DNA of 64,000 nt, taken from contig NZ_JAERRB010000002.1 in assembly GCF_016735595.1 (NCBI RefSeq), forward strand, positions 632,996 to 696,995. Reading direction: 5' to 3'. A program made the translations under genes and the position numbers. This stretch comes from Chryseolinea lacunae. Its GTDB lineage: Bacteria > Bacteroidota > Bacteroidia > Cytophagales > Cyclobacteriaceae. The notes under the pieces were generated by a model that was given only the letters and a program-made list of their open reading frames with translations, ran no database searches and had not been told where the DNA came from. Shown here in pieces: positions 1-64,000 of this stretch; position 1 is the first letter of the stretch; every line of letters begins with the position of its first letter.

Positions 1-432
1 AAGGCTAACGCCAACGCCTTCAGCAAAACCATCAAAAAGCTGAAAGCCGACCTGGAATCTAAAACACAGGAAATTGCTGGTTTGCAAGAGCAGGTAGACA
101 AATACCGCAACGAAAACCAAAACCTCATCACCACGGTGGGTATGCAGGAATCGGAACTGGCCGACAAGCAAACACAAATCGAAACCAAAACACAGGAGCT
201 TGCCCTCATCGAAGCCCGGGTTCAGGAGTTGATGATCCAAAGCAAAATGACGGAAGCCGACGCATATTTTGCCCGTGGCCAGGCCGTTGAAGAAGCTGCT
301 GCACGTACCAAACTGGCTCCCCGCAAGAAAAAAGACACCCTGAGAGAAGCCATCGAGCTCTATAAAAAGGCACTGTCGCTGGGCAAAGCCGAAGCACAGG
401 AAAAAATCACCACGCTGGAGGCGAAACTCTGA
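1..432 (+). CDS. Coiled-coil protein, 5' end outside the window
   Basis: The frame is open from the first base of the window to the TGA at 430-432, so only the C-terminal 143 residues are seen. Visible sequence is rich in K, E, Q and A with heptad-like spacing, as expected for a long coiled coil. The last 50 residues (AYFARGQAVEEAA, then IELYKKALSLGKAEAQ) look like a TPR- or Sel1-like helical hairpin. Related Bacteroidota proteins usually carry an N-terminal membrane anchor followed by a periplasmic coiled coil, but that part is not in view. The gene is followed by a strong terminator. Function unknown. Confidence 0.7.
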   Translation, partial: KANANAFSKTIKKLKADLESKTQEIAGLQEQVDKYRNENQNLITTVGMQESELADKQTQIETKTQELALIEARVQELMIQSKMTEADAYFARGQAVEEAAARTKLAPRKKKDTLREAIELYKKALSLGKAEAQEKITTLEAKL

Positions 433-453
433 TCGTTCCCCTCTCCGTGAGCC

Positions 454-490
454 AAAAAGAACCTCTGCAAGGCGCAGAGGTTCTTTTTTT
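454..490 (+). terminator. Rho-independent terminator
   Basis: A 15-bp perfect stem (454-468 pairing with 474-488) with a 5-base loop runs directly into a T tract. It lies 22 bases after the stop of the coiled-coil gene and ahead of the promoter of the next gene. Confidence 0.9.
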
Positions 491-553
491 GTTTCGAACC
501 GGCCTTCCCCCGGCCGTCTAAAATTTAATAGCCAAGAACCCTCACTTTCTTAC

Positions 554-561
554 TACCTTTG
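554..561 (+). promoter_or_regulatory. Bacteroidota -7 element TACCTTTG
   Basis: A full match to TAnnTTTG placed 17 bases ahead of the ATG at 579. No clear TTTG -33 box is visible at the usual spacing. The position implies a leader of about ten bases, common in this phylum. Confidence 0.5.
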
Positions 562-578
562 CATCTCGAAGTTCCCGT

Positions 579-1874
579 ATGGCATTTGATGTTTTTGTAA
601 CCTTATTTCTCGTCGTATTGAATGGTTTCTTTGTGGCAGCCGAGTTTGCCATCGTGAAAGTTCGCTCCTCGCAGATTGCGCTGGAGAAAGGAAACATCTC
701 TAAGCGTGCCGCCCAGAACATCATCAACAACCTCGACGGCTACCTGGCCGCCACGCAACTGGGCATCACCCTGGCCAGCCTGGGCCTGGGTTGGGTAGGA
801 GAAGACGTGATGTCGCGCATCATCCTCGATGTGATGTCGGCCCTTGGCCTGTCGCTCACCGAAGCCCTTGCACACCGCATCGCCCTGCCCATCGCCTTTG
901 CCATGCTCACCATTTTGCATATCGTGTTTGGCGAGCTTGCCCCCAAGTCGCTGGCCATACGCTACTCGGCCTCAACCACCCTGCGCGTGTCGGTGCCGCT
1001 CCAGATTTTCTACTACGTGTTCCGTCCCTTCATCTGGTTGCTCAACGGCTTTGCCAACGTGATCCTGAAAATCTTTGGCGTGAAGCCCATCACCGAACAG
1101 GAAATACACTCCGAAGACGAACTGAAACTCATCATCGCCGAAAGCGAAGAAGGCGGCGCCATCGAACCCAACGAACGCGAGCTGATCCAGAACGTGTTCG
1201 ACTTCGACGACCGCATCGTGCGCCAGGTCATGGTGCCGCGCGTCAAGATCAGCGGCATGCAGGCCAACCTCAACATCAGCGAAGCGATGGACCTGGTGCT
1301 GCGCGAAGGTTATTCAAGATACCCGGTGTTCGAAAATTCGTTCGACGAAATCATCGGCATCGTGCACGCCAAAGACATCATTGCCGTCTATGTGCAGAAA
1401 ACCAACAAGGGCATCAAAGACGTGATGCGCCCCGCCCACTTCATTCCCGAAGCCAAACCCATCGACATGCTGCTGCGCGAATTCCAGCGACGCAAAACAC
1501 AGATGGCCATTGTGGTCAGCGAATTTGGCGGCACCATCGGCATCATCACCCTCGAAGACATCATCGAAGAACTGGTAGGCGAAATACAGGACGAACACGA
1601 CCACGAACAACAGATCGTGACCCCGCTCGACAAAGGCGTGTTCCAGATCGTGGCCCAATCGTCACTACACGATATCAATAAATTCGTGGAAGAACCCTTT
1701 CCGGAATCGGAAGAATATGAAACGCTGTCGGGCCTGCTCACCTCCCACAAACCGTCTATGAAAGAAGGTGACACCTTCACGCTGCTGGGCTACAAATTCA
1801 AAATCCTCAAACTCAGCAAAACCCTCCCCGAACTGGTAGAAGCCTCATGGCTCGGCGACACACCGGAGGATTAG
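579..1874 (+). CDS. CorC/HlyC-type CNNM and CBS domain protein
   Basis: A 431-residue inner-membrane protein of the hemolysin C/CorC family. Residues 1-190 form the CNNM-type membrane domain (hydrophobic start FVTLFLVVLNGFFVAAEFAI). Residues about 205-325 hold a CBS pair (VMVPRVKI; GYSRYPVFE; DVMRPAHFIPE; GGTIGIITLEDIIEELVGEI). The rest is the CorC_HlyC domain. Family members are implicated in Mg2+/Co2+ efflux or in protection against divalent cations; substrate cannot be read here. The ATG at 579 is chosen because the hydrophobic segment begins at once and a -7 element lies just upstream. It converges with a CorA-type channel, so two divalent-cation membrane proteins sit together. Confidence 0.88.
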   Translation: MAFDVFVTLFLVVLNGFFVAAEFAIVKVRSSQIALEKGNISKRAAQNIINNLDGYLAATQLGITLASLGLGWVGEDVMSRIILDVMSALGLSLTEALAHRIALPIAFAMLTILHIVFGELAPKSLAIRYSASTTLRVSVPLQIFYYVFRPFIWLLNGFANVILKIFGVKPITEQEIHSEDELKLIIAESEEGGAIEPNERELIQNVFDFDDRIVRQVMVPRVKISGMQANLNISEAMDLVLREGYSRYPVFENSFDEIIGIVHAKDIIAVYVQKTNKGIKDVMRPAHFIPEAKPIDMLLREFQRRKTQMAIVVSEFGGTIGIITLEDIIEELVGEIQDEHDHEQQIVTPLDKGVFQIVAQSSLHDINKFVEEPFPESEEYETLSGLLTSHKPSMKEGDTFTLLGYKFKILKLSKTLPELVEASWLGDTPED

Positions 1875-1877
1875 TCC

Positions 1878-1961
1878 ATAGTATTGAGTCCATAGTCCTT
1901 AGTATAAAATTCAGATCCAAAGACTCAGGACTAAATACTCAAGACTCAAGACTAATTACCA
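1878..1961. repeat. Quasi-palindromic TAGTCC/GGACTA repeat between convergent genes
   Basis: The 88-base gap between two converging genes is filled by short reiterated motifs (GTCCATAGT twice, AGTCCTTAGTA) facing their reverse complements (AGGACTAAATACTC, AAGACTCAAGACTA). The whole can fold as an imperfect hairpin. It could act as a two-way transcription stop; it also resembles dispersed AGTC-type repeats. There is no T tract. Confidence 0.5.
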
Positions 1962-1962
1962 G

Positions 1963-2976
1963 CTAGAACCATTTCTTCTTCTTGAAATAGATCATCATGG
2001 TCACAAAGATGGCGCCCATAATGCCCCACACCAGGAAGTAGCCATACTGCCAGTCGAGCTCGGGCATAAACTTGAAGTTCATGCCATAGACCCCTACGAT
2101 AAACGTGAGGGGCATGAAGATGGTGGAGATCACCGTCAGCACTTTCATCACTTCGTTCATCTTGGTGTTCATGGCGTTGATGTGAATGTCCATGAGGCTT
2201 GAGGTGAGGTCCTTGAAGGTATCCATCGAATCGATGATGTGCGACACGTGGTCATACACATCAGAGAAATAGCGCAGGTTTTCTTCGCGCACAAAATCAG
2301 ACTCGCCCTTCACCAGCTTGCTCAGTGCATCGCGCAACGGATAGAGTGCCTTGCGCAGGTAGATCAGTTCTTTTTTTAGTGCCTGTATTTTGTAGAACGT
2401 TTCGTTGGTAGGGTTCTCATACACGGTCTCTTCAATGTCGTCGATGATGTCGCCGATGCGGTCCAGCACGGCATAGTAGTTGTCGACGATGATGTCGATG
2501 AGGCGGTAGAGCAGGTAGTCGGCGTGTTTCTTGCGCACCTTGCCAAGGTCCTGGCGGATGCGTTCGCGAAAACCTTCAAACAGGTCGCCTTCTTTCTCCT
2601 GGAAGGTGAGCAGGTAGTTCGATCCCAGCACAAAGCTCACCTGCTCATAGTCGATAGAGGTGCCTTCGATGCGGTAGAGCATCTTGAGGGTCACAAACAG
2701 GTAGTCGTCATACTCTTCGGCCTTGGGGCGCTGGTCGGCCAGCACGTCGTCGACCAACAAGGGGTGGAGGCAGAAGTGGGCTTGCAGCTTTTCGATGATG
2801 TCGCTGTTGTTGAGGCCGTCGAGGTTCACCCAGTTCACCTGGTCGGGTTGCAGGCGGGTGATGAGCTCGTCGGGGTCTGAGCTCTCGAACTTGTTGTATT
2901 TTTCACGGTTATAGGTGATCAATTCCAGGATAACTCCCGGCATGGCAGGCTTGATCTCCTCGCTTCGCTTTATCAT
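1963..2976 (-). CDS. corA: CorA-type magnesium/cobalt channel
   Basis: A 337-residue CorA-family protein. The hallmark YGMN motif is at residues 297-300, followed by FKFMPEL and a second membrane helix (YFLVWGIMGAIFVTMMIYF), with a lysine-rich tail KKKKWF at the C-terminus. The N-terminal two thirds form the acidic cytoplasmic funnel domain. An open frame extends further upstream (to 3093) but those 39 residues are unlike the family; the ATG at 2976 (MIKRSEEIK) fits the usual N-terminus. The channel carries Mg2+ (or Co2+/Ni2+) across the inner membrane. It is transcribed away from the prenyl synthase gene and converges with the CorC-type gene. Confidence 0.92.
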   Translation of the reverse strand: MIKRSEEIKPAMPGVILELITYNREKYNKFESSDPDELITRLQPDQVNWVNLDGLNNSDIIEKLQAHFCLHPLLVDDVLADQRPKAEEYDDYLFVTLKMLYRIEGTSIDYEQVSFVLGSNYLLTFQEKEGDLFEGFRERIRQDLGKVRKKHADYLLYRLIDIIVDNYYAVLDRIGDIIDDIEETVYENPTNETFYKIQALKKELIYLRKALYPLRDALSKLVKGESDFVREENLRYFSDVYDHVSHIIDSMDTFKDLTSSLMDIHINAMNTKMNEVMKVLTVISTIFMPLTFIVGVYGMNFKFMPELDWQYGYFLVWGIMGAIFVTMMIYFKKKKWF

Positions 2977-3177
2977 ATGAGGGTGCTGGTTTGGGTTGAA
3001 CCGCTCGTGCGCATAACACAACCCGCGGTTCAAGGTTCTAAAATTAGCAAATATTGGCAACGGCCACAGGGTTGTGGGCTTTCGTTTTCGCACAGAAGTC
3101 GCCGTCTGCAGGCGGGTTGATACTTAAAACCCCAAAATGCTTCAACACATTAAAATCAATGCGTATTATTGCGGCGC

Positions 3178-4152
3178 ATGCCTTTACGCCTGGATGATAT
3201 AAAAGTTCCCATCGCCCGCGAGATGGAAGAATTCGAACCAAAATTCCGGGCCTCGATGAAAACGCGGGTGTTGCTGCTCGACAAGATCATGAGCTACATC
3301 GTGAAGCGCAAGGGCAAGCAGATGCGCCCTATGTTTGTGTTTCTGAGCGCAGGCGTGTGTGGCAAAATTGGCGAATCAACGTTTCGCGGCGCCTCCCTCA
3401 TCGAACTGCTGCACACGGCCAGCCTGGTGCACGACGACGTGGTAGACGAAGCCAACTATCGCCGCGGTTTCTTCTCGGTAAACGCCCTTTGGAAAAACAA
3501 GATCGCAGTGCTGGTGGGCGACTTCCTGCTCACACGCGGCCTCATCCTCTCGCTCGAAAACAAGGAATTCAACCTGCTGAGCATTGTCACCGAAGCCGTG
3601 CGCGAAATGAGCGAAGGCGAGCTGCTGCAAATGGAAAAATCGCGCCGCCTCGACATCAACGAAGAAATCTACTACGACATCATTCGCCAGAAAACGGCAT
3701 CGCTTATTGCCTCCTGCTGTGCCGTGGGCGCCAGCTCTTCGGGCGCCAGCGAAGACGTAGTGAAACGCATGCACCGCTTTGGCGAAAACATCGGCATGGC
3801 CTTCCAGATCAAAGACGACCTGTTCGACTACGGCGAAGAAGAAATCGGCAAACCCCTGGGCATCGACATCAAAGAAAAGAAGATGACGCTGCCCCTCATC
3901 TACGCCCTCAGCAAAGCAGACTGGCTCACCAAACGCAAAATCATCGGCATCGTGCGCAACGAAAGCGCCAAGCCCAAAAAAGTGAAAGAGGTGATTGCCT
4001 TTGTGAAAAAATCGGGCGGCATCGACTATGCACACACGGTGATGGACCGCTACCACAAAGAAGCCCTCGCCCTCCTCGAAGAATTTCCCGACTCACCCTA
4101 CAAGACGTCGCTCATTCAATTGGTGCAATTCACAATCGACCGGAACAACTAA
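3178..4152 (+). CDS. Polyprenyl synthetase (trans-isoprenyl diphosphate synthase)
   Basis: A 324-residue enzyme with both aspartate-rich motifs: HDDVVD at residues 85-90 (first) and DDLFD at 213-217 (second). Also visible are KGKQMRP (substrate binding) and the LLHTASLVHDD context. It condenses isopentenyl diphosphate with allylic diphosphates to a long-chain product, probably the menaquinone side chain precursor or a geranylgeranyl-type product; chain length is not readable by eye. The ATG at 3178 is preferred over an in-frame TTG at 3169. TATTATTG at 3164-3171 is one base from the -7 consensus, implying an almost leaderless message. A GC hairpin follows the stop codon at once. Confidence 0.9.
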   Translation: MPLRLDDIKVPIAREMEEFEPKFRASMKTRVLLLDKIMSYIVKRKGKQMRPMFVFLSAGVCGKIGESTFRGASLIELLHTASLVHDDVVDEANYRRGFFSVNALWKNKIAVLVGDFLLTRGLILSLENKEFNLLSIVTEAVREMSEGELLQMEKSRRLDINEEIYYDIIRQKTASLIASCCAVGASSSGASEDVVKRMHRFGENIGMAFQIKDDLFDYGEEEIGKPLGIDIKEKKMTLPLIYALSKADWLTKRKIIGIVRNESAKPKKVKEVIAFVKKSGGIDYAHTVMDRYHKEALALLEEFPDSPYKTSLIQLVQFTIDRNN

Positions 4153-4185
4153 ACACCCCTGTTGTGCCAGGCACAGCAGGGGTGT
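4153..4185 (+). terminator. Stem-loop after prenyl synthase
   Basis: A 9-bp stem (ACACCCCTG at 4153-4161 with CAGGGGTGT at 4177-4185), further extended by an inner TGTGCC/GGCACA pairing. No T tract follows, so it may be a Rho-assisted end or a message-protecting hairpin. Confidence 0.55.
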
Positions 4186-4198
4186 GATGCAATATAGT

Positions 4199-4221
4199 TC
4201 CGACACGGAGACTATGTCGGA
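4199..4221. repeat. REP-like dyad TCCGACA...TGTCGGA
   Basis: A 7-bp inverted repeat with a 9-base loop. Stem and loop (TCCGAC, GGAGAC, GTCGGA) resemble the inner hairpin at 6782-6815 of the large palindrome beside the RAYT gene, so it may be a second, degenerate member of that family. Confidence 0.4.
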
Positions 4222-4250
4222 CGTCGAATGGGTATGACTAAAAATACGTT

Positions 4251-4901
4251 ATGGATGAACTGCTTCTAAAAGAAAGAATGAAAGCATTCTGTTCTTTCAT
4301 GGGATTGACGGAGGATACATTTGACTTCAGTAAAATCAAGACTGAAGATGACTGGATAGATGAAGTCATTTCAGTCTTCACAAAGAATCGTCGCGTCTTT
4401 ATTAAGTTTCTTGGCAAAGTGGTCGATCTACGGGTGCGATATTTTTTTCTCAAGCAACATTCAATCGAGGATATCCACACTGATACACCAGTTGAGGAAT
4501 TGTTTTCCCCGTACGTCATGGAGAACATCAATAAAGTTGAATCGGAAGTTGGACTGGAGTTTCCAAGTCCAATGCTATCTACCTTTAGCTTATGTTTTCA
4601 AACCCTTCTGATACTGATCCCGGCGATATTGATTGTTGTCTTATTAATACTTAGAGCCGAATTCCTGTTGGTGTTGTATGGAATAGTTAAGGTCGGGGCT
4701 GTTGTTTTTATTTTGATTATTCCATATGGACTAACGTATCTGATGTTTCCGAGATTTTTTATGCCTTCTAGATTTTACAAGACCAAAACATACGACGACA
4801 TCATTGGCTACGTAGCCCTGTCTAACCATCTCTTCTTTCTTGAAAATGACTATCAGATGACCAAAGTCGAATTGAGGTCATTTATTTCATCGACAATGTG
4901 A
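4251..4901 (+). CDS. Hypothetical protein with two membrane helices
   Basis: A 216-residue protein not recognised. Residues 1-105 are acidic, charged and probably cytoplasmic. Two strongly hydrophobic segments follow at about 112-134 (FQTLLILIPAILIVVLLIL) and 138-162 (LVLYGIVKVGAVVFILIIPY). The C-terminal 50 residues (KTKTYDDIIGYVALSNHLFFL) are again soluble. The gene is clearly richer in A and T than its neighbours and uses different codons, which suggests it was acquired. It stands alone between a hairpin and a duplicated promoter-like repeat. It might be an immunity-type or stress membrane protein, but nothing in the sequence decides this. Confidence 0.6.
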   Translation: MDELLLKERMKAFCSFMGLTEDTFDFSKIKTEDDWIDEVISVFTKNRRVFIKFLGKVVDLRVRYFFLKQHSIEDIHTDTPVEELFSPYVMENINKVESEVGLEFPSPMLSTFSLCFQTLLILIPAILIVVLLILRAEFLLVLYGIVKVGAVVFILIIPYGLTYLMFPRFFMPSRFYKTKTYDDIIGYVALSNHLFFLENDYQMTKVELRSFISSTM

Positions 4902-4931
4902 AAACGGAATTCAATTCATCGCCTACTAATG

Positions 4932-4956
4932 CCGATTTCGAATATCTGAATACCTT
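4932..4956 (+). repeat. Direct repeat copy 1 (CGAATATCTGAATACCTT)
   Basis: A 25-base sequence recurring at 5060-5085 with one inserted T. It ends in TACCTTCG (4951-4958), a weakened form of the -7 element of copy 2. The pair looks like a duplicated promoter segment. Confidence 0.6.
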
Positions 4957-4975
4957 CGACGTCGTAGCTTAGTGT

Positions 4976-4993
4976 CTCCGCCAACTGGCGGAG
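4976..4993. repeat. Short palindrome CTCCGCC-AACT-GGCGGAG
   Basis: A perfect 7-bp inverted repeat with a 4-base loop, lying between the two direct repeats. A close relative (TCCGCCAGCTGGCGGA) occurs at 13448-13463, pointing to a small dispersed palindrome family. Confidence 0.5.
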
Positions 4994-5059
4994 GACTATG
5001 CGTTTTTTGTCAATACCCACAGCCCCCACAATCACAGCAGCAAAGCATCTTTACTATTC

Positions 5060-5085
5060 CCGATTTTCGAATATCTGAATACCTT
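5060..5085 (+). repeat. Direct repeat copy 2
   Basis: Second copy of the repeat at 4932-4956, with one extra T. It overlaps the likely promoter of xseA. Confidence 0.6.
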
Positions 5086-5087
5086 TA
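5080..5087 (+). promoter_or_regulatory. -7 element TACCTTTA ahead of xseA
   Basis: One base from TAnnTTTG and 34 bases ahead of the xseA ATG. It sits at the end of the direct repeat, so the repeat may carry the promoter. Confidence 0.45.
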
Positions 5088-5121
5088 CACAGGGCTATGC
5101 CCATTCAGAATCCACAAACAC

Positions 5122-6528
5122 ATGGCGGAAACCATTCGCGACAAACAAGTATTTTCCCTGCTGGAGGTGGCCCAAAGCATTCAGAAGACGATTGCCGAAC
5201 GCTACAAAAGTGTGTTTTGGGTGAAGGCCGAAATGAACAAGCTCAACCACTATTCGCACTCGGGCCATTGCTATCCCGAGCTGGTAGAGAAGCGCGACGG
5301 CAAGGTGATTGCTCTCATGAAATCCACCCTCTGGAAAAGCGACTACTTCCGCATAAACGCCGCCTTCCTCTCCATCCTGAAAGAGCCCCTCAAAGACGGC
5401 ATCAAGATTCTCTTCTCGGCATCCATCACCTTCGATCCCACCCACGGGCTAAGCCTCAACATCCTCGACATAGACCCCAGCTTTTCGCTGGGCGAACTGG
5501 AACGCGAAAAGCAGGAAACCCTCGAACGGCTGGCCCGCGAAGGCATCTTCAACCTGAACCAACGCCTGCCGTTTCCTGTGCTGCCCCAACGCGTGGCCAT
5601 CATCTCGGTCGAAACCAGCAAAGGCTACGCCGACTACCTCAAGATCATGGAAGACAACCCCTGGCGCTACAAGTTTTTTAACTACCTCTTCCCGTCGCTG
5701 CTGCAGGGCGAGAAGTCGGTGGCGTCCATCATTCACCAGCTTCGTCGCATCCGCAAGGTGCTGCACCACTTCGATGTGGTGGCCATCATCCGCGGGGGCG
5801 GTGGCGACGTGGGCCTGTCGTCGTTCAACAACTATGAACTGGCTCGCGAGATCGCCCTGTTCCCCATTCCCGTGCTCACCGGCATAGGCCACTCCACCAA
5901 CGAAACCGTAACGGAGATGGTGGCCCATCGCAACGCCATCACACCAACCGAACTCGCCGACTTCCTGATTCATGCCTTCCGCAATTTTGAAACGCCCGTG
6001 CTCCGGGCAGAAGAGCTGATCGTAGACCGCGCCCAACGCCTCGTGCGCGACGAACGCCTGCGCCTGAATGGAGCCATAAAATATTTTCTCTCCGTCACCC
6101 ACAACCGCCTGCAACGCAGCCGTCACGACGTAGAAAACCAGTCGAAGAGTCTCGTGCAGCAATCGCGCTTTCTTCTGAAGCAACAAGAGCAGACCTTCGA
6201 TTTCATGCTCACCACCCTGAAACGAAATGCAACCGACGTGGTGCGCGACAACGCCAACACCATCGACACGCTGGCCGCAGCACTGCAGCGCCAGGCCACC
6301 AATCACCTTCAAACCCGCCACATCGCCCTGCGCCAGATCGAAAAACACGTGAGCGTGCTCGACCCCATCAACATCCTGAAACGCGGCTTCACCATCACCC
6401 TCAAAGACGGCAAGGCCGTGAAAGACAGCACGACCCTAAACCCCGGCGACACCGTGGTGACGCGCCTGGCCGAAGGCGAAGTGACCAGCACCATAACCCA
6501 AACAACATTCCCCCAAAAAAAACCATGA
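5122..6528 (+). CDS. xseA: Exodeoxyribonuclease VII large subunit
   Basis: A 468-residue XseA. The N-terminal OB-fold runs to about residue 110 (LLEVAQSIQKTIAERYKSVFWVKAEM). The catalytic domain shows the family motifs VAIISVETSKGYADYL, IIRGGGGDVGLSSFNNYELA and TGIGHSTNETVTEMVAH, followed by a long helical region and the C-terminal motif DPINILKRGFTI. With XseB it degrades single-stranded DNA from both ends to oligonucleotides. The frame is open from 4972, but those 50 residues are not family-like; the ATG at 5122 is chosen. Its stop overlaps the xseB start (ATGA), so the subunits are translationally coupled. Confidence 0.95.
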   Translation: MAETIRDKQVFSLLEVAQSIQKTIAERYKSVFWVKAEMNKLNHYSHSGHCYPELVEKRDGKVIALMKSTLWKSDYFRINAAFLSILKEPLKDGIKILFSASITFDPTHGLSLNILDIDPSFSLGELEREKQETLERLAREGIFNLNQRLPFPVLPQRVAIISVETSKGYADYLKIMEDNPWRYKFFNYLFPSLLQGEKSVASIIHQLRRIRKVLHHFDVVAIIRGGGGDVGLSSFNNYELAREIALFPIPVLTGIGHSTNETVTEMVAHRNAITPTELADFLIHAFRNFETPVLRAEELIVDRAQRLVRDERLRLNGAIKYFLSVTHNRLQRSRHDVENQSKSLVQQSRFLLKQQEQTFDFMLTTLKRNATDVVRDNANTIDTLAAALQRQATNHLQTRHIALRQIEKHVSVLDPINILKRGFTITLKDGKAVKDSTTLNPGDTVVTRLAEGEVTSTITQTTFPQKKP

Positions 6529-6728
6529 GCGACCAAACCAACTATACAAAAGCCTTCGAAGAGCTCCAGACCATCGTCACCGAAATTGAAAGCGGCGAAA
6601 TTTCCGTAGACGAACTATCGGACAAAGTGAAGCGCGCCACCGAATTGATCCGCATCTGCAAAACAAAGCTGACGACGACGGAAGAAAACGTGAATCAAAT
6701 ATTGAGAGATCTGGAAGGGGAGGAGTAA
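6525..6728 (+). CDS. xseB: Exodeoxyribonuclease VII small subunit
   Basis: A 67-residue protein with the XseB signature: YTKAFEELQTIVTEIESGEISVDELSDKVKRA, two helices forming the dimeric hairpin that binds the XseA helical stalk. Length is typical for the family. It overlaps xseA by four bases. A REP-type palindrome starts 17 bases after its stop. Confidence 0.95.
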   Translation: MSDQTNYTKAFEELQTIVTEIESGEISVDELSDKVKRATELIRICKTKLTTTEENVNQILRDLEGEE

Positions 6729-6745
6729 ACGAATTTCCAAGAAAC

Positions 6746-6851
6746 TGGCGCGAGTTTGCAACTCGTGCCTACAAATTGCCAAGTCTCCGACTTGGCAGAC
6801 AAAGTCGGAGACTTTGTACAAGTAAGGCACGAGTTGCAAACTCGCGCCAGC
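6746..6851. repeat. BIME-like palindromic element beside the RAYT gene
   Basis: Two perfect 25-base inverted arms (6746-6770 and 6827-6851; core GCGAGTTTGCAACTCG) enclose a second perfect 13-bp hairpin (AAGTCTCCGACTT at 6782-6794 with its complement at 6803-6815). Each outer arm also has its own short hairpin, GAGTT-TGC-AACTC. Nested REP-type palindromes of this design are the usual target of RAYT transposases, and the RAYT gene starts 33 bases downstream. Confidence 0.85.
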
Positions 6852-6883
6852 GTCTCTATATTATTCCCGCCAACCCCGTTAAC

Positions 6884-7435
6884 ATGAGCCGCAAATACAA
6901 AATTCGAAACCAAGACAAACTCTATTTTGTAACCTTCACGGTTATTCAATGGCTCGATGTCTTTACACGCACAGTCTACAAAGACATTCTCCTTGACAGC
7001 ATACGCTACTGCCAAAAAGCAAAAGGTCTTGAAATATGGGCATACTGCATCATGACAAATCATGCCCATTTCATTATGGGGCGAAACGGGACGATGGCCC
7101 TTGAACACATCATTCGCGACCTGAAGAAGTTTACGGCAAAAAGGATTGTAGAGGCCATCGAAAATAATCCCCAGGAGAGTCGAAGAGAATTGTTTCTTTG
7201 GCTGTTTCGCAAAGCAGGAAAATACAACCCTAACAACGAGAACATCCAGTTTTGGCAACAAGGAAGCCACGCCGTGGAGCTAAGCACCAACCACATGCTC
7301 GACCAACGATTGGATTATATTCACAACAACCCAGTGAAGGCCGGCATCGTACTCTCGCCAGAACACTATTTGTATAGCAGCGCGATAAACTATGCAGGAC
7401 TGCCGGAGAAATTGTTGGATGTTATGTTGATTTAA
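6884..7435 (+). CDS. REP-associated tyrosine transposase (RAYT, Y1 family)
   Basis: A 183-residue single-domain transposase related to IS200/IS605 TnpA. The HUH metal-binding pair is in MTNHAHFIM (H60, H62). The probable catalytic tyrosine is Y145 in DYIHNNPVKAG, a signature of the TnpA_REP group. RAYTs cut and join single-stranded DNA at REP hairpins and are thought to spread REP sequences. The ATG at 6884 is chosen because the frame upstream of it runs through the palindrome. All key residues are present, so the enzyme may be active. No terminal inverted repeats or target duplication of an ordinary IS were seen. Confidence 0.88.
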   Translation: MSRKYKIRNQDKLYFVTFTVIQWLDVFTRTVYKDILLDSIRYCQKAKGLEIWAYCIMTNHAHFIMGRNGTMALEHIIRDLKKFTAKRIVEAIENNPQESRRELFLWLFRKAGKYNPNNENIQFWQQGSHAVELSTNHMLDQRLDYIHNNPVKAGIVLSPEHYLYSSAINYAGLPEKLLDVMLI

Positions 7436-7581
7436 CTTTTGTGCAGACGGAATTTCCATCTTGCTCGCTCAGCACTGAAGACTTTGGACGACTATGAAAA
7501 ATTTTATGGTTCCGAACAGTGATTCTATCCCTTGAAACGTATTAACACTGGCGTCTATTAGCGCCTGCCAAACATATCGCA

Positions 7582-8065
7582 ATGAAGATCAAGAAGCTCG
7601 TTTTTATATATTGGATGTTTTTCTTGGCCCCCTTTCTTACTTCCTGCATTTGGTGGAAAGAAATATGGGGAGACCATCCATTAGGAAAATAATCTCTCCT
7701 TATTAGATGGGGACAGGAAAGAAGATCGGGTTATTGTTTATTGTTCTGGCGGAGGTTTGGAAACATGTTACGGAGGTATTTATGTTGTTCCTACTTATGC
7801 GAGGCACTATGATGGTGATGGAAAATATGCTGAATATGTTGAGACGGCTAAATCGAACGATGAATGGGTGATAGTAAAAACGCATCGAATAGCGGAGAAG
7901 AAAGACAACTATTGGCTTATTAGTAAAAATTTTAATGTCGAGGATGCTGATTGTAGCAAGGTTAGCTGCGATAGTATCATTCAATCCTCCGTCAGTGGAC
8001 CATTTAGCCATAATGAATTTAGTATTGAAATGGATAGGCTGAAGATAGACCTAAGCCTTGAATAG
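7582..8065 (+). pseudogene. Small lipoprotein gene broken by a frameshift
   Basis: From the ATG at 7582 a lipoprotein signal peptide reads MKIKKLVFIYWMFFLAPFL then TSC, the Cys being the likely lipidation site, but the frame stops at 7690-7692 after 36 residues. The next frame is open from 7685 to 8065 and continues plausibly (NNLSLLDGDRKEDRVIVYC, GGIYVVPTYARHYDGDGKY). The break is at the A-rich run GGAAAATAA, so a one-base indel there or a sequencing error explains it. Joined, it would be a protein of about 160 residues of unknown function. The region is AT-rich compared with its neighbours. Confidence 0.6.
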
Positions 8066-8084
8066 GGGACATTCAGCCAACAAT

Positions 8085-8129
8085 CAACAGAAAAAATGTA
8101 AATTTTTTTTCTGTTGCTTTTAAAGCAAC
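8085..8129 (+). terminator. Terminator-like overlapping hairpins
   Basis: CAACAGAAAAAA at 8085-8096 pairs with TTTTTTTTCTGTTG at 8103-8116, and a second short hairpin (GTTGCTTT/AAAGCAAC, 8113-8129) overlaps its 3' side. It lies 20 bases beyond the broken lipoprotein gene. The A/T-symmetric stem could work in both directions. Confidence 0.6.
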
Positions 8130-8386
8130 CACCACCTTGCCACAAAACAAAACCTACCCCAACGGCATTTACAAAAGCCGAAACGACAAGAACACACGAT
8201 TAACGGATTGGGCTAGACGCGGCTGAATGGCGGCGCGCAACGCACAATCCTGCTCACAGCAAAACATTCTTCTCACAAAAATCCCACTGCAAAGCCATTG
8301 CAGTGGCAGGATGTTCTTTTGCATTATTCTCTCGCCGGAAGATGCCGGTGAGGTGATGGATTTACCTAAAACCAAACCAAACTTTT
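8130..8386. other. Intergenic stretch, no gene seen
   Basis: The only frame here (8227-8502) overlaps the start of the next gene in another phase and has no coding character. One hairpin, CCACTGCAA-AGCCA-TTGCAGTGG (8284-8306), is visible and could be part of a leader; no T tract follows it. Confidence 0.5.
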
Positions 8387-10108
8387 ATGAGGAGTATTTT
8401 AATTCTTATGCTGTGCACCACAATGGTCGGTTTGTCGGCGGCGCAGACCAACCCCGAACCCAAAAACTATACGGCGCCCGATGGCACGCTGTACTGGAAT
8501 AAAAAGCTTCCGGTATACGTCATCCTTTCGCCAACCACCGATCCCACCAAGGGTGTAGTGTTGAAAGAAGAGAATGTGAATCACGTGCGCGTGTATCACT
8601 TCGACACTGAAGGCATCAACTGGATTCGTACGCGGTGGGCTACCGATTCGGTTACGGGAAAAACGTTGTTGCCCGAGCGCGAAGTGATGTGGCCGGTGAT
8701 GGCCGACGGGTTGCCGCCGGTGACGGGTGCAAAGTATCTGTCGAGTGGGAAATTTGTTTCGGGTGGGCAGGTGTATTACAGTGGCGACCTGAAGGTGCAG
8801 TTGCTGGCGCAGGATGCTGTGTCGGGTGTCGAGTCGACCTACTTCAACACAGGGTCGGGGTTTCAGGCCTACCAGGAACCTTTTCCGTTGTCAGCCGACG
8901 GGCCGGTGAATATAAAGTTCTATTCTGTTGACCATGTGGGCAACGCCGAAGACAAGGACGCGGCACGGAACAAGTCGGACTTTATTATTGATCGCACGGC
9001 GCCCGAGTCGGCGTTGACGCTTATCGGCCCGCACGTGGGCAATGTGGTGTCGCGCAAAACAAAGATCGAACTGAAGGGAACGGATGGCGGTAGCGGCGTT
9101 GCCAATGTGCTCTATGGTTTCAACAAAGATGCCTCACAACTGTATTTGAACCTGCTCGACCTCACGGGACAACGGCCCAATGAAAACACGCTTTCCTACC
9201 AGGCGGTCGACCGTGTGAAGAACATAGAGCCTCAACACACCTACGACTTCTTCCTCGACGTGGAAGCACCCGCTGTGGACTACGCCGTTGACGTCGACTT
9301 CTATACCAATCCTTCTGGCGTGAACTATGTTTCGGACCGCTCAAGTTTTTCGCTGAGTGCCACCGACAACAAGGCTGGTGTGAACAAGATCTATTATGCG
9401 TTCGACAACCTCGTGGCCAAAAACGAATATGCATCGTCGCTGAAGGCCGATCAGAAACCAGGGTTCCACAAACTCTACTATTCGGCCGACGACAAGGTGG
9501 AGAACGTCAGCAAGGTGGAAGTGCTGAACTACATTGTGGATGTGAAAACACCACGCATCAGCTACCATGCCATTGGTCCCAAACTGATGCGGAACGACAC
9601 GTTGTTTATGCGTTCCATTAGCAAAATAAACATCACCAGTGTGGACGACGGACCCGGACAATCGGGTGTGAAAAAACTTAGCTACGAGATCGACAACACC
9701 GGCAGCATTGCCTTCACGGAAGATTTTTCGCTGGCAGGCGACGGGTTGCGAAAATTGTCCATCACGTCGTCGGACCAGGTGAACAACGCCACGGCGGCCA
9801 GTCAAACCATTTTCCTCGACAACGCGGCGCCGGAGATTATCGAAGTGTTTGGTGTGGACAACATCGGCACAAAGGTGTTGAAAGATCAATCGTATACCAT
9901 CTATCCGAAAGAAGTGCAGCTCTATCTGGCGGCCACAGACAAAAACGTGGGCACGCAAAGCATTCAATACGCCATAAACGGCGGAAGACTGAACGCCTAC
10001 ACGGCACCCATCAAAAACCTGCCGGCCGCGAACTACAGCATCCTTATCAAGGCAGTGGACATGCTGGGCAACATGACGACCAAAACGATTGTGTTTGCGA
10101 TTGAATAG
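8387..10108 (+). CDS. Secreted protein with OmpL47-like Ig-type repeats
   Basis: A 573-residue exported protein with a clear signal peptide (MRSILILMLCTTMVGLSAAQ). The rest is built from repeated beta-rich units of about 90-100 residues, each with a motif like SGVESTYFNTGSGFQAY, an aromatic block (INIKFYSVDHVGN-like) and D-x-x-APE/AP linkers (DRTAPESALTLIG, DVEAPAVDY, DNAAPEIIEV). This layout matches OmpL47-type beta-barrel/Ig-like repeats of surface proteins. No C-terminal type IX sorting domain is apparent and no enzyme motif is seen. It is likely periplasmic or surface-exposed and structural. A strong terminator follows it. Confidence 0.75.
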   Translation: MRSILILMLCTTMVGLSAAQTNPEPKNYTAPDGTLYWNKKLPVYVILSPTTDPTKGVVLKEENVNHVRVYHFDTEGINWIRTRWATDSVTGKTLLPEREVMWPVMADGLPPVTGAKYLSSGKFVSGGQVYYSGDLKVQLLAQDAVSGVESTYFNTGSGFQAYQEPFPLSADGPVNIKFYSVDHVGNAEDKDAARNKSDFIIDRTAPESALTLIGPHVGNVVSRKTKIELKGTDGGSGVANVLYGFNKDASQLYLNLLDLTGQRPNENTLSYQAVDRVKNIEPQHTYDFFLDVEAPAVDYAVDVDFYTNPSGVNYVSDRSSFSLSATDNKAGVNKIYYAFDNLVAKNEYASSLKADQKPGFHKLYYSADDKVENVSKVEVLNYIVDVKTPRISYHAIGPKLMRNDTLFMRSISKINITSVDDGPGQSGVKKLSYEIDNTGSIAFTEDFSLAGDGLRKLSITSSDQVNNATAASQTIFLDNAAPEIIEVFGVDNIGTKVLKDQSYTIYPKEVQLYLAATDKNVGTQSIQYAINGGRLNAYTAPIKNLPAANYSILIKAVDMLGNMTTKTIVFAIE

Positions 10109-10127
10109 TCACCAACAAAAGTTACGA

Positions 10128-10160
10128 CCACAGCAGGCGAAGGCTTGCTGTGGTTTTTTT
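10128..10160 (+). terminator. Rho-independent terminator
   Basis: CCACAGCA (10128-10135) pairs with TGCTGTGG (10146-10153), followed by seven T residues; it lies 20 bases after the stop of the OmpL47-like gene. Confidence 0.9.
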
Positions 10161-10366
10161 ATGGCCGTAGACGGAGGGCGTTGAGAAAAAAACAGGCAAT
10201 GGCTGTCCCACTGCAATTCTGTTTCAGTGTGCTGCCGGAAATTGGCACACAAGAAACTTTATGGAACATACAGTTTCGCCCATGAAGGAAATGTCACACG
10301 CGGGTGTTGGCATCTCTTAGTGGAATGTTGAGCGCAGGCCGATGGATAAATTTAAAACTACAAAAT

Positions 10367-10942
10367 ATGGAAAGCTCGGATTTTGATGAACTGATGAGTC
10401 TGGTTGATCGCTACGCGGGATACCTGACCGACGACCCGGCAGAGGGACTGAAAAGGATTGTGGATGAACTTGGCGTAGACTCCGCCCTGTTGCGCGGCAT
10501 GCTGTCAATCATTGCCCTGCACCATAAGGAACATGCACCATACTTGCTGAACTACATGACGGTTGGCCTTGAACTTAAACATCGTGACAACCCGGGGTAC
10601 CAGGAGCACCTGAAGTCGTATGCCCCGTTTCGGAATTTTGTGACCTCGCAATTGGACCTGATTGGACTCGCGCTGTTCCATGGAAAGATGACCACCGTTG
10701 AAGGCGTTATTGGCGAGATCGTTGAGGAGCTCGACAAGCTTGCGCACGACCGGCTCATCAGAACCACACCGGTTGTCAATACAGACGATGCCATATTTCA
10801 AGGAATTGAATCGTTGCAGAAAAGCCTGAACAGGCTCAGCGATTTTATCACCATTGCCAACGAACATAAGACGCTGAAAGAGATGGCCGTGATTCAGAAA
10901 TTGTTCGACACACTAACGGCCGATGTGCAAAAGTATGTGTAA
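10367..10942 (+). CDS. Hypothetical soluble helical protein
   Basis: A 191-residue protein not recognised. It has no signal peptide or membrane segment and is predicted largely helical, with leucine-rich stretches (GLKRIVDELGVDSALLRGML; GVIGEIVEELDKLAHDRLI). The ATG at 10367 (MESSDFDELMSLVDRY) is preferred; the frame is open back to 10304 through residues of low coding character. It stands alone between a terminator and a convergent gene. Function unknown. Confidence 0.55.
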   Translation: MESSDFDELMSLVDRYAGYLTDDPAEGLKRIVDELGVDSALLRGMLSIIALHHKEHAPYLLNYMTVGLELKHRDNPGYQEHLKSYAPFRNFVTSQLDLIGLALFHGKMTTVEGVIGEIVEELDKLAHDRLIRTTPVVNTDDAIFQGIESLQKSLNRLSDFITIANEHKTLKEMAVIQKLFDTLTADVQKYV

Positions 10943-11047
10943 CAACCCCGCTTCTGTTGTAGGCTGGCACTTGGAATGTTTGTGATGTTTAGGCAACGCC
11001 GGACGCATGGCATTGTGAGACGGGGTGAAGCGGGTAAGTGCGAAGGT

Positions 11048-11080
11048 GACAAAAATAAAAAGGCCGTCTGCAAGACGGCC
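11048..11080 (-). terminator. Rho-independent terminator for the minus-strand gene
   Basis: On the minus strand GGCCGTCT-TGC-AGACGGCC is followed by TTTTTATTTTT. It lies about 30 bases past the stop of the gene ending at 11110. Three tandem CCTAAA-type hexamers lie between them (11084-11101). Confidence 0.85.
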
Positions 11081-11109
11081 CTTCTACCTAAACCTAAACC
11101 TAATAAACT

Positions 11110-11580
11110 CTATTGTAAAACTATTCGCGACCGGCCGGCTTCGAGCACGGCATAGTCTTTAAGATCTTTGAATGTCTGGGCGTCGAGGGCGGCGGTGGCG
11201 GGGCCGGAGTTTTCGGGGTTGTAGTTGCCTTCGTTGGCCCACCACTTTTTGGCGTTTTCGCGTGCCGATGTTTTGTCTACTTGTTCGAAAAGGTTGATGC
11301 AGGAGTCGGAGATCATCCAGGGTTTTTCTACGCTGCTGTATTTTTCGAAGATCATGTTGCGCATCTGGGTGCCGCTGCTTTGGTTCTTGAAGTGCGACAC
11401 GGTGTAGGACATTGTTTCGGGTTCGGTCATCACCATGTCCCAGTATTTTTTGGATGCTACTACCTGGGCCGTTGTGAGCATGAAGCCAAAGCCCTCTTCG
11501 ATGGGTTCTTTGGTGATGGGACACTTCGCCTTTAGTGTCGTCTTTTTCTTTTTGCCGAGAAGTTTATCCAGGAAAGCCAT
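11110..11580 (-). CDS. Hypothetical protein with CPIT zinc-ribbon-like start
   Basis: A 156-residue cytoplasmic protein, not recognised. It starts with a basic segment (MAFLDKLLGKKKKTTLKAK) followed by CPITKEPIEEGFGFMLTTAQ, reminiscent of a short treble-clef, but only one Cys of a would-be pair is present. A later stretch, ARENAKKWWANEGNYNPE, and the end FKDLKDYAVLEAGRSRIVL are well composed and support a real gene. The ATG at 11580 is used rather than a TTG six bases upstream. It has its own terminator and is monocistronic. Confidence 0.6.
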   Translation of the reverse strand: MAFLDKLLGKKKKTTLKAKCPITKEPIEEGFGFMLTTAQVVASKKYWDMVMTEPETMSYTVSHFKNQSSGTQMRNMIFEKYSSVEKPWMISDSCINLFEQVDKTSARENAKKWWANEGNYNPENSGPATAALDAQTFKDLKDYAVLEAGRSRIVLQ

Positions 11581-11738
11581 AATCAATGTGCGTTAAGTTT
11601 CGGTATGCTATATACTAGATACTCACCGATGGGTGAATAGTTGCATATTAGACTGATAATTCTGCAAAAATGTTACAAAAGCCGGTTTTTGCGTTAGAAT
11701 CGGCCCTGTCTCCTCTGAAAACACGTGCTACTGTACGA

Positions 11739-11750
11739 TTTTGTACAAAA
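11739..11750. promoter_or_regulatory. Palindrome TTTTGTACAAAA
   Basis: A perfect 12-base palindrome between two minus-strand genes, 160 bases ahead of the gene starting at 11580. It could be an operator or chance; no regulator is encoded nearby. Confidence 0.25.
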
Positions 11751-11770
11751 CGGTGACCGCTTTCGTGAAG

Positions 11771-13219
11771 CTACGATTTGGTGGCAGCAGTCTTCGCTTT
11801 TTCGGCTTTGAATTTCTGGAAGCGTTCATATTGTTCCAGGAACTCATCGAGCTTTTCGGCCGGCACTTTTTTGCCGATAATCTTTTTCTTGTTGTCGATT
11901 ACGTATAGCGACGGCGTGGTGAGTGCGTCGTAGAGGTCGCCATAGGGGCCCACATAGGTGCGGGGGCCGTTCACGGTGATCCACGGCGTTTTCATTTCCT
12001 TGATGTAGTCGCGCATCTTGGCCATGGAGGTGTCGGCGCTCACGGCAAAGACTTCCACATCGAATTTCTTGCGATTATAGAACGACACCAGCTTGGGCGT
12101 TTCTTCACGGCAATGCCCGCAGTCGGGATCGAAGATGAAGAGGATGGTGTATTTGTTTTTGATGTCATACATGGACCTGGGCTTGAGGTTGCTGTCCTGC
12201 ATGATGAGGTTGGGTGCGGTTTTGCCCACGAGGCTTTTGCGCAGACGGTCGGCGTGTTCCTTCAGGTTCTTCTTCATCTTGTCGTTGAGCCAGAAGTCCA
12301 TTTCGCCGGTAGCGTAATATTTGTCAAACACGTTCACATATACTTCGTCGAGGCCCATGATTTCGGGTTGCTGGTATTTCATGAGGAGGATAAAGGTGAT
12401 GTATTTGTAGGTTTCCTTGTTGCGTTTGGCTTTGTCGACCATAGCAGGAATGGCTTTGGAGATGGAGTCGGCCTGCGGCGCATAAAGCTTGTCGACGTAT
12501 TCATACACTTTGTCGCGATACAGCGGCCGGGGCATGCGAAGCAGGGCGCTGTCGGCAAGGTCGAAGTTGTCGAAGAAGTGTTGGCGATACCATTTGAGCT
12601 GGAATGTGGAGTCGGTGGTGCCGTTGGCTTTCTTGGGGGCGTCGGGCACTTTAATGACCTGGCTGGCTTTGAGCACGGTGGCGGTGATGGTGCCGGGATA
12701 TTTGGCGATGACGTCGGTTTGATAGGCCACCACTTTGTCGTTCACTTTGTTGAAGCTTTCGCGGGCACCTTTCTTTTTGTCTTCGGCGAGTGTACTGTCC
12801 TGGATCACTTTCAGGAACGGTTCGGCTTCGAAGTGGCGCTCCATGTTGAAGATCATGTTTTCGAAAAACACTTTGTTGTCGATGTCGCCCGTCACCTGCA
12901 TGTTTTTCACATAGTCGTCGGTTTTGGTGACCATGGAGAATTGCTGGTCTTTGCCGACGGCCAGTTCGAAAATTTTAATTTTGTTGAGGACCAGGAAGTA
13001 GACGCCACGTTCGAGTTTCTTTTTGCCTTCGAACACGAACTCGCCCTTGCTGTTCACTTTGGCGGTGTCTTTCAGGTAGGTGCTTTCGCCGAAGTAGTTG
13101 CCCAAGTAGATGGTGGTGTCTTTGAGGCCTGCGATCTGGAACCTGATGTTGTAGCCGCCCTGTGCCAGACACGCCGTGGTGGACAACAGGAGGAAGCTTA
13201 TGAAAACGAGTATGCGCAT
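11771..13219 (-). CDS. Periplasmic thioredoxin-fold protein (TlpA-like, DUF4369/DUF5106 type)
   Basis: A 482-residue exported protein. Signal peptide MRILVFISFLLLSTTACLAQ; the Cys before LAQ could alternatively be a lipidation site. Residues about 25-120 resemble DUF4369 (beta-rich, IAGLKDTTIYLGNYFGESTY). A helical middle follows, then a C-terminal thioredoxin domain from about 335 (VGKTAPNLIMQD) with the redox motif CGHC in FIFDPDCGHCREETPKLV and a cis-Pro loop (TTPSLYVID). Such proteins reduce or isomerise disulfides in the periplasm. The ATG at 13219 is chosen, seven codons inside the open frame. It is divergent from gldA across about 400 bases. Confidence 0.85.
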   Translation of the reverse strand: MRILVFISFLLLSTTACLAQGGYNIRFQIAGLKDTTIYLGNYFGESTYLKDTAKVNSKGEFVFEGKKKLERGVYFLVLNKIKIFELAVGKDQQFSMVTKTDDYVKNMQVTGDIDNKVFFENMIFNMERHFEAEPFLKVIQDSTLAEDKKKGARESFNKVNDKVVAYQTDVIAKYPGTITATVLKASQVIKVPDAPKKANGTTDSTFQLKWYRQHFFDNFDLADSALLRMPRPLYRDKVYEYVDKLYAPQADSISKAIPAMVDKAKRNKETYKYITFILLMKYQQPEIMGLDEVYVNVFDKYYATGEMDFWLNDKMKKNLKEHADRLRKSLVGKTAPNLIMQDSNLKPRSMYDIKNKYTILFIFDPDCGHCREETPKLVSFYNRKKFDVEVFAVSADTSMAKMRDYIKEMKTPWITVNGPRTYVGPYGDLYDALTTPSLYVIDNKKKIIGKKVPAEKLDEFLEQYERFQKFKAEKAKTAATKS

Positions 13220-13617
13220 AGTTCTGTGTTTCGGGGTCAAATTTCAATAATTTATGGATACCATTCAACGCATTCATTCGCTGGGGTGAACGTTTGTAAA
13301 CACGTTAACAACTTTTTAACAGCGTTGGCGGCGGGAGACCGCCAACGGGGGCGGACGAGTATTTTTGGTCGCTACCCGGCCAGGGGTAGAAGCGGAAAGC
13401 CCACAGCCGGGTGGGGTGTGGGTGGGGCGAGGACTTGGAGCGGATAGTCCGCCAGCTGGCGGAACGCCCGACCTTCTGCTCAACGTGTCCAAGTGATCTT
13501 TGAATGGAACTTTTGAACGTGAAAAAGTAAAGATTCGGCTTTAAACTTTCGCGTTTGCGGCGACAAAGCTCTAAACTTGGCGTTCGAAAAGCGGCTTGCC
13601 CATTTTAAACGTTCACC
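13220..13617. other. Divergent intergenic region with GC-rich palindromes
   Basis: No gene was found. It holds CGTTGGCGG (13323-13331) facing CCGCCAACG (13339-13347), and the perfect 16-base palindrome TCCGCCAGCTGGCGGA at 13448-13463, a relative of the one at 4976-4993. It must contain the promoters of both the thioredoxin-type gene (GAAATTTG close to 13250 on the minus strand is a weak -7 candidate) and gldA, for which no good -7 box was seen. Confidence 0.5.
13448..13463. repeat. Perfect palindrome TCCGCCAGCTGGCGGA
   Basis: Sixteen bases, fully self-complementary, and nearly identical in its arms to the palindrome at 4976-4993. Both lie in intergenic DNA. Confidence 0.5.
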
Positions 13618-14565
13618 ATGTCTCTGGCCATACACCAACTCACCAAAATTTACGGCGAACAGAAAGCCATCAACAACATTTCGTTCACGGTTCGGGAAGG
13701 GGAGATTGTGGGGTTTCTGGGGCCGAACGGTGCCGGCAAGTCGTCGACCATGAAGATTGCCACAGGCTATTTGCCGCCCACGGCGGGGCGCGTGGTGGTG
13801 GGTGGCTTTGATGTGATGGAGCAGCCCATGAAAGTGAAGCAGATCACCGGCTACTTGCCCGAACACAATCCGCTGTATCTCGATTTGTATGTGCACGAAT
13901 ACCTTCAGTTTATCGGCAGCCTCTACGGCCTCAGTGGCAACACGCTGAAGCAGCGCACGGGCGAGATCATTGAGCTTTGCGGGCTTGGGTTGGAGCAGAA
14001 CAAGCGCATCGAGGCGCTTTCGAAGGGCTATCGACAGCGTGTGGGCCTGGCACAGGCGCTGATTCACGACCCGCGTGTGTTGATTTTGGATGAGCCCACC
14101 TCGGGGCTTGACCCCAACCAGCTGGCCGAGATCCGGAAGCTGATCAAAGACATTAGCCGCAACAAGACGGTGATTTTTTCGACCCACATCATGCAGGAAG
14201 TGCAGGCCCTGTGCGACCGGGTGGTGGTGATCAACAAAGGAGAGATTGTGGCCGACAACAGCCTCGACGCGCTGCTGCGCCAGCAAGGCAACGGGCAAAC
14301 GCTGCTGGCCGAGTTTGAAGGCAACGTGACGGCCGCACAACTGGGCGCCCTGAAGGGTGTGCAGCAGGTGGCCGTGGTGGAGGGCTTCCGGTTCAGGATC
14401 ACCACCGACGGCATCGCCGACCTGCGGCCGGAAATATTCCGGTTTGCTGCCGACAATAATTTGTCGCTCATCGGGTTGAAGCAGGAGGAGAGCTCGCTGG
14501 AGAACATCTTCCGTGAACTGACGGCCGCGCCCGTCAGCCCCGATGCGTCGGGGGTAACAAAATAA
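13618..14565 (+). CDS. gldA: Gliding-motility ABC transporter ATPase
   Basis: A 315-residue ABC ATPase: Walker A GPNGAGKS (35-42), signature LSKGYRQRV (134-142), Walker B VLILDEP (154-160), H-loop STHIMQEV. The sequence and the following permease and auxiliary genes match the GldA-GldF-GldG system of gliding Bacteroidota. GldA would power the GldF/GldG membrane part; what is transported is not established, and some gliding species do without it. The ATG at 13618 gives the canonical start MSLAIHQLTKIYG. gldF follows 31 bases downstream with its own -7 element between. Confidence 0.88.
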   Translation: MSLAIHQLTKIYGEQKAINNISFTVREGEIVGFLGPNGAGKSSTMKIATGYLPPTAGRVVVGGFDVMEQPMKVKQITGYLPEHNPLYLDLYVHEYLQFIGSLYGLSGNTLKQRTGEIIELCGLGLEQNKRIEALSKGYRQRVGLAQALIHDPRVLILDEPTSGLDPNQLAEIRKLIKDISRNKTVIFSTHIMQEVQALCDRVVVINKGEIVADNSLDALLRQQGNGQTLLAEFEGNVTAAQLGALKGVQQVAVVEGFRFRITTDGIADLRPEIFRFAADNNLSLIGLKQEESSLENIFRELTAAPVSPDASGVTK

Positions 14566-14569
14566 AATC

Positions 14570-14577
14570 TATTTTTG
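14570..14577 (+). promoter_or_regulatory. -7 element TATTTTTG ahead of gldF
   Basis: A full TAnnTTTG match 20 bases before the gldF ATG and directly after the gldA stop, suggesting gldFG can be transcribed apart from gldA. Confidence 0.5.
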
Positions 14578-14596
14578 CGCCACGATCAAAAGCGGT

Positions 14597-15325
14597 ATGC
14601 TTCAGGTACTTTCCAAAGAATTTAACAGCTTCCTCAACTCGCTCATCGCCTATGTGGTGATTGGTGTGTTCTTGCTGAGCATGGGGTTGCTGGTGTGGGT
14701 GTTTCCCGAAACGTCGGTGCTGGACTATGGCTATGCCGACATGGAGACGTTGTTCTCGGTGGGTCCCTATGTGTTTATTTTCCTGGTGCCGGCCATCACC
14801 ATGCGCAGCTTTGCGGAAGAAAAAAAGGCGGGCACGCTGGAGCTGTTGTTCACCAAGCCGCTCACCGATTGGGATGTGCTGACGGGTAAGTTCCTGGCCA
14901 GCCTGCTGCTGGTGTTGTTTGCGCTCATTCCCACCGTGGTCTATTATTATTCCATCTATAGCCTCGGCAACCCCGTGGGCAATGTTGACACGGCCGGTGT
15001 GATGGGCTCGTATGTAGGGCTGGCGTTGCTGGCGGCGGTGTTTTGTGCCGTGGGGGTGTTTGCGTCGTGCATCACGCCCAACCAGATTGTGGCGTTTATT
15101 GTGGCGGCGTTTCTGTGCTTCCTGCTGTTTTCGGGCTTTGATTCAATGGCGTCGCTTAGTTTTTGGTCGGCCAATGCCTTGCAGGTGAAGCAACTGGGAT
15201 TGCTCTATCACTATGAGTCGATGAGCCGTGGGCTGATCGATACGCGCGATGTGGTGTATTTTCTCAGCGTGATCTTTCTCACGTTGTCGATCACGAAACT
15301 AATCCTGGGGAGCAGACAATGGTGA
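14597..15325 (+). CDS. gldF: Gliding-motility ABC transporter permease
   Basis: A 242-residue ABC-2 type permease with six hydrophobic segments (e.g. LIAYVVIGVFLLSMGLLVWVF near 16-36, and FLASLLLVLFALIPTVVYYY). The FAEEKKAGTLELLFTKPLTD loop is the typical ABC-2 coupling motif. Position between gldA and gldG and overall length fit GldF. Its last codons overlap the start of gldG by seven bases, so translation is coupled. Confidence 0.9.
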   Translation: MLQVLSKEFNSFLNSLIAYVVIGVFLLSMGLLVWVFPETSVLDYGYADMETLFSVGPYVFIFLVPAITMRSFAEEKKAGTLELLFTKPLTDWDVLTGKFLASLLLVLFALIPTVVYYYSIYSLGNPVGNVDTAGVMGSYVGLALLAAVFCAVGVFASCITPNQIVAFIVAAFLCFLLFSGFDSMASLSFWSANALQVKQLGLLYHYESMSRGLIDTRDVVYFLSVIFLTLSITKLILGSRQW

Positions 15326-17004
15326 AGTGGGATAGCCGCAAGCTGGGCGATGTGTTGATGTTCCTGAATGGAGCGGTGGCGCTGGTGCTGATCAACGTGC
15401 TGGTGTCGCACTATTTTTTTCGCATCGACCTCACGGAAGAGAAGCGCTACAGCATTAAGCCACAGACAAAAGAAATTCTGAACGCGCTGGAAGACGAAGT
15501 GTATGTGGAAGTGTTTCTCACGGGCGATTTGAATGCGGGGTTCTCACGCTTTCAGAAGGCCATCCAGGAAACGCTGGAAGAATTCAGGATCTATTCGAAC
15601 AACAAAATAAAATACAAGGTCACCGACCCCGGTGTTGCCCTCAGCGAAAAAGCCCGGTCCGAATTTATGGCCGAGCTGGCCGCGCGCGGCATTCAACCCA
15701 CCAACGTGATCGACAACAAGAATGGCGAGCGGGTGGAGAAGATCATTTTTCCCGGGGTGATCATTTCGTATGGCGGTCGCGAAAAAGGCGTGATGTTGCT
15801 GAAGGGCAACAAGGCCGGAACACCCGAAGAAGAAATTAACCAGTCGATAGAAGGCATTGAGTATGAAGTGGCCAGCGCCATCTATGAACTGACAAACGAC
15901 GCGCGCAAGAGCGTGGGCTTTGTGACGGGGCATGGCGAATTGGACTCCGTGCACGTAGCGAGTTTGAAACGCGATCTGACCGAAGCCTATGATGTGAAGA
16001 AGGTGAACCTCGGCACACCGGCGACGCTTCAGGATGTGGACGTGCTGATGATTGTGAAGCCGACACAGACTTTTTCGCCTTCCGATAAATATGCGCTGGA
16101 TCAATACATTATGCGCGGCGGCAAAGTGATGTTTCTCGTGGACCGTTTGAATGCCGCGATGGACAGTGCTTCGCAGGAAAATTACTTTGCGTTGCCCTAC
16201 AATCTCGATCTCGACGACCAGCTTTTTAAATATGGCGTGCGCATCAATCCCGACCTGGTGTTGGATCGCACGTGTGGTTTGTATCCCGTCATCACCGGTC
16301 AGGTAGATGGGAAGCCGCAGGTGAAGTTGATGGAGTGGCCGTTCTTTCCGTTGCTGAATCGTTATGCGACGCACCCCATCACACGCAACCTCGACGCGGT
16401 GGCCCTCAAGTTTGTGAACAGCATCGACACCGTGAAGGCTCCCGGCATTCGCAAGACGGCACTGGTCACCACGTCGCCCTATTCGCGCACGTTCACTGCG
16501 CCCGTGAAGGTGAGTGTGAATGAGCTGCGCAAAAACGTGCGGCCCGAAGATTTTGTACAAGGCAACATTGCCGTGGGCTATTTGCTGGAAGGCAAGTTTT
16601 CGTCGCTGTTCAAAAACCGTTTCACCCCCGAAGGTGTGGACGCGAAAGACTTTCGCGAAGACGGCGTGTGGACACAATTGATTGTGATTGCCGACGGCGA
16701 CATAGCCCGCAACGAAATTCATCCGCGCACGCGCCAGTTGCAGCCACTGGGGTTTGACCCCTTCACCAACCAGACATTTGCAAACCGCGATTTTCTGTTG
16801 AATGCGTTGGCCTACCTCACACAGGAAAACGGACTGATACAAGCGCGCAACAAGCGCGTCACCATTCGCCCGCTCGACAAGACAAAGGTTGTGGCCGAGC
16901 GCACGCGGTGGCAGGTGTTGAACCTGGCGGTGCCGTTGCTGTTGCTGATAGGCTATGGTGTGGCGCGCGCCTATTGGAGAAAGAAAAAATTTGCCCGGTT
17001 CTAG
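15319..17004 (+). CDS. gldG: Gliding-motility ABC auxiliary protein
   Basis: A 561-residue membrane-anchored protein. One N-terminal helix (VLMFLNGAVALVLINVLVSHYFF), a large periplasmic ABC_transp_aux-type domain (motifs RYSIKPQTKEIL, GFVTGHGELDS, GKVMFLVDRLNA), and a C-terminal helix (LNLAVPLLLLIGYGVARAYW) ending in basic residues. This is the GldG architecture. It starts inside the end of gldF. The next gene begins one base after its stop, so it is part of the same operon. Confidence 0.9.
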   Translation: MVKWDSRKLGDVLMFLNGAVALVLINVLVSHYFFRIDLTEEKRYSIKPQTKEILNALEDEVYVEVFLTGDLNAGFSRFQKAIQETLEEFRIYSNNKIKYKVTDPGVALSEKARSEFMAELAARGIQPTNVIDNKNGERVEKIIFPGVIISYGGREKGVMLLKGNKAGTPEEEINQSIEGIEYEVASAIYELTNDARKSVGFVTGHGELDSVHVASLKRDLTEAYDVKKVNLGTPATLQDVDVLMIVKPTQTFSPSDKYALDQYIMRGGKVMFLVDRLNAAMDSASQENYFALPYNLDLDDQLFKYGVRINPDLVLDRTCGLYPVITGQVDGKPQVKLMEWPFFPLLNRYATHPITRNLDAVALKFVNSIDTVKAPGIRKTALVTTSPYSRTFTAPVKVSVNELRKNVRPEDFVQGNIAVGYLLEGKFSSLFKNRFTPEGVDAKDFREDGVWTQLIVIADGDIARNEIHPRTRQLQPLGFDPFTNQTFANRDFLLNALAYLTQENGLIQARNKRVTIRPLDKTKVVAERTRWQVLNLAVPLLLLIGYGVARAYWRKKKFARF

Positions 17005-17005
17005 T

Positions 17006-17935
17006 ATGCAGGAAAAAAAGAATAAGCGGTTGCTCGTGTTGCTGGTGGTGCTGTTGCTCGCCACCATGGCGGCTGTGTGGCTGACGCGGGAGGAGCATTC
17101 GTTTGAAGTTGACAAAAATCTTTTCAAAGCCTACGACCTGAAGACGGTTGACCAGGTGGTGCTGGAGTCGAGGCGCGGCACGGTGACGTTGCACTACAAC
17201 GGCAGCCGCTGGAAGGTGAACGAACACTTTGATGCCGACCGCAACATGGTGGAAGTGTTGCTGGCCACGTTGCTGCAAGCCGAACCAAAACGTCCTGTGG
17301 CGGCCACGTTGCGCGATTCGGTGAGCCGGTTGTTGCAGGAACGCGGTGTGAAGGTTTCGCTGTCGGCGGCCGGAAAACCCGTGGAGACCTTTTATTGCGG
17401 CGGTCTTCAGGAGAAGAGTCAGACGTATTTTAGCAAAGCAGGTGGAGAACCTTATCTGGTGACCATCCCCGGATACAGGGTGTATGTGGCTGGCATTTTC
17501 GAGTTGCCCGAGAGCGGGTGGCGCGACAAGTTTGTGTTTGGCTTCAACTGGCGCAACTTCATGCGGCTGGAGGCGGAGTTTCCGGCGCGGCCGGCCGATA
17601 ATTTTGCGGTGGCCTTGCAGGATCGTTTTTTCAGCATCCAGGGTCTGTCGCAAGCCGACACCACAAAGCTGAACGACTACCTCGACGACGTTTCGCTTTT
17701 GACCGCCGACGAGTTTGTTGCCACCACACCTGTGCTGGACAGCCTTTCGAAAACGGCGCCCATCATGACCGTGCGGGTGAAAGACATCGGGCAGCGCGAG
17801 TTCGTTTTGCAATTGTTTGCGCCCACGGCGCCACGACAGCCGTTCCGGGGTTTGATTGGCGGCCAGCAGTGGGCATTACTGGCTGAGGGCAAGGTAGTTC
17901 CCATCTTGCGGCCCAAAAATTTCTTCGGGAAATGA
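17006..17935 (+). CDS. DUF4340-like membrane-anchored protein
   Basis: A 309-residue protein with one N-terminal membrane anchor (RLLVLLVVLLLATMAAVWL) and a periplasmic part consistent with DUF4340, a domain often found next to GldG-type auxiliary genes (VDQVVLESRRGTVTLHYNGSRW; a repeat-like second half). The ATG at 17006 lies one base after the gldG stop. It probably works with GldF and GldG in the same complex; its biochemical role is unknown. The reading-frame extension upstream of 17006 is inside gldG and not used. Confidence 0.75.
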   Translation: MQEKKNKRLLVLLVVLLLATMAAVWLTREEHSFEVDKNLFKAYDLKTVDQVVLESRRGTVTLHYNGSRWKVNEHFDADRNMVEVLLATLLQAEPKRPVAATLRDSVSRLLQERGVKVSLSAAGKPVETFYCGGLQEKSQTYFSKAGGEPYLVTIPGYRVYVAGIFELPESGWRDKFVFGFNWRNFMRLEAEFPARPADNFAVALQDRFFSIQGLSQADTTKLNDYLDDVSLLTADEFVATTPVLDSLSKTAPIMTVRVKDIGQREFVLQLFAPTAPRQPFRGLIGGQQWALLAEGKVVPILRPKNFFGK

Positions 17936-17994
17936 ACGGGGCGTAAAGAGGTTTTTTGACGAGAAAGGGCGGTTTTATTATTCGGTTTTCTTTC

Positions 17995-18002
17995 TAACTT
18001 TA
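17995..18002 (+). promoter_or_regulatory. -7 element TAACTTTA ahead of dnaN
   Basis: One base from TAnnTTTG, 34 bases ahead of the dnaN ATG in an AT-rich stretch. Confidence 0.45.
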
Positions 18003-18035
18003 CCCCCGCTTAAAAAACCAACCACTTTTTCACGA

Positions 18036-19160
18036 ATGAAGTTCATCGTTAACTCTGCTTACTTGCTTAAGCAACTCTCCAACATTAATGGTGTGATCAC
18101 CACCAATCCTGTGGTGCCGATACTCGAAAATTTCCTTTTCGAACTGGAAAAAGGTGGCCTCACGGTGACCGCTTCCGATCTTCAGACGTCCATGATCACC
18201 GAACTTCAGGTAGAATCCAAAGAGAGAGGCAGCATTGCCGTGCCCGCCCGCATCTTGCTGGATACCCTCAAAAACCTTCCCGAGCAACCCGTAACGTTCT
18301 CTATCGATGAGTCGACCTACAGCGTCGAAATCATTTCGGACAACGGTCGCTATAAACTTTCAGGCGAAAACGCCACCGACTTCCCCAAAGTGCCTTCGGT
18401 ATCGAACGACTTCACGGCCGAAATTTCGACCGAAGTGTTGTCGCGCGCCATCAACAACACCATCTTCGCCACCAGCAACGACGAGTTGCGTCCGGCCATG
18501 ACGGGTGTGTATGTGAACCTGGGCGACAAGAACACCACCTTTGTGGCCACAGACGGTCACCGCCTGGTGCGCTACAGAAGATCGGATGTGAAATCGGAGA
18601 ACGGAAACTCCATCATCATCCCCCGCAAAGCCCTGAACTTGCTGAAAGCCACACTGCCTTCTGAAAATACAGACGTGAGCCTCAACTTCAACATGTCGAA
18701 CGCTTACTTCAAGTTTGGCAACATCAAAATGATCTGTCGCCTCATCGACGAACGTTTCCCGGACTACGACAACGTGATCCCCGCGGTGAACAACATCAAG
18801 ATGACCATCGAGCGCAGCGATTTGTTGGGAGCCCTGAAACGTATCTCGATCTACGCAAACAAAACCACCCACCAGGTGCGTTTGAAAATAACCGGCAGTG
18901 AGCTTCAAATCTCCGCCGAAGATCTGGATTTCTCCAACGAAGCCAACGAACGCCTTTCGTGCGAGCACGATGGCGAAGACATCGAGATCGGCTTCAACGC
19001 GAAGTTCCTCATCGAGATGCTCACCAACATGGACTCCGATAAAATCAAGCTCACCATGTCGGCACCGAACAAAGCTGGTGTGATTCTGCCTGCCGAAAAA
19101 GATGAAGCCGAAGACATTCTCATGCTGGTGATGCCGGTGATGCTGAATCAATACGTATAA
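18036..19160 (+). CDS. dnaN: DNA polymerase III sliding clamp (beta subunit)
   Basis: A 374-residue protein with the three-domain beta-clamp layout. Recognisable blocks include KFIVNSAYLLKQLSNINGVI, VPARILLDTLKNLPEQPV, TDGHRLVRYRRSD and the conserved ending EDILMLVMPVMLN, which lines the hydrophobic groove for clamp-binding peptides. The homodimer encircles DNA and tethers polymerase III. It is not next to dnaA here, as usual in this phylum. It has its own candidate promoter and is followed 26 bases later by a small membrane-protein gene. Confidence 0.97.
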   Translation: MKFIVNSAYLLKQLSNINGVITTNPVVPILENFLFELEKGGLTVTASDLQTSMITELQVESKERGSIAVPARILLDTLKNLPEQPVTFSIDESTYSVEIISDNGRYKLSGENATDFPKVPSVSNDFTAEISTEVLSRAINNTIFATSNDELRPAMTGVYVNLGDKNTTFVATDGHRLVRYRRSDVKSENGNSIIIPRKALNLLKATLPSENTDVSLNFNMSNAYFKFGNIKMICRLIDERFPDYDNVIPAVNNIKMTIERSDLLGALKRISIYANKTTHQVRLKITGSELQISAEDLDFSNEANERLSCEHDGEDIEIGFNAKFLIEMLTNMDSDKIKLTMSAPNKAGVILPAEKDEAEDILMLVMPVMLNQYV

Positions 19161-19186
19161 CAAAATCCTTTAACGGTAGACTTCGC

Positions 19187-19663
19187 ATGAAATACGCGGC
19201 TGCAATTGCCCTGTTGTGTTTTTATGTAGCGTCACATGCGCAGTCGCTGTCGGCCCGTTCTCTGGGTGCTGGCGAAACCGGAATGATAAGTCCCGTGGTG
19301 TTGATGAAACCCACAGCCATGCGGCCACTCTATCAGGTGAGCCGTCCGCCGGGGCAACGCATGCGCACAGCCGGAACAATCATGACCCTCTGTGGCAGCG
19401 CCATGATTATCGGCGGCCTCGTGATTGCCGGCACGGCCGATCCCAACTCCGGACAGACCTATCAAAACAGCAACGGCACCTACTATACCGACGGCGAAAT
19501 GCAGGAGGCAGTGGGTGTGCTGGGTGTTATTGGCGGCATTGGCCTCACGGTGCCCGGCATCATTCTGTGGACCAAAGGCGCGAAGAAATACAACCGCTAC
19601 AAAGAGCAACAAACCTCCATCAACGTGACCGGCAACGGCCTTTCGTTGAGCTATCACTTTTAA
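19187..19663 (+). CDS. Small exported membrane protein, paralogue A
   Basis: A 158-residue protein with signal peptide (AAAIALLCFYVASHAQS), a short linker, then two hydrophobic stretches: AGTIMTLCGSAMIIGGLVIAG at about 63-83 and VLGVIGGIGLTVPGIILW at about 110-127, followed by TKGAKKYNRYKEQQTSINV and a C-terminal aromatic end LSLSYHF, suggestive of outer-membrane or beta-strand termination. It is clearly related to the next gene. Function unknown. It may be co-transcribed with dnaN. Confidence 0.7.
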   Translation: MKYAAAIALLCFYVASHAQSLSARSLGAGETGMISPVVLMKPTAMRPLYQVSRPPGQRMRTAGTIMTLCGSAMIIGGLVIAGTADPNSGQTYQNSNGTYYTDGEMQEAVGVLGVIGGIGLTVPGIILWTKGAKKYNRYKEQQTSINVTGNGLSLSYHF

Positions 19664-19725
19664 GAACCCTCCGTTCGGGTGATGCCCGTTATGTTTCACC
19701 TCTAACCAATTCTATCAAAACAAGT

Positions 19726-20187
19726 ATGAAACGTTTCATTTTGGTGTTCGCCCTGGTATGCATAACCCTGTGTACCCAAGCTCAGATCTATGCTTCCCTG
19801 AAACAAGAGAAGTCCACTGTGGTTAGCCCCATCGTTGTGCAGCCAACCAAGGTTGTCTATGAAGTGACAACTCCCCCGGGCCTTCGCATGCGCAATGCAG
19901 GACGGTTTATGACCATTGCCGGTGGTGCTTTGCTGGTAGGCGGCATCGCGGTGTTTAGCAGCGCCGACGAAAAATATTATACCTACACGTCGACAAACAA
20001 CGGCACGGTGGAAGAAGGCGATCCCAAAGCTGCGCTTGGCCTGTTGATGATGGTGGCCGGTGGTGGCCTTACCATTCCCGGAGTTATTCTGTGGACCAAG
20101 GGAGCGAAGAAATACAATCGCTTTATGGAGAAGCAGGCCGCTTTGAATTTTAAGGGCAATGGTATTTCGGTGAGCTATCACTTCTAG
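19726..20187 (+). CDS. Small exported membrane protein, paralogue B
   Basis: A 153-residue paralogue of the preceding protein: signal peptide MKRFILVFALVCITLCTQAQ, shared blocks SPIVVQPTKVVYEVTTPPG / LRMRNAGRFMTIAGGALLVGG / GLTIPGVILWTKGAKKYNR, and the same end VSYHF. The glycine-rich segments align with those of paralogue A, so the two arose by tandem duplication; the intervening residues have diverged strongly. The ATG at 19726 is used; the frame is open upstream only as a shadow of paralogue A. Confidence 0.7.
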   Translation: MKRFILVFALVCITLCTQAQIYASLKQEKSTVVSPIVVQPTKVVYEVTTPPGLRMRNAGRFMTIAGGALLVGGIAVFSSADEKYYTYTSTNNGTVEEGDPKAALGLLMMVAGGGLTIPGVILWTKGAKKYNRFMEKQAALNFKGNGISVSYHF

Positions 20188-20345
20188 AGACTCACGGGTT
20201 CTTATGTAGTCAATCTTTAATACGGTTTGAGCAAGGTGATGTGTCCTTCATCATCGAATGTTTCGTCGCGTACGAACTTTTCAACACACAGTAAAAAAAC
20301 TTTGATACCTCTGGCCGATGGCTTCGGGCTGTGTATTTTTAGCAA

Positions 20346-20855
20346 ATGAAAATCGGACTTCTGTCGGATACCCACAGCTACCTTGATCCAAAGGTCTTTG
20401 ATTATTTTAAAGACTGTCATGAGATATGGCACGCAGGAGACATCGGCGATCATGCCGTGCTCGACCAGCTCTCTGCGTTCAAACCTGTGCGCGCGGTGTT
20501 TGGCAATATCGACGACAAAGTGATTCAGACTTCCTATCCGGAAGACATGCGGCTCACCATTGAAGGTGTGAAAATATGGATGACGCATATTGGTGGCGTG
20601 CCACCCAACTACAACCCACGTGTCAAGAAGTTTTTGCAGCAGCAAGCCCCCGATCTTTTCATTTGTGGGCACTCACATATTTTGCGCATTAAGCGCGATG
20701 CTAAATTCAACAACATGCTCTATGTCAATCCTGGTGCTGCCGGGCAACATGGGTTTCATTTGGTGAAGACGATTGTGCGATTTGAGATTGCTGCAGGGAA
20801 GATTATGAATATGGAGGTGATTGAATTGGGTAAGCGGGGAGTTATTGCTGAGTAA
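20346..20855 (+). CDS. YfcE/MJ0936-type metallophosphoesterase
   Basis: A 169-residue calcineurin-like phosphodiesterase. Metal-ligand motifs are complete: SDTHS (D8, H10), HAGDIGD, GNID, THIGG and GHSH. Family members cleave phosphodiester substrates with Mn2+ or Ni2+; natural substrate is unknown. A candidate -7 element TATTTTTA (20334-20341) lies five bases ahead of the ATG, which would make the message almost leaderless. It is the last gene before the large inverted repeat. Confidence 0.88.
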   Translation: MKIGLLSDTHSYLDPKVFDYFKDCHEIWHAGDIGDHAVLDQLSAFKPVRAVFGNIDDKVIQTSYPEDMRLTIEGVKIWMTHIGGVPPNYNPRVKKFLQQQAPDLFICGHSHILRIKRDAKFNNMLYVNPGAAGQHGFHLVKTIVRFEIAAGKIMNMEVIELGKRGVIAE

Positions 20856-20912
20856 TAAAGTCTTTTTCTGAACGGTTGGTGGGATAGCTACGGTTGTCAA
20901 ATATTTCATTGG

Positions 20913-21046
20913 GCATTTTATAGCCCCGCTCCCGGGCCGCGGAGGCCCCGCATGTTCCCATCAGGGCTAGATCCGATCCGCACGTGCCATTGCCAGGCCA
21001 AAGATCGTATCAGGCCCTGATAGGAACATGCTGGAGAGAGGTGTGG
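20913..21046 (+). repeat. Structured inverted-repeat arm A
   Basis: Arm A of a pair (arm B at 21299-21433, inverted). It folds as a 17-bp stem (20951-20967 with 21014-21030, one mismatch), an inner 9-bp stem (GATCCGATC at 20970-20978 with GATCGTATC at 21003-21011, one mismatch) and a 24-base apical loop (20979-21002) containing CACGTG and CATTGCCA. A GC-rich block (CCCGGGCCGCGG) precedes the stem. The stems differ from those of arm B at paired positions while pairing is kept; the loop is almost identical. Confidence 0.85.
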
Positions 21047-21298
21047 GTGTGGGGTTTGTGTTTGTGAGTTCTTCGTAGTATGAAACAACATAAGTTAAAA
21101 TAGCAGGGCCGCATCACCCATTTTGTAACAAGGCAAGAAACAATAACAACCAAGTGCCACATGAAATGGAATGCAATAGTTAAAGAGCCACTGAAGAATC
21201 CTTTTGGATTAAAAAACAGAAACGCTGACCGGGCAAACAGAAAAATCGTCAAGCAAACCTACAAGAGCTCGTCACAAAAAGCACACACAGGTCACGCT

Positions 21299-21433
21299 CC
21301 CACACCATTCTCCAGCATGTCTCCATCAGGGCCTGAGCCTACCTTAGGTCTGGCAATGGCACGTGCGGGTAGGGTCTAGCCCTGATGGAGACATGCGGGG
21401 CCACCGCGGCCCGGGAGCGGGGATATGAAATGC
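21299..21433 (-). repeat. Structured inverted-repeat arm B
   Basis: Reverse-oriented copy of arm A. Its outer 17-bp stem is perfect (21316-21332 with 21379-21395) and its inner stem is GAGCCTACC (21335-21343) with GGTAGGGTC (21368-21376). The apical loop 21344-21367 matches arm A at 22 of 24 positions by my count. The 252 bases between the arms hold no convincing gene. Confidence 0.85.
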
Positions 21434-21494
21434 AAAAAGAAGCACCCTACTCTACCTTCTATCTCACAACACGTTCAATACAAAATCGAAGCCC

Positions 21495-22598
21495 CTACAC
21501 CTTAAAGAAAATCTTCTTCTTATAAAGAAAGTAACACAAACCCCAGTCCAAAGCAAACAACACAAGTGAAGTAACAATGCCCATAAGCAACAGCGGCACG
21601 CTGAGAAATTGCATGAGCCCATTGGTAATAGCACTGATGTAACCATTGAACCAACGCGCAGCAACAATCTCGATGAAGAGATAAATGAAGAGCGAGTTCA
21701 TGCCCACCACCGTGAAAAACTGCAAGTTGTTTCGATGTTTTTTAATGTCGATCCACCAATAGAACAACGCAAGGGCCAACAGACACCACCCACCCGATGC
21801 CAGCACAAACGAGCTGGTAGCAATGCGTTTGATGATGGGGGTGATTGTGACATCCATGGCATAGCCGACAACAAGAAACACCACGCCGGCAACAATGAGC
21901 CATTTCAATTTTTCGCGTTCAACTTTGTCAGACAGCAAGAGTTTGCCGGCCACGGTTCCCCAAATGGTGTGCGCTGCGGTGGGAAGGCAATTGATGGCTA
22001 CCCAGCCTCCGTCGTTTATTTTGTTCATCAACACCAGGTCCATGTAGTTGCCAAAATTGTGTTGGTCGGTGAAGGGTTCGCTGAAGCCGGGAATGTTTGT
22101 GAAACGATAGAGTATTTCTGTGAGCACCAGCAAGCCCACGCTAAACACCACTTGCGACGTCATGGACCACCGGAATACCAGAAACGCTACCAGCGTGGTG
22201 AAAGACAGTTGGGTGAGCACATCCCATAGTTCGAACGACAAGCCGTCGGGACGCACAGCGTAATCTAAAACGCCCCAGAAAAATAACCACGCAGACCGTT
22301 TCAGTGTTTTCGTGAATGACTCGGCCCACGCCATGCCTTGTTCCTGCTGGCGGTGAAGGGAGTAGGCAAGGGCTGTGCCGGCCATGAACATGAAGCCGGG
22401 CTGCACCAGATCCCAGAAACGCAGGCCGTTCCAGGGATGATGGAAGAACTGGATAAAGAAGTACGACAACACGGTTCCTTCGGTAGCTTCGAACAAATGT
22501 TCATAGAGGCGTGTGCTTTCAAGGACCAGTAAGATCATGATGAGGCCGCGCATAAAGTCGAGGGAGAGCAGGCGGTTGTTGGTTTGGGGCGAGGTCAT
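21495..22598 (-). CDS. Multi-spanning membrane acyltransferase-like protein (DUF5009/HGSNAT type)
   Basis: A 367-residue protein with about ten membrane helices. The start RLLSLDFMRGLIMILLVLES and later PGFMFMAGTALAYSL resemble the heparan-alpha-glucosaminide N-acetyltransferase-like group, in which cytosolic acetyl-CoA acetylates a sugar amine on the other side of the membrane. The basic C-terminus YKKKIFFKV is cytoplasmic. The ATG at 22598 (MTSPQTNNR) fits better than the upstream start at 22649. Substrate is unknown. It is transcribed away from the SusC gene. Confidence 0.75.
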   Translation of the reverse strand: MTSPQTNNRLLSLDFMRGLIMILLVLESTRLYEHLFEATEGTVLSYFFIQFFHHPWNGLRFWDLVQPGFMFMAGTALAYSLHRQQEQGMAWAESFTKTLKRSAWLFFWGVLDYAVRPDGLSFELWDVLTQLSFTTLVAFLVFRWSMTSQVVFSVGLLVLTEILYRFTNIPGFSEPFTDQHNFGNYMDLVLMNKINDGGWVAINCLPTAAHTIWGTVAGKLLLSDKVEREKLKWLIVAGVVFLVVGYAMDVTITPIIKRIATSSFVLASGGWCLLALALFYWWIDIKKHRNNLQFFTVVGMNSLFIYLFIEIVAARWFNGYISAITNGLMQFLSVPLLLMGIVTSLVLFALDWGLCYFLYKKKIFFKV

Positions 22599-22795
22599 AT
22601 CCGGTGTTTTTACGATTACGATGGTAAGGAGATCCTGAGGCAAGGACAAATCCGGTTTAGGTTGGTGAAACGTTTGCGTTGCATTTTGTGGATAAATAGA
22701 TCGTTGTTTATCAGACTCCTACCTCTTTCTTTCCCTAACTTCCTACTAACGAAAATAGAAGTTCGTCATTTTGAATCACTCTAACCCACATTTTA

Positions 22796-25700
22796 ATGAA
22801 ACCTTTTACCCTTCAAAAGTGGCTGTGGTTGCTATTTCTTGGAATGGTGTCGCTTGCGCATGCGCAAGAGCGGACCATCTCGGGAAAGGTGACCGACGCC
22901 GACACAGGAGATCTCCTTCCTGGAGTAAACGTAGTTATTAAAGGAAGCTCGACAGGCACGAGCACCGACGCCGATGGAAAGTATTCGCTTTCGGTGCCCG
23001 GCAATGATGCGGTGCTCGTTTTCAGCTTCATCGGTTTCCAGACGTTGGAAGTGCCGGTTGGCAATCAAACTACCATCAATCCAACCTTGGGTCCCGACAC
23101 AAAGGCCCTCGAAGAAGTGGTGGTGGTTGGTTATGGAACGCAACGCAAAGTGGACCTCACCGGTGCGGTAGGTTCGTTGCGCGCATCCGACATCGACATT
23201 GGTTCGAAACCCATCACCAGCCCTGACCAATTGCTGGGAGGCCGCGTGGCCGGTGTGCAAATCACAAACCGAAGCGGCGATCCCGGTGCGCCCATCGATG
23301 TGCGTATCCGCGGTGTAGGCACGGCCGGTGTTAACTCCCCGTTGTGGGTGATAGACGGTGTGCCTATCGTGCAAACGTCGAACATCACCGTGAACACGTC
23401 TTCTACAACAGAATCAAATCCCCTGGCGGGCATCAACCCTTCCGACATCGAGTCGATCGATGTGTTGAAGGATGCATCGGCCGCAGCAATCTATGGATCG
23501 CGTGCGGCAAATGGTGTGATTATCGTGACCACAAAACGAGGCAAAGATGGTAAAGCACAACTTACCTACGATGGCTATGTGGGCGCGGGAACACCGTGGA
23601 AAAAACTGGACGTGCTCAACACAGCAGAGTACATCAACATCCAGCAACAACTGGGGCGCGACTTCAGTCAGTTTGCAGGACAGCCCACTGTCGATTGGCA
23701 AGATCAGGTGTTCAGAACTTCGAAGGTTGTGAGCCACAACGTCGGCATCAGCGGGGGCAACCCGAACGCGAACTATTTTGTGGGCGTTGGCTACATGGAT
23801 CAACAAGGTCTTGAACTGGGCCAGGGATTTAAACGCTACTCGATCAAAGCCAACTCCGACATCAAGGTTGGCGATCGCATCAAGATTGGCGAGTCCATCC
23901 TGTTGAGTTCGGTTGATCGTTCTATTCAGTCGGAAGACGCCATCTACGCGGCGTTCAACTCGGCCCTCAATCAACCTTTCTTTAAAGTATATGATCCCGC
24001 AGGCCCTTCGGGCTACAACGCAGAGACGGTAGCCAATCGCGGCTCGGCCGGCGGAAGCAATAACTATGTGATGCGCACCGATCCCAACTACAGCTACACC
24101 ACCGTGTTGAGCCGCAAGGCCATGGCCAGTGTGTATGGCGAACTTGAGATTATTAAAGGATTGAAGTACCGCATATCCGGTGGCATTGACTACAACGTGG
24201 GCGATGGAAACTTCTATCAGGGCCCAATGGGATTTAATGGTCTTCCGAAGTCGTCACTGCTGGTGCAGGAACGTCCGATAGAAATGACGACCAACTTTAA
24301 CCAGACACTCACCTACATAAAGACTTTCGGCAAGCACAACATCACCTTGCTGGCGGGGCATGAAGAAACAAATTTCCGCTACGACAAAGTGCGTTTGCAA
24401 GGCAGCAACCTCTTTAGTCCTGACATCAAGTTTGCTTCTACCGGAACACAGGTGGCCGGTGCCAACGAAGCCGATCAGTGGGCGTTGCGGGGATACCTCG
24501 GACGGATCAACTATGCCTTCAACGACAAGTATTTGTTCACATTCAACGTGCGCAAAGACTACTCCTCTCGTTTTTCGAAAAACAACCGGTCGCAGGCCTT
24601 TCCCTCATTCTCGGCAGGATGGCGCATCAGCCAGGAGTCTTTCTTCCCCAAAGGCAATGTGGTTGACGATGTGAAGTTGCGTGCGGGCTGGGGACAAACC
24701 GGTAACCAATTTTCCACTACAACATTCCCGTATCTCCAAACCCTGGCCACAACTATATTCTATGTTGTCGGCACCGGCGCGCAAGTGCCCGTGCGCGGTG
24801 TAGCGCCCATCACACTGGCAAACCAGAATGTGAAATGGGAAACGGGCGAACAGTTTGATATTGGAGCAGACATCGCCCTGCTGAGTGGTAAGGTTGATAT
24901 CACGTTTGACTACTACAACAAAACATCGAAAGGCATTCTGTTGGGATTGCCGCCGGCCAACACGTCGGGATTCTTTTTGCCCATCGATGCGAACGTCGGC
25001 AAGATGGTGAACCGGGGCATCGAGCTTTCGGCGAACTACAACGGACAGGCTGGACAAGTGAAATACTCCGTTGGTGGAAACGTGACCACGGTGCACAACG
25101 AAGTGCTGGATCTGGGTAGCATTCCCGAGATCATCACGGGTGTGGGCGGTGCATCCACACACAGAACAAAAGTGGGCGAAGCCATCGGTAGCTTCTATGG
25201 CTACAAAACCGATGGTATTTTCCAAAACCAGGCAGAGATCGATGCCGCGGTTCCGGATGTGAACTCAGCAGACCGTCAGCCCGGCGATATTCGTTTTGTG
25301 GATGTTAACGGCGATGGCCGTGTGGACTCGGAAGATCGTACAAATCTGGGAAGCTACATTCCGAAATTCTTCTACGGTATCAATGCCTCGGCACGCTTCA
25401 TGAATTTTGACTTCACGTTGCTGCTGCAAGGTGTGAGTGGACAAAAGGTATATAACCAGGCCCGAGCTGCCGCCGAAGACGAGAAGAGTGCCACCAACTT
25501 CTACCGGTCGGTACTGGGACATTGGTCGGGCGAAGGCACCAGCAACTCCATGCCACGCCTCACGCAATCGGACGACAACCAGAACACGCGCTACTCTGAT
25601 CGATGGATCGAGAGTGGAAGTTTCATGCGCATACGCAACATCCAGCTTGGCTATGCTATTCCGGCCACACAGTTGAAGAACTGGACCGGCGGCATGATCA

Positions 25701-25885
25701 CACGTTTCCGGATTTACGTAGCGGCGCAGAACCTCTACACGTTCACCAACTATTCGGGATTTGATCCTGAAGTGACACGCGGACAAAGCTTCCAGAAAGG
25801 CGAAACGCCATTGGCCACCGGCCAGGACGGAGGAAGCTCACCACAGCCCCGTATTATTCAATTCGGATGGCAAGTCACATTTTAA
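22796..25885 (+). CDS. SusC/RagA-type TonB-dependent outer-membrane receptor
   Basis: A 1029-residue SusC-family receptor. Signal peptide ends in LAHAQ (about residue 23). A carboxypeptidase-regulatory-like domain follows (ISGKVTDADTGDLLPGVNVV), then the SusC TonB-box/plug signature LEEVVVVGYGTQRKVDLTGA, plug motifs (GVQITNRSGDPGAPIDVRIRG; SIDVLKDASAAAIYGSRAANG) and a long beta-barrel ending in FGWQVTF with a terminal Phe. It imports a bound oligomer with energy from TonB. It forms an operon with the SusD-type gene 13 bases downstream. Substrate cannot be told; no glycosidase or protease lies in the locus. Confidence 0.95.
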   Translation: MKPFTLQKWLWLLFLGMVSLAHAQERTISGKVTDADTGDLLPGVNVVIKGSSTGTSTDADGKYSLSVPGNDAVLVFSFIGFQTLEVPVGNQTTINPTLGPDTKALEEVVVVGYGTQRKVDLTGAVGSLRASDIDIGSKPITSPDQLLGGRVAGVQITNRSGDPGAPIDVRIRGVGTAGVNSPLWVIDGVPIVQTSNITVNTSSTTESNPLAGINPSDIESIDVLKDASAAAIYGSRAANGVIIVTTKRGKDGKAQLTYDGYVGAGTPWKKLDVLNTAEYINIQQQLGRDFSQFAGQPTVDWQDQVFRTSKVVSHNVGISGGNPNANYFVGVGYMDQQGLELGQGFKRYSIKANSDIKVGDRIKIGESILLSSVDRSIQSEDAIYAAFNSALNQPFFKVYDPAGPSGYNAETVANRGSAGGSNNYVMRTDPNYSYTTVLSRKAMASVYGELEIIKGLKYRISGGIDYNVGDGNFYQGPMGFNGLPKSSLLVQERPIEMTTNFNQTLTYIKTFGKHNITLLAGHEETNFRYDKVRLQGSNLFSPDIKFASTGTQVAGANEADQWALRGYLGRINYAFNDKYLFTFNVRKDYSSRFSKNNRSQAFPSFSAGWRISQESFFPKGNVVDDVKLRAGWGQTGNQFSTTTFPYLQTLATTIFYVVGTGAQVPVRGVAPITLANQNVKWETGEQFDIGADIALLSGKVDITFDYYNKTSKGILLGLPPANTSGFFLPIDANVGKMVNRGIELSANYNGQAGQVKYSVGGNVTTVHNEVLDLGSIPEIITGVGGASTHRTKVGEAIGSFYGYKTDGIFQNQAEIDAAVPDVNSADRQPGDIRFVDVNGDGRVDSEDRTNLGSYIPKFFYGINASARFMNFDFTLLLQGVSGQKVYNQARAAAEDEKSATNFYRSVLGHWSGEGTSNSMPRLTQSDDNQNTRYSDRWIESGSFMRIRNIQLGYAIPATQLKNWTGGMITRFRIYVAAQNLYTFTNYSGFDPEVTRGQSFQKGETPLATGQDGGSSPQPRIIQFGWQVTF

Positions 25886-25898
25886 CGACAACCCTGTT

Positions 25899-27488
25899 AT
25901 GAAGACTATGAAAACAAAGATATCGCTGCTAGTGGTTGCCTTCGTCGTTTGCAATTCGTGTAACAACCTGGACCTTGTGCCCTTGGATAAAATCACGGCC
26001 GACAGCTACTACAAAACTGCACCCGAGTTTGACGCCGCCATGTTTGCGGCCTACTCGTCGATTCAGGATTTCTGGGGAACCAGTACCGAGACACTCGGTG
26101 AGATGGGCGAGTACTGGAAGATCACTGATGTGGTAACGGATGATGTGAACGCCGAACCAAACTCCGACAACATCTCGAAGGACGCGGACCGGTTGAACTT
26201 CCGCGCCAGCGACAAACCTTTTGCTGCGATCTATACGCAGATCTATGAAGGCATTTATCGCGCCAACACCGTGCTGGAACATCTGGCTATGGAGAATGAA
26301 CTGAGCGACGCAGAGAAAAGTCTCTATGACGGCGAAGCGAAATTTCTCCGGGCATACTTTCACTTCGAAGCCTTGAAGCTCTGGGGCACGCCACCGTTGG
26401 TGATGGAAACGTTCAAAGACCTTTCCAAACTGTCGGTGCCGAATGCCACCAAGGAGCAACTGTACACACAGATTCTGGCTGACTTTAACGATGCGTTCAC
26501 GAAACTGCCGGCCACGTGGGCACCTGAAAACACAGGCCGCGCCACCAAGTGGGCCGCGATGGCCTACATCGGCAAAGTGAATGTCTGGAAAGGCCAACCT
26601 GCCGACATGCTCGCGGCCATCACAGCCTTTGAAGCTGTGATCGACAATGGTGTGGGCGCTGCCGGAAAGTATGGACTGATCGACACGGACAACCCCGAGA
26701 AAGATCTGGAAGACGTGTTTGCGTTCGACAACGAAAACAACAAGGAATCGATTTTCGAAATTCAATATGGCGGACCACACTCCGACGACAACATCTGGGT
26801 GTTTGACGACACGCACTCCGAAGCGTTCAAAGCTTCGCAGGGCACAGGCCGTTCGTGGTTCTGGGATGCTGCCAACAACAGCGCCGCAGAATCGGCACCG
26901 GGTGGCAAGCTAGGCTATTGGACACCCACACAAAATCTGGTGGATGCTTTTGAAGCTGGCGACGAGCGTTTGAATTCGTTTATCTATCAGGCCGGCGACA
27001 CCTACTACATCTGGAACAGCGCGGTGGAATCGTTGCCCTATGATCCGGAATGGTCGTCGACGGGCTATAACGTGAAGAAGTATTCGGGCAAGCGCAACTC
27101 GGTGGGTGGCGACTTCTCCGGAAATAACCAGGGTAACTTCAACAACGAACGCATCTTCCGCTTTGCTGAACTGAAGCTGCTCTATGCCGAAGCCCTACTG
27201 GCGAGCGGCCGTGCTGCCGAAGCCACAGACCAGATCAACGACATTCGCGATCGCGCGGGCCTTGATGACCTACCCGGCCTGGCCACTCTTGCCGACCTGC
27301 AACACGAGAAACGTGTGGAGCTGTGTTTTGAGGCGCACCGATGGTTTGACCTGGTGCGTTGGGGCCTGGGCCCTACGCTGTTCCCGGCCGACTGGAATGC
27401 TAAATATGAAGTATATCCCTTCCCGCAAAGTGAAGTGGATCGCACAAAAGGAACGGCAGGCGAAATCAAACAAAACAAAGACTACTAG
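25899..27488 (+). CDS. SusD/RagB-type surface lipoprotein
   Basis: A 529-residue SusD-family protein. Lipoprotein signal peptide ending VVCNSC (Cys about residue 24), then the family start NLDLVPLDKITADSYYKT and FDAAMFAAYSSIQDFWGT. The C-terminal half carries the usual blocks RIFRFAELKLLYAEALLASG, QINDIRDRAGL, LQHEKRVELCFEAHRWFDLVRWG and YPFPQSEVD. SusD binds the ligand on the surface and closes over the SusC barrel. The start is ATG 25899, with a second ATG three codons later. A terminator follows the gene. Confidence 0.95.
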   Translation: MKTMKTKISLLVVAFVVCNSCNNLDLVPLDKITADSYYKTAPEFDAAMFAAYSSIQDFWGTSTETLGEMGEYWKITDVVTDDVNAEPNSDNISKDADRLNFRASDKPFAAIYTQIYEGIYRANTVLEHLAMENELSDAEKSLYDGEAKFLRAYFHFEALKLWGTPPLVMETFKDLSKLSVPNATKEQLYTQILADFNDAFTKLPATWAPENTGRATKWAAMAYIGKVNVWKGQPADMLAAITAFEAVIDNGVGAAGKYGLIDTDNPEKDLEDVFAFDNENNKESIFEIQYGGPHSDDNIWVFDDTHSEAFKASQGTGRSWFWDAANNSAAESAPGGKLGYWTPTQNLVDAFEAGDERLNSFIYQAGDTYYIWNSAVESLPYDPEWSSTGYNVKKYSGKRNSVGGDFSGNNQGNFNNERIFRFAELKLLYAEALLASGRAAEATDQINDIRDRAGLDDLPGLATLADLQHEKRVELCFEAHRWFDLVRWGLGPTLFPADWNAKYEVYPFPQSEVDRTKGTAGEIKQNKDY

Positions 27489-27517
27489 ATTCTTTCGGTG
27501 TCTATTTGGTTAATTAG

Positions 27518-27556
27518 AAAAACAGCGAAGGGCAGAACCCTTCGCTGTTTATTTTC
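27518..27556 (+). terminator. Rho-independent terminator after susD
   Basis: AAACAGCGAAGGG (27520-27532) pairs perfectly with CCCTTCGCTGTTT (27538-27550) and is followed by ATTTTC. It separates susCD from the two large lipoprotein genes. Confidence 0.85.
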
Positions 27557-27597
27557 ATCGCAATCTATTATTTTACATATCGCCAAAACCTTTCTTC

Positions 27598-30500
27598 ATG
27601 GTTAGAACACCGTTCCACAAAATGAGATTGCTACAGATCTGTTTGTTATATATTTTATTCTCCTGTTCCAGACATCCCGATCCTCTATTCAAAACACTTT
27701 CTTCTGCCGAGACCGGAATTGAATTTGCCAACACGCTCGTCTATTCCGATACGCTCACCGTGCTTGACTTCGAATACCTGTTCAACGGTGGCGGCGTGGG
27801 CATTGGCGACGTCAACAACGATGGCCTGCAAGACCTCTACTTCTCGGCCAATATGACGTCGGGAAAACTTTATCTCAACAAAGGCGATTTTAAATTTGAA
27901 GACATCACAGAGAAAGCCGGTCTGATCACCACTGCTTGGGTGAACGGCGTGACCATGATCGATATCAACCAGGATGGCTTCACGGATATATTTCTGAGCG
28001 TGGCCGGCACGCGTCACACACCGTCGCCGCGAAGAAAAAATTTGCTCTACATCAACAACGGAAATAACACGTTCACCGAATCGGCGGCGGCCTATGGTTT
28101 GCAGGGCACGGGCCACAACATTCAAACGGCTTTTCTGGACTACGACAAAGATGGCGACCTCGATGTGTACATCTTGCGAAACGCCTTTGTAGAGTATAGC
28201 CGGAACCGCGCACGACCCAAGTCGGTGAAAGGAGAATCGTCGACCACCGACCAGCTCTATCGCAACAATGGCGACAACACGTTCACCGATGTGTCGGCTG
28301 AGGCGGGCATCACCATCGAGGGGTTTGGGTTGGGCGTGCAGGTGTGCGACCTCAACGACGATGGATGGCCCGACGTATTTGTGTCGAACGACTTCATCAC
28401 CAACGACCTCGTGTACATGAACAACCGCGACGGAACCTTTTCGAACCGCGCGGGTGCCATGCTCAAACATCAAACGTATAACGCCATGGGTAACGACGTG
28501 GCCGACATCAACAACGATGGCCTGGTGGATGTGGTGGAGGTGGATATGTTGCCGGAAGACAACCTGAGGTGGAAGGTGACCATTATGGGCAACACCTACG
28601 ACGAATTTCAAAACGGACTGCATTACGGCTACGAACCGCAGTATTTAAGAAACACCTTGCAGATCAACAATGGCAACGGAACCTTCAGCGACATCGGCTA
28701 CCTCGCGGGCATTGAAGCCACCGACTGGAGCTGGAGCCCGCTGCTGGCCGACTACGACAACGATGGGTTGAAGGATCTCTTCATCACCAACGGCTACCGG
28801 CAAGATATCACAAACCTCGACTTTATTAAATTCAGCGAGCGCGCCTTGCGCATGGGCACGGCAGAAGGAAACAAAAAAGAACGTCTGGATATGCTGGCAA
28901 AAGTGCCGGGCATCAAGGTTCATAAGTACATATACAAAAACAACGGCGATCTCACCTTCACCGATCAGTCTGACGCGTGGGGTTTCACAGAACCGCTCTA
29001 TTCCAACGGTGCCGTGTATGCCGACCTCGACAACGACGGCGACCTCGACCTCGTGGTGAACAACATCGACGCGCCGGCCTCAGTCATGAAAAACACCACA
29101 CCACACGAAGCCGGTGCGAAAACAAAGGCAAACTTTCTCCGTGTGAAGTTTCTGGGCACACCAAAAAACCGCGACGGCTGGGAAACGAAAGTGTATTTGA
29201 GATACAAGGGGAGATTGCAATACCAATACTTCACACCCGTGCGCGGATACCTGTCGTCGGTCGAGCCCTTTCTGCACTTTGGTGTGGACTCCGCCGCCGT
29301 GGTCGACAGCGTGGAAGTGATCTGGCCCGACGGTCGCTATGAGTTGCTGCAGGATGTGAAGACCAACCAGGTGATCACCCTGAACCATAACGCCTCAAAA
29401 CCGCGCGACGAAAAACCGGAGCCGACTCCAAACACACCCTTCGCTGAAGTTTTGCCGGCGCATCAGGCCATATACAAACACGAAGAGAACGACTATGTGG
29501 ATTTTAAAACACAACCCTTGCTGCCGCACATGCATTCGCGCAACGGCCCAGGCATTGCTGTGGCCGATGTGAACGCGGATGGGTTTGAAGATTTTTTTGT
29601 AGGCGGAGCGTCGCAGCATCGCGGGGCATTGTTTCTTCAAGACAAGGATGGTCACTTCAAAAAATCGGACCTTCCAAAAAACGACACCACGTCCGAAGAC
29701 ATGGGCGTGTTGTTTTTTGATGCCGACGGCGATGGCGATCCGGATCTTTATGTGGCGAGTGGTGGATCGGAAGAAACAAAAGACTCGCCGCACTACATCG
29801 ACCATTTGTATGTGAACGATGGCAAGGGAAACTTCGCGCCCGCAGAAGACGTCATGTCTCCCTATGCACAAAGCGGATCGGGTGTGATTGCCGCTGACTA
29901 TGATCACGACGGTGACCTCGATTTGTTTGTGGGCGGCAGGTTGATTCCCAGAGAATATCCACTGCCCGCTGCGAGCTATATTTTTCGAAACGATTCCAGA
30001 CAGGGCAATCTTAAATTTACAGACGTGACCTCGCAGGTGGCCCCGGCTCTTTTAAAGGCAGGCCTCGTCACTACAGCACTCTGGACTGACGTGGACAATG
30101 ACGGCTGGATCGACTTGCTGATGGTGGGCGAATTTATGCCTGTGACATGTTTAAGAAATGACGGTGGAAAAACGTTCGCACCGTGGGGCACGACATCGTT
30201 GGCAAATTCCAGCGGCTGGTGGAATAGTTTAACCTCCGGCGACTTCGACAATGACGGTGACACTGACTACATCGGCGGCAACCTCGGGCTAAACTCCCGC
30301 TACAAAGCCAGCGAAAAGGAACCGCTGAGAATCTACGCCAGCGACTACGACAAAACGGGAAGCGTTGATCCGGTGATGACCATGTATTGGGACGGAACAC
30401 AACAGATCGTGCATTCGTGGGACGACATGGTGAAACAGATGAGTCCCATCCGCATCCGCTTCCGCACCTACCAACCCTATGCGGAAGCGACGTTCGAAGA

Positions 30501-31113
30501 TTCGTTTCTGAAATCGGAAACCGACGCGGCCTATCATGCCAGCGCCCAATGGCTTTCAACAAGCTACATCGAGAACGTGGGCAAAGGAGAATTTAAAATA
30601 ACAGCCTTGCCTGTGCAGGCTCAGTTTGCTCCCGTCTATGGCATGGTGACCCTGGATGCCGACGGCGACGGCAATGAAGATGTGTTGTTGTCCGGCAATT
30701 CTTATGCAACCGAAGTCTCCACCGGCCGCTACGATGCTTTCACGGGTTTGTTGTTGAAAGGCGATGGCCATGGAAACTTCAACGCACAGACCATTGGGCA
30801 AAGTGGTTTTGTGGTGGACAAGGATGCCAAGGGCATGGCGCGTTTGGTGGCGGCCGACAACCGCGATGTGATTGTTTCGGGAGTCAACAACGACGCCCTG
30901 CAATTGCGCGTGTCGCGCGACGCGGGGAAATATCTTCGTGCGTCGAACCGCTCGGCGTATGCGTTGCTGAAATTGAAAAACGGAAAAACGCGTCGGCATG
31001 AATTTTACTTTGGTTCCACGTACCTTTCCCAATCGTCGCGCACGCTGCGGCTGACGGACGACGTGGTGTCGTTTACCCTCTATGATTTTTCAGGCAAACC
31101 GGAACAACCATGA
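27598..31113 (+). CDS. Giant FG-GAP/VCBS and ASPIC/UnbV repeat lipoprotein, paralogue 1
   Basis: A 1171-residue exported protein, probably a lipoprotein (ICLLYILFSCS; an in-frame ATG at 27622 would give the tidier signal peptide). Many calcium-binding FG-GAP/VCBS units recur: IGDVNNDGLQDLYFSAN, VCDLNDDGWPDVFVSNDF, VADINNDGLVDVVEVDM, YADLDNDGDLDLVVNN. Around residues 510-600 is an ASPIC/UnbV-type domain (VDSVEVIWPDGRYELL). A second set of repeats follows. The whole folds as beta-propellers. Such CRTAC1-like proteins often accompany SusCD pairs in Bacteroidota; they are thought to be surface binding proteins. It overlaps the next paralogue by ATGA. Confidence 0.88.
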   Translation: MVRTPFHKMRLLQICLLYILFSCSRHPDPLFKTLSSAETGIEFANTLVYSDTLTVLDFEYLFNGGGVGIGDVNNDGLQDLYFSANMTSGKLYLNKGDFKFEDITEKAGLITTAWVNGVTMIDINQDGFTDIFLSVAGTRHTPSPRRKNLLYINNGNNTFTESAAAYGLQGTGHNIQTAFLDYDKDGDLDVYILRNAFVEYSRNRARPKSVKGESSTTDQLYRNNGDNTFTDVSAEAGITIEGFGLGVQVCDLNDDGWPDVFVSNDFITNDLVYMNNRDGTFSNRAGAMLKHQTYNAMGNDVADINNDGLVDVVEVDMLPEDNLRWKVTIMGNTYDEFQNGLHYGYEPQYLRNTLQINNGNGTFSDIGYLAGIEATDWSWSPLLADYDNDGLKDLFITNGYRQDITNLDFIKFSERALRMGTAEGNKKERLDMLAKVPGIKVHKYIYKNNGDLTFTDQSDAWGFTEPLYSNGAVYADLDNDGDLDLVVNNIDAPASVMKNTTPHEAGAKTKANFLRVKFLGTPKNRDGWETKVYLRYKGRLQYQYFTPVRGYLSSVEPFLHFGVDSAAVVDSVEVIWPDGRYELLQDVKTNQVITLNHNASKPRDEKPEPTPNTPFAEVLPAHQAIYKHEENDYVDFKTQPLLPHMHSRNGPGIAVADVNADGFEDFFVGGASQHRGALFLQDKDGHFKKSDLPKNDTTSEDMGVLFFDADGDGDPDLYVASGGSEETKDSPHYIDHLYVNDGKGNFAPAEDVMSPYAQSGSGVIAADYDHDGDLDLFVGGRLIPREYPLPAASYIFRNDSRQGNLKFTDVTSQVAPALLKAGLVTTALWTDVDNDGWIDLLMVGEFMPVTCLRNDGGKTFAPWGTTSLANSSGWWNSLTSGDFDNDGDTDYIGGNLGLNSRYKASEKEPLRIYASDYDKTGSVDPVMTMYWDGTQQIVHSWDDMVKQMSPIRIRFRTYQPYAEATFEDSFLKSETDAAYHASAQWLSTSYIENVGKGEFKITALPVQAQFAPVYGMVTLDADGDGNEDVLLSGNSYATEVSTGRYDAFTGLLLKGDGHGNFNAQTIGQSGFVVDKDAKGMARLVAADNRDVIVSGVNNDALQLRVSRDAGKYLRASNRSAYALLKLKNGKTRRHEFYFGSTYLSQSSRTLRLTDDVVSFTLYDFSGKPEQP

Positions 31114-34100
31114 TGCGAAACCTTGCAAGTGTTGGAATGATTGTGGCCTTGACCGCGCTGGTCTGTTCGTGCATGAAAGGACCAGAAACCGTTTTTGAAA
31201 AGATGTCGTCGGGTCACACGGGCATTCACTTCAACAATGTGCTGGATGAAGATGAGCGCGTGAATGTGAACACCTACATGAACATCTACACCGGTGCGGG
31301 TGTGGCTGCGGGCGACATCAACAACGACGGCCTCACCGATTTGTTCTTCAGCGGCAACACCGTGACCAGCCGACTGTACGTGAACCGCGGTGACCTCACC
31401 TTTGAAGACATCACCGAATCGTCGGGCGTCACCAACCAGCGGTGGGCCACGGGCGCGGTGATGGCCGACGTGAACGCCGATGGCTGGCTCGACATCTATC
31501 AATGTGTGTCGGGTGGGGGAGACGCTTCGAACCGCGGCAACCTGTTGTTCATCAACAATCGCGACAACACGTTCACGGAGTCATCAAAAGCCTATGGGCT
31601 GAACGAAACGCGACAGTCAATGCATGCGTCCTTTTTTGATTACGATGGCGATGGCGACCTTGATGTTTTTGTCATCACCAATCCGGCGTCTTATGAAAAC
31701 AAAGTGAATCACATTCAACCCCGCAAGCTGAAAGGCGATGGTGTGAGCACCGACGTGCTCTATCGCAACAACGGCAACAACACTTTCACCGACGTGTCGC
31801 GCGAAGCCGGCATTCTCGCGGAAGGCTATAGCCTTGGGTTGGCCATCAGCGACATTAACCACGACGGCTGGCCCGACATGTATGTGTCGAACGATTTCAT
31901 CGGCAATGACATCCTGTACATAAACAACCACGACGGCACCTTCACCGACCGTGCCGCGGAATATTTCAAACACACAAGCTTTGCCGGCATGGGCAACGAC
32001 GTGGCCGACATCAACAACGACGGATTGGTGGACGTGGTGGAGCTTGACATGCGCCCCGAAGACAACAAGCGGCTGAAGCTCATCATTCCCCCTACAGGCT
32101 ATGACAAGTATCAACTTTCGTTGCGCCTTGGCTATGCGCCCCAGTTCACGCGCAACACGCTTCAACTCAACCAGGGCAACAACACGTTTAGCGAGATCAG
32201 CTTTCTGGCCGGCGTGAGCAGCACAGACTGGAGCTGGAGCCCGCTACTGGCCGACTACGACAACGACGGTTATAAGGACTTGTTTGTGACCAACGGTTTT
32301 TTGCGCGACCTCGGCAACATGGACTACATTACCTATCAAAACATTTACAACACCCCCCTGGGCACAGTGCAGGCCAAGACCGACAAAAAACTGGAAGCCA
32401 TTAAAGCCCTGAAAGGCGCTGCCCTAAAAAACTATGTGTTTCATAACAACGGCGACCTCACGTTCACCAACCAATCGGCCGCATGGGGTCTGACAGGCGA
32501 AGGCTTCTCGCACGGCGCAGCCTATGCCGACCTTGACAACGACGGCGACCTCGACCTGGTGGTGAACACGATGAACGAAGAAGCGCGCATCTATAAAAAC
32601 AACAGCAACACTAAATTCCGGCGAAACTATCTGCGCATAAAATTCAACGGTCCGGCACAAAACAAACAGGGCATTGGTGCAAAAGTAGTAGCACGCTATG
32701 GAGGACATGAACAGTATCAGGAAAATTTCCTGAACCGCGGCTATGAGTCCACAGTGGATGGCGTGATGCACATTGGGCTTGATACGATTGCTGTGATCGA
32801 CTCCTTGGAAGTGACGTGGCCCGACGGCAAGTACGAGTTGCTGAAAGCGGTGCAGGCAAACCAAACACTCATCCTGAACCATGCATCGGCCGTTGTTCAG
32901 GAAAATAACAAAGTGCCCATTGAAAAGGCGAAGTTGTTTCAGGATGTGTCGGCGCAGCAAGGCATAAACTTCACACACCGGGAAAATGACTTTGTAGATT
33001 TCAAGGTGCAGCCCTTGTTGCCACACATGCATTCGCGAAGTGGCCCGGGCATTGCCGTGGCCGATGTGAACGGCGACGGCCTGGAAGATTTTTTTGTAGG
33101 CGGCGCAGCCAGTCACGAAGGCGGCATGTTTGTGCAGTTGAAAGCCGGCTCGTTCAAAAAGGAAGCGACCACAACACTCGACAGTCTTTCGGAAGACGAA
33201 GGCGTGCTGTTCTTTGATGCCGATGGCGATGGTGATGACGATCTCTATATCGCGACGGGCGGGTCTGAGCAACATAAAAACTCCGCGCTCTATCGCGACC
33301 AACTCTACCTGAACGATGGCAAGGGAAAATTTACACCCGCCTTGGACGCGCTCCCCGAATTGTTGCAAGCCAGTTCAAGCGTGATCGCAGGTGACTATGA
33401 TCGCGACGGCGACCTGGACTTATTTATCGGTGGACGCCTTGTGCCGGGAGAATATCCCATGCCCGCCGACAGCTACATTCTGCGGAACGATTCGAAACCC
33501 AACGCATGCCGCTTCACGGATGTTACGCGTGACGTGGCACCTGGCTTGCTGAAGGCGGGGCTGGTAACATCGGCGCTCTGGACTGACGTGGACAATGACG
33601 GCTGGGTTGATCTGTTGCTGGTGGGCGAGTTCATGCCCATCACCTGCTACCGCAACAACAACGGCAAAAGCTTTGCACGATGGGGAACCGAATCGTTCGC
33701 GCATTCGTCGGGCTGGTGGAACAGCCTTACGGCCGGTGACTTCGACCACGATGGCGACACCGACTATGTAGCGGGCAACCTCGGCCTGAACACACGCTAC
33801 AAAGGCACCACGCCAGAGCCGTTATGCATCTATGCCAACGACTATGACAAAAACGGGTCCATCGATCCGGTGATGACGTATTATCTGCAAGGAAAAAAAT
33901 ATACCGTGCATGCGCGCGACGAACTGATCAGCCAGATCACGGCCATGCGGCATCGCTTCCGGAAGTATGAAGAATATTCGGAAGCGACGTTCGAAGATTC
34001 GTTTCTGAAATCGGAATTGGAAACGGCCTATGTGGTGTGTGGCGAATGGTTTCAGACCAGCTATATCGAAAACCTGGGACAGGGAAAATTTGCCGTGAAG

Positions 34101-34610
34101 GCGCTGGCGTTGGAGGCACAGTTTGCGCCGGCCCAGGGCATGGTGGCCGAAGACTTTGACGGCGACGGAAAGCTTGATGTGTTGATGACCGGAAATCTCT
34201 ATGCCACAGAAGTCTCGACAGGCCGCTACGATGCTTCCGTGGGACTTTTGTTGCAGGGTGATGGGCACGGAAACTTCAGCCCGGTGAAGGCCTCCCAATC
34301 GGGCTTTTATGCCGACGGCGACGCACGTGGCGTGGCACGACTTGTTCAGCCCTCGGGGCAGGCGTTGCTGTTGTTGGCCAACAATGGCGCACCCCTCAAG
34401 ACGTTTCGAACGCACTATGATCAGGCATTCCATCCCAACCCTGCGGATGCCTACGCCATCATTACCCGCAAAGACGGAACACGCAGCAAACATGAGTTTT
34501 ATTATGGCTCAACCTACCTCTCGCAGTCGTCGCGTGTGTTGACCTATGCGGGAGAGATAACCGCGTTGGAAGTGACCACCTTTCGGGGAGAGAAACGGCG
34601 TGTGAAGTGA
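31110..34610 (+). CDS. Giant FG-GAP/VCBS and ASPIC/UnbV repeat lipoprotein, paralogue 2
   Basis: A 1166-residue paralogue of the preceding protein and collinear with it almost end to end. Lipobox VCSCM near residue 20; repeats such as AGDINNDGLTDLFFSGN, ISDINHDGWPDMYVSNDF and YADLDNDGDLDLVVNT; UnbV-like VIDSLEVTWPDGKYELL; and the shared ending HEFYYGSTYLSQSSRVL. The tandem arrangement and overlapping stop/start show one translational unit from duplication. The two copies have diverged over most of their length, so they may bind different ligands. Confidence 0.88.
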   Translation: MMRNLASVGMIVALTALVCSCMKGPETVFEKMSSGHTGIHFNNVLDEDERVNVNTYMNIYTGAGVAAGDINNDGLTDLFFSGNTVTSRLYVNRGDLTFEDITESSGVTNQRWATGAVMADVNADGWLDIYQCVSGGGDASNRGNLLFINNRDNTFTESSKAYGLNETRQSMHASFFDYDGDGDLDVFVITNPASYENKVNHIQPRKLKGDGVSTDVLYRNNGNNTFTDVSREAGILAEGYSLGLAISDINHDGWPDMYVSNDFIGNDILYINNHDGTFTDRAAEYFKHTSFAGMGNDVADINNDGLVDVVELDMRPEDNKRLKLIIPPTGYDKYQLSLRLGYAPQFTRNTLQLNQGNNTFSEISFLAGVSSTDWSWSPLLADYDNDGYKDLFVTNGFLRDLGNMDYITYQNIYNTPLGTVQAKTDKKLEAIKALKGAALKNYVFHNNGDLTFTNQSAAWGLTGEGFSHGAAYADLDNDGDLDLVVNTMNEEARIYKNNSNTKFRRNYLRIKFNGPAQNKQGIGAKVVARYGGHEQYQENFLNRGYESTVDGVMHIGLDTIAVIDSLEVTWPDGKYELLKAVQANQTLILNHASAVVQENNKVPIEKAKLFQDVSAQQGINFTHRENDFVDFKVQPLLPHMHSRSGPGIAVADVNGDGLEDFFVGGAASHEGGMFVQLKAGSFKKEATTTLDSLSEDEGVLFFDADGDGDDDLYIATGGSEQHKNSALYRDQLYLNDGKGKFTPALDALPELLQASSSVIAGDYDRDGDLDLFIGGRLVPGEYPMPADSYILRNDSKPNACRFTDVTRDVAPGLLKAGLVTSALWTDVDNDGWVDLLLVGEFMPITCYRNNNGKSFARWGTESFAHSSGWWNSLTAGDFDHDGDTDYVAGNLGLNTRYKGTTPEPLCIYANDYDKNGSIDPVMTYYLQGKKYTVHARDELISQITAMRHRFRKYEEYSEATFEDSFLKSELETAYVVCGEWFQTSYIENLGQGKFAVKALALEAQFAPAQGMVAEDFDGDGKLDVLMTGNLYATEVSTGRYDASVGLLLQGDGHGNFSPVKASQSGFYADGDARGVARLVQPSGQALLLLANNGAPLKTFRTHYDQAFHPNPADAYAIITRKDGTRSKHEFYYGSTYLSQSSRVLTYAGEITALEVTTFRGEKRRVK

Positions 34611-34688
34611 TTTTTTGTGATGAGCGGTTGGCCGTTTCGATGAGATGGAAAATGTGTTGGTCTCTCCTGGGTAGACACGGATTTGTAA

Positions 34689-35789
34689 ATGAATAAAAAA
34701 TCAACGGACATGAATAAACACAACCGGTTCATTCTTCCTTTCCTTTTGGGAGCGGCATTCTTTTTCGCATCGTGCAAAAAGGAATATTACACGGAAGCCG
34801 ACTTTGCCTCGGTGAAAAAAATTGACACCCACACGCACCTCAACGGCGAAAACACGGGCATATCCGAGCAAGCCAAAGCCGACAACTTCACCATCCTCGC
34901 CGTGAACGTGGACGTGCCCGGCTATCCGCCGCTGGATGAGCAACGCCGGTTTGCTCTGCACCAGATCAAATCCGTTCCGGGCACGGTGAGTTTCCTCACG
35001 GCGTTCACACTGCAAGGCTGGGATTCGGCCTGGACCGCCCGCACCATTCCGTGGCTCAAAGAATCGTTTGACCAGGGGGCGTTGGGTATTAAGCTCTGGA
35101 AGAACATCGGGATGACATATAAGGACTCCACAGGCCGGTTCATCATGGTTGACGATCCGAAGTTTGATTCGGTAGTGCAATACATCATCGATCAGGACAA
35201 GACCATTATGGGCCATCTCGGTGAACCCAAAAATTGCTGGCTTCCCATCGAACAGATGACGGTAAACAACGACCGCCACTATTTCAAGGAACATCCCGAG
35301 TATCACATGTTTCTGCACCCCGAGTATCCGTCTTACGAAGATCAGATTAACGCGCGCGATCACTTCATCGAAAAACATCCCGACATGCGTTTTGTAGGGG
35401 CCCACCTCGGAAGCCTGGAGTGGAGCGTGGACGAGCTGGCCAAACGCCTCGACAAATTTCCCAACATGGCGGTCGACATGGCCGAGCGCATTTCGCACCT
35501 GCAACACCAATCACTCGCCGACTACGACAAGATCCGGAACTTCTTTATCCGCTACCAGGACCGCCTCATCTATGCCACGGACTCGGAAATAAAAGACAGC
35601 TACAACAGCGACGACGTGCGCAAGCAAGTGCACGAAACCTGGAAGGCCGATTGGAAATATTTTGTGACCGACGACAAGATGACTTCCGAAAATGTGAACG
35701 GAGAATTTAAAGGCCTGAAATTGCCACGCACGGTGGTGGATAAAATTTACAGGGCAAACGCCATGCGTTGGTTTAAGATGCCGGGCTGA
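34689..35789 (+). CDS. Amidohydrolase-type lipoprotein
   Basis: A 366-residue lipoprotein (signal to FFFASC; a second in-frame ATG at 34710 is an equally good start). The mature part is an amidohydrolase-related TIM barrel: the metal site HTHLNGE, a lysine in GIKLWKNIG, IMGHLGEP, FVGAHLGSLEWS, and ATDSEIKD (Asp). These residues match the binuclear metal hydrolase pattern of the Amidohydro_2 type. It lies 78 bases after the UnbV genes on the same strand, so it is likely co-expressed with the susCD locus and may process the imported compound outside the cytoplasm. Confidence 0.8.
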   Translation: MNKKSTDMNKHNRFILPFLLGAAFFFASCKKEYYTEADFASVKKIDTHTHLNGENTGISEQAKADNFTILAVNVDVPGYPPLDEQRRFALHQIKSVPGTVSFLTAFTLQGWDSAWTARTIPWLKESFDQGALGIKLWKNIGMTYKDSTGRFIMVDDPKFDSVVQYIIDQDKTIMGHLGEPKNCWLPIEQMTVNNDRHYFKEHPEYHMFLHPEYPSYEDQINARDHFIEKHPDMRFVGAHLGSLEWSVDELAKRLDKFPNMAVDMAERISHLQHQSLADYDKIRNFFIRYQDRLIYATDSEIKDSYNSDDVRKQVHETWKADWKYFVTDDKMTSENVNGEFKGLKLPRTVVDKIYRANAMRWFKMPG

Positions 35790-35872
35790 TCTGGGTAACC
35801 GGCGTGTTGCCCGGGCAGTTGTGACGGCCGTGTTTTTATTTTATCTTGGCTCCCTAACTTGTTTTCCGAGCC

Positions 35873-37849
35873 ATGCGATCCGTTTTTGCAATTACCCTTG
35901 TCGGTTTTATTGTCATCCCTTTTATATGCTCAGCCCAGTTCAATGGATTTCCTTTTGGCGAGGTGACCTACCGCGAACTGAATATAAAAACCTACGAGCA
36001 GGACACCTCCGCCGATGCCGTTGTGCTGAAAGAATTTGGCGAGGCCTACATGGAAGATCACGACGATATGAATCTGATTTTCCGCTATCACGTGAAAATA
36101 AAGATCCTGAAAAAGGCAGGGCTTGAGCGCGCCAATTTCGAAATACCGTTGCGCAAGCAAGACGAGCGAAAAGAGTTTGTCCGGAATGTGCAGGCCTCCA
36201 CCTTCAACGTGGAAAATGGTTCGATGCGCGAAGTGAAGCTCACACAGAAGGAACAATTTTTAGAGAACTACAGCAAGTTTTACGACATCAAGAAGTTCGC
36301 GCTCCCCAACGTGCGCGTGGGAAGCGTCATTGACGTGTCGTATGAGATTGCGTCGCCCTTTCGCTTCAACTTCCGTTCGTGGGAGTTTCAGTCTGACATT
36401 CCGAAAATCGCCAGCGAATACTGGGCGCTTATTCCCGCCAACTATAAATACAACATTTCTCTGCGAGGTTATCTCTCGTTGAAAAGCAACGATAGTGAAA
36501 TCAAACGCGATTGTTTCAAACCCGGAGGTCAGTCGGCCGACTGTGTGTTGATGAAGTTCACCATGGTCGACATTCCCGCCTTCAAAGAAGAAGAATACAT
36601 GACGGCAAAATCGAACTTCCTCTCGGTTGTGAATTTTGAACTGGCCGAGGTTCACTATTTTGATGGGCACAAAGACAAGATCACCCGCGAATGGAAAGAC
36701 ATCGACGACGAGCTGAGGAGGGAAAACAAGTTTGGCATCCAGGTGAGAAGGGGAGAAGACATTGTTGACCAACACGTGAACGTGGTCATTGCCGGCGAAA
36801 CCGACGAACTCGCGAAGGCCCAGAAAATATATGACTTCATAAAAGCGCACTATCGCTGGAACGACGTCTATGGCATCTACAGTGAGTTTGGAATCAGGAA
36901 AGCCTTCGAATCAAAAACCGGAAACGTGGGCGACATCAATTTGTCGCTGGTGGCGGCGTTGAAATATGCGGGCCTTTCGGCCGACCCGTTGATTTTGTCG
37001 ACACGGAAAAACGGACTGGTGAATGAACTCTACCCGGTGGTGACGGATTTTAACTACGTGGTGGCCAAGGTCAACATTAAAGACAAGGTCTACCTGCTCG
37101 ACGCCACAGAAGACTTTGCGTCTTTCGGCATGTTGCCCGAGCGCTGCCTCAATGGCAAGGGACGTGTGATGGCCGAGAAGGAATCGTATTGGTATGACCT
37201 GAAACCCGCAGACAAGGAGCGCACGGTCACCATTGTGAACCTCGCGCTGGCAAACACCGGTCTGGCCAAGGGCACCATCAACAATACCTATTTCGGTTAT
37301 GAAGCAGCCACCCAGCGCGCCTTGATTGCATCCTACGGAAGCGAAAAGGAATACGTGGGCAAGGTCACCAAAAACTTGAACGGCATCACGGTGACCGGCT
37401 ATCATTTCGAAAACGTGGACGACCTGAAAAAGCCCCTCATTGTGAAATACGATGTGGAGGCGGAGGTCTATGACGCCTCGGCCCACGACAACTTCCTGTT
37501 CAATCCCTTCCTCATGGAGCGCACGAACAACAACCCGTTCAAGTCGCCCGAACGCCTCTATCCCGTCGACTTTGGCCCGCCCCTCGAACAAACCGTGGTG
37601 CTGGTGATGGACTATCCCGAAGAACTGGAACTGAGCGAATTGCCGGAAAAGGTTGGACTGGCATTGCCGGCCGCAGGCGGACGCTACATGTACAATGTGC
37701 AGAATGTCGGCCATACGGTGACCGTGAACAGCTCGTTCCTCATCAACAAAACCGTTTATAGCCCCGCGGAATATCATTATCTGAAAGAGCTTTTCGACCG
37801 GGTGGTGGCAGCACAGAGAACGGATCTTGTCTTCAAAAAGAAATCCTGA
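35873..37849 (+). CDS. DUF3857 and transglutaminase-like protein
   Basis: A 658-residue exported protein with signal peptide ending ICSAQ. N-terminal DUF3857 domain (YMEDHDDMNLIFRYHVKIKIL; LPNVRVGSVIDVSYEI), a transglutaminase-like core with IYDFIKAHYRW and NVGDINLSLVAALKYAGL in place of the canonical Cys block: the position usually held by Cys is occupied by Asp/Ile, so it may be catalytically inactive. A DUF3858-like beta tail follows. Role unknown; likely periplasmic or surface. TATCTTGG at 35842-35849 is a near -7 element. Confidence 0.82.
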   Translation: MRSVFAITLVGFIVIPFICSAQFNGFPFGEVTYRELNIKTYEQDTSADAVVLKEFGEAYMEDHDDMNLIFRYHVKIKILKKAGLERANFEIPLRKQDERKEFVRNVQASTFNVENGSMREVKLTQKEQFLENYSKFYDIKKFALPNVRVGSVIDVSYEIASPFRFNFRSWEFQSDIPKIASEYWALIPANYKYNISLRGYLSLKSNDSEIKRDCFKPGGQSADCVLMKFTMVDIPAFKEEEYMTAKSNFLSVVNFELAEVHYFDGHKDKITREWKDIDDELRRENKFGIQVRRGEDIVDQHVNVVIAGETDELAKAQKIYDFIKAHYRWNDVYGIYSEFGIRKAFESKTGNVGDINLSLVAALKYAGLSADPLILSTRKNGLVNELYPVVTDFNYVVAKVNIKDKVYLLDATEDFASFGMLPERCLNGKGRVMAEKESYWYDLKPADKERTVTIVNLALANTGLAKGTINNTYFGYEAATQRALIASYGSEKEYVGKVTKNLNGITVTGYHFENVDDLKKPLIVKYDVEAEVYDASAHDNFLFNPFLMERTNNNPFKSPERLYPVDFGPPLEQTVVLVMDYPEELELSELPEKVGLALPAAGGRYMYNVQNVGHTVTVNSSFLINKTVYSPAEYHYLKELFDRVVAAQRTDLVFKKKS

Positions 37850-38016
37850 GCGATGCGACCATTCGCGGCGACTTTGTTGGCGTTGCCGGGTCCGCCGAAG
37901 GTTCTGGCTGAGGGCCTAATGCAGGCCGGCTGTTCCCTTAATCTCCACATTCGGGCATTGATCGATTTATTTTGAGATTAATACAAGAATGGTGTGCCTT
38001 TATAGGAACCGTGCCT

Positions 38017-38024
38017 TACCTTTG
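38017..38024 (+). promoter_or_regulatory. -7 element TACCTTTG
   Basis: A full TAnnTTTG match 28 bases ahead of the ATG at 38052. Confidence 0.5.
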
Positions 38025-38051
38025 AACCATCTTTGGTTTAAACGATCAGCT

Positions 38052-38651
38052 ATGAAAACGTCTCTGGTGTTGTGTGCTTGTCTGCTGGCTTGTTCCCTTT
38101 CTTTTGCGCAGACGGCCACCGAAGCTGTTCAAGGTGCCCACACCTTACGCGAACGCTTCCTGCTCATGAAGTCAAAGTCGCAAAGCTATGGCGACTATAA
38201 AGTTATCAAGGAGTTTGTGCTGGACGGGGTCTGGAAAATTGTGACCGATTCGCTCACCGCCAAAGACGCTGCGATCCGCGCCGGCCAGGCCAATGTGAAC
38301 GGTCTGAAAGCCGAGTTGAGCAAAACCGTGGCCGCCCTCAATGCCAAAGAAAAATCCATGGAGGACGTTATGTATGCCAGCACGCACATCACGGTGCTGG
38401 GAATAGATTTTAACAAAGGTGTTTTTCTCACCGTGGTCGCCTCCATTCTCGGCGGGCTCATCGCGTTTGTGGCCATTGTTTTTGGCCGCATGAAACTGCA
38501 AAGCAAATCGTTGAGCGAAAGAAACCTGGCCGTGAGTGCCCTCACCAACGAGTTTGAGGAATACAAGCACCGCGCCATGGACAAGCAAACCAAACTTTCG
38601 CGCGAGCTGCAAGACGAACGCAACAAGCTGGCGTCTATGCGGCATTCGTAG
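38052..38651 (+). CDS. Hypothetical membrane protein with coiled coils
   Basis: A 199-residue protein with a signal peptide (LVLCACLLACSLSFAQ), a periplasmic helical segment with coiled-coil character (AIRAGQANVNGLKAELSKTVAALNA), one membrane helix at about 120-142 (GVFLTVVASILGGLIAFVAIVFG) and a charged cytoplasmic coiled coil (MDKQTKLSRELQDERNKLASM). The ATG at 38052 is chosen over an upstream start at 37989 because the signal peptide begins there and a -7 element lies just ahead. Function unknown. It converges with a histidine kinase gene 114 bases away. Confidence 0.65.
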   Translation: MKTSLVLCACLLACSLSFAQTATEAVQGAHTLRERFLLMKSKSQSYGDYKVIKEFVLDGVWKIVTDSLTAKDAAIRAGQANVNGLKAELSKTVAALNAKEKSMEDVMYASTHITVLGIDFNKGVFLTVVASILGGLIAFVAIVFGRMKLQSKSLSERNLAVSALTNEFEEYKHRAMDKQTKLSRELQDERNKLASMRHS

Positions 38652-38765
38652 AAATATTCGGGAAGACAACTACCATAAGAATTTAAGGCAGGCCTGGGTC
38701 GGACGCAACGTGTTGCGGCGGTTCGGGCCTTCTGCTTTCCGGAAGGTTCTGTTGCCAGTAAAAAA

Positions 38766-40658
38766 TCAAAGGGGCAGTTCCACAATGAACTTTGATCCCC
38801 GGTTCTCATCGCTTTCCACTACGATATTTCCATTGAGGGCGTTCACCAACTCTTTCACGATAGACAGGCCCAGGCCTGACGAACTTTCGCCGGCGGTGGG
38901 CCGGGCCGAGAGCCGTTGAAATTTGCCAAACAGTTTTTCGCGGTCCTGCTTCGAAATGCCCGGCCCCTGGTCGAGCACCTCGAACCGGATATAGGTTTCG
39001 GTGCGGATAACCGAGATGGCCACCTCGCGATAAGACGGCGAAAACTTGATGGCGTTCGAAATCAGATTTTCCAGGATGCGCGAAAGCATTTCGGGGTCGG
39101 TATGGAAATGAAAATCGGGCACATGGTCCTGGAGGATGAGGGAAATGTTTTTCTTCTGGGCACTTTCCCGAAACACCTGATACTGTTTTTTCAGGAGGGC
39201 ACTGATGGCTACGTATTCCTTGTTCACCGTGTTGAGCCCTTGCTCGATACGATTGATGTCCAGCAGGTTTTTGATAAGCATTTGCATGTTGATGCTGGAG
39301 TCTTCCATCATGCGCAAATACTGCAATTGATCGGCCGTGAGGTTGTGCGCCTGCATCTTGATGAGGTTGATCAGCCCCAGCACACCATTGAGCGGACTTT
39401 TTAAATCGTGGGTGGCGATGCCGAGGAAGTGGTTCTTCTCTTCGTTCAGCCGGATCAGCACGGCATTGGCATCGAGCAGTTGCAATTCCAGCTTTTTTCG
39501 TTCGGTGAGGTCAATAACCGCGCTCCGGCTGGAGATGTATTCACCTTGGGCGTTGTAGATGGCGGTGGCGTTGATGAGCACTGGAAAGCATGTGCCGTCT
39601 TTTCGTTGCATTTCAAACTCCAGGTTTCTGATTTCTCCTTGTTGCTTGAAGGTCTGAAATTTTTTATCAAACAATCTCGCGCTGGTGGGTGTGATCAGAT
39701 TTTTGAACTTCAATTTGCCAACAACCTCTTCCCGTGTGTAGCCCAGCCAGTTCAGTTCGGTAGCGTTCATCCGTTGCAAGGTGCCGTCTGCTGCAAGCGA
39801 ATGATACCCGCACGGTGCGTTGTCGTAGAGGTCGCGGATTTCGCGCAGGGTGTCTTCGGCAAAGGCGCTGCTGGTTTGAAGGGCGTCGTAGAACGATTCG
39901 AGCTCTTCGAAATTTTCCTGGATGTCTTTGTTCAGCTTTTCGGTGAGATGATTTTTCTTTTCCAGTTCCAGGGTGCGATCGTGCACCTTTTGTTCCAGCG
40001 TGCGGTTAGCTTCGTGAAGACCTGTGAGCAATTCGCGGTTGCGCCGGTTTTGCAGCAGCAGCACATACAGTGCATAGCCCGACACCAGGCTGATCAGGAA
40101 AAAGCTGGCGTAGTGAATGGTGTCGTTGATAAAATAGATGGTGCGCAGCCGGTTGTTCCGGAGGTTCAGTTGCGTGTCTTCATAGTCGCGGATGCGGTCC
40201 AGAGCGCTACGCAAATGGTCCATGCTGATTTTCCCGGAGTCGTTTTTAATAAAGGCCACAGTGGCGGCTTGTCCTTGCGTTTGAAGCAGCGTGAGTGATT
40301 TCCGCAGTTCCTGGCGCTTCTGCTGCACCAGGGGCACGATGTCGCGATGAAACAAATCGCTCATCACCGGATTGTCGTCGGTTAGGCTGCTGAGCGTGTT
40401 CACTTTCGCATCGACGATGGCAATGGCGGTTTCGTAAGGCAGCAGGTAGGACGAATCGCCGGTGAGCACAAAGCCACGTTGCCCGGTTTCTGCATCCAGC
40501 AAGGTGGTGAGCAACGAATAGGATTCATGAATTACCTCGTGCGCATGATTCAACAACTGTGTAGTTTCTTTTTTCTCGGCCACATTATAATACTTAATGG
40601 CGCCGCTGAGCAGCGTCAGCAGTATGGATGCTACGAGGTAGTTTGCTACACGACGCAT
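38766..40658 (-). CDS. Membrane sensor histidine kinase (CHASE3-PAS-HisKA-HATPase)
   Basis: A 630-residue kinase. An N-terminal membrane helix, a periplasmic CHASE3-type helical bundle (LLDAETGQRGFVLTGDSSYLLPY), a second helix (YASFFLISLVSGYALYVLLL), a coiled coil, a PAS domain (LNWLGYTREEVVGK; RNLEFEMQRKDGTCFPVLIN), the phosphoacceptor H-box ATHDLKSPLNGVLGLI, and a HATPase domain (NLISNAIKFSP, DQGPGISKQDREKLFGKF, GLGLSIVKEL). The ATG at 40658 is the first good start; a TTG lies 24 bases upstream. No response regulator is adjacent, so its partner is elsewhere. Signal unknown. Confidence 0.9.
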   Translation of the reverse strand: MRRVANYLVASILLTLLSGAIKYYNVAEKKETTQLLNHAHEVIHESYSLLTTLLDAETGQRGFVLTGDSSYLLPYETAIAIVDAKVNTLSSLTDDNPVMSDLFHRDIVPLVQQKRQELRKSLTLLQTQGQAATVAFIKNDSGKISMDHLRSALDRIRDYEDTQLNLRNNRLRTIYFINDTIHYASFFLISLVSGYALYVLLLQNRRNRELLTGLHEANRTLEQKVHDRTLELEKKNHLTEKLNKDIQENFEELESFYDALQTSSAFAEDTLREIRDLYDNAPCGYHSLAADGTLQRMNATELNWLGYTREEVVGKLKFKNLITPTSARLFDKKFQTFKQQGEIRNLEFEMQRKDGTCFPVLINATAIYNAQGEYISSRSAVIDLTERKKLELQLLDANAVLIRLNEEKNHFLGIATHDLKSPLNGVLGLINLIKMQAHNLTADQLQYLRMMEDSSINMQMLIKNLLDINRIEQGLNTVNKEYVAISALLKKQYQVFRESAQKKNISLILQDHVPDFHFHTDPEMLSRILENLISNAIKFSPSYREVAISVIRTETYIRFEVLDQGPGISKQDREKLFGKFQRLSARPTAGESSSGLGLSIVKELVNALNGNIVVESDENRGSKFIVELPL

Positions 40659-41006
40659 GTGAGGTTGGAATGGGCGTGTCAATAAGATACAAAATTTAAT
40701 GCGTATATGCTAGAAAATCATGCCGGTTCGCCCGCGGTGACCATCCTTGGTTTGGCATGGTACTTAAATTAGTATTGCCGGATTAATCTTACCCCCGTAA
40801 GGACGCTGGCCAGTTCTCTATCACTTTCAGAGCCAGCAAGCTCTTGCGGCCCGGACCGGCAGCGCTGCCGGAATGCTCATGGTGGCAGGGGATGCACACC
40901 CAATGGTGTGTTGAGGCGGTTTATAAAATTTCGGGAAACCTTACCTTTAGCTGTAACCTAATAGGAAACCCTGAGTTTCCCATCTTGAAAACTTTTACCT
41001 CCGGAT
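40659..41006. other. Divergent intergenic region
   Basis: About 350 bases with no gene. It holds a perfect palindrome CCGGCAGCGCTGCCGG (40856-40871), a GCTGGC/GCCAGC pair near 40805-40837, and the -7 element for the sigma factor gene. A TTAAATTTTGTATC stretch near 40690 (minus strand) may serve the kinase. Confidence 0.5.
40942..40949 (+). promoter_or_regulatory. -7 element TACCTTTA ahead of the ECF sigma gene
   Basis: One base from the consensus, about 58 bases ahead of the start codon. Confidence 0.4.
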
Positions 41007-41561
41007 TTGGAAGCACTGACCGACAATGCCTTGATGCTGAAGGTCAAGGACAACGACCTTGACAAGCTGGGACTGCTTTTTGAGCGCTACAAAAGGCCGT
41101 TGTTTGGCTTCTTCTATGGCATGAACAAGGATGCCGAACTGAGCGAAGACCTCGTGCAGAATGTTTTCCTGCGGATTTTGAAGTACCGCTACCTCTTCCG
41201 CGGAGAGGGCGACTTCCGGACGTGGATGTATCACATCGCGCGCAATGTGAACCACGACCACTTCCGCAAAGACAAACTGAAGGCAAAAGATTCACTCGAA
41301 AACTGGCAGGAACGCCTGGGCACAGACGAAAACCGGTCGACCGAATATCAGAAAGATGAAGAATTGCAACTTCTCTCCATGGCCATGGACAGATTGCCGG
41401 AAGACAAACGCGAGGTGCTGCTGCTCAGCAAATTTCAGGACAAGAAGTATAAAGAGATCGGCGAAATCCTCGGATGCTCCGAGGGTGCCGTGAAAGTGAA
41501 AGTCTTCAGAGCCCTGCAGGATCTGAAGGCTGTGTATAGGGAATTGGAAAAACACATGTGA
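41007..41561 (+). CDS. ECF-type RNA polymerase sigma factor
   Basis: A 184-residue sigma-70 of the extracytoplasmic-function class. Region 2 is clear (LGLLFERYKRPLFGFFYGMN; AELSEDLVQNVFLRILKY; DFRTWMYHIARNVNHDHFR) as is region 4 (LPEDKREVLLLSKFQDKKYK; EIGEILGCSEGAVKVKVFRA). The start is taken as TTG 41007 because EALTDNALMLKVKDND matches the usual N-terminus; the first ATG, at 41034, would cut it. The next gene starts four bases after the stop and encodes a probable anti-sigma factor. Confidence 0.9.
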   Translation: MEALTDNALMLKVKDNDLDKLGLLFERYKRPLFGFFYGMNKDAELSEDLVQNVFLRILKYRYLFRGEGDFRTWMYHIARNVNHDHFRKDKLKAKDSLENWQERLGTDENRSTEYQKDEELQLLSMAMDRLPEDKREVLLLSKFQDKKYKEIGEILGCSEGAVKVKVFRALQDLKAVYRELEKHM

Positions 41562-41564
41562 TTT

Positions 41565-42350
41565 ATGAACACCGAGAGAATACAAGAACTGATCGCCAAA
41601 TATAACGCCGCCCAGGCCGACCCCGTGGAACTGAAGCTCATTGAAAAGCTGATTGAAGAGGGGCTGATAGACCTTGGCGAACTGCACGAATTGCAGGCTT
41701 TGGATGAGCGGCTCGACCGCATGACCCTGCCGGCCCCATCGATGCAGCTCAACGACACCTTCTATCACATGCTGGCCCAGGAGAAGAAAAGCGCAGCCGG
41801 ATTTTCGTGGAAAGCATTTTTTGCATGGCCCGACTTTGCACCCCGCCTGGCCTTTGCTTCGGTAACCCTGCTGTTGGGTTTGGCCGCGGGCTTCTTGCTG
41901 CGGGCACCGGGGCAACAGAAAGATGAACAGATCGGACGCCTGGGTGAAGAAGTGCGCGACTTGAAAGAAATGATGATGCTGTCGTTGCTCGAAAAGGAAT
42001 CGGCCACCGACCGTCTCAAAGCAGTGAGCCTCACCGAAGACATGGATCAGGCCAGCCATAAAGTGACCAGCGCCTTGTTGCAAACCCTTAACCACGACGA
42101 CAACGTGAACGTGCGCCTTGCCGCCCTGGAAGCCTTGAAGCCTTATGTGAAGGATAGCAAAGTGCGCGAAGAACTGATTCGTTCCATCAGCAAACAAGAC
42201 TCGCCCCTGGTGCAGTTGTCGCTGGCCGAAGTGATGGCGCAATTGCAAGTGAAGTCGTCGGTGAAGGAACTGGAAAAAATTCTCAAGAACGAGAACACAC
42301 CCGTGGACGTGAAAAAGAAAATACGCGAAAGCATTCAGGTGATCATATAA
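41565..42350 (+). CDS. Probable anti-sigma factor with HEAT-type repeats
   Basis: A 261-residue single-span protein. Residues 1-85 are cytoplasmic, acidic and helical (IQELIAKYNAAQADPVELKL), the position for sigma binding. One membrane helix lies at about 90-111 (APRLAFASVTLLLGLAAGFLL). A coiled coil follows (EQIGRLGEEVRDLKEMMML), then HEAT-like pairs of helices (DDNVNVRLAALEALKPY; KDSKVREELIRSIS; SPLVQLSLAEVMAQL) to the end. Anti-sigma role is inferred from position directly after an ECF sigma gene and from topology; no ZAS zinc motif is seen. The repeat part would be periplasmic and could sense a partner. Confidence 0.7.
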   Translation: MNTERIQELIAKYNAAQADPVELKLIEKLIEEGLIDLGELHELQALDERLDRMTLPAPSMQLNDTFYHMLAQEKKSAAGFSWKAFFAWPDFAPRLAFASVTLLLGLAAGFLLRAPGQQKDEQIGRLGEEVRDLKEMMMLSLLEKESATDRLKAVSLTEDMDQASHKVTSALLQTLNHDDNVNVRLAALEALKPYVKDSKVREELIRSISKQDSPLVQLSLAEVMAQLQVKSSVKELEKILKNENTPVDVKKKIRESIQVII

Positions 42351-42383
42351 CGGTCTCCAAAAAAAATCGAAAACTACAACCGT

Positions 42384-43274
42384 ATGAAAACATGGATAAC
42401 CCTGGGACTTATGGCGATGGCGATGCTGCCACTGGCCGCCCAAACACACACCGAAAAAGTGGTAAAAGAACTCTCCTTCGAAAAGAAGAATGCCGCCAAC
42501 GCGGTGATGATTGCCAACATCAACGGAAGCATCAAGGTGGTGGGCTATGAAGGCGAAAAAATTCTGGTGGAGGTCACCAAAACCATCAACGCCAAAAGCG
42601 CCGCGCGCCTCGAAAAAGGCAAGAGTGAAATTCAACTTGGTGTGGTCGACCTGGCCGATTCGCTCATCCTCTATGTGGCCGGCGAATGTGGATCGTTTGG
42701 CAAACAAGATCACAAACACAACAATCACAACAACCGGAACTGGGGCTATTCGTGGAACAACAACTGCGACAATTGCCGCCACGACTACGACTACAAAATG
42801 GATTTTGTGGTGAAGGTTCCCTATTCCATCAACCTTTCGGTGAGCACGGTGAACAACGGCGATGTGGACGTTGAAAATGTGAAAGGCGCCGTGATGGCCA
42901 ACAACGTGAACGGAAGCATCCGCCTGCAGAATCTTATTGGCGAGGCCGAGGCCAGCACCATCAACGGCAACGTGGATGTGGAGTATGCAAAGAACCCGCC
43001 ACAGGATTGCCGCTTCTACACGCTCAACGGCGACATCAATGCCTGGTTTCAAAAAGGGCTGGCGGCCAACCTTTCGTTCGAGAGCTTCAATGGAAGTTTT
43101 TACACCAACATCGAAAAGCTGGAGCCTATGCCGGTAACGGTCGAGAAGAAAGATTCCAACAAGGGCATAAAATATAAAGTGAACGACAATCGCTTCAAAG
43201 TAGGAACCGGCGGCGCAAACCTCGACTTCGAAACGTTTAACGGCGATGTCTATCTGAAGGAGAAAACAAATTAA
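42384..43274 (+). CDS. Exported DUF4097-like beta-repeat protein with His/Cys-rich insert
   Basis: A 296-residue exported protein with signal peptide MKTWITLGLMAMAMLPLAAQ. The body is a repeating beta pattern typical of DUF4097 (ANINGSIKVVGYEGEKILVE; STVNNGDVDVENVKGAVMAN; STINGNVDVEY; ETFNGDVYLKEKTN). Residues about 102-137 form an insert rich in H, N, C and D (C102, H110, H112, H115, C128, C131, H133) that could bind a metal ion. It lies 33 bases after the HEAT-repeat gene and is probably the downstream part of the sigma operon. It may act as a sensor or output of the stress response. Confidence 0.75.
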   Translation: MKTWITLGLMAMAMLPLAAQTHTEKVVKELSFEKKNAANAVMIANINGSIKVVGYEGEKILVEVTKTINAKSAARLEKGKSEIQLGVVDLADSLILYVAGECGSFGKQDHKHNNHNNRNWGYSWNNNCDNCRHDYDYKMDFVVKVPYSINLSVSTVNNGDVDVENVKGAVMANNVNGSIRLQNLIGEAEASTINGNVDVEYAKNPPQDCRFYTLNGDINAWFQKGLAANLSFESFNGSFYTNIEKLEPMPVTVEKKDSNKGIKYKVNDNRFKVGTGGANLDFETFNGDVYLKEKTN

Positions 43275-43383
43275 GCATCAACAAGTAAAAACAACGGAGC
43301 CCACACCGGCGAAGGTGCACCTTCGACACGAGGCGTGTGTCTCCATCAAAACAAACGGACACGTATTCAAGACAAGAACGACT

Positions 43384-44202
43384 ATGAAAAAGCAACTGAT
43401 AATAGCCATCTCCTCCATAACCCTCGGGCTCATGCTGATCGCCACCTCCATCGCGTGGTCGCAAACCAGCAACCAATTCACCGTGCCGCTCACCGATCCT
43501 GGCAAGAAAGGAAAACTGAGAGCACACATCAACTATGGATCCATTACCGTGAAGGGCACGGCGCGCAAAGACATCCTGGTGAAATATTCGGGAGAAGCAG
43601 ACGAAGACAAAGGTGGCGCCACCAAAGACGGGCTGCGCCGTGTGGGCGGCAGTGGCATGGACCTGGAAGTGACCGAGAACGAAAACAATGTGAAAGTGTC
43701 GTCCGATTCGTGGAGCCACAAAATGAGTCTTGAAATTGAAGTGCCCTCCGGCATGGACCTCGACGTGAAGACCTACAACGACGGCGATCTTGTGGTGAAC
43801 AACATTCAAGGCACCATCGAGCTCACCAACTACAACGGCGAAATCACGGCCACCAGCATTTCCGGATCGGTAGTGGCCACTACTTATAACGGCACCATCA
43901 AAGTGACGTTCGACAAAGTGACTGAAGGAACCCCGATGTCCTACTCAACCTACAACGGCGATGTGGACCTCACGTTCCCGGCCACGGTGAAGGCCACCTT
44001 CAAAATGAAAACGGAACAAGGCGACATCTACTCGGGTTTTGATGTGAACTTTCAAAGCACGGGACCCGTGCAAAAGAAGGACACGAAGTCGGGTGTCTAT
44101 AAAATCGTGATCGACGAATGGAAACGCGGCGATGTGAATGGCGGTGGCCCCGAAGTTACCATCAAGAACTACAACGGCGACATCTTCCTTCGTAAAAAAT
44201 AA
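43384..44202 (+). CDS. Exported DUF4097-like beta-repeat protein
   Basis: A 272-residue exported protein; signal peptide KKQLIIAISSITLGLMLIAT then SIAWSQ. The mature part shows the same beta-repeat pattern (AHINYGSITVKGTARKDILV; KTYNDGDLVVNNIQGTIELT; NYNGEITATSISGSVVATTY; ENYNGDIFL-like end KNYNGDIFLRKK), without the His/Cys insert of its neighbour. The ATG at 43384 is chosen because the hydrophobic signal starts there; the frame upstream is not family-like. A strong terminator follows, closing the sigma-factor operon. Confidence 0.75.
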   Translation: MKKQLIIAISSITLGLMLIATSIAWSQTSNQFTVPLTDPGKKGKLRAHINYGSITVKGTARKDILVKYSGEADEDKGGATKDGLRRVGGSGMDLEVTENENNVKVSSDSWSHKMSLEIEVPSGMDLDVKTYNDGDLVVNNIQGTIELTNYNGEITATSISGSVVATTYNGTIKVTFDKVTEGTPMSYSTYNGDVDLTFPATVKATFKMKTEQGDIYSGFDVNFQSTGPVQKKDTKSGVYKIVIDEWKRGDVNGGGPEVTIKNYNGDIFLRKK

Positions 44203-44227
44203 GCGTCAGTAAAAATTCAGGAGACAC

Positions 44228-44271
44228 ATCTCTGTGCGGCAAACCGGTTGTGGCACAGAGATTTTTTTTTT
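44228..44271 (+). terminator. Rho-independent terminator closing the sigma operon
   Basis: ATCTCTGTGC (44228-44237) pairs with GCACAGAGAT (44253-44262), with a T tract to 44271. Its T tract overlaps the last codon of the convergent OmpA-type gene. Confidence 0.9.
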
Positions 44272-46240
44272 AGTCGCGGGTGATCACAAATTCCACGCGG
44301 CGGTTCAGCTTGCGGTCTTCGTCGGTTTCTTCGCCCACAATAGGTTTGGAGCTTCCGTAGCCGTGCGCATCGATGCGGGCGGCTTCGATCTTGAACTGAT
44401 AGATGAGATAGGCCTTGATGGCATCGGCGCGCGCCTGCGACAACCGGAGATTCGATTCTTCCTTGCCCTGCGAATCGGTGTGGCCCGAGATGTTGAGCTT
44501 GAACTTGGGATGGTCGATCATGAAATTGGCCAGCTTGTCAAGATCCTGGTGCATGGTGGGCAGGATATCGGCCTTGCCGTTTTCGAACTCCAGCGATTTG
44601 AACGCGATGCTGCTTTCAAGCGGATCGGCCTCGCGGTTCATTTCGGTGTCGCCATCCATAAAGAACAATTCTTCGATGCGGAAGAAGTCGTCGCCCTGAA
44701 TGATGAGCAGGTAGTTGCGTTTGTTGATGAGGTTGAAATCGAACGACCCGTCTTCGCGCAAAAACTTCGGCGCCACTTCCACACCCTTGTCCAGGTCTAT
44801 CACCGACACAATGCCCTTGAAAGGTTTCTTGGTTTCGGAATTGATGAGCGACCCTTTCAGTCGCGCCGTGGCGTTGGGCTGAGCTTCCATGGGCACGGGG
44901 AACGAATGCAGGTCGAGGTTGTTGATGTCGTCGGCTGCGGAGCGCGCATAGTAGAGAAAGTGTGACTCGGAGTCGATGGTGAAATAATATTCACTGCCGG
45001 GGCCATTCACCAGCGGGCCAATGTTTTTGGGTTCTTCCCACGCCACACTGAACTTCTGCGCTTTATAGATGTCGAAGTCTCCAAACGTGAGTGGCTGCCC
45101 GTTAGAACTGAAGTAAAGCACATTGAAGGCATGGTGAAAAAACGGACTCACTTCAAAGCCGCGGGTGTTCACAATGGGGCCGAGGTTTTGTGCCCGCTGC
45201 CATGCGCCGGTTTTGTCTTTCACCGAAAAATAGATATCCGAATAGCCAAAGCCGCCGATCCGGTCGGAGGCGAAGAATAGTGTGTCGCCCGAGTGGGAGA
45301 GCGACGGCTGCGAATCCCACGAAATGCTGTTGATGTTGGGCCCAAGATTTTTTACATCGCCAAACGTGCTGTCGGGTTTGAGCACGGCCATGAAGATATC
45401 GCAGCTGCCGTGCGAGTCGGGCGAATTGCAGCGTGCGAAATACAACTGCTTGCCGTCTTTGCTGAGGCAGGCTGAGCCTTCATTGTAGGGTGTGTTGATG
45501 GTCTTGAATTCTTCGGCAAAACCCCAGTTGTTGTCGTCAACTTTCAGGGTGTAGAACAGATCTTCGTTGTAGGTTTTGTTCATCAGGTCCTTGCCCTTGT
45601 TGCGCTTGGAGGTAAACAGCAGCATGTTGTCAACATGGCCAATGGTGGGGCCATAGTCTTCCTTGTCTGAGTTGATGGCCTCGCCCATGTTGAGCAACAC
45701 GCCCTGGGGAGGGCGCAGGGTGTCGATCTCTTTGCGATAGGCCACCAGTTCGTAGTAGTCTTTCAGGGGCACATACAGATCCTTGTCGTTTCGGGTGAGG
45801 GTGTCGAACTCGCTCTTCACCTGTTTGCCGTCAATGGTTTGGGGGAGGTGCTTGAGCACAAGCTTGTAGAGGAGCACGGCTTCGCCGGGAGGGCCCAGTC
45901 GCTGCGATAGTTTGGCCAGGTCCCACAGCAGTTGCGTGTCGCGCGAAAAGTTGTCGGGGCCGAAGTTTTTCACGTAGGGTTTGAGGGCGGCATATTGGCC
46001 TTCGTAGTCGCCAACGGCGGCCAGGGCTTTGATGTGCTGGAGCTTTTCGCGGTCGGTATAGTAGCGGACCTTGACCAGGTTGGGAAATAGAAAGATGTCA
46101 GATTGGCTGTAGCGTGTCAGGCTATCGTCCAACTGAACAACTCCGCCTTTTTTAAATTTCTTCTTCGGCTTCTGGGCCATGAGCGGAGCGTGAGCCACCA
46201 GCCAAAGGGCGGTGATAAAGATTAAAAAGTAGGTTTTCAC
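44270..46240 (-). CDS. OmpA-family protein with PD40/WD40-like repeats
   Basis: A 656-residue exported protein. Signal peptide ends PLMAQ. The first 180 residues are helical, TPR-like. The middle holds beta-propeller PD40-type units (LFTSKRNKGKDLM; ACLSKDGKQLYFARC; SHSGDTLFFASDRIGGFGYS; LYFSSNGQPLTFGDFDIYKA). A carboxypeptidase-regulatory-like beta domain follows (LKGSLINSETKKPFKG), and the C-terminal OmpA domain binds peptidoglycan (ISGHTDSQGKEESNLRLS; NRRVEFVI). Family members with this layout (e.g. PorE-like) include type IX secretion accessory proteins; whether this one is such is uncertain. Confidence 0.88.
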   Translation of the reverse strand: MKTYFLIFITALWLVAHAPLMAQKPKKKFKKGGVVQLDDSLTRYSQSDIFLFPNLVKVRYYTDREKLQHIKALAAVGDYEGQYAALKPYVKNFGPDNFSRDTQLLWDLAKLSQRLGPPGEAVLLYKLVLKHLPQTIDGKQVKSEFDTLTRNDKDLYVPLKDYYELVAYRKEIDTLRPPQGVLLNMGEAINSDKEDYGPTIGHVDNMLLFTSKRNKGKDLMNKTYNEDLFYTLKVDDNNWGFAEEFKTINTPYNEGSACLSKDGKQLYFARCNSPDSHGSCDIFMAVLKPDSTFGDVKNLGPNINSISWDSQPSLSHSGDTLFFASDRIGGFGYSDIYFSVKDKTGAWQRAQNLGPIVNTRGFEVSPFFHHAFNVLYFSSNGQPLTFGDFDIYKAQKFSVAWEEPKNIGPLVNGPGSEYYFTIDSESHFLYYARSAADDINNLDLHSFPVPMEAQPNATARLKGSLINSETKKPFKGIVSVIDLDKGVEVAPKFLREDGSFDFNLINKRNYLLIIQGDDFFRIEELFFMDGDTEMNREADPLESSIAFKSLEFENGKADILPTMHQDLDKLANFMIDHPKFKLNISGHTDSQGKEESNLRLSQARADAIKAYLIYQFKIEAARIDAHGYGSSKPIVGEETDEDRKLNRRVEFVITRD

Positions 46241-46312
46241 GGAACCTTGTTTGGTAAAAAATCACGCCAATCCGATAAAGTTGAGACAATTTTGCTTCTT
46301 TTACAACTCTCT

Positions 46313-46327
46313 TGGCACTACTATTGT
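46313..46327 (+). promoter_or_regulatory. Candidate sigma-54 promoter ahead of lon
   Basis: TGGCAC-TACTA-TTGT fits the -24/-12 pattern TGGCAC-N5-TTGC with one change at the last base. It is about 71 bases ahead of the lon ATG. A GG and a TTG at the key positions with exact spacing are unusual by chance, but no activator gene is visible and rpoN is not in the window. Confidence 0.4.
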
Positions 46328-46397
46328 CCTTTACCCACGCCTGCCCAATTCCCGGCAGCGGGACGCAGGCCCCGTCAGTTTGACATTAAAAGGAACC

Positions 46398-48857
46398 ATG
46401 TTTAAGGCACTACCCATACAACTCGTTCAGGAAGAATCGGATGACCTCATTCAATTGATTAATCCTGAGCAGGACTCCGAACTCAAGCCCGAAGATCTAC
46501 CAGCAGAACTTTCGATTTTGCCCATCAAAAATACCGTATTGTTTCCCGGTGTGGTGATCCCCATCACGGTGGGGCGCCAGAAGTCTATCAAGCTGGTGAA
46601 GAAGGCCTACCAGGGAAATCGCATCATTGGCGTGGTGGCGCAAAAAAACTCGCAGGCCGAAGAGCCCACCATCGAAGACCTCTACCGCGCCGGCACCGTG
46701 GCCCGCATCATCAAAATGCTGGTGCTTCCCGACGGCAACACCACCATCATCATCCAGGGCAAGAACCGTTTCAGCATCAAGGAATTTGTGCAGGAGGAAC
46801 CTTACCTCACTGCCCACATTCAACTTCAACCCGAACCCAAGCTCAACGCCAACAACAAAGAGACCAAGGCGCTGGTGCAGTCGCTGAAAGATGCGGCCAC
46901 CAAAATCCTGAAGCTCAATCCCGAAATTCCCATCGAAGCCCAGGTGGCCCTCGACAACATTTCGAGCATGTCGTTCCTCGTCCATTTTCTGGCATCGAAC
47001 CTCAACGTGGAAGTGGCCGACAAGCAAAAGATATTAGAAACACAAAACCTCATCGACCGCGGCACACTGCTGTTGCAATTCATGCTGAAAGACATCCAGA
47101 TGCTGGAGATCAAGCATGAAATTCAGAAGAAGGTGCACACCGACATCGATCAGCAACAACGCGACTATTTCCTGCGTCAACAAATAAAAGTGTTGCAGGA
47201 CGAGTTGGGCTTTGACGGACCGGACAAGGAAGTTGAAAAACTCCGGAAGCGTGCCGAAAGCAAAGTGTGGCCCAAAACCGTTGAAGACCACTTCAACAAA
47301 GAGCTCGACAAACTATTGCGCATCAACCCGATGGCCGCCGAATATCCCGTGGCCATGAACTACGTGGAGTTTATGCTCGACCTGCCGTGGGGCGACTATA
47401 CCGAAGACGACTTCGATCTGAAGCGCGCCAAGAAAATTCTAGACCACGATCACTTCGGGTTAGAGAAAGTGAAGACGCGCATCCTCGAATACCTCGCCGT
47501 GCTGAAGCTGAAAGGCGACATGCGAGGTCCCATCCTTTGTCTCTATGGACCTCCCGGTGTGGGCAAAACATCGCTGGGCCGTTCCATTGCAAAGGCACTG
47601 CAACGAAAATACATACGCATGTCGCTGGGCGGCGTGCATGATGAAGCGGAAATCCGCGGCCATCGTAAAACCTATGTGGGCGCGATGCCGGGCAAGATCC
47701 TGCAAAACCTCAAGAAGGCACAGTCGTCGAACCCGGTGTTTATACTCGATGAAATCGACAAGGTGAAATCCGATTTCCGTGGCGACCCTTCGTCGGCCAT
47801 GCTGGAAGTGCTGGACCCCGAACAGAACAATACCTTTGGCGATAACTACCTGGAGGTTGAATACGACTTGTCGAAAGTTTTATTCATCGCCACGGCCAAC
47901 GCCCTCGACACCATACATCCCGCGTTGCGCGACCGCATGGAGGTGATTGAAGTGTCGGGCTACACGCTGGAAGAAAAAGTGGAGATCGCCATAAAACACC
48001 TCGTGCCCAAGCAGCTGAAAGAACACGGGCTGCGGACCTCCGATGTGAAAATATCGAGAGCGGCCATCACCAAAGTGGTGAACAGCTACACGCGCGAATC
48101 GGGTGTTCGAAACCTGGAACGCAAAATCGGAACCCTCATCCGCAGCATCGCCAAATCGGTGGCCATGGAAGAGCCCTTCGACAAAATGGTGACGGAAGAA
48201 ACCGTGGTGAAAGTGCTGGGCACAGAAATCTTCGACGAAGAACTGTATCAGGGCAACGACATCGCCGGGGTGGTCACTGGCCTGGCGTGGACACAAGTTG
48301 GAGGGGAAATCCTTTTTGTAGAATCAAGCCTCAGCAAGGGCAAAGGCGCGCTCACCATCTCGGGTCAGCTCGGCGATGTAATGAAAGAATCGGCTGTTGC
48401 CGCGTTGTCGTATCTGAAGTCCAACGCCGAATCGCTCAACATCGACTATCGTATTTTTCAACAATACGACCTGCACATACACGTGCCGGCGGGTGCCGTT
48501 CCCAAAGACGGCCCTTCGGCGGGTATCACCATGTTCACGTCGCTGGCATCCATCTTCACCCAACGCAAAGTGAAAGCAAAGCTGGCCATGACGGGGGAAA
48601 TCACGCTGCGGGGAAAAGTGTTGCCCGTGGGCGGCATCAAAGAAAAAATTCTGGCCGCAAAACGCAGTGGCATCAAAGAACTGGTGCTGAGCAGCAAGAA
48701 CCGTCGCGACATCGAAGAAATCGAAAAACACTACATCAAAGGCCTGGTCTTCCACTATGTCGAATCGGTAGACGAAGTGCTGAAGGTGGCGTTGTTGAAG
48801 GAACAGGTGGAAAAGCCCATGAAGTTTGTCTTTGCCCAGGAGAAGGTTAACGCCTGA
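46398..48857 (+). CDS. lon: ATP-dependent Lon protease
   Basis: An 819-residue LonA-type protease. Substrate-binding LON domain at about 37-235 ([19 protein letters not shown]), helical middle, AAA+ module with Walker A GPPGVGKT (384-391) and Walker B FILDEIDK (D451, E452), then the Ser-Lys protease domain: S707 in [12 protein letters not shown] and the Lys dyad residue K750 in [11 protein letters not shown]. It degrades damaged and regulatory proteins. The ATG at 46398 is chosen; the frame is open from 46251 but those 49 residues are not Lon-like. A sigma-54-like element lies upstream. Confidence 0.97.
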
Positions 48858-48865
48858 AAATTCTT

Positions 48866-48873
48866 ATTTTTGG
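48866..48873 (+). promoter_or_regulatory. -7 element TATTTTTG ahead of porQ
   Basis: A full TAnnTTTG match, 40 bases ahead of the start codon and 9 bases past the lon stop. Confidence 0.55.
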
Positions 48874-48912
48874 GCGTCGTGATAACCCCCACCCATTTGT
48901 AAAGATCAAGGC

Positions 48913-49920
48913 GTGCCCGTGCGGAGAAAACTTTTACTTTACCTGTTGGTGGCTCTAACCACACCTGCGTTTGCGCAGGACGGCGTGCGCAAGTCGTTCG
49001 AGTTTTTGCACATGCCCAACAATGCACGTCAGGCAGCCCTGGGCGGCCCCAATGTTTCGCTGGCCGATCGCGACCTCAACTTCTTTTTCAGCAACCCGGC
49101 CCTCAGCGGCGATTCGCTCGCCGGAACAGCCTCTGCATCCTATCAATTCTATGTGGCCAGTATCGGCCAGGCCACTGTGGCCTACGCGCATAAATTTAAA
49201 AAACTGGGCACGCTCAACTTTGGCGTCCAGCACCTCAACTACGGCACCATTAACGGCTACGACGCCACCGGCGCACCCACCGACGATTTCAAGTCGGGCG
49301 AAACCGTGTTGGTGGTGGGCAAGAGCCACCAGGTGCGGCACTTCCGTTTGGGGGTGAATGTGAAGATGGCGTTCTCCAACATTGCCGGCTATCGCGCCAG
49401 CGCCCTCATGATGGACGTGGGCGGACTGTTTGTTCACCCGTCGCAAGATTTGCGTGTGGGCCTGGCGGTGAAGAACCTTGGCGCCGTGTTGTCGCAATAT
49501 TCGCCCACCAGCAGTGCCACATTGCCCTTCGATGTGCAGTTGGGTGTTACCTTCAAGCCCGAGCACATGCCGCTACGCTTTTCTATAACCGGCTATAACC
49601 TGGCGCGACGCAACGTGATCTACAACGACCCCGACGCCGCGCCCGGATCGTTTGATAAGGTGCTGCGCCGCCTTACCTTTGGAGCCGAGGTGTTGCTGCA
49701 CAAAAATGTGAACGTGCTGCTGGGCTATAACTACCTGGTGCACCAGGAGCTGAAGCTGGCCAATGCCGGGGGAGGCGCGGGCCTCTCGTTCGGATTTTCG
49801 GCGCGCATAAAGTCGGTTGAGTTTGTGTTTAGCCGCGGCGGTTATGTGGTGGGCAATGCGGGCTACACCTTCACCCTTTCTAAAAATATTGATTCACTGT
49901 TGAAGCGAAGAGACCTATGA
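48913..49920 (+). CDS. porQ: Type IX secretion system protein PorQ
   Basis: A 335-residue PorQ-like outer-membrane protein. Signal peptide [20 protein letters not shown] then AQ. The mature protein has the family start [40 protein letters not shown], and the beta-barrel pattern to the end ([19 protein letters not shown]). It is the porin-like PorP/SprF-related group that helps PorZ act at the outer membrane. No ATG is available; GTG 48913 is used, with GTG 48919 as alternative. It overlaps hslU by four bases. Confidence 0.85.
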
Positions 49921-51323
49921 TGGATTCAAAATATTTAACACCGAAACAGATCGTTGAAGAGCTTGATAAATACATTATCGGCCAATACGAAGCCAAAAGG
50001 AATGTAGCCATTGCGTTGCGCAACCGCTGGCGCCGCATGAACGTGCAGTCGGATATGCAGGGCGAAATTGTACCCAACAACATTCTTATGATCGGTGCCA
50101 CAGGTGTGGGCAAAACAGAAATTGCGCGCCGTCTTGCAAAAATTGCCGATGCTCCGTTTGTAAAAGTGGAAGCCTCGAAGTTCACCGAAGTGGGCTATGT
50201 GGGCCGCGACGTGGAGAGCATGGTGCGCGACCTTGTGGAGCAAGCCGTGAACCTGGTGAAGGCCAAGAAAAAGGAAGAAGTGAAAGAGAAGGCCGCGCAA
50301 GCCGTGGAGGAGATTATACTCGATGCACTCATACCCCCGATGCGCCAAACGACTATTAAACCGACAACGGGTTTTTCGCAGGGCGAACCGTCGGAATCGG
50401 AAACACCCACCAGCGATGTGGAGCTGAACGAGCGCACGCGTCATCACTTCCGTGAAAAAATCAGGAACGGCGAACTGGAAGACCGCAAGATCGACATCAA
50501 CATCAAGGGCACCGGCGGCAGCAACATCGGCATGGTGGGCGGCGGCATGGTAGACGAAGTGTCGATGATGAATTTGCAGGAGATGATCAACGGCATGATG
50601 CCCAAGAAAAGCCGCAAGCGCAAAGTGACCGTGGCCGAAGCACGCCAGATTTTGCTGGAAGAAGAAGCCGCCAAACTCATCGACATGGATGAAGTGAAGG
50701 AAGAGGCCATCAAGCGCGCCGAAGATGCCGGCATCATTTTTATAGACGAAATAGATAAGATTGCCTCGGGCAGCAAGAAGGGTGGCGGCGGCCCCGACGT
50801 GAGCCGTGAGGGCGTGCAGCGCGATCTGCTTCCCATCGTGGAAGGCAGCACGGTGAATACGAAACACGGCGTCATCAAAACCGACCACGTGTTGTTCATT
50901 GCCGCGGGTGCGTTTCACATTTCAAAACCTTCGGACCTCATTCCCGAATTGCAGGGACGTTTCCCCATCCGCGTGGAGCTTGACAACCTCACCAAGGCCG
51001 ACTTTATCCGCATTCTGAAAGAACCCCGCAATGCACTGACCAAACAATACCAGGCGTTGTTTGCCGCCGAAGGGGTGGACATTGTGTTTACGGAAGACGC
51101 GCTGGAGGAAATTGCCAGCACCGCGTTCGCCATCAACGCCGAAGTGGAGAACATCGGCGCGCGTCGCCTCCACACGGTGATGAGCAAATTGCTGAACGAG
51201 TTTCTCTTCGACGTGCCCGACAAGATTTCGGCAAACGCCCACATTGGCATCAACGCTGTGATGGTGCGCGAGAAATTGAGCGACCTCGTGAAAAACAAAG
51301 ACCTGAGCCAGTTTATTCTTTGA
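49917..51323 (+). CDS. hslU: HslU, ATPase subunit of the HslUV protease
   Basis: A 468-residue AAA+ unfoldase. Start [20 protein letters not shown], Walker A GATGVGKT (60-67), pore loop GYVG (93-96), the inserted I domain (about 110-245), Walker B IIFIDEID (273-280), sensor-type motifs and the C-terminal tail LSQFIL that docks into HslV. The peptidase gene hslV is not adjacent. It starts inside the porQ stop codon, so porQ and hslU are translationally coupled. Confidence 0.96.
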
Positions 51324-51395
51324 TCGGATGCACAGGCTCAACGTTAACTCATATCACGTGCCGTCAAGGCTTTCACCTCAAGGTTTCAAACGGAG

Positions 51396-52454
51396 ATGAA
51401 GGTTGTTGTGTGCATAGGGTTTTGGTTGAGTGCCGTCACGTTGTGGGCACAGGGCGACGCCGAGGTGTCGGTGAGTCCGCGGGAACGGTATGATTCGCTG
51501 CGCGGGATTAACATCAAACGTTATCCCGATCATTTTTTTGTGTGGCCGGTGTTGAAGCAACGGCGGCTCGACTTCACCATGGAAACATTGGCCGCGCCCA
51601 ATCGCAAGGTGGCCTACAAATCGAACCGGCCCTTCGGGTTTGGGATGGGCGTTTATCTCTTCGAGATTGCGGCCGAGCTCACCTTCTCCATTCCGGTAGA
51701 AGAAAAACAAAAAGATCTCTACGGCGAGTCCAAAGCAAGCGACCTGCAACTGAACATCCTGGGCAAGCAATGGGGCCTCGACGTCTATCATCAGAAATAC
51801 AAAGGTTTCTATATCGACGACCCTGCCGATAAAATACCGGCCAACACCCCGTTCCCCCAACGTCCCGACATCGAGACGCGCAACGTGGGGCTGACGGGCA
51901 ACTATGTTTTCAGCAACAAGAAATTTTCGTTTCGCTCGGCCTACAACTTTGCCGAACGCCAGTTGCGCAGCGCAGGTTCGTTCCTGTTGTTCAGTTCGGT
52001 GACGTGGTTCAAAGCGCAGGGCGATTCGGCCATTCTCGGCGAACAGTATGCCGCGGAGTTTGGCGGCGACTCGCACATCATGCAGATTAAGTCCACTACG
52101 TTTGCCATCGCGCCGGGCTATACCTACAGCCTCATTCAACGGGGATTTTTTCTGAACGGCACGCTGGCCGTGGGGCCGGCACACAACTGGCTGTTCTATC
52201 GCCTGGAAGACGGCAGCACAAAAAACGACATCAAGTTTTCGGGTTTCATCACGGCGCGCATTGCCCTGGGCTATAGCGGCGACCGGTTTTTTGGCGGGAT
52301 GAGTTTTGTGACGCAAAATCACACGGCCCAGTTCGACGATGTGAAACTTACCAGCTCCACCGGAACATTCAAGATACTCTTTGGCTATCGCTTCAAAGAG
52401 TTTGGCGTGTTAACAAAACGCGTCCGTGATCTGCCCCGGGCGTTGGGTTTCTAG
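51396..52454 (+). CDS. DUF4421-like outer-membrane beta-barrel protein
   Basis: A 352-residue exported protein. Signal peptide MKVVVCIGFWLSAVTLWAQ. The remainder reads as amphipathic strands (GFGMGVYLFEIAAELTFSIP; NVGLTGNYVFSNKKFSFRSA; FNFAERQLRSAG-like blocks) and fits DUF4421 proteins of Bacteroidota, which are of unknown function. Its stop TAG is directly followed by the stop of the convergent SixA-like gene, leaving no space for a separate terminator. Confidence 0.75.
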   Translation: MKVVVCIGFWLSAVTLWAQGDAEVSVSPRERYDSLRGINIKRYPDHFFVWPVLKQRRLDFTMETLAAPNRKVAYKSNRPFGFGMGVYLFEIAAELTFSIPVEEKQKDLYGESKASDLQLNILGKQWGLDVYHQKYKGFYIDDPADKIPANTPFPQRPDIETRNVGLTGNYVFSNKKFSFRSAYNFAERQLRSAGSFLLFSSVTWFKAQGDSAILGEQYAAEFGGDSHIMQIKSTTFAIAPGYTYSLIQRGFFLNGTLAVGPAHNWLFYRLEDGSTKNDIKFSGFITARIALGYSGDRFFGGMSFVTQNHTAQFDDVKLTSSTGTFKILFGYRFKEFGVLTKRVRDLPRALGF

Positions 52455-52958
52455 CTAGTCTTCCTTGCTCTTGGGGTAGTCGAAGAACAACATCGTGCCT
52501 TTGCCCCAGTTCACATCGCTCCATTTGTCGAAATCAAATTCAAAGGCCACCACGCCGCAGGTCGGCACGTTGTCGATGTCCTGTTCGCGATCCATGAGGG
52601 TGTTCACAAAGTCGGTGAGGCCGGGGTTGTGTCCGAACAGCATCACGGTGTTGAGTTTGTCGTTGAGTTCCTGCACCGTCGAGAGCAGGGTCACTTCGTC
52701 GGCATGATAGAGCGTCTTTTCTTTCTTGATAGAATCCTTTGGAAACTCAAGCACCTTGGCGATGCGCTTGGCGGTGGACAGCGCGCGTTTGGCCGTGCTC
52801 GACACCATGGCATCGGGATGAATGTTCTTTTCTTTGAGACGCTTGCCCATGCGGGGTGCGTCGCGTTTGCCCCGCTCGTTGAGGGGACGGTCGTGGTCTC
52901 CCTGCAGCGGATCTTCCCAGCTGGATTTGGCGTGGCGTATGATGTAGAGTGTTTTCAC
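52455..52958 (-). CDS. SixA-like histidine phosphatase
   Basis: A 167-residue member of the histidine phosphatase (RHG) superfamily. Catalytic RHAKSSWEDP (H9), PLNERGKRDAPRMG, and second histidine H110 in MLFGHNPGL. SixA removes phosphate from histidine phosphotransfer proteins; the exact substrate here is not known. The start is GTG at 52958 (VKTLYIIRH), with no ATG suitable. It is divergent from the LpxL-like gene with only 39 bases between, where TAAATTTA (52963-52970) could act as a shared or facing -7 element. Confidence 0.85.
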   Translation of the reverse strand: MKTLYIIRHAKSSWEDPLQGDHDRPLNERGKRDAPRMGKRLKEKNIHPDAMVSSTAKRALSTAKRIAKVLEFPKDSIKKEKTLYHADEVTLLSTVQELNDKLNTVMLFGHNPGLTDFVNTLMDREQDIDNVPTCGVVAFEFDFDKWSDVNWGKGTMLFFDYPKSKED

Positions 52959-52982
52959 AGCTTAAATTTACTTCTTAAATCT

Positions 52983-52990
52983 TATCTTTG
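52983..52990 (+). promoter_or_regulatory. -7 element TATCTTTG
   Basis: A full TAnnTTTG match only seven bases ahead of the ATG at 52998, predicting a message with almost no leader. Confidence 0.55.
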
Positions 52991-52997
52991 GCCCTTC

Positions 52998-53921
52998 ATG
53001 TCGAATGCTAAAGAAATAAGAAGAAAGATACGGTACGCCATAGTTTACCGATTTGTTAAGTTTTTGATTTCTCTGTCGGCGGCCATGCCCCGCCGCTGGT
53101 GGCTGAAATTCTGCCAAGGGCTGGGACGCATCGCCTACACGTTTGCCACCAAAACGCGTCACCAGGTGCTGGATCACCTGGCGTTTGCTTATGGCCCCGA
53201 ATTGACCCCATCCCAGGTCAAAAAAATGGCCAAGAAAGTGTTCCGCATGCTGGGCGCCAACACCGGCGAGATGCTGCGCGCCACCCGTGTGAAAGACCTG
53301 GCCGGCCTCGAAGCCTTTCTGACAACCGAAGGCCTCGAGCACTATGAAGTGGCCACCAAAAAAGGAAAGGGCGTGATCTTTCTCACGCTGCACATGGGCG
53401 CCTTCGACCTGCAGGTAAGCAACATGGCCCTTCGCGGCCTCAACCCCAACATCATTGGCACACCCCTCAAAGACGAGCGCCTCAACGCCCTGCTGTGGGA
53501 CTATCGAAACAAATATGGCGCCGTGGCCATTGAGCGCGGCCGCGAAACGTTCCGCCTCATCAAGGTGCTGAAATCCGGTGGCTCGGTGGCCCTGCTCATC
53601 GACCAGGACACAAAAGTGAAAAGCCGATTTGTGAACTTCTTTGGCAAACCCGCCGCCACCCCGGTTGGCGCCACCGTGCTGGCCCTGAAGACCGGCGCCG
53701 CCGTTGTGCCCACCTATGTTTACCTCGGGGCCGACGGCCTCCAACACATGCACATCCTCCCCGAAGTGCCCATGAAAATTACCGGCGACGACGAAGTGGA
53801 CATGGTCTACAACACGCAGGTGCTCACCAATTTTATCGAAGCCACCATTCGCCAGCACCCCGAGCAATGGGTGTGGATGCACGAACGCTGGAAAACGAAG
53901 CCGGGAGAGGAGATAAGCTAG
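52998..53921 (+). CDS. LpxL/HtrB-type lipid A acyltransferase
   Basis: A 307-residue lysophospholipid/Kdo-lipid A acyltransferase. An N-terminal hydrophobic segment (VKFLISLSAAMPRRWW), the HX4D catalytic motif in TLHMGAFDLQ (H132, D137), the Arg/Asp block LLIDQDTKVKSRFVNFFG and the C-terminal WVWMHERWKTKP. It adds a secondary acyl chain to lipid A or a related lipid from acyl-ACP at the inner membrane. The ATG at 52998 is chosen; the frame upstream is a shadow of the sixA-like gene. Confidence 0.9.
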   Translation: MSNAKEIRRKIRYAIVYRFVKFLISLSAAMPRRWWLKFCQGLGRIAYTFATKTRHQVLDHLAFAYGPELTPSQVKKMAKKVFRMLGANTGEMLRATRVKDLAGLEAFLTTEGLEHYEVATKKGKGVIFLTLHMGAFDLQVSNMALRGLNPNIIGTPLKDERLNALLWDYRNKYGAVAIERGRETFRLIKVLKSGGSVALLIDQDTKVKSRFVNFFGKPAATPVGATVLALKTGAAVVPTYVYLGADGLQHMHILPEVPMKITGDDEVDMVYNTQVLTNFIEATIRQHPEQWVWMHERWKTKPGEEIS

Positions 53922-54052
53922 GCAAAGCGTCATTTTTGAGCAGGTCCGTTTGGGCGGCGATGGTCGGCCCCCAAAACTCCCGCAAAAGGCGTTTGCACGC
54001 TTACCGCAGGGCTCAACACTTTCGCGAATGCCGTTTAAACTCTTGCGGTAGC
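53922..54052. repeat. Degenerate leader units of the 42-bp repeat
   Basis: From about 53988 the sequence shows worn copies of the downstream unit (GTTTGCACGCTTACCGCAG, GGCTCAACACTTTCGCG, TTGCGGTAGC). No gene is present. Confidence 0.5.
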
Positions 54053-54388
54053 GCTCATGCAAGACGCGCCAGACGTTTGCACTGTCACGGTAGTGCTCAT
54101 GCAAGACACACCAGACGTTTGCACTGACACGGTAGTGCCCATGCAAGACACACCAGACGTTTGCACTGTCACGGTAGTGCTCATGCAAGACACACCAGAC
54201 GTTTACACTGACACGGTAGTGCTCATGCAAGACACACCAGACGTTTGCACTGACACGGTAGTGCTCATGCAAGACACACCAGACGTTTACACTGACACGG
54301 TAGTGCTCATGCAAGACACACCAGACGTTTACACTGACACGGTAAGGCTCATGCAAGACACACCAGACGTTTGCACTGACGTGGTAAG
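54053..54388. repeat. Eight 42-bp tandem repeats
   Basis: Eight head-to-tail units of exactly 42 bases beginning GCTCATGCAAGACACACCAG and ending near CACGGTAGT. Units differ at only a few sites: CGCG/ACAC in unit 1, GCT/GCC in unit 3, TTTG/TTTA and ACTGT/ACTGA in several, with a variant end in the last two. Because 42 is divisible by three, frames on both strands stay open across the array (14-residue periods), so an open frame is not evidence of coding. Degenerate units flank both sides (to about 54451). Confidence 0.92.
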
Positions 54389-54605
54389 CCCCAATACTGG
54401 CACGGTAGTGCTCAATACTGTTGTATATGACGAGAACCTTTGCACGGTAGTGCCCAACCTTGTTGTATATGCCCTCGTGCGACTCTTTACTTAACTGCAA
54501 AGTTTTTTCAGTGTCAGGGCTTACTCTTGCCTTACGGAGCAGTGAAGGGTTCTGTCTCTAAAAGCATTTCGCAGGAACAGAAACTGATTTAGTAATTTTA
54601 AACCA

Positions 54606-54774
54606 ATGAAAACGTCGCAAAAAAAAACGAACAGTGAAGAAGCTTCAGGAGAAGGGACCATCCAAGGAAAAGTTGGGTCGGGTTCTAAGCAGTGAGCAAT
54701 TCAAAGCAAAAGATGACCAGGCGACGGAGATGATGAAGAACGCAGACTGGGACGAATGGATGAAGGTGTTGTGA
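54606..54774 (+). pseudogene. Small lysine-rich protein gene, frameshifted at an A9 run
   Basis: From the ATG at 54606 the frame reads MKTSQKK then goes out of phase and stops at 54693-54695. Removing one A from the run of nine at 54619-54627 restores a 55-residue protein ending LSSEQFKAKDDQATEMMKNA then DWDEWMKVL. That product is clearly a paralogue of the intact small protein at 55439-55612 (shared KD..A.E..KN..WDE..K.L). Either a true pseudogene, a phase-variable homopolymer, or a sequencing error. The sequence after the stop is also duplicated. Confidence 0.7.
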
Positions 54775-54800
54775 TCTCCTTCGGGCTCTGGCTCGGAGAT
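54774..54800. repeat. Hairpin repeat copy 1 (ATCTCC...GGAGAT)
   Basis: A 6-bp stem with a 15-base loop containing TTCGGGCTC, directly overlapping the stop of the broken small gene. The same sequence recurs at 55651-55678 behind the intact copy, so gene and tail were duplicated together. It may be a weak terminator. Confidence 0.6.
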
Positions 54801-54968
54801 GCGCTAGATAAGCGGAGCATTTTTGGCAATAAGCGTGAAAGCCTTTGGGTGATTTCGTAGGCTTACAAAATATTCTTGAATTTTTATGCACTGCAAGAAT
54901 TTTTCAGTGGTGACGATTAATCTTATGGCTGGATTTTTCGTGTCCCCCCTGTTTAAAAAAGTTGTGCT

Positions 54969-55410
54969 ATGGATTTGCCTCACTACGACATTTCACCCGA
55001 TCATGAATATTTAACGTATACCTTTTGTAGCGAGGGGCCCCGGGGCAGGATCGGCAAAATAATTCGGTATAGATTGCTTCGGACATACTCATCCAAGATG
55101 TTTAATATCGTTGGGAGATGTAGAGCATGAAACCAATACGGTACGCTATGACGTAGTGTCAAACAATGGTGACAGAGACAAGATTTTGATGACAGTTGTT
55201 GAGTCTATTCGGATTTTTTTTCAGCATCATCCAAACACCTATGTGTTCGCATTCGGCAATTCTCCATCCAGAAACAGACTTTATCAAATTCTACTATCAA
55301 AACACTTAGAGGAAATTCCACTACGCTTTAATGTATATGGCTTGCGGAGGACGGAATGGGAAGAGTTTCGTAAGAGACAAAACTACGACGGTTTTATGGT
55401 GACCATCTAA
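54969..55410 (+). pseudogene. DUF6934-like protein gene split by a frameshift
   Basis: The first frame begins at ATG 54969 (MDLPHYDISPDHEYLTYTFC, SEGPRGRIGKIIRYRLLR) and stops at 55128-55130. The second frame, open to 55410, carries the rest (LGDVEHETNTVRYDVVSNNG, ESIRIFFQHHPNTYVFAFGN, SRNRLYQILLSKHLEEIPLR, WEEFRKRQNYDGF). Both halves together match my memory of DUF6934 proteins of about 145 residues; the switch lies near 55108-55111, as if one base were inserted. Downstream lies the small protein gene, a common partner in this group. Function of the family is unknown. Confidence 0.6.
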
Positions 55411-55438
55411 TTTAGTAACTTTATCAAAACAAACAGAT

Positions 55439-55612
55439 ATGAAAATGACTGCATCAAAAAAGAGCAAAACCGAAACCCTGAAAAGAAGCACTATTTCCAA
55501 AGCTGAAATGAATCGCGCTTTGAATAGTCCTCACTTCATGGAAAAAGATGAGAAGGCCGTAGAGATCTTGAAGAACTCCAATTGGGATGAGTTTGTGAAA
55601 GGATTGAAATAA
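55439..55612 (+). CDS. Small lysine-rich protein, intact copy
   Basis: A 57-residue protein, MKMTASKKSKTETLKRSTIS then KAEMNRALNSPHFMEKDEKA and VEILKNSNWDEFVKGLK. Highly charged N-terminus followed by a helical C-terminal domain. It is not in a longer family I recognise, but a decayed paralogue lies 830 bases upstream. It follows the DUF6934-like gene by 28 bases, as antitoxin-sized partners often do. A toxin-antitoxin or partner-protein role is only a guess from size, pairing and patchy decay. Confidence 0.65.
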   Translation: MKMTASKKSKTETLKRSTISKAEMNRALNSPHFMEKDEKAVEILKNSNWDEFVKGLK

Positions 55613-55650
55613 TAATTCACTTCCCACAAGTCACCACTTCTACGGGTGTG

Positions 55651-55678
55651 ATCTCCTTCGGGCTCCTGGTTCGGAGAT
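55651..55678. repeat. Hairpin repeat copy 2
   Basis: The second copy of ATCTCCTTCGGGCTC...CGGAGAT, 38 bases past the stop of the intact small gene. It is near-identical to 54774-54800 apart from one or two bases in the loop. Confidence 0.6.
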
Positions 55679-55786
55679 CTTGCCTAAGCATGCCCCGACG
55701 CTCCTTCTAAGAATCCTCTCCGGATTCAAACATCCATCCTCAAGTTAAGTCCTGAAATTGTCTTAAATTGCTTAGACAGACCGCTT

Positions 55787-58700
55787 ATGCGGATGCCGTT
55801 CAAACGGATGGGGGCTTTATATTCCATAGCGAACTATGTAAACACCCGGGCTTTCGTTTCGGTATTGATCCTATTGACTTTTCTCTGCCGAATTTCTACC
55901 GCACAAAAAAACACACACCGTGTCGATAGCCTGAAGGGGCAAGTGCAACAGGCCACTTCTTCCGATATAAAAATCCGAACGTTGCATCTGCTCGCCGATG
56001 CCCTGGAGCCCGTCCTGGCAATCGGGTATAGCAAACAAGCCTTAGGCCTTGCTGAAGAAACAAAAGACAGCAAGTTGATTATGGAAAGCCTGACAAAACT
56101 GGGGGCGCTCTATGCCCGCACCAGCAACTATGAAGAGGCACGCGAAGTCCTGAGCAAGGCGGTTGGTATTGGCGTGACCGAAAAACACACGTCCTTGTTG
56201 TCTACGGTTTATCTGGAATTAAGCATCGTTTATGTGCGACAACAAAAGCTGGATTCTGCCCGCGCAACCTTAACCAAAAGCCTGGCGCTGAAGCGAAGCA
56301 AGGAAGATGAAGTGAACACCGGTTTTGTATACAACATGCTGGGGAATGTGGCCAAGGAAGAAAATAATTTTGAGGTCGCATCGGAACACTATATCCGCGC
56401 CACAGAAATCTTCGAGAAGTTTCACAACGACGATGGGCTCACACAAAGCCTGTCGAACATCGGCAACATCCAATATCTTTTGGGGAACCACGACAAGGCC
56501 GAAGCCTACGCGCTGCGGTGTGCCGACATTGCGGTGAGACTAAAAAGGCAATCGTCTATCGCGTATGCCAACCGGTTGCTGGGCAGAATATATCGCAAGC
56601 AGAAACGATTTGACGAGGCCCTGAAAAAATACGACGTGGCGTTGGGCGTATATCAGAAGTCGGGCGAGCGAAGAGAGTTGGGGGAGACCTACACCAACGT
56701 GGGCAACATCTATTTTGAACTTCAGAAATTCACCGTCGCGCTGGACTATTATGCAAAGGCGCTTCGTATCAAACGAACCATACCCGATTCGGTGGGCATG
56801 ACCTACGACTTCAACGCCAGTGCCGACGCCTTGTTTGAGTTGAACAAACCCGGCAAGGCCATAGTTTACTTTGACTCGGCCATGCTCTTTGCGCGGAAGA
56901 AGCGCCTCGTGTCGCTGGTGATGGATGGGTACCTGGGCAAGAGCAAAATCTATTCGGCAGAAAAACAGTATCGCCTGGCACATGAAAATTATGTGCACTA
57001 CACAACCCTGAAAGACAGCCTGGAGAAACTTCGCGATGAAGAGGCGGCCAATGAACTTGAAGCAAAATATCAAAGCGAAAAAAAGGAGAGCGAGATCAAC
57101 GCGCTTCACGCAGAAAATCAAATCAAAACCCTGCAACTGGAGAAGCAGCGAACCCAGCGGGCCTACCTCGTTGGGGTTGCCGTGTTGTCGCTGTTGTTGA
57201 TCGGCGTGTTGTTTAATCGCTATAGGATTAAACAACGTATGGCCGAAAAACTGAAACAGCTAGACTCCACAAAATCCAGGTTCTTTGCCAACATCTCGCA
57301 CGAATTCCGGACACCGTTGACGCTCATCATCAGTCCGCTTCAAAAATACCTGTCGCAACCCGAAGCCGGTTTGCCGCCCGACGACATCCGCATGATGCAT
57401 CGCAATGCCACGCGACTGCATGTGCTCATCAATCAGTTGCTGGACTTGTCGCGTATCGAGTCGGGCAAGATGAAATTGCAACTGGAGGAGCTGGATGTGC
57501 GTCGCCTGATTGACACGTTGTGTTCGGTCTTTCAATCGCAGGCCGATCAGCGGGGCATCGACTACCTGGTGAATGTGAACAGCGACGTTGCCGCCGGTTT
57601 TGTTGACCGCGATAAACTGGAAAAGATCATCTATAACCTGGTGTCGAACGCGTTTAAGTTCACCCCCGATGGCGGGCAGATTGTGGTGGACGTGAGCATG
57701 ACATCGGTGCTCACACTCAGCGTCAGCGACAATGGCATTGGAATACCCGCGCACCACGTTCCGTTTATCTTCGATCGTTTTTATCAGGTTGACGATTCGC
57801 CCACGCGCTCAACCGAGGGCACGGGCATTGGCCTGGCGTTGGCAAAGGAACTGGCCGAAGTGCATCGCGGCACGCTACAGCTAACCAGCACAGAAGGTTC
57901 GGGAAGCACGTTCACGCTCACCTTGCCCATAGCGCGCGATCACTATCAACCAGAAGATTTCTTGCAAGCCCGCAGCGAGCATGTCGCTACAAACTCTTCT
58001 TGGTATGAACTGACGAATGCGGAAGATCACCCGGCAATGGAAGAAGACACAAACGAAGAACGTCCCCTTATCTTAGTTGCAGAAGACAACTCAGACATGC
58101 GATCGTTTATTCGCAACATCCTGAAAGCCGACTATCGGATAGCCGAAGCAGCAGACGGCGTGCAAGCCTGGGAAAAAACGCAGGCAATCATTCCTGACCT
58201 GGTGATCACCGATGTGATGATGCCACGCATGGATGGCACCACCTTTTGCGGAAAATTGAAGGAGACGTTGGCGACAAGTCACATCCCGGTGGTGATGCTC
58301 ACCGCACGGACCGGTCAGCAAAGTAAGCTTGATGGCTTGCAGCGTGGTGCCGACGACTACCTGGTGAAACCCTTTGATGTGCAGGAATTGCAGGTGCGCG
58401 TGGGTAACCTCATTGAACAGCGACGAAAACTGCGCAAACTCTATCGCCAGGAATTTACACTACAGCCCAAAGACATCGTGGTGACATCGGTCGATGCGGG
58501 ATTTCTTCAGAAGATACGGACCATTCTGGAAAACAAGTTCTCGGATTCCGGTTTTGGCGTGGAGGAGTTTAACCGCGAGATTGGGTTGAGCCGCATGCAA
58601 CTGCATCGTAAACTGAAAGCGCTCACCGATCAGTCCACAGGAGAGTTTATCAGAACTTTCCGGCTGGAAAAAGCGAAGCAATATCTGGTATTGAAAGACG

Positions 58701-58822
58701 CACAGGTAAGTCAGGTAGCCTACGACTGTGGCTTTAACAACGTGTCGCATTTCAGCAAGACGTTTAAAGACCATACCGGCATGACGCCCTCCGAGTTTGT
58801 GGTCAGCGCAGTGAGCGTGTAG
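55787..58822 (+). CDS. Hybrid two-component regulator: TPR, histidine kinase, receiver and AraC domains
   Basis: A 1011-residue one-protein signalling system. Signal peptide or anchor to about residue 40 (ISTAQ), periplasmic TPR array about 45-440 (e.g. SKLIMESLTKLGALYARTSN; FTVALDYYAKALRIK), membrane helix (AYLVGVAVLSLLLIGVLF), HisKA with phosphoacceptor in FFANISHEFRTPLTLIISPL, HATPase (NLVSNAFKFTPDGG, GTGIGLALAKELAE), receiver domain (LVAEDNSDMRSFIRNILK; DVMMPRMDG with acceptor Asp; ADDYLVKPFDV) and a C-terminal AraC HTH (EEFNREIGLSRMQLHRKLKA; AYDCGFNNVSHFSKTFKDHT). It senses an external cue and regulates genes directly, often nearby. Regulon unknown; it stands alone here. Confidence 0.92.
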   Translation: MRMPFKRMGALYSIANYVNTRAFVSVLILLTFLCRISTAQKNTHRVDSLKGQVQQATSSDIKIRTLHLLADALEPVLAIGYSKQALGLAEETKDSKLIMESLTKLGALYARTSNYEEAREVLSKAVGIGVTEKHTSLLSTVYLELSIVYVRQQKLDSARATLTKSLALKRSKEDEVNTGFVYNMLGNVAKEENNFEVASEHYIRATEIFEKFHNDDGLTQSLSNIGNIQYLLGNHDKAEAYALRCADIAVRLKRQSSIAYANRLLGRIYRKQKRFDEALKKYDVALGVYQKSGERRELGETYTNVGNIYFELQKFTVALDYYAKALRIKRTIPDSVGMTYDFNASADALFELNKPGKAIVYFDSAMLFARKKRLVSLVMDGYLGKSKIYSAEKQYRLAHENYVHYTTLKDSLEKLRDEEAANELEAKYQSEKKESEINALHAENQIKTLQLEKQRTQRAYLVGVAVLSLLLIGVLFNRYRIKQRMAEKLKQLDSTKSRFFANISHEFRTPLTLIISPLQKYLSQPEAGLPPDDIRMMHRNATRLHVLINQLLDLSRIESGKMKLQLEELDVRRLIDTLCSVFQSQADQRGIDYLVNVNSDVAAGFVDRDKLEKIIYNLVSNAFKFTPDGGQIVVDVSMTSVLTLSVSDNGIGIPAHHVPFIFDRFYQVDDSPTRSTEGTGIGLALAKELAEVHRGTLQLTSTEGSGSTFTLTLPIARDHYQPEDFLQARSEHVATNSSWYELTNAEDHPAMEEDTNEERPLILVAEDNSDMRSFIRNILKADYRIAEAADGVQAWEKTQAIIPDLVITDVMMPRMDGTTFCGKLKETLATSHIPVVMLTARTGQQSKLDGLQRGADDYLVKPFDVQELQVRVGNLIEQRRKLRKLYRQEFTLQPKDIVVTSVDAGFLQKIRTILENKFSDSGFGVEEFNREIGLSRMQLHRKLKALTDQSTGEFIRTFRLEKAKQYLVLKDAQVSQVAYDCGFNNVSHFSKTFKDHTGMTPSEFVVSAVSV

Positions 58823-58903
58823 CCATGAAGGGCCACGCGGTGCGCAGCCCTGTTGGTTGGTTTGCCTGTGCACGTTCGCAGTATGTCACGACGTGTCGAA
58901 ATG

Positions 58904-59548
58904 TCAATTGACGCTTCGCACTTGCCACTTGGGTGCGTCCTCGGGGCTGGATTCGTGCTGCAGGGTCATTACATTCGCCGCGTAGTTGAAGCCGGGTTGC
59001 GTATCGGAAATAAACCACCCCGGCATTCCCACACATTCTATAGCCACGGTCTTCACTCCTTTTTCGTCGGGCATTTTGTGGATGTAAAACATAGAATAGT
59101 CCTCACCCGTGGGAATGTAATAGGCCGGGCTGCCCACTGGAACAATTTTCTCGCCGTGAAGAATGAAAAGGTGCACCTCCTCTTTGTTCGTGGAAGGACC
59201 AGCGCCCAGGAAGAGTCTTTCGTCGTCGACTAATTGAATGCTATAGCATGGTTTCGCGCCGTCGCAAGGAATCTCGGCCACATGAAACAGGCAGTGTTTC
59301 TCCTTCACCAGTTCTTTCAGGGGATATGATTTTAATATATCCTTGCGAAACATGGCCGTCAGGTTTGTGTAGATGTAGGTATACTTGGCGACCGACGGGT
59401 CTTGTTCCTGGGTGGATTCATCTTTGGTGAAAACCCAGTCGTGAGGATAGCCAAGTTCCTCTGCAGGGTTCACATCCGGATCTACGTCCGAATCTTTTGA
59501 ACAGGAGGTTGCCAGCAGCAGGCACAGAAGGAAGTATGTTTTTTTCAT
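58904..59548 (-). CDS. Hypothetical lipoprotein
   Basis: A 214-residue lipoprotein: MKKTYFLLCLLLATSC with lipidated Cys at residue 16, then an acidic spacer (SKDSDVDPDVNPAEE). The mature part is beta-rich (YIYTNLTAMFRKDILKSYPL; CYSIQLVDDERLFLGAGP; VHLFILHGEKIVPVGSP; PGWFISDTQPGFNYAANVMT). The recurring pattern of about 40 residues could be beta-trefoil-like, but this was not confirmed. It converges with the hybrid regulator. Function unknown. Confidence 0.7.
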   Translation of the reverse strand: MKKTYFLLCLLLATSCSKDSDVDPDVNPAEELGYPHDWVFTKDESTQEQDPSVAKYTYIYTNLTAMFRKDILKSYPLKELVKEKHCLFHVAEIPCDGAKPCYSIQLVDDERLFLGAGPSTNKEEVHLFILHGEKIVPVGSPAYYIPTGEDYSMFYIHKMPDEKGVKTVAIECVGMPGWFISDTQPGFNYAANVMTLQHESSPEDAPKWQVRSVN

Positions 59549-59904
59549 GATGAGGAGAGGGTTAGTTTGATTTTGGTTCTGAATAAAACAGTATCACAGT
59601 TCAGTCACGGCCCCGGACGAGCACACCTCGCTGCCCGAGCGCTCACCGCGTGGTGTTTGCCCTGGGCAGCGCAGCATGCGGCCTGGGTTCACATCGCCAC
59701 GAGACGTTACCCACGACCTTCCGGTCTATCGATTAAAGCGTATAGATAGATGTCTTTGCAAATGCTCCGGAGCCGGATGCAAAACGTGAACTAAAAGTAT
59801 GATCAGAATGATTCGAGGGGATATCGGATTTGTCCCAATTCATGTTCTGATTGTAACATGTTGCCCTGGCCCAAATGAAAACAGGGAGGCGGATTAATGT
59901 TGAT
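59549..59904. other. Intergenic region, no gene seen
   Basis: Between the lipoprotein and the small membrane protein. It holds GCTGCCC (59630-59636) facing GGGCAGC (59664-59670) and otherwise low-quality frames only. The remaining sequence shows nothing recognisable. Confidence 0.45.
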
Positions 59905-60099
59905 CTACTTCGCGAACGCCGTGTTGAGTAAATATTCAACCAACTGCACCGCCGCGAGGGCCAGCACGGCAAGGATAGAATAGCGGACCACCGTGATGTA
60001 TTTCGGCGATTCCTTGTTTTCTACAGAAATGAGAACATGCCGGACAATCCTGGCAAGCCAGGCCAGCACGATCAATGCATAGAGGATGTTGAAAATCAT
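59905..60099 (-). CDS. Small two-helix membrane protein
   Basis: A 64-residue protein, MIFNILYALIVLAWLARIVR, a short polar loop (NKESPKYI) and a second hydrophobic segment (YSILAVLALAAVQLVEYLL). No family is recognised. The ATG at 60099 is chosen because a full -7 element TACTTTTG (minus strand, 60131-60124) lies 25 bases upstream. It is divergent from the ammonia-lyase gene. Confidence 0.5.
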   Translation of the reverse strand: MIFNILYALIVLAWLARIVRHVLISVENKESPKYITVVRYSILAVLALAAVQLVEYLLNTAFAK

Positions 60100-60123
60100 G
60101 TGACGATTTGTTGGAGCGGGAGC

Positions 60124-60131
60124 CAAAAGTA
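60124..60131 (-). promoter_or_regulatory. -7 element TACTTTTG (minus strand)
   Basis: A full TAnnTTTG match ahead of the small membrane-protein gene. Confidence 0.5.
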
Positions 60132-60321
60132 CAAAAAAGTACAGGCGGGGTGGTTGGTGCCCTACCCGAAATCGGCCACAGCCTCAGTCTCTTATCGGTG
60201 TGTGTGGTTTCCACCCTCCAACAAAATATTCCTCCTTTGTGAATCCTTTATGAATATCCCCGTCGCTTTGCTATTTTGCGGCCGTTTTTAAGCCTAATTT
60301 TTTAAACCTGGATACGCGCAT

Positions 60322-61863
60322 ATGATTAAAGTTGGACAGGAAAGACTGTCGGTCGCAGATTTCGAAAAGGTTCTCTATCAGGGAGAACGTGTGGAATTGG
60401 ATACTGCTGCGGTAGATAAAGTGGAGCGCAATTTTACCTTTCTCAAAACATATTCTCAGCACAAGATCATCTACGGCATAAACACCGGGTTGGGCCCTAT
60501 GGCGCAATACAAGATCAGCGAAAGCGATCAGCGCCAGTTGCAGTTCAACCTCATCCGCAGCCACAGCTCGGGTGCAGGTCAGCCCATTGCCGAAGACCTG
60601 GCCCGCGCCACCATGCTGGCCCGCCTCAGCAGCCTCATGCAGGCATCGTCGGGTGTGCATCCCACGGCCGTGTCGCTGTTGCGTGACTTGCTGAACAAAA
60701 AAATTACCGCCTGCATTTTCGAACGCGGCGGTGTAGGCGCCAGCGGCGACCTGGTGCAACTGGCCCACCTCGCGCTGAACCTCATTGGCGAAGGCGAAGT
60801 GTTTGCCGACGGCAAGCTGCAGTCTACCAAAGATGTGTATGCCGCACAAAACATCCAGCCGCTCGACGTGCACTTGCGCGAAGGCCTGGCCCTCATGAAC
60901 GGCACCTCGGCCATGACCGGCATCGGCATGGTGAACCTCATCCACGCCCAATATCTGCTCAACTGTTCGGTGATCCTTTCGGCCATCACCAACGAGCTGA
61001 TGAAATCGTTTGATGACCATTTCTCGTCAGAACTCAACCACGTGAAGCATCACCCCGGCCAGTCGAAGGTGGCGGAAGCCATCCGCGGACTTTTGGCAGA
61101 TAGCAAACTCATACGCAAACGTCCCGACCACCTCTACCATCGCAAGATCGAGGAGGCCATCTTCACCGACAAGGTGCAGGAATACTACTCGCTCCGCTGT
61201 GTGCCCCAGATTCTCGGACCGGTGTTCGACACGCTGGCCGAAGTGCGCAAAGTGGTGGAAGACGAAGTGAACTCCGTGAACGACAACCCCGTGATTGACC
61301 ACGAACGCGAGAACGTGTATCACGGTGGCAACTTCCACGGCGACTATGTGGCACTGGCCATGGACAAGCTGAAGATCGTGATGACCAAGCTCACCATGCT
61401 GTCGGAACGCCAGCTCAACTACCTGCTGAACGACAAGCTGAACCAGAAGCTGTCGCCCTTCATCAACCTGGGCACGCTTGGGTTGAACCTGGGCTTGCAG
61501 GGCATGCAGTTCACCGCCACCAGCACTACCGCCGAAAACCAGACGCTGTCGTTCCCCATGTACCTGCACAGCATCTCCAACAACAACGACAACCAGGACA
61601 TCGTGAGCATGGGTTGCAACGCGGCCCTCATGACACGCAAGGTCATCGACAACGCCTTCGACGTGCTGGCCATCCAGACCATGGCGCTGGCGCAAGCCAT
61701 CGACTATCTGAAAGTGCAGCCACGCCTGTCTACGTTCACGCACAAATTCTATGAAGAAGTGCGCGGTGTAGTGGGGCCTATCCTCGAAGACAAGCCGCTC
61801 TACAAAGACATACAGGCGGTGCGCAAATACCTGGTGACGTTGGGAGCAACCACGAAACTATAA
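60322..61863 (+). CDS. Aromatic amino acid / histidine ammonia-lyase
   Basis: A 513-residue MIO-type ammonia-lyase. The autocatalytic ASG triad is at A140-S141-G142 in GVGASGDLVQ, the catalytic Tyr is in YGINTG (Y51), and further conserved blocks are LVNNGTSAMTG-like (MNGTSAMTGIG), NDNPVID and GNFHGDYVA. The substrate-selecting pair is S80-H81, as in many histidine lyases, so substrate choice by this motif alone points to histidine; however the neighbouring fabG- and ketoacyl-synthase-type genes point to tyrosine deamination for flexirubin-type pigment. Both are possible. The next gene starts one base after its stop codon plus a spacer base. Confidence 0.85.
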   Translation: MIKVGQERLSVADFEKVLYQGERVELDTAAVDKVERNFTFLKTYSQHKIIYGINTGLGPMAQYKISESDQRQLQFNLIRSHSSGAGQPIAEDLARATMLARLSSLMQASSGVHPTAVSLLRDLLNKKITACIFERGGVGASGDLVQLAHLALNLIGEGEVFADGKLQSTKDVYAAQNIQPLDVHLREGLALMNGTSAMTGIGMVNLIHAQYLLNCSVILSAITNELMKSFDDHFSSELNHVKHHPGQSKVAEAIRGLLADSKLIRKRPDHLYHRKIEEAIFTDKVQEYYSLRCVPQILGPVFDTLAEVRKVVEDEVNSVNDNPVIDHERENVYHGGNFHGDYVALAMDKLKIVMTKLTMLSERQLNYLLNDKLNQKLSPFINLGTLGLNLGLQGMQFTATSTTAENQTLSFPMYLHSISNNNDNQDIVSMGCNAALMTRKVIDNAFDVLAIQTMALAQAIDYLKVQPRLSTFTHKFYEEVRGVVGPILEDKPLYKDIQAVRKYLVTLGATTKL

Positions 61864-61864
61864 A

Positions 61865-62593
61865 ATGAAATACGCTTTAGTTACCGGAGGATCGCGCGGC
61901 ATTGGTCGTGCCGTGTGTGTGAAGCTTGCCGAAGCGGGCTTTCACATCCTCATCAATTATAAAAGCAACGACGCCGAAGCCGAAAAAACCGCGGCCCTCG
62001 TGCGCGAAAAAAATGTGACGGCCGAACTGATGAAGTTCGACGTGTCTAACAAAACCGAAGTCGACAGCGTGTTGGGTGGCTGGATTGAAGCCAACAAAGA
62101 GAAAGTGGTGGAAGTGCTGGTGAACAACGCCGGCGTCCGCGAAGACGCCCTCATGATCTGGATGACCGACGAGCAATGGAAAAATGTCCTGGGCTCAAGC
62201 CTCGACGCGTTCTACTATGTGACGCGCCAGGTGGTGAGCGGCATGTTGGCCAACCGTTATGGCCGCATTGTGAGCGTGGTGTCGCTGTCGGGTCTGAAAG
62301 GCATGCCCGGTCAAACAAACTACTCGGCCGCCAAAGCCGGGGTGATCGGCGCCACCAAAGCGCTGGCCCAGGAAGTGGCGCGTCGCGGGGTGACCGTGAA
62401 TGCCGTGGCTCCCGGATTTATCAAAACCGACATGACACAGGATCTGAACGAGGCCGAGCTGAAAGCGCTGGTGCCCATGAAACGCTTTGGCGAACCCGAA
62501 GAGGTGGCCGATGCCGTGGTGTTCCTGGCGTCCGCCCGGGCGTCCTACATCACGGGCAACGTGATCTCCATCAACGGAGGACTATATTCCTGA
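61865..62593 (+). CDS. 3-ketoacyl-ACP reductase (FabG-type SDR)
   Basis: A 242-residue short-chain dehydrogenase. Cofactor motif TGGSRGIGR (7-15), NNAG (87-90), catalytic Ser near 140 and Y153/K157 in YSAAK. The C-terminus ASYITGNVISINGGLYS matches FabG. It starts one base after the ammonia-lyase stop, so the two form an operon. In aryl-polyene/flexirubin pathways such a reductase acts on the growing polyketide chain, with ketoacyl synthase and dehydratase. Confidence 0.9.
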   Translation: MKYALVTGGSRGIGRAVCVKLAEAGFHILINYKSNDAEAEKTAALVREKNVTAELMKFDVSNKTEVDSVLGGWIEANKEKVVEVLVNNAGVREDALMIWMTDEQWKNVLGSSLDAFYYVTRQVVSGMLANRYGRIVSVVSLSGLKGMPGQTNYSAAKAGVIGATKALAQEVARRGVTVNAVAPGFIKTDMTQDLNEAELKALVPMKRFGEPEEVADAVVFLASARASYITGNVISINGGLYS

Positions 62594-62674
62594 TCCGGAT
62601 TTCCGAATTCCGGGGCCGAAAACGAAAGGTTTCACTTTGCGCGGGCCCGTTAGGATAATCACAAATTTAAACTA

Positions 62675-62682
62675 TATTTTTG
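62675..62682 (+). promoter_or_regulatory. -7 element TATTTTTG
   Basis: A full TAnnTTTG match 78 bases ahead of the ketoacyl synthase ATG. Confidence 0.45.
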
Positions 62683-62760
62683 CGGTTTAGTGAAAGGTAT
62701 GCATGCCGATAAACAAGGCGGCGGCGTCACTGTTAACATTTACAAGCATTTGATTTCTGA

Positions 62761-63984
62761 ATGAACAGAGTTGTTATAACTGGTTTGGGGGTCTACTCGT
62801 GCATCGGCAAAAACCGCGATGAGGTGCTAAAGTCGCTTCATGCGGGCAAATCCGGAATCATTGTCGACCCGAAGCGCACCGAGATGGGCTATCGCTCCAG
62901 CCTCACGGGATTTGTGGAAAGACCCGTGCTGAAGGGCGTGTTGGATCGTCGTGCGCGCGTGATGCTGCCCGAACAGGGCGAGTATGCCTATATGGCCACC
63001 GTGGAAGCGATGCAACAGGCCGGTCTCGACCAGGACTATATCGACAAACACGAGCTGGGCATTATCTACGGCAACGACACTTCGGCCGCGCCGGTGATCG
63101 AAGCCATCGACATCATACGCGAAAAGAAAGACACCATGCTGGTGGGTTCGGGCAACGTGTTTCAGGTGCTCAACTCCACCGTGAACATGAACCTCGCCAC
63201 CATCTTCCGGCTGAAGGGCATAAACTTTACCGTGAGCGCGGCTTGTGCCAGCGGCTCACACGCCATCGGATTGGGCGCCATGTTTATCCGGAACGGCATG
63301 CAGGACTGCATTGTGTGTGGTGGCGCACAAGAAATGAACGTGTTCTCGATGGGCAACTTCGACGCCCTCGGTGCATTCTCTATCCGTCACGACAACCCCG
63401 CGGGAGCGTCGCGACCGTTCGACAAAAACCGCGATGGCCTGGTGCCCAGCGGGGGAGCGGCCACGGTGATTCTGGAGAGCCTGGAGTCGGCACAGCGCCG
63501 CGGTGCAAAAATATTGGGCGAGGTGATTGGCTACGGCTTCTCGTCGAACGGCGAACACATTTCGAACCCCACCGTGCAGGGCCCCGCGCGCTCGTTGCGC
63601 ATGGCCATGAAAAGCTCGGGGCTCAATTCGGCCGATATCGACTACGTGAACGCCCACGCCACTTCCACACCGGCCGGCGACGCCAGCGAAGCCCGCGCCA
63701 TATTCGATGTTTTTGGCGAAAATCATACACCGGTCAGCTCAACCAAATCGATGACCGGACACGAGTGCTGGATGGCTGGAGCCAGTGAAATCGTGTATTC
63801 CATGCTCATGATGGAGCATTCTTTCATTGCACCTAACATCAACTTTGAAACACCCGACGAGGATTCGGCCCGTTTGAATATCATCGCGAAGACAATGAAT
63901 AAAAATATTGATGTATTTTTGTCAAATTCCTTCGGATTTGGAGGAACAAACTCGAGTTTGATTGTTAAAAAGTGGAGCAACTAG
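62761..63984 (+). CDS. Beta-ketoacyl-ACP synthase (FabF-like)
   Basis: A 407-residue condensing enzyme. The catalytic triad is complete: C162 in SAACASGSH, H299 in NAHATSTPAGD and H334 in MTGHECWMAG. The start MNRVVITGLGVYSCIGKNRD and the end SNSFGFGGTNSSLIVKKW are typical. It may prime or extend the aryl-polyene chain of a flexirubin-type pigment, given the neighbours. It stands 167 bases after the reductase with its own -7 element. Confidence 0.9.
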   Translation: MNRVVITGLGVYSCIGKNRDEVLKSLHAGKSGIIVDPKRTEMGYRSSLTGFVERPVLKGVLDRRARVMLPEQGEYAYMATVEAMQQAGLDQDYIDKHELGIIYGNDTSAAPVIEAIDIIREKKDTMLVGSGNVFQVLNSTVNMNLATIFRLKGINFTVSAACASGSHAIGLGAMFIRNGMQDCIVCGGAQEMNVFSMGNFDALGAFSIRHDNPAGASRPFDKNRDGLVPSGGAATVILESLESAQRRGAKILGEVIGYGFSSNGEHISNPTVQGPARSLRMAMKSSGLNSADIDYVNAHATSTPAGDASEARAIFDVFGENHTPVSSTKSMTGHECWMAGASEIVYSMLMMEHSFIAPNINFETPDEDSARLNIIAKTMNKNIDVFLSNSFGFGGTNSSLIVKKWSN

Positions 63985-63986
63985 TG

Positions 63987-64000
63987 ATGGAAACAAAAGT
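63987..64000 (+). CDS. Start of the next pigment-cluster gene, cut by the window
   Basis: ATGGAAACAAAAGT begins two bases after the ketoacyl synthase stop (METK...). Only four residues are seen. In known flexirubin clusters an acyl carrier protein or dehydratase gene often follows, but the identity cannot be read here. Confidence 0.4.

Follow-up and report, generated by a model that had tools for sequence, protein, structure and literature searches.

A new family of dispersed structured repeats in Chryseolinea lacunae and its order, probably mobile and most likely kept at the DNA level

Results

Two inverted copies of a structured repeat in the window

The window is the whole stretch of DNA that was analysed, 64,000 nucleotides of the forward strand of a Chryseolinea lacunae contig, and positions given without a contig or locus name refer to it. 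Two inverted copies of a repeat, each roughly 200 bases long, lie between a metallophosphoesterase gene at 20346-20855 (Pfam Metallophos_2), directly behind which the left copy starts, and a 384-aa frame at 21495-22649 (without a Pfam match at E 0.001), directly behind which the right copy ends. A repeat search of the window recovered the two inverted arms described by a first-pass annotation of the same DNA; they occupy 20905-21064 and 21282-21441, are 160 nt long and 82% complementary, and each holds a 32-nt stem pair enclosing a 24-nt loop. The near-identity claimed for the apical loops was confirmed (22 of 24 positions agree after reverse-complementing the right arm), and both of the quoted stem changes, outer and inner, are present in the sequence. 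The stem comparison needs the right arm inverted because both hairpins are near-palindromic. The annotated extent had to be corrected, as the repeat reaches past the arms to a 5' motif at 20869-20887 on the plus strand and 21459-21477 on the minus strand. This motif begins about 45 nt upstream of the core in each copy, and a G/T-rich tail comes after the core.

20869-20887, plus strand: 5' motif of the left copy, TGARCGNNNNGTGNGATAG (pattern search)
20913-21035, plus strand: core of the left copy, both hairpins (R2 match)
20934-20948, plus strand: small hairpin 1 of the left copy, GGGCC-GCGGA-GGCCC (sequence, DNA fold, alignment helix 1)
20950-21031, plus strand: long hairpin 2 of the left copy, apical loop 20979-21002 (repeat search, covariation, DNA fold)
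21036-21064, plus strand: G/T-rich tail of the left copy (common to many Chryseolinea copies)
21066-21280, no strand: spacer between the copies (no significant similarity to the other spacers compared)
21282-21310, minus strand: G/T-rich tail of the right copy, C/A-rich on the plus strand (sequence)
21311-21433, minus strand: core of the right copy, both hairpins (R2 match)
21315-21396, minus strand: long hairpin 2 of the right copy, apical loop 21344-21367 (repeat search, DNA fold)
21398-21412, minus strand: small hairpin 1 of the right copy (sequence, DNA fold)
21459-21477, minus strand: 5' motif of the right copy (pattern search, G000:C12:654454-654472)

Against model R2, which was built from diverse copies, the left core scored 119.6 bits (E 2.8e-33) and the right core 125.4 bits (E 5.7e-35); since the window copies are among the training rows of R2, these values confirm rather than test the matches. 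Independently of R2, matches to the arms occur elsewhere in the own genome with E down to 8.4e-47. With R2 at E up to 1 the 64-kb window yielded no third copy; its two weaker hits are the same palindromes matched in antisense, as shadows. In single-stranded DNA folding, each copy outperformed 200 of 200 shuffles on either strand (z -3.7, -5.6, -5.1 and -6.8). The 5' motif was found at eight sites in the own genome (G000), seven in G001, nine in G002 and none in G003-G005, and the reversed-pattern control gave none. By coordinates, 20 of these 24 sites head a full copy, three fall in palindromic remnants and one stands alone (G001:C7:577335). A coding reading of the complementary strand behind the core (GGAG then ATGAAATG) was not adopted, because by eye the spacing to the 5' motif shifts out of frame.

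Copy number and distribution

Searching the genome and its relatives, the check proposed with the annotation, yielded many further copies. Covariance model R1 returned at least 28 full-length matches and one partial match in the 7.9-Mb assembly, where 29 of the 30 scored candidates matched. Scoring stopped at 30 candidates per genome with R1, at 10 in the order-level search and at 9 in the class-level search, so copy counts are lower bounds in all genomes. The full-length count includes degenerate copies, such as L029 without hairpin 1 and L020 without the 5' motif. Seven tail-to-tail pairs account for 14 of the own-genome copies. Within the genus, copies were present in five of six genomes, own included, with none in G004, and R1 matched 11 of 118 genomes at the family level. 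At the order level R2 matched 26 of 341 genomes, representing 12 of 122 genera and six families; the best E was below 1e-9 in nine of the 26 and between 1.7e-9 and 7.3e-4 in the other 17. The class-level search gave matches at E 1e-4 in nine of 395 genomes, four of them from the same order, and four of the five outside it match the apical part of the model only. What this apical part matches in these four genomes (L264, L265, L266 and L267) is a repeat with CCGCACAAGCC...CAGACCAAAGC, which is perhaps a phylum-wide relative of the apical hairpin. Viral contigs searched by exact pattern, and plasmids and phages searched by blastn with the left copy, gave no match to the repeat. No description of the two-hairpin repeat was found in the open-access literature searched, mostly the openings of abstracts.

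A conserved fold with replaceable stems

The core spans 122-123 model positions and two hairpins. Inspected by eye, the families share one skeleton, in which GCTCC is followed by hairpin 1 around GGCC, by hairpin 2, which has internal loops, and by CTG(G/A)A. Copies of the window's family typically have the apical loop CCGCACATGCCnnTGCCAGGCCAAAG; elsewhere the apex varies and may hold extra hairpins. Between genera the stem letters are replaced almost completely while pairing is kept, and conserved sequence is found in the apical loop and in the GGCC hairpin. Among 43 distinct rows, 28 of 34 pairs change on both sides (24 of 28 in the long hairpin), and the covariation score of 0.519 (0.154 in shuffles) was reached by none of 500 shuffles, one antisense shadow row having remained in alignment A5 and hence in both R2 and this test. 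Sliding the partners in the same rows lowered the share of paired cells from 87% to 29-41%. The number of further pair types did not exceed that in shuffles, being reached by 154 of 500 for the 43 rows and by 132 of 500 for 55 sequences. Model-fitted alignments lean towards the structure of the model, and MAFFT alignments, built without structure, agree with them; in that of the 55 sequences, 20 of 34 pairs change on both sides.

The 79-copy alignment was obtained after removing 38 of 117 rows as antisense shadows. Stem changes that break pairing are not as frequent as those that keep it, for 92.6% of long-hairpin cells are still paired in the alignment of 55 sequences. The copies are related and the cell counts therefore not independent. 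A single T.G column is constant in 69 of the 79 copies, and the neighbouring internal-loop column is mostly unpaired. Together the alignments, which hold 43 to 79 copies, give strong support to the earlier suggestion of selection on the folded form, or else to an active maintenance of that form.

Pairs, sister-species sites and genomic context

The corresponding sites in the sister species G001 and G002 were sought for five of the seven pairs, and none of the five was found there; three of the sites are colinear and two are synteny breaks. The gap holding pair L010:3305-3936 measures 885 bp (856 against G002), while the bounding blocks lie about 250 bp apart in G001 and G002, where the genes are parted by a terminator-like hairpin (by eye). 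For pair L016:3037-3674 the matching site spans about 170 bp in G001 and about 150 bp in G002, and the 2.5-kb gap of the wide pair L016:12807-14169 compares with about 0.73 kb in either genome. The two sequences flanking the window pair are 27 kb from each other in G001 and 33 kb in G002, and their relative orientation is changed; the second L010 pair has its flanks at different places in these genomes. A nhmmer search (E up to 0.1) of the matching stretches L165-L174 and L178-L181 revealed no copy. Between the copies of the widest pair lies a 234-aa frame (L016:13188-13892) without a Pfam match at E 0.001.

Synteny also ends at or near copies in L045, L046, L051 and L055. Copies are retained at the matching G001 and G002 sites L044/L050, L051/L054 and L048/L049, and at L047/L062 a full copy in G001 corresponds to a palindrome of two 5' halves in G002. 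Such short palindromes of two inverted 5' halves occur at L030:2158-2328, L062:2532-2703 and L258:8626-8780 and are probably deletion products of tail-to-tail dimers. Present and absent sites could be aligned only within genes, their intergenic flanks lacking alignment (by eye), and no target duplication was established. At L211:3839-4107, in a genome of another family, two tail-to-tail copies are separated by 22 bases. By eye, the copies in L059, L091, L093, L100, L101 and L104 lie between or beside other genome-specific palindromic repeats, as if the two shared insertion sites.

A pair is not a single fixed unit, and its spacer is not shared: among the spacers of six of the seven pairs no significant common sequence was found, the best cross-match being 17 nt (E 0.007). 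Single and tandem copies exist besides the pairs. The MITE-like option raised in the first-pass annotation therefore stands in part, with a mobile MITE-like repeat fitting best and a classical MITE contradicted by the unshared spacers and the single and tandem copies. Pair geometry as a mere by-product of convergent genes was rejected, because the L016 pair sits between co-directional genes. Shared cargo was likewise not supported, since none of the eight inner proteins compared are related except the orthologous pair L048/L049.

The neighbours are diverse. A Pfam survey that took in 133 of the 171 neighbour proteins gave 162 families, none in more than four proteins. Among the 133, no transposase family reached two members, single-member families being mostly not listed. 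Neighbour orientation was taken from longest open frames with a minimum of 90 aa, of which some are spurious. Over all 98 copies the upstream gene is on the same strand in 51 and on the opposite strand in 43, the rest being without a frame. The 3'-side gene is on the opposite strand, pointing at the copy, in 62 of 95 cases and on the same strand in 33, and a riboswitch-like position is accordingly not the rule. Twenty of the 28 own-genome copies come after a same-strand gene, a possible hint of a role at 3' ends.

Wobble pairs and the folding strand

The long hairpin of the 79 copies, read without the constant T.G column, contains 1860 Watson-Crick, 8 G.U and 37 A.C cells among 2059. A control of 26 small SRP RNAs from the same order (four of 30 loci, cut by contig ends, were dropped) gave 658, 102 and 7 among 797. 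The G.U share of Watson-Crick plus G.U cells is therefore 0.4% on the strand read and about 2% on the complementary strand, against 13.4% for SRP RNA. With the constant column and hairpin 1 included, G.U occupies 81 of 2591 cells on the strand read, or 3.5% of its Watson-Crick plus G.U cells. The 23 well-paired Watson-Crick columns hold 1651 Watson-Crick, 6 G.U and 36 A.C cells among 1745 (SRP 91 G.U and 7 A.C among 745), but the columns were chosen at 85% Watson-Crick for the repeat and at 85% standard pairs including G.U for SRP, which favours the DNA-versus-RNA contrast and makes the unselected counts of 2059 and 797 cells the fairer comparison. When the constant column is left aside, about 20 G.T/T.G stand beside 42 A.C/C.A in MAFFT alignment A2. 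Counted as distinct column-genome events, 24 A.C stand against 6 G.U (p 0.0014 by a sign test that ignores shared ancestry).

Given the scarcity of G.U, the strand read is unlikely to be under selection of the RNA type, except if the constant T.G represents a fixed wobble. An A.C on that strand is a G.U or G.T on the other, and the A.C excess suggests the complementary strand as the one that folds, should a single strand do so. DNA hairpins tolerate G.T more than A.C, but less than RNA does. A DNA hairpin fits these pairing statistics best, and an RNA of the complementary strand is possible.

On the latter reading, many copies would be transcribed from the complementary strand, either as a class of structured non-coding RNA or as RNA elements of 3'-UTRs. 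The rare mismatches speak for it, and the internal loops resemble purine mismatches on that strand (by eye). Because the 3'-side gene so often points at the copy, a complementary-strand RNA would also often sit behind a gene. Minimum-energy RNA folds have a G.U share of 9.6% on the complementary strand and 4.6% on the strand read (SRP 12.6%); however, antisense SRP folds reach 9.8%, so the complementary-strand figure is not specific, and in the aligned stems that strand stays far below the SRP control. The window copies and 16 divergent loci gave no Rfam match to the element at E up to 1. Upstream of the core on that strand the copies have nothing in common but a C/A-rich stretch of low complexity (by eye), neighbour orientation is mixed and copies are absent at sister sites. 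The non-coding RNA option of the annotation is thus disfavoured in its simple form by the G.U scarcity, and we consider the complementary-strand version possible although rather unlikely. In a gathering-level Rfam scan of 20 further loci the sole result was an SRP RNA near one copy. Separately, L184:1-75 has a sub-threshold group II intron match (E 0.0095, not above gathering) about 70 bases from a copy at a contig end.

A functionless fold was also weighed. The palindromes would then owe their perfection to template switching and gene conversion, both from arm to arm and from copy to copy, and an extinct element would have left the copies behind as inert debris. Arm-to-arm templated correction is expected to yield compensatory changes without G.U intermediates, and stem variants recur within one genome as if swapped in blocks (by eye). 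Pure correction would, however, erase mismatches, and the persistence of the T.G column and of the mostly unpaired column adjoining it argues against this account, as does the conservation of the apical loop letters and the GGCC hairpin across genera. We regard it as improbable.

Y1 transposases and the repeat

The window region 6742-7435 has the only Y1 match of the own genome, a Y1 transposase gene at about 6884-7435. Its frame contains NHAHF, WQ and YIHNNP (by eye) and resembles subclass 2.6 as described in PMC6006769. The gene is preceded by its own long palindrome built on GGCACGAGTTGCAAACTCGCGCC, which differs from the two-hairpin repeat (by eye). Y1 matches were obtained in 13 of 14 tested genomes; G004 has two and no copies of the repeat, and G016 has three weak copies and no Y1 match. 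Neither the window's Y1 locus nor 30 of 51 other Y1 places, 31 loci with flanks up to 1.5 kb, contained a copy with R1 at E up to 10, and rescanning with R2 gave one 6-bit hit (E 6.9) and none that is credible, unlike in a REPtron, where copies flank the cognate Y1 gene. The GT[AG]G tetranucleotide, a feature of RAYT repeats (PMC6006769), is absent at the 5' hairpin foot; the conserved foot before hairpin 1 reads CTCC and the one after hairpin 2 reads CTGGA. One Y1 match (G001:C8:901752-902093) is separated by about 160 bases from the end of the block that corresponds to the window pair's right flank.

Spread by a RAYT had been among the options of the annotation. REPs are short single hairpins of 20-40 bp whose tail-to-tail and head-to-head dimers are known (PMC3733652), and atypical structures occur near the Bacteroidetes subclass 2.6 enzymes (PMC6006769). 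Despite these parallels and the Y1 gene inside the window, it is very improbable that the repeat is BIME-like and that a RAYT (TnpA-REP) transposase encoded in the same genome mobilises it, given the 31 Y1 loci without a credible copy, the mismatch between Y1 genes and copies in G004 and G016, and the different palindrome at the window's own Y1 gene.

Discussion

The repeat occurs in many copies with a conserved, covarying fold and few wobble pairs, is absent at sister sites and has diverse neighbours. The explanation we favour, with about an even chance of being right, is that of non-autonomous, dispersed, mobile palindromic repeats kept as a DNA hairpin for a putative trans-acting protein. 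In each copy one strand would fold into a small GC hairpin and, behind it, a long hairpin whose internal and apical loops are fixed. The fold would act as single-stranded or extruded DNA, more likely on the complementary strand. A protein acting in trans may recognise the loops and the shape, which would leave the stem letters free to change while they stay complementary. Copies would enter intergenic DNA, often as tail-to-tail dimers that may decay to short palindromes by central deletion, and several copies are located at synteny breaks. It is mobility in trans, the acting strand and the type of molecule that we infer.

Several observations weigh against the favoured explanation. The analysis found neither a transposase nor a target duplication or an exact junction, and outside the genes the regions compared could not be aligned by eye. 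Copies are kept at some G001 and G002 sites, and the order-wide conservation of the loops could mean a host function. The constant T.G column (69 of 79) could be a conserved RNA wobble on the strand read. More tentatively, and in our view rather doubtfully, the repeat may represent an order-wide, possibly phylum-wide class of mobile DNA, in which a folded single strand with fixed loops and replaceable stems is handled by a non-RAYT enzyme that processes single-stranded DNA.

There are few documented cases of structured nucleic acids that are conserved as DNA and not as RNA. The repeat family supplies many natural copies, extensive compensatory change, and sister species with and without copies, and the G.U versus A.C statistic with its SRP control can separate DNA-like from RNA-like covariation. 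The trans-acting protein, if found, would add a mobilisation system beside RAYT/REP.

Comparison with known systems places the repeat near several of them. The mobile/repeat sequence candidates (MRSC) of PMC11109978 are likewise structured motifs in many copies per genome with inconsistent gene orientation, and their structure is possibly relevant as DNA. The passages on them do not describe the two-hairpin motif, the main text contains no occurrence of Bacteroid- or Cytophag-, and the repeat differs in having no recurring transposase neighbour. REP/BIME/REPIN elements with their RAYTs are also dispersed extragenic palindromes, found as singletons and dimers, for which passive mobility is inferred; unlike them, the repeat has a two-hairpin core of about 123 nt without a GT[AG]G foot, a conserved long apical loop, and no nearby Y1 gene in the loci tested. 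MITEs and ERIC/Correia-type repeats are intergenic, palindromic and present in inverted copies, as is the two-hairpin repeat, which departs from them in lacking a common internal sequence and in replacing its stems with pairing kept across families. Integron attC sites, whose R-box core sites are acted on by an integrase, conserve structure over sequence and often lie behind genes, as the repeat does, and they are read as DNA hairpins, as is proposed for the repeat; in the repeat, the letters of the apical loop and hairpin 1 are conserved and the copies are dispersed.
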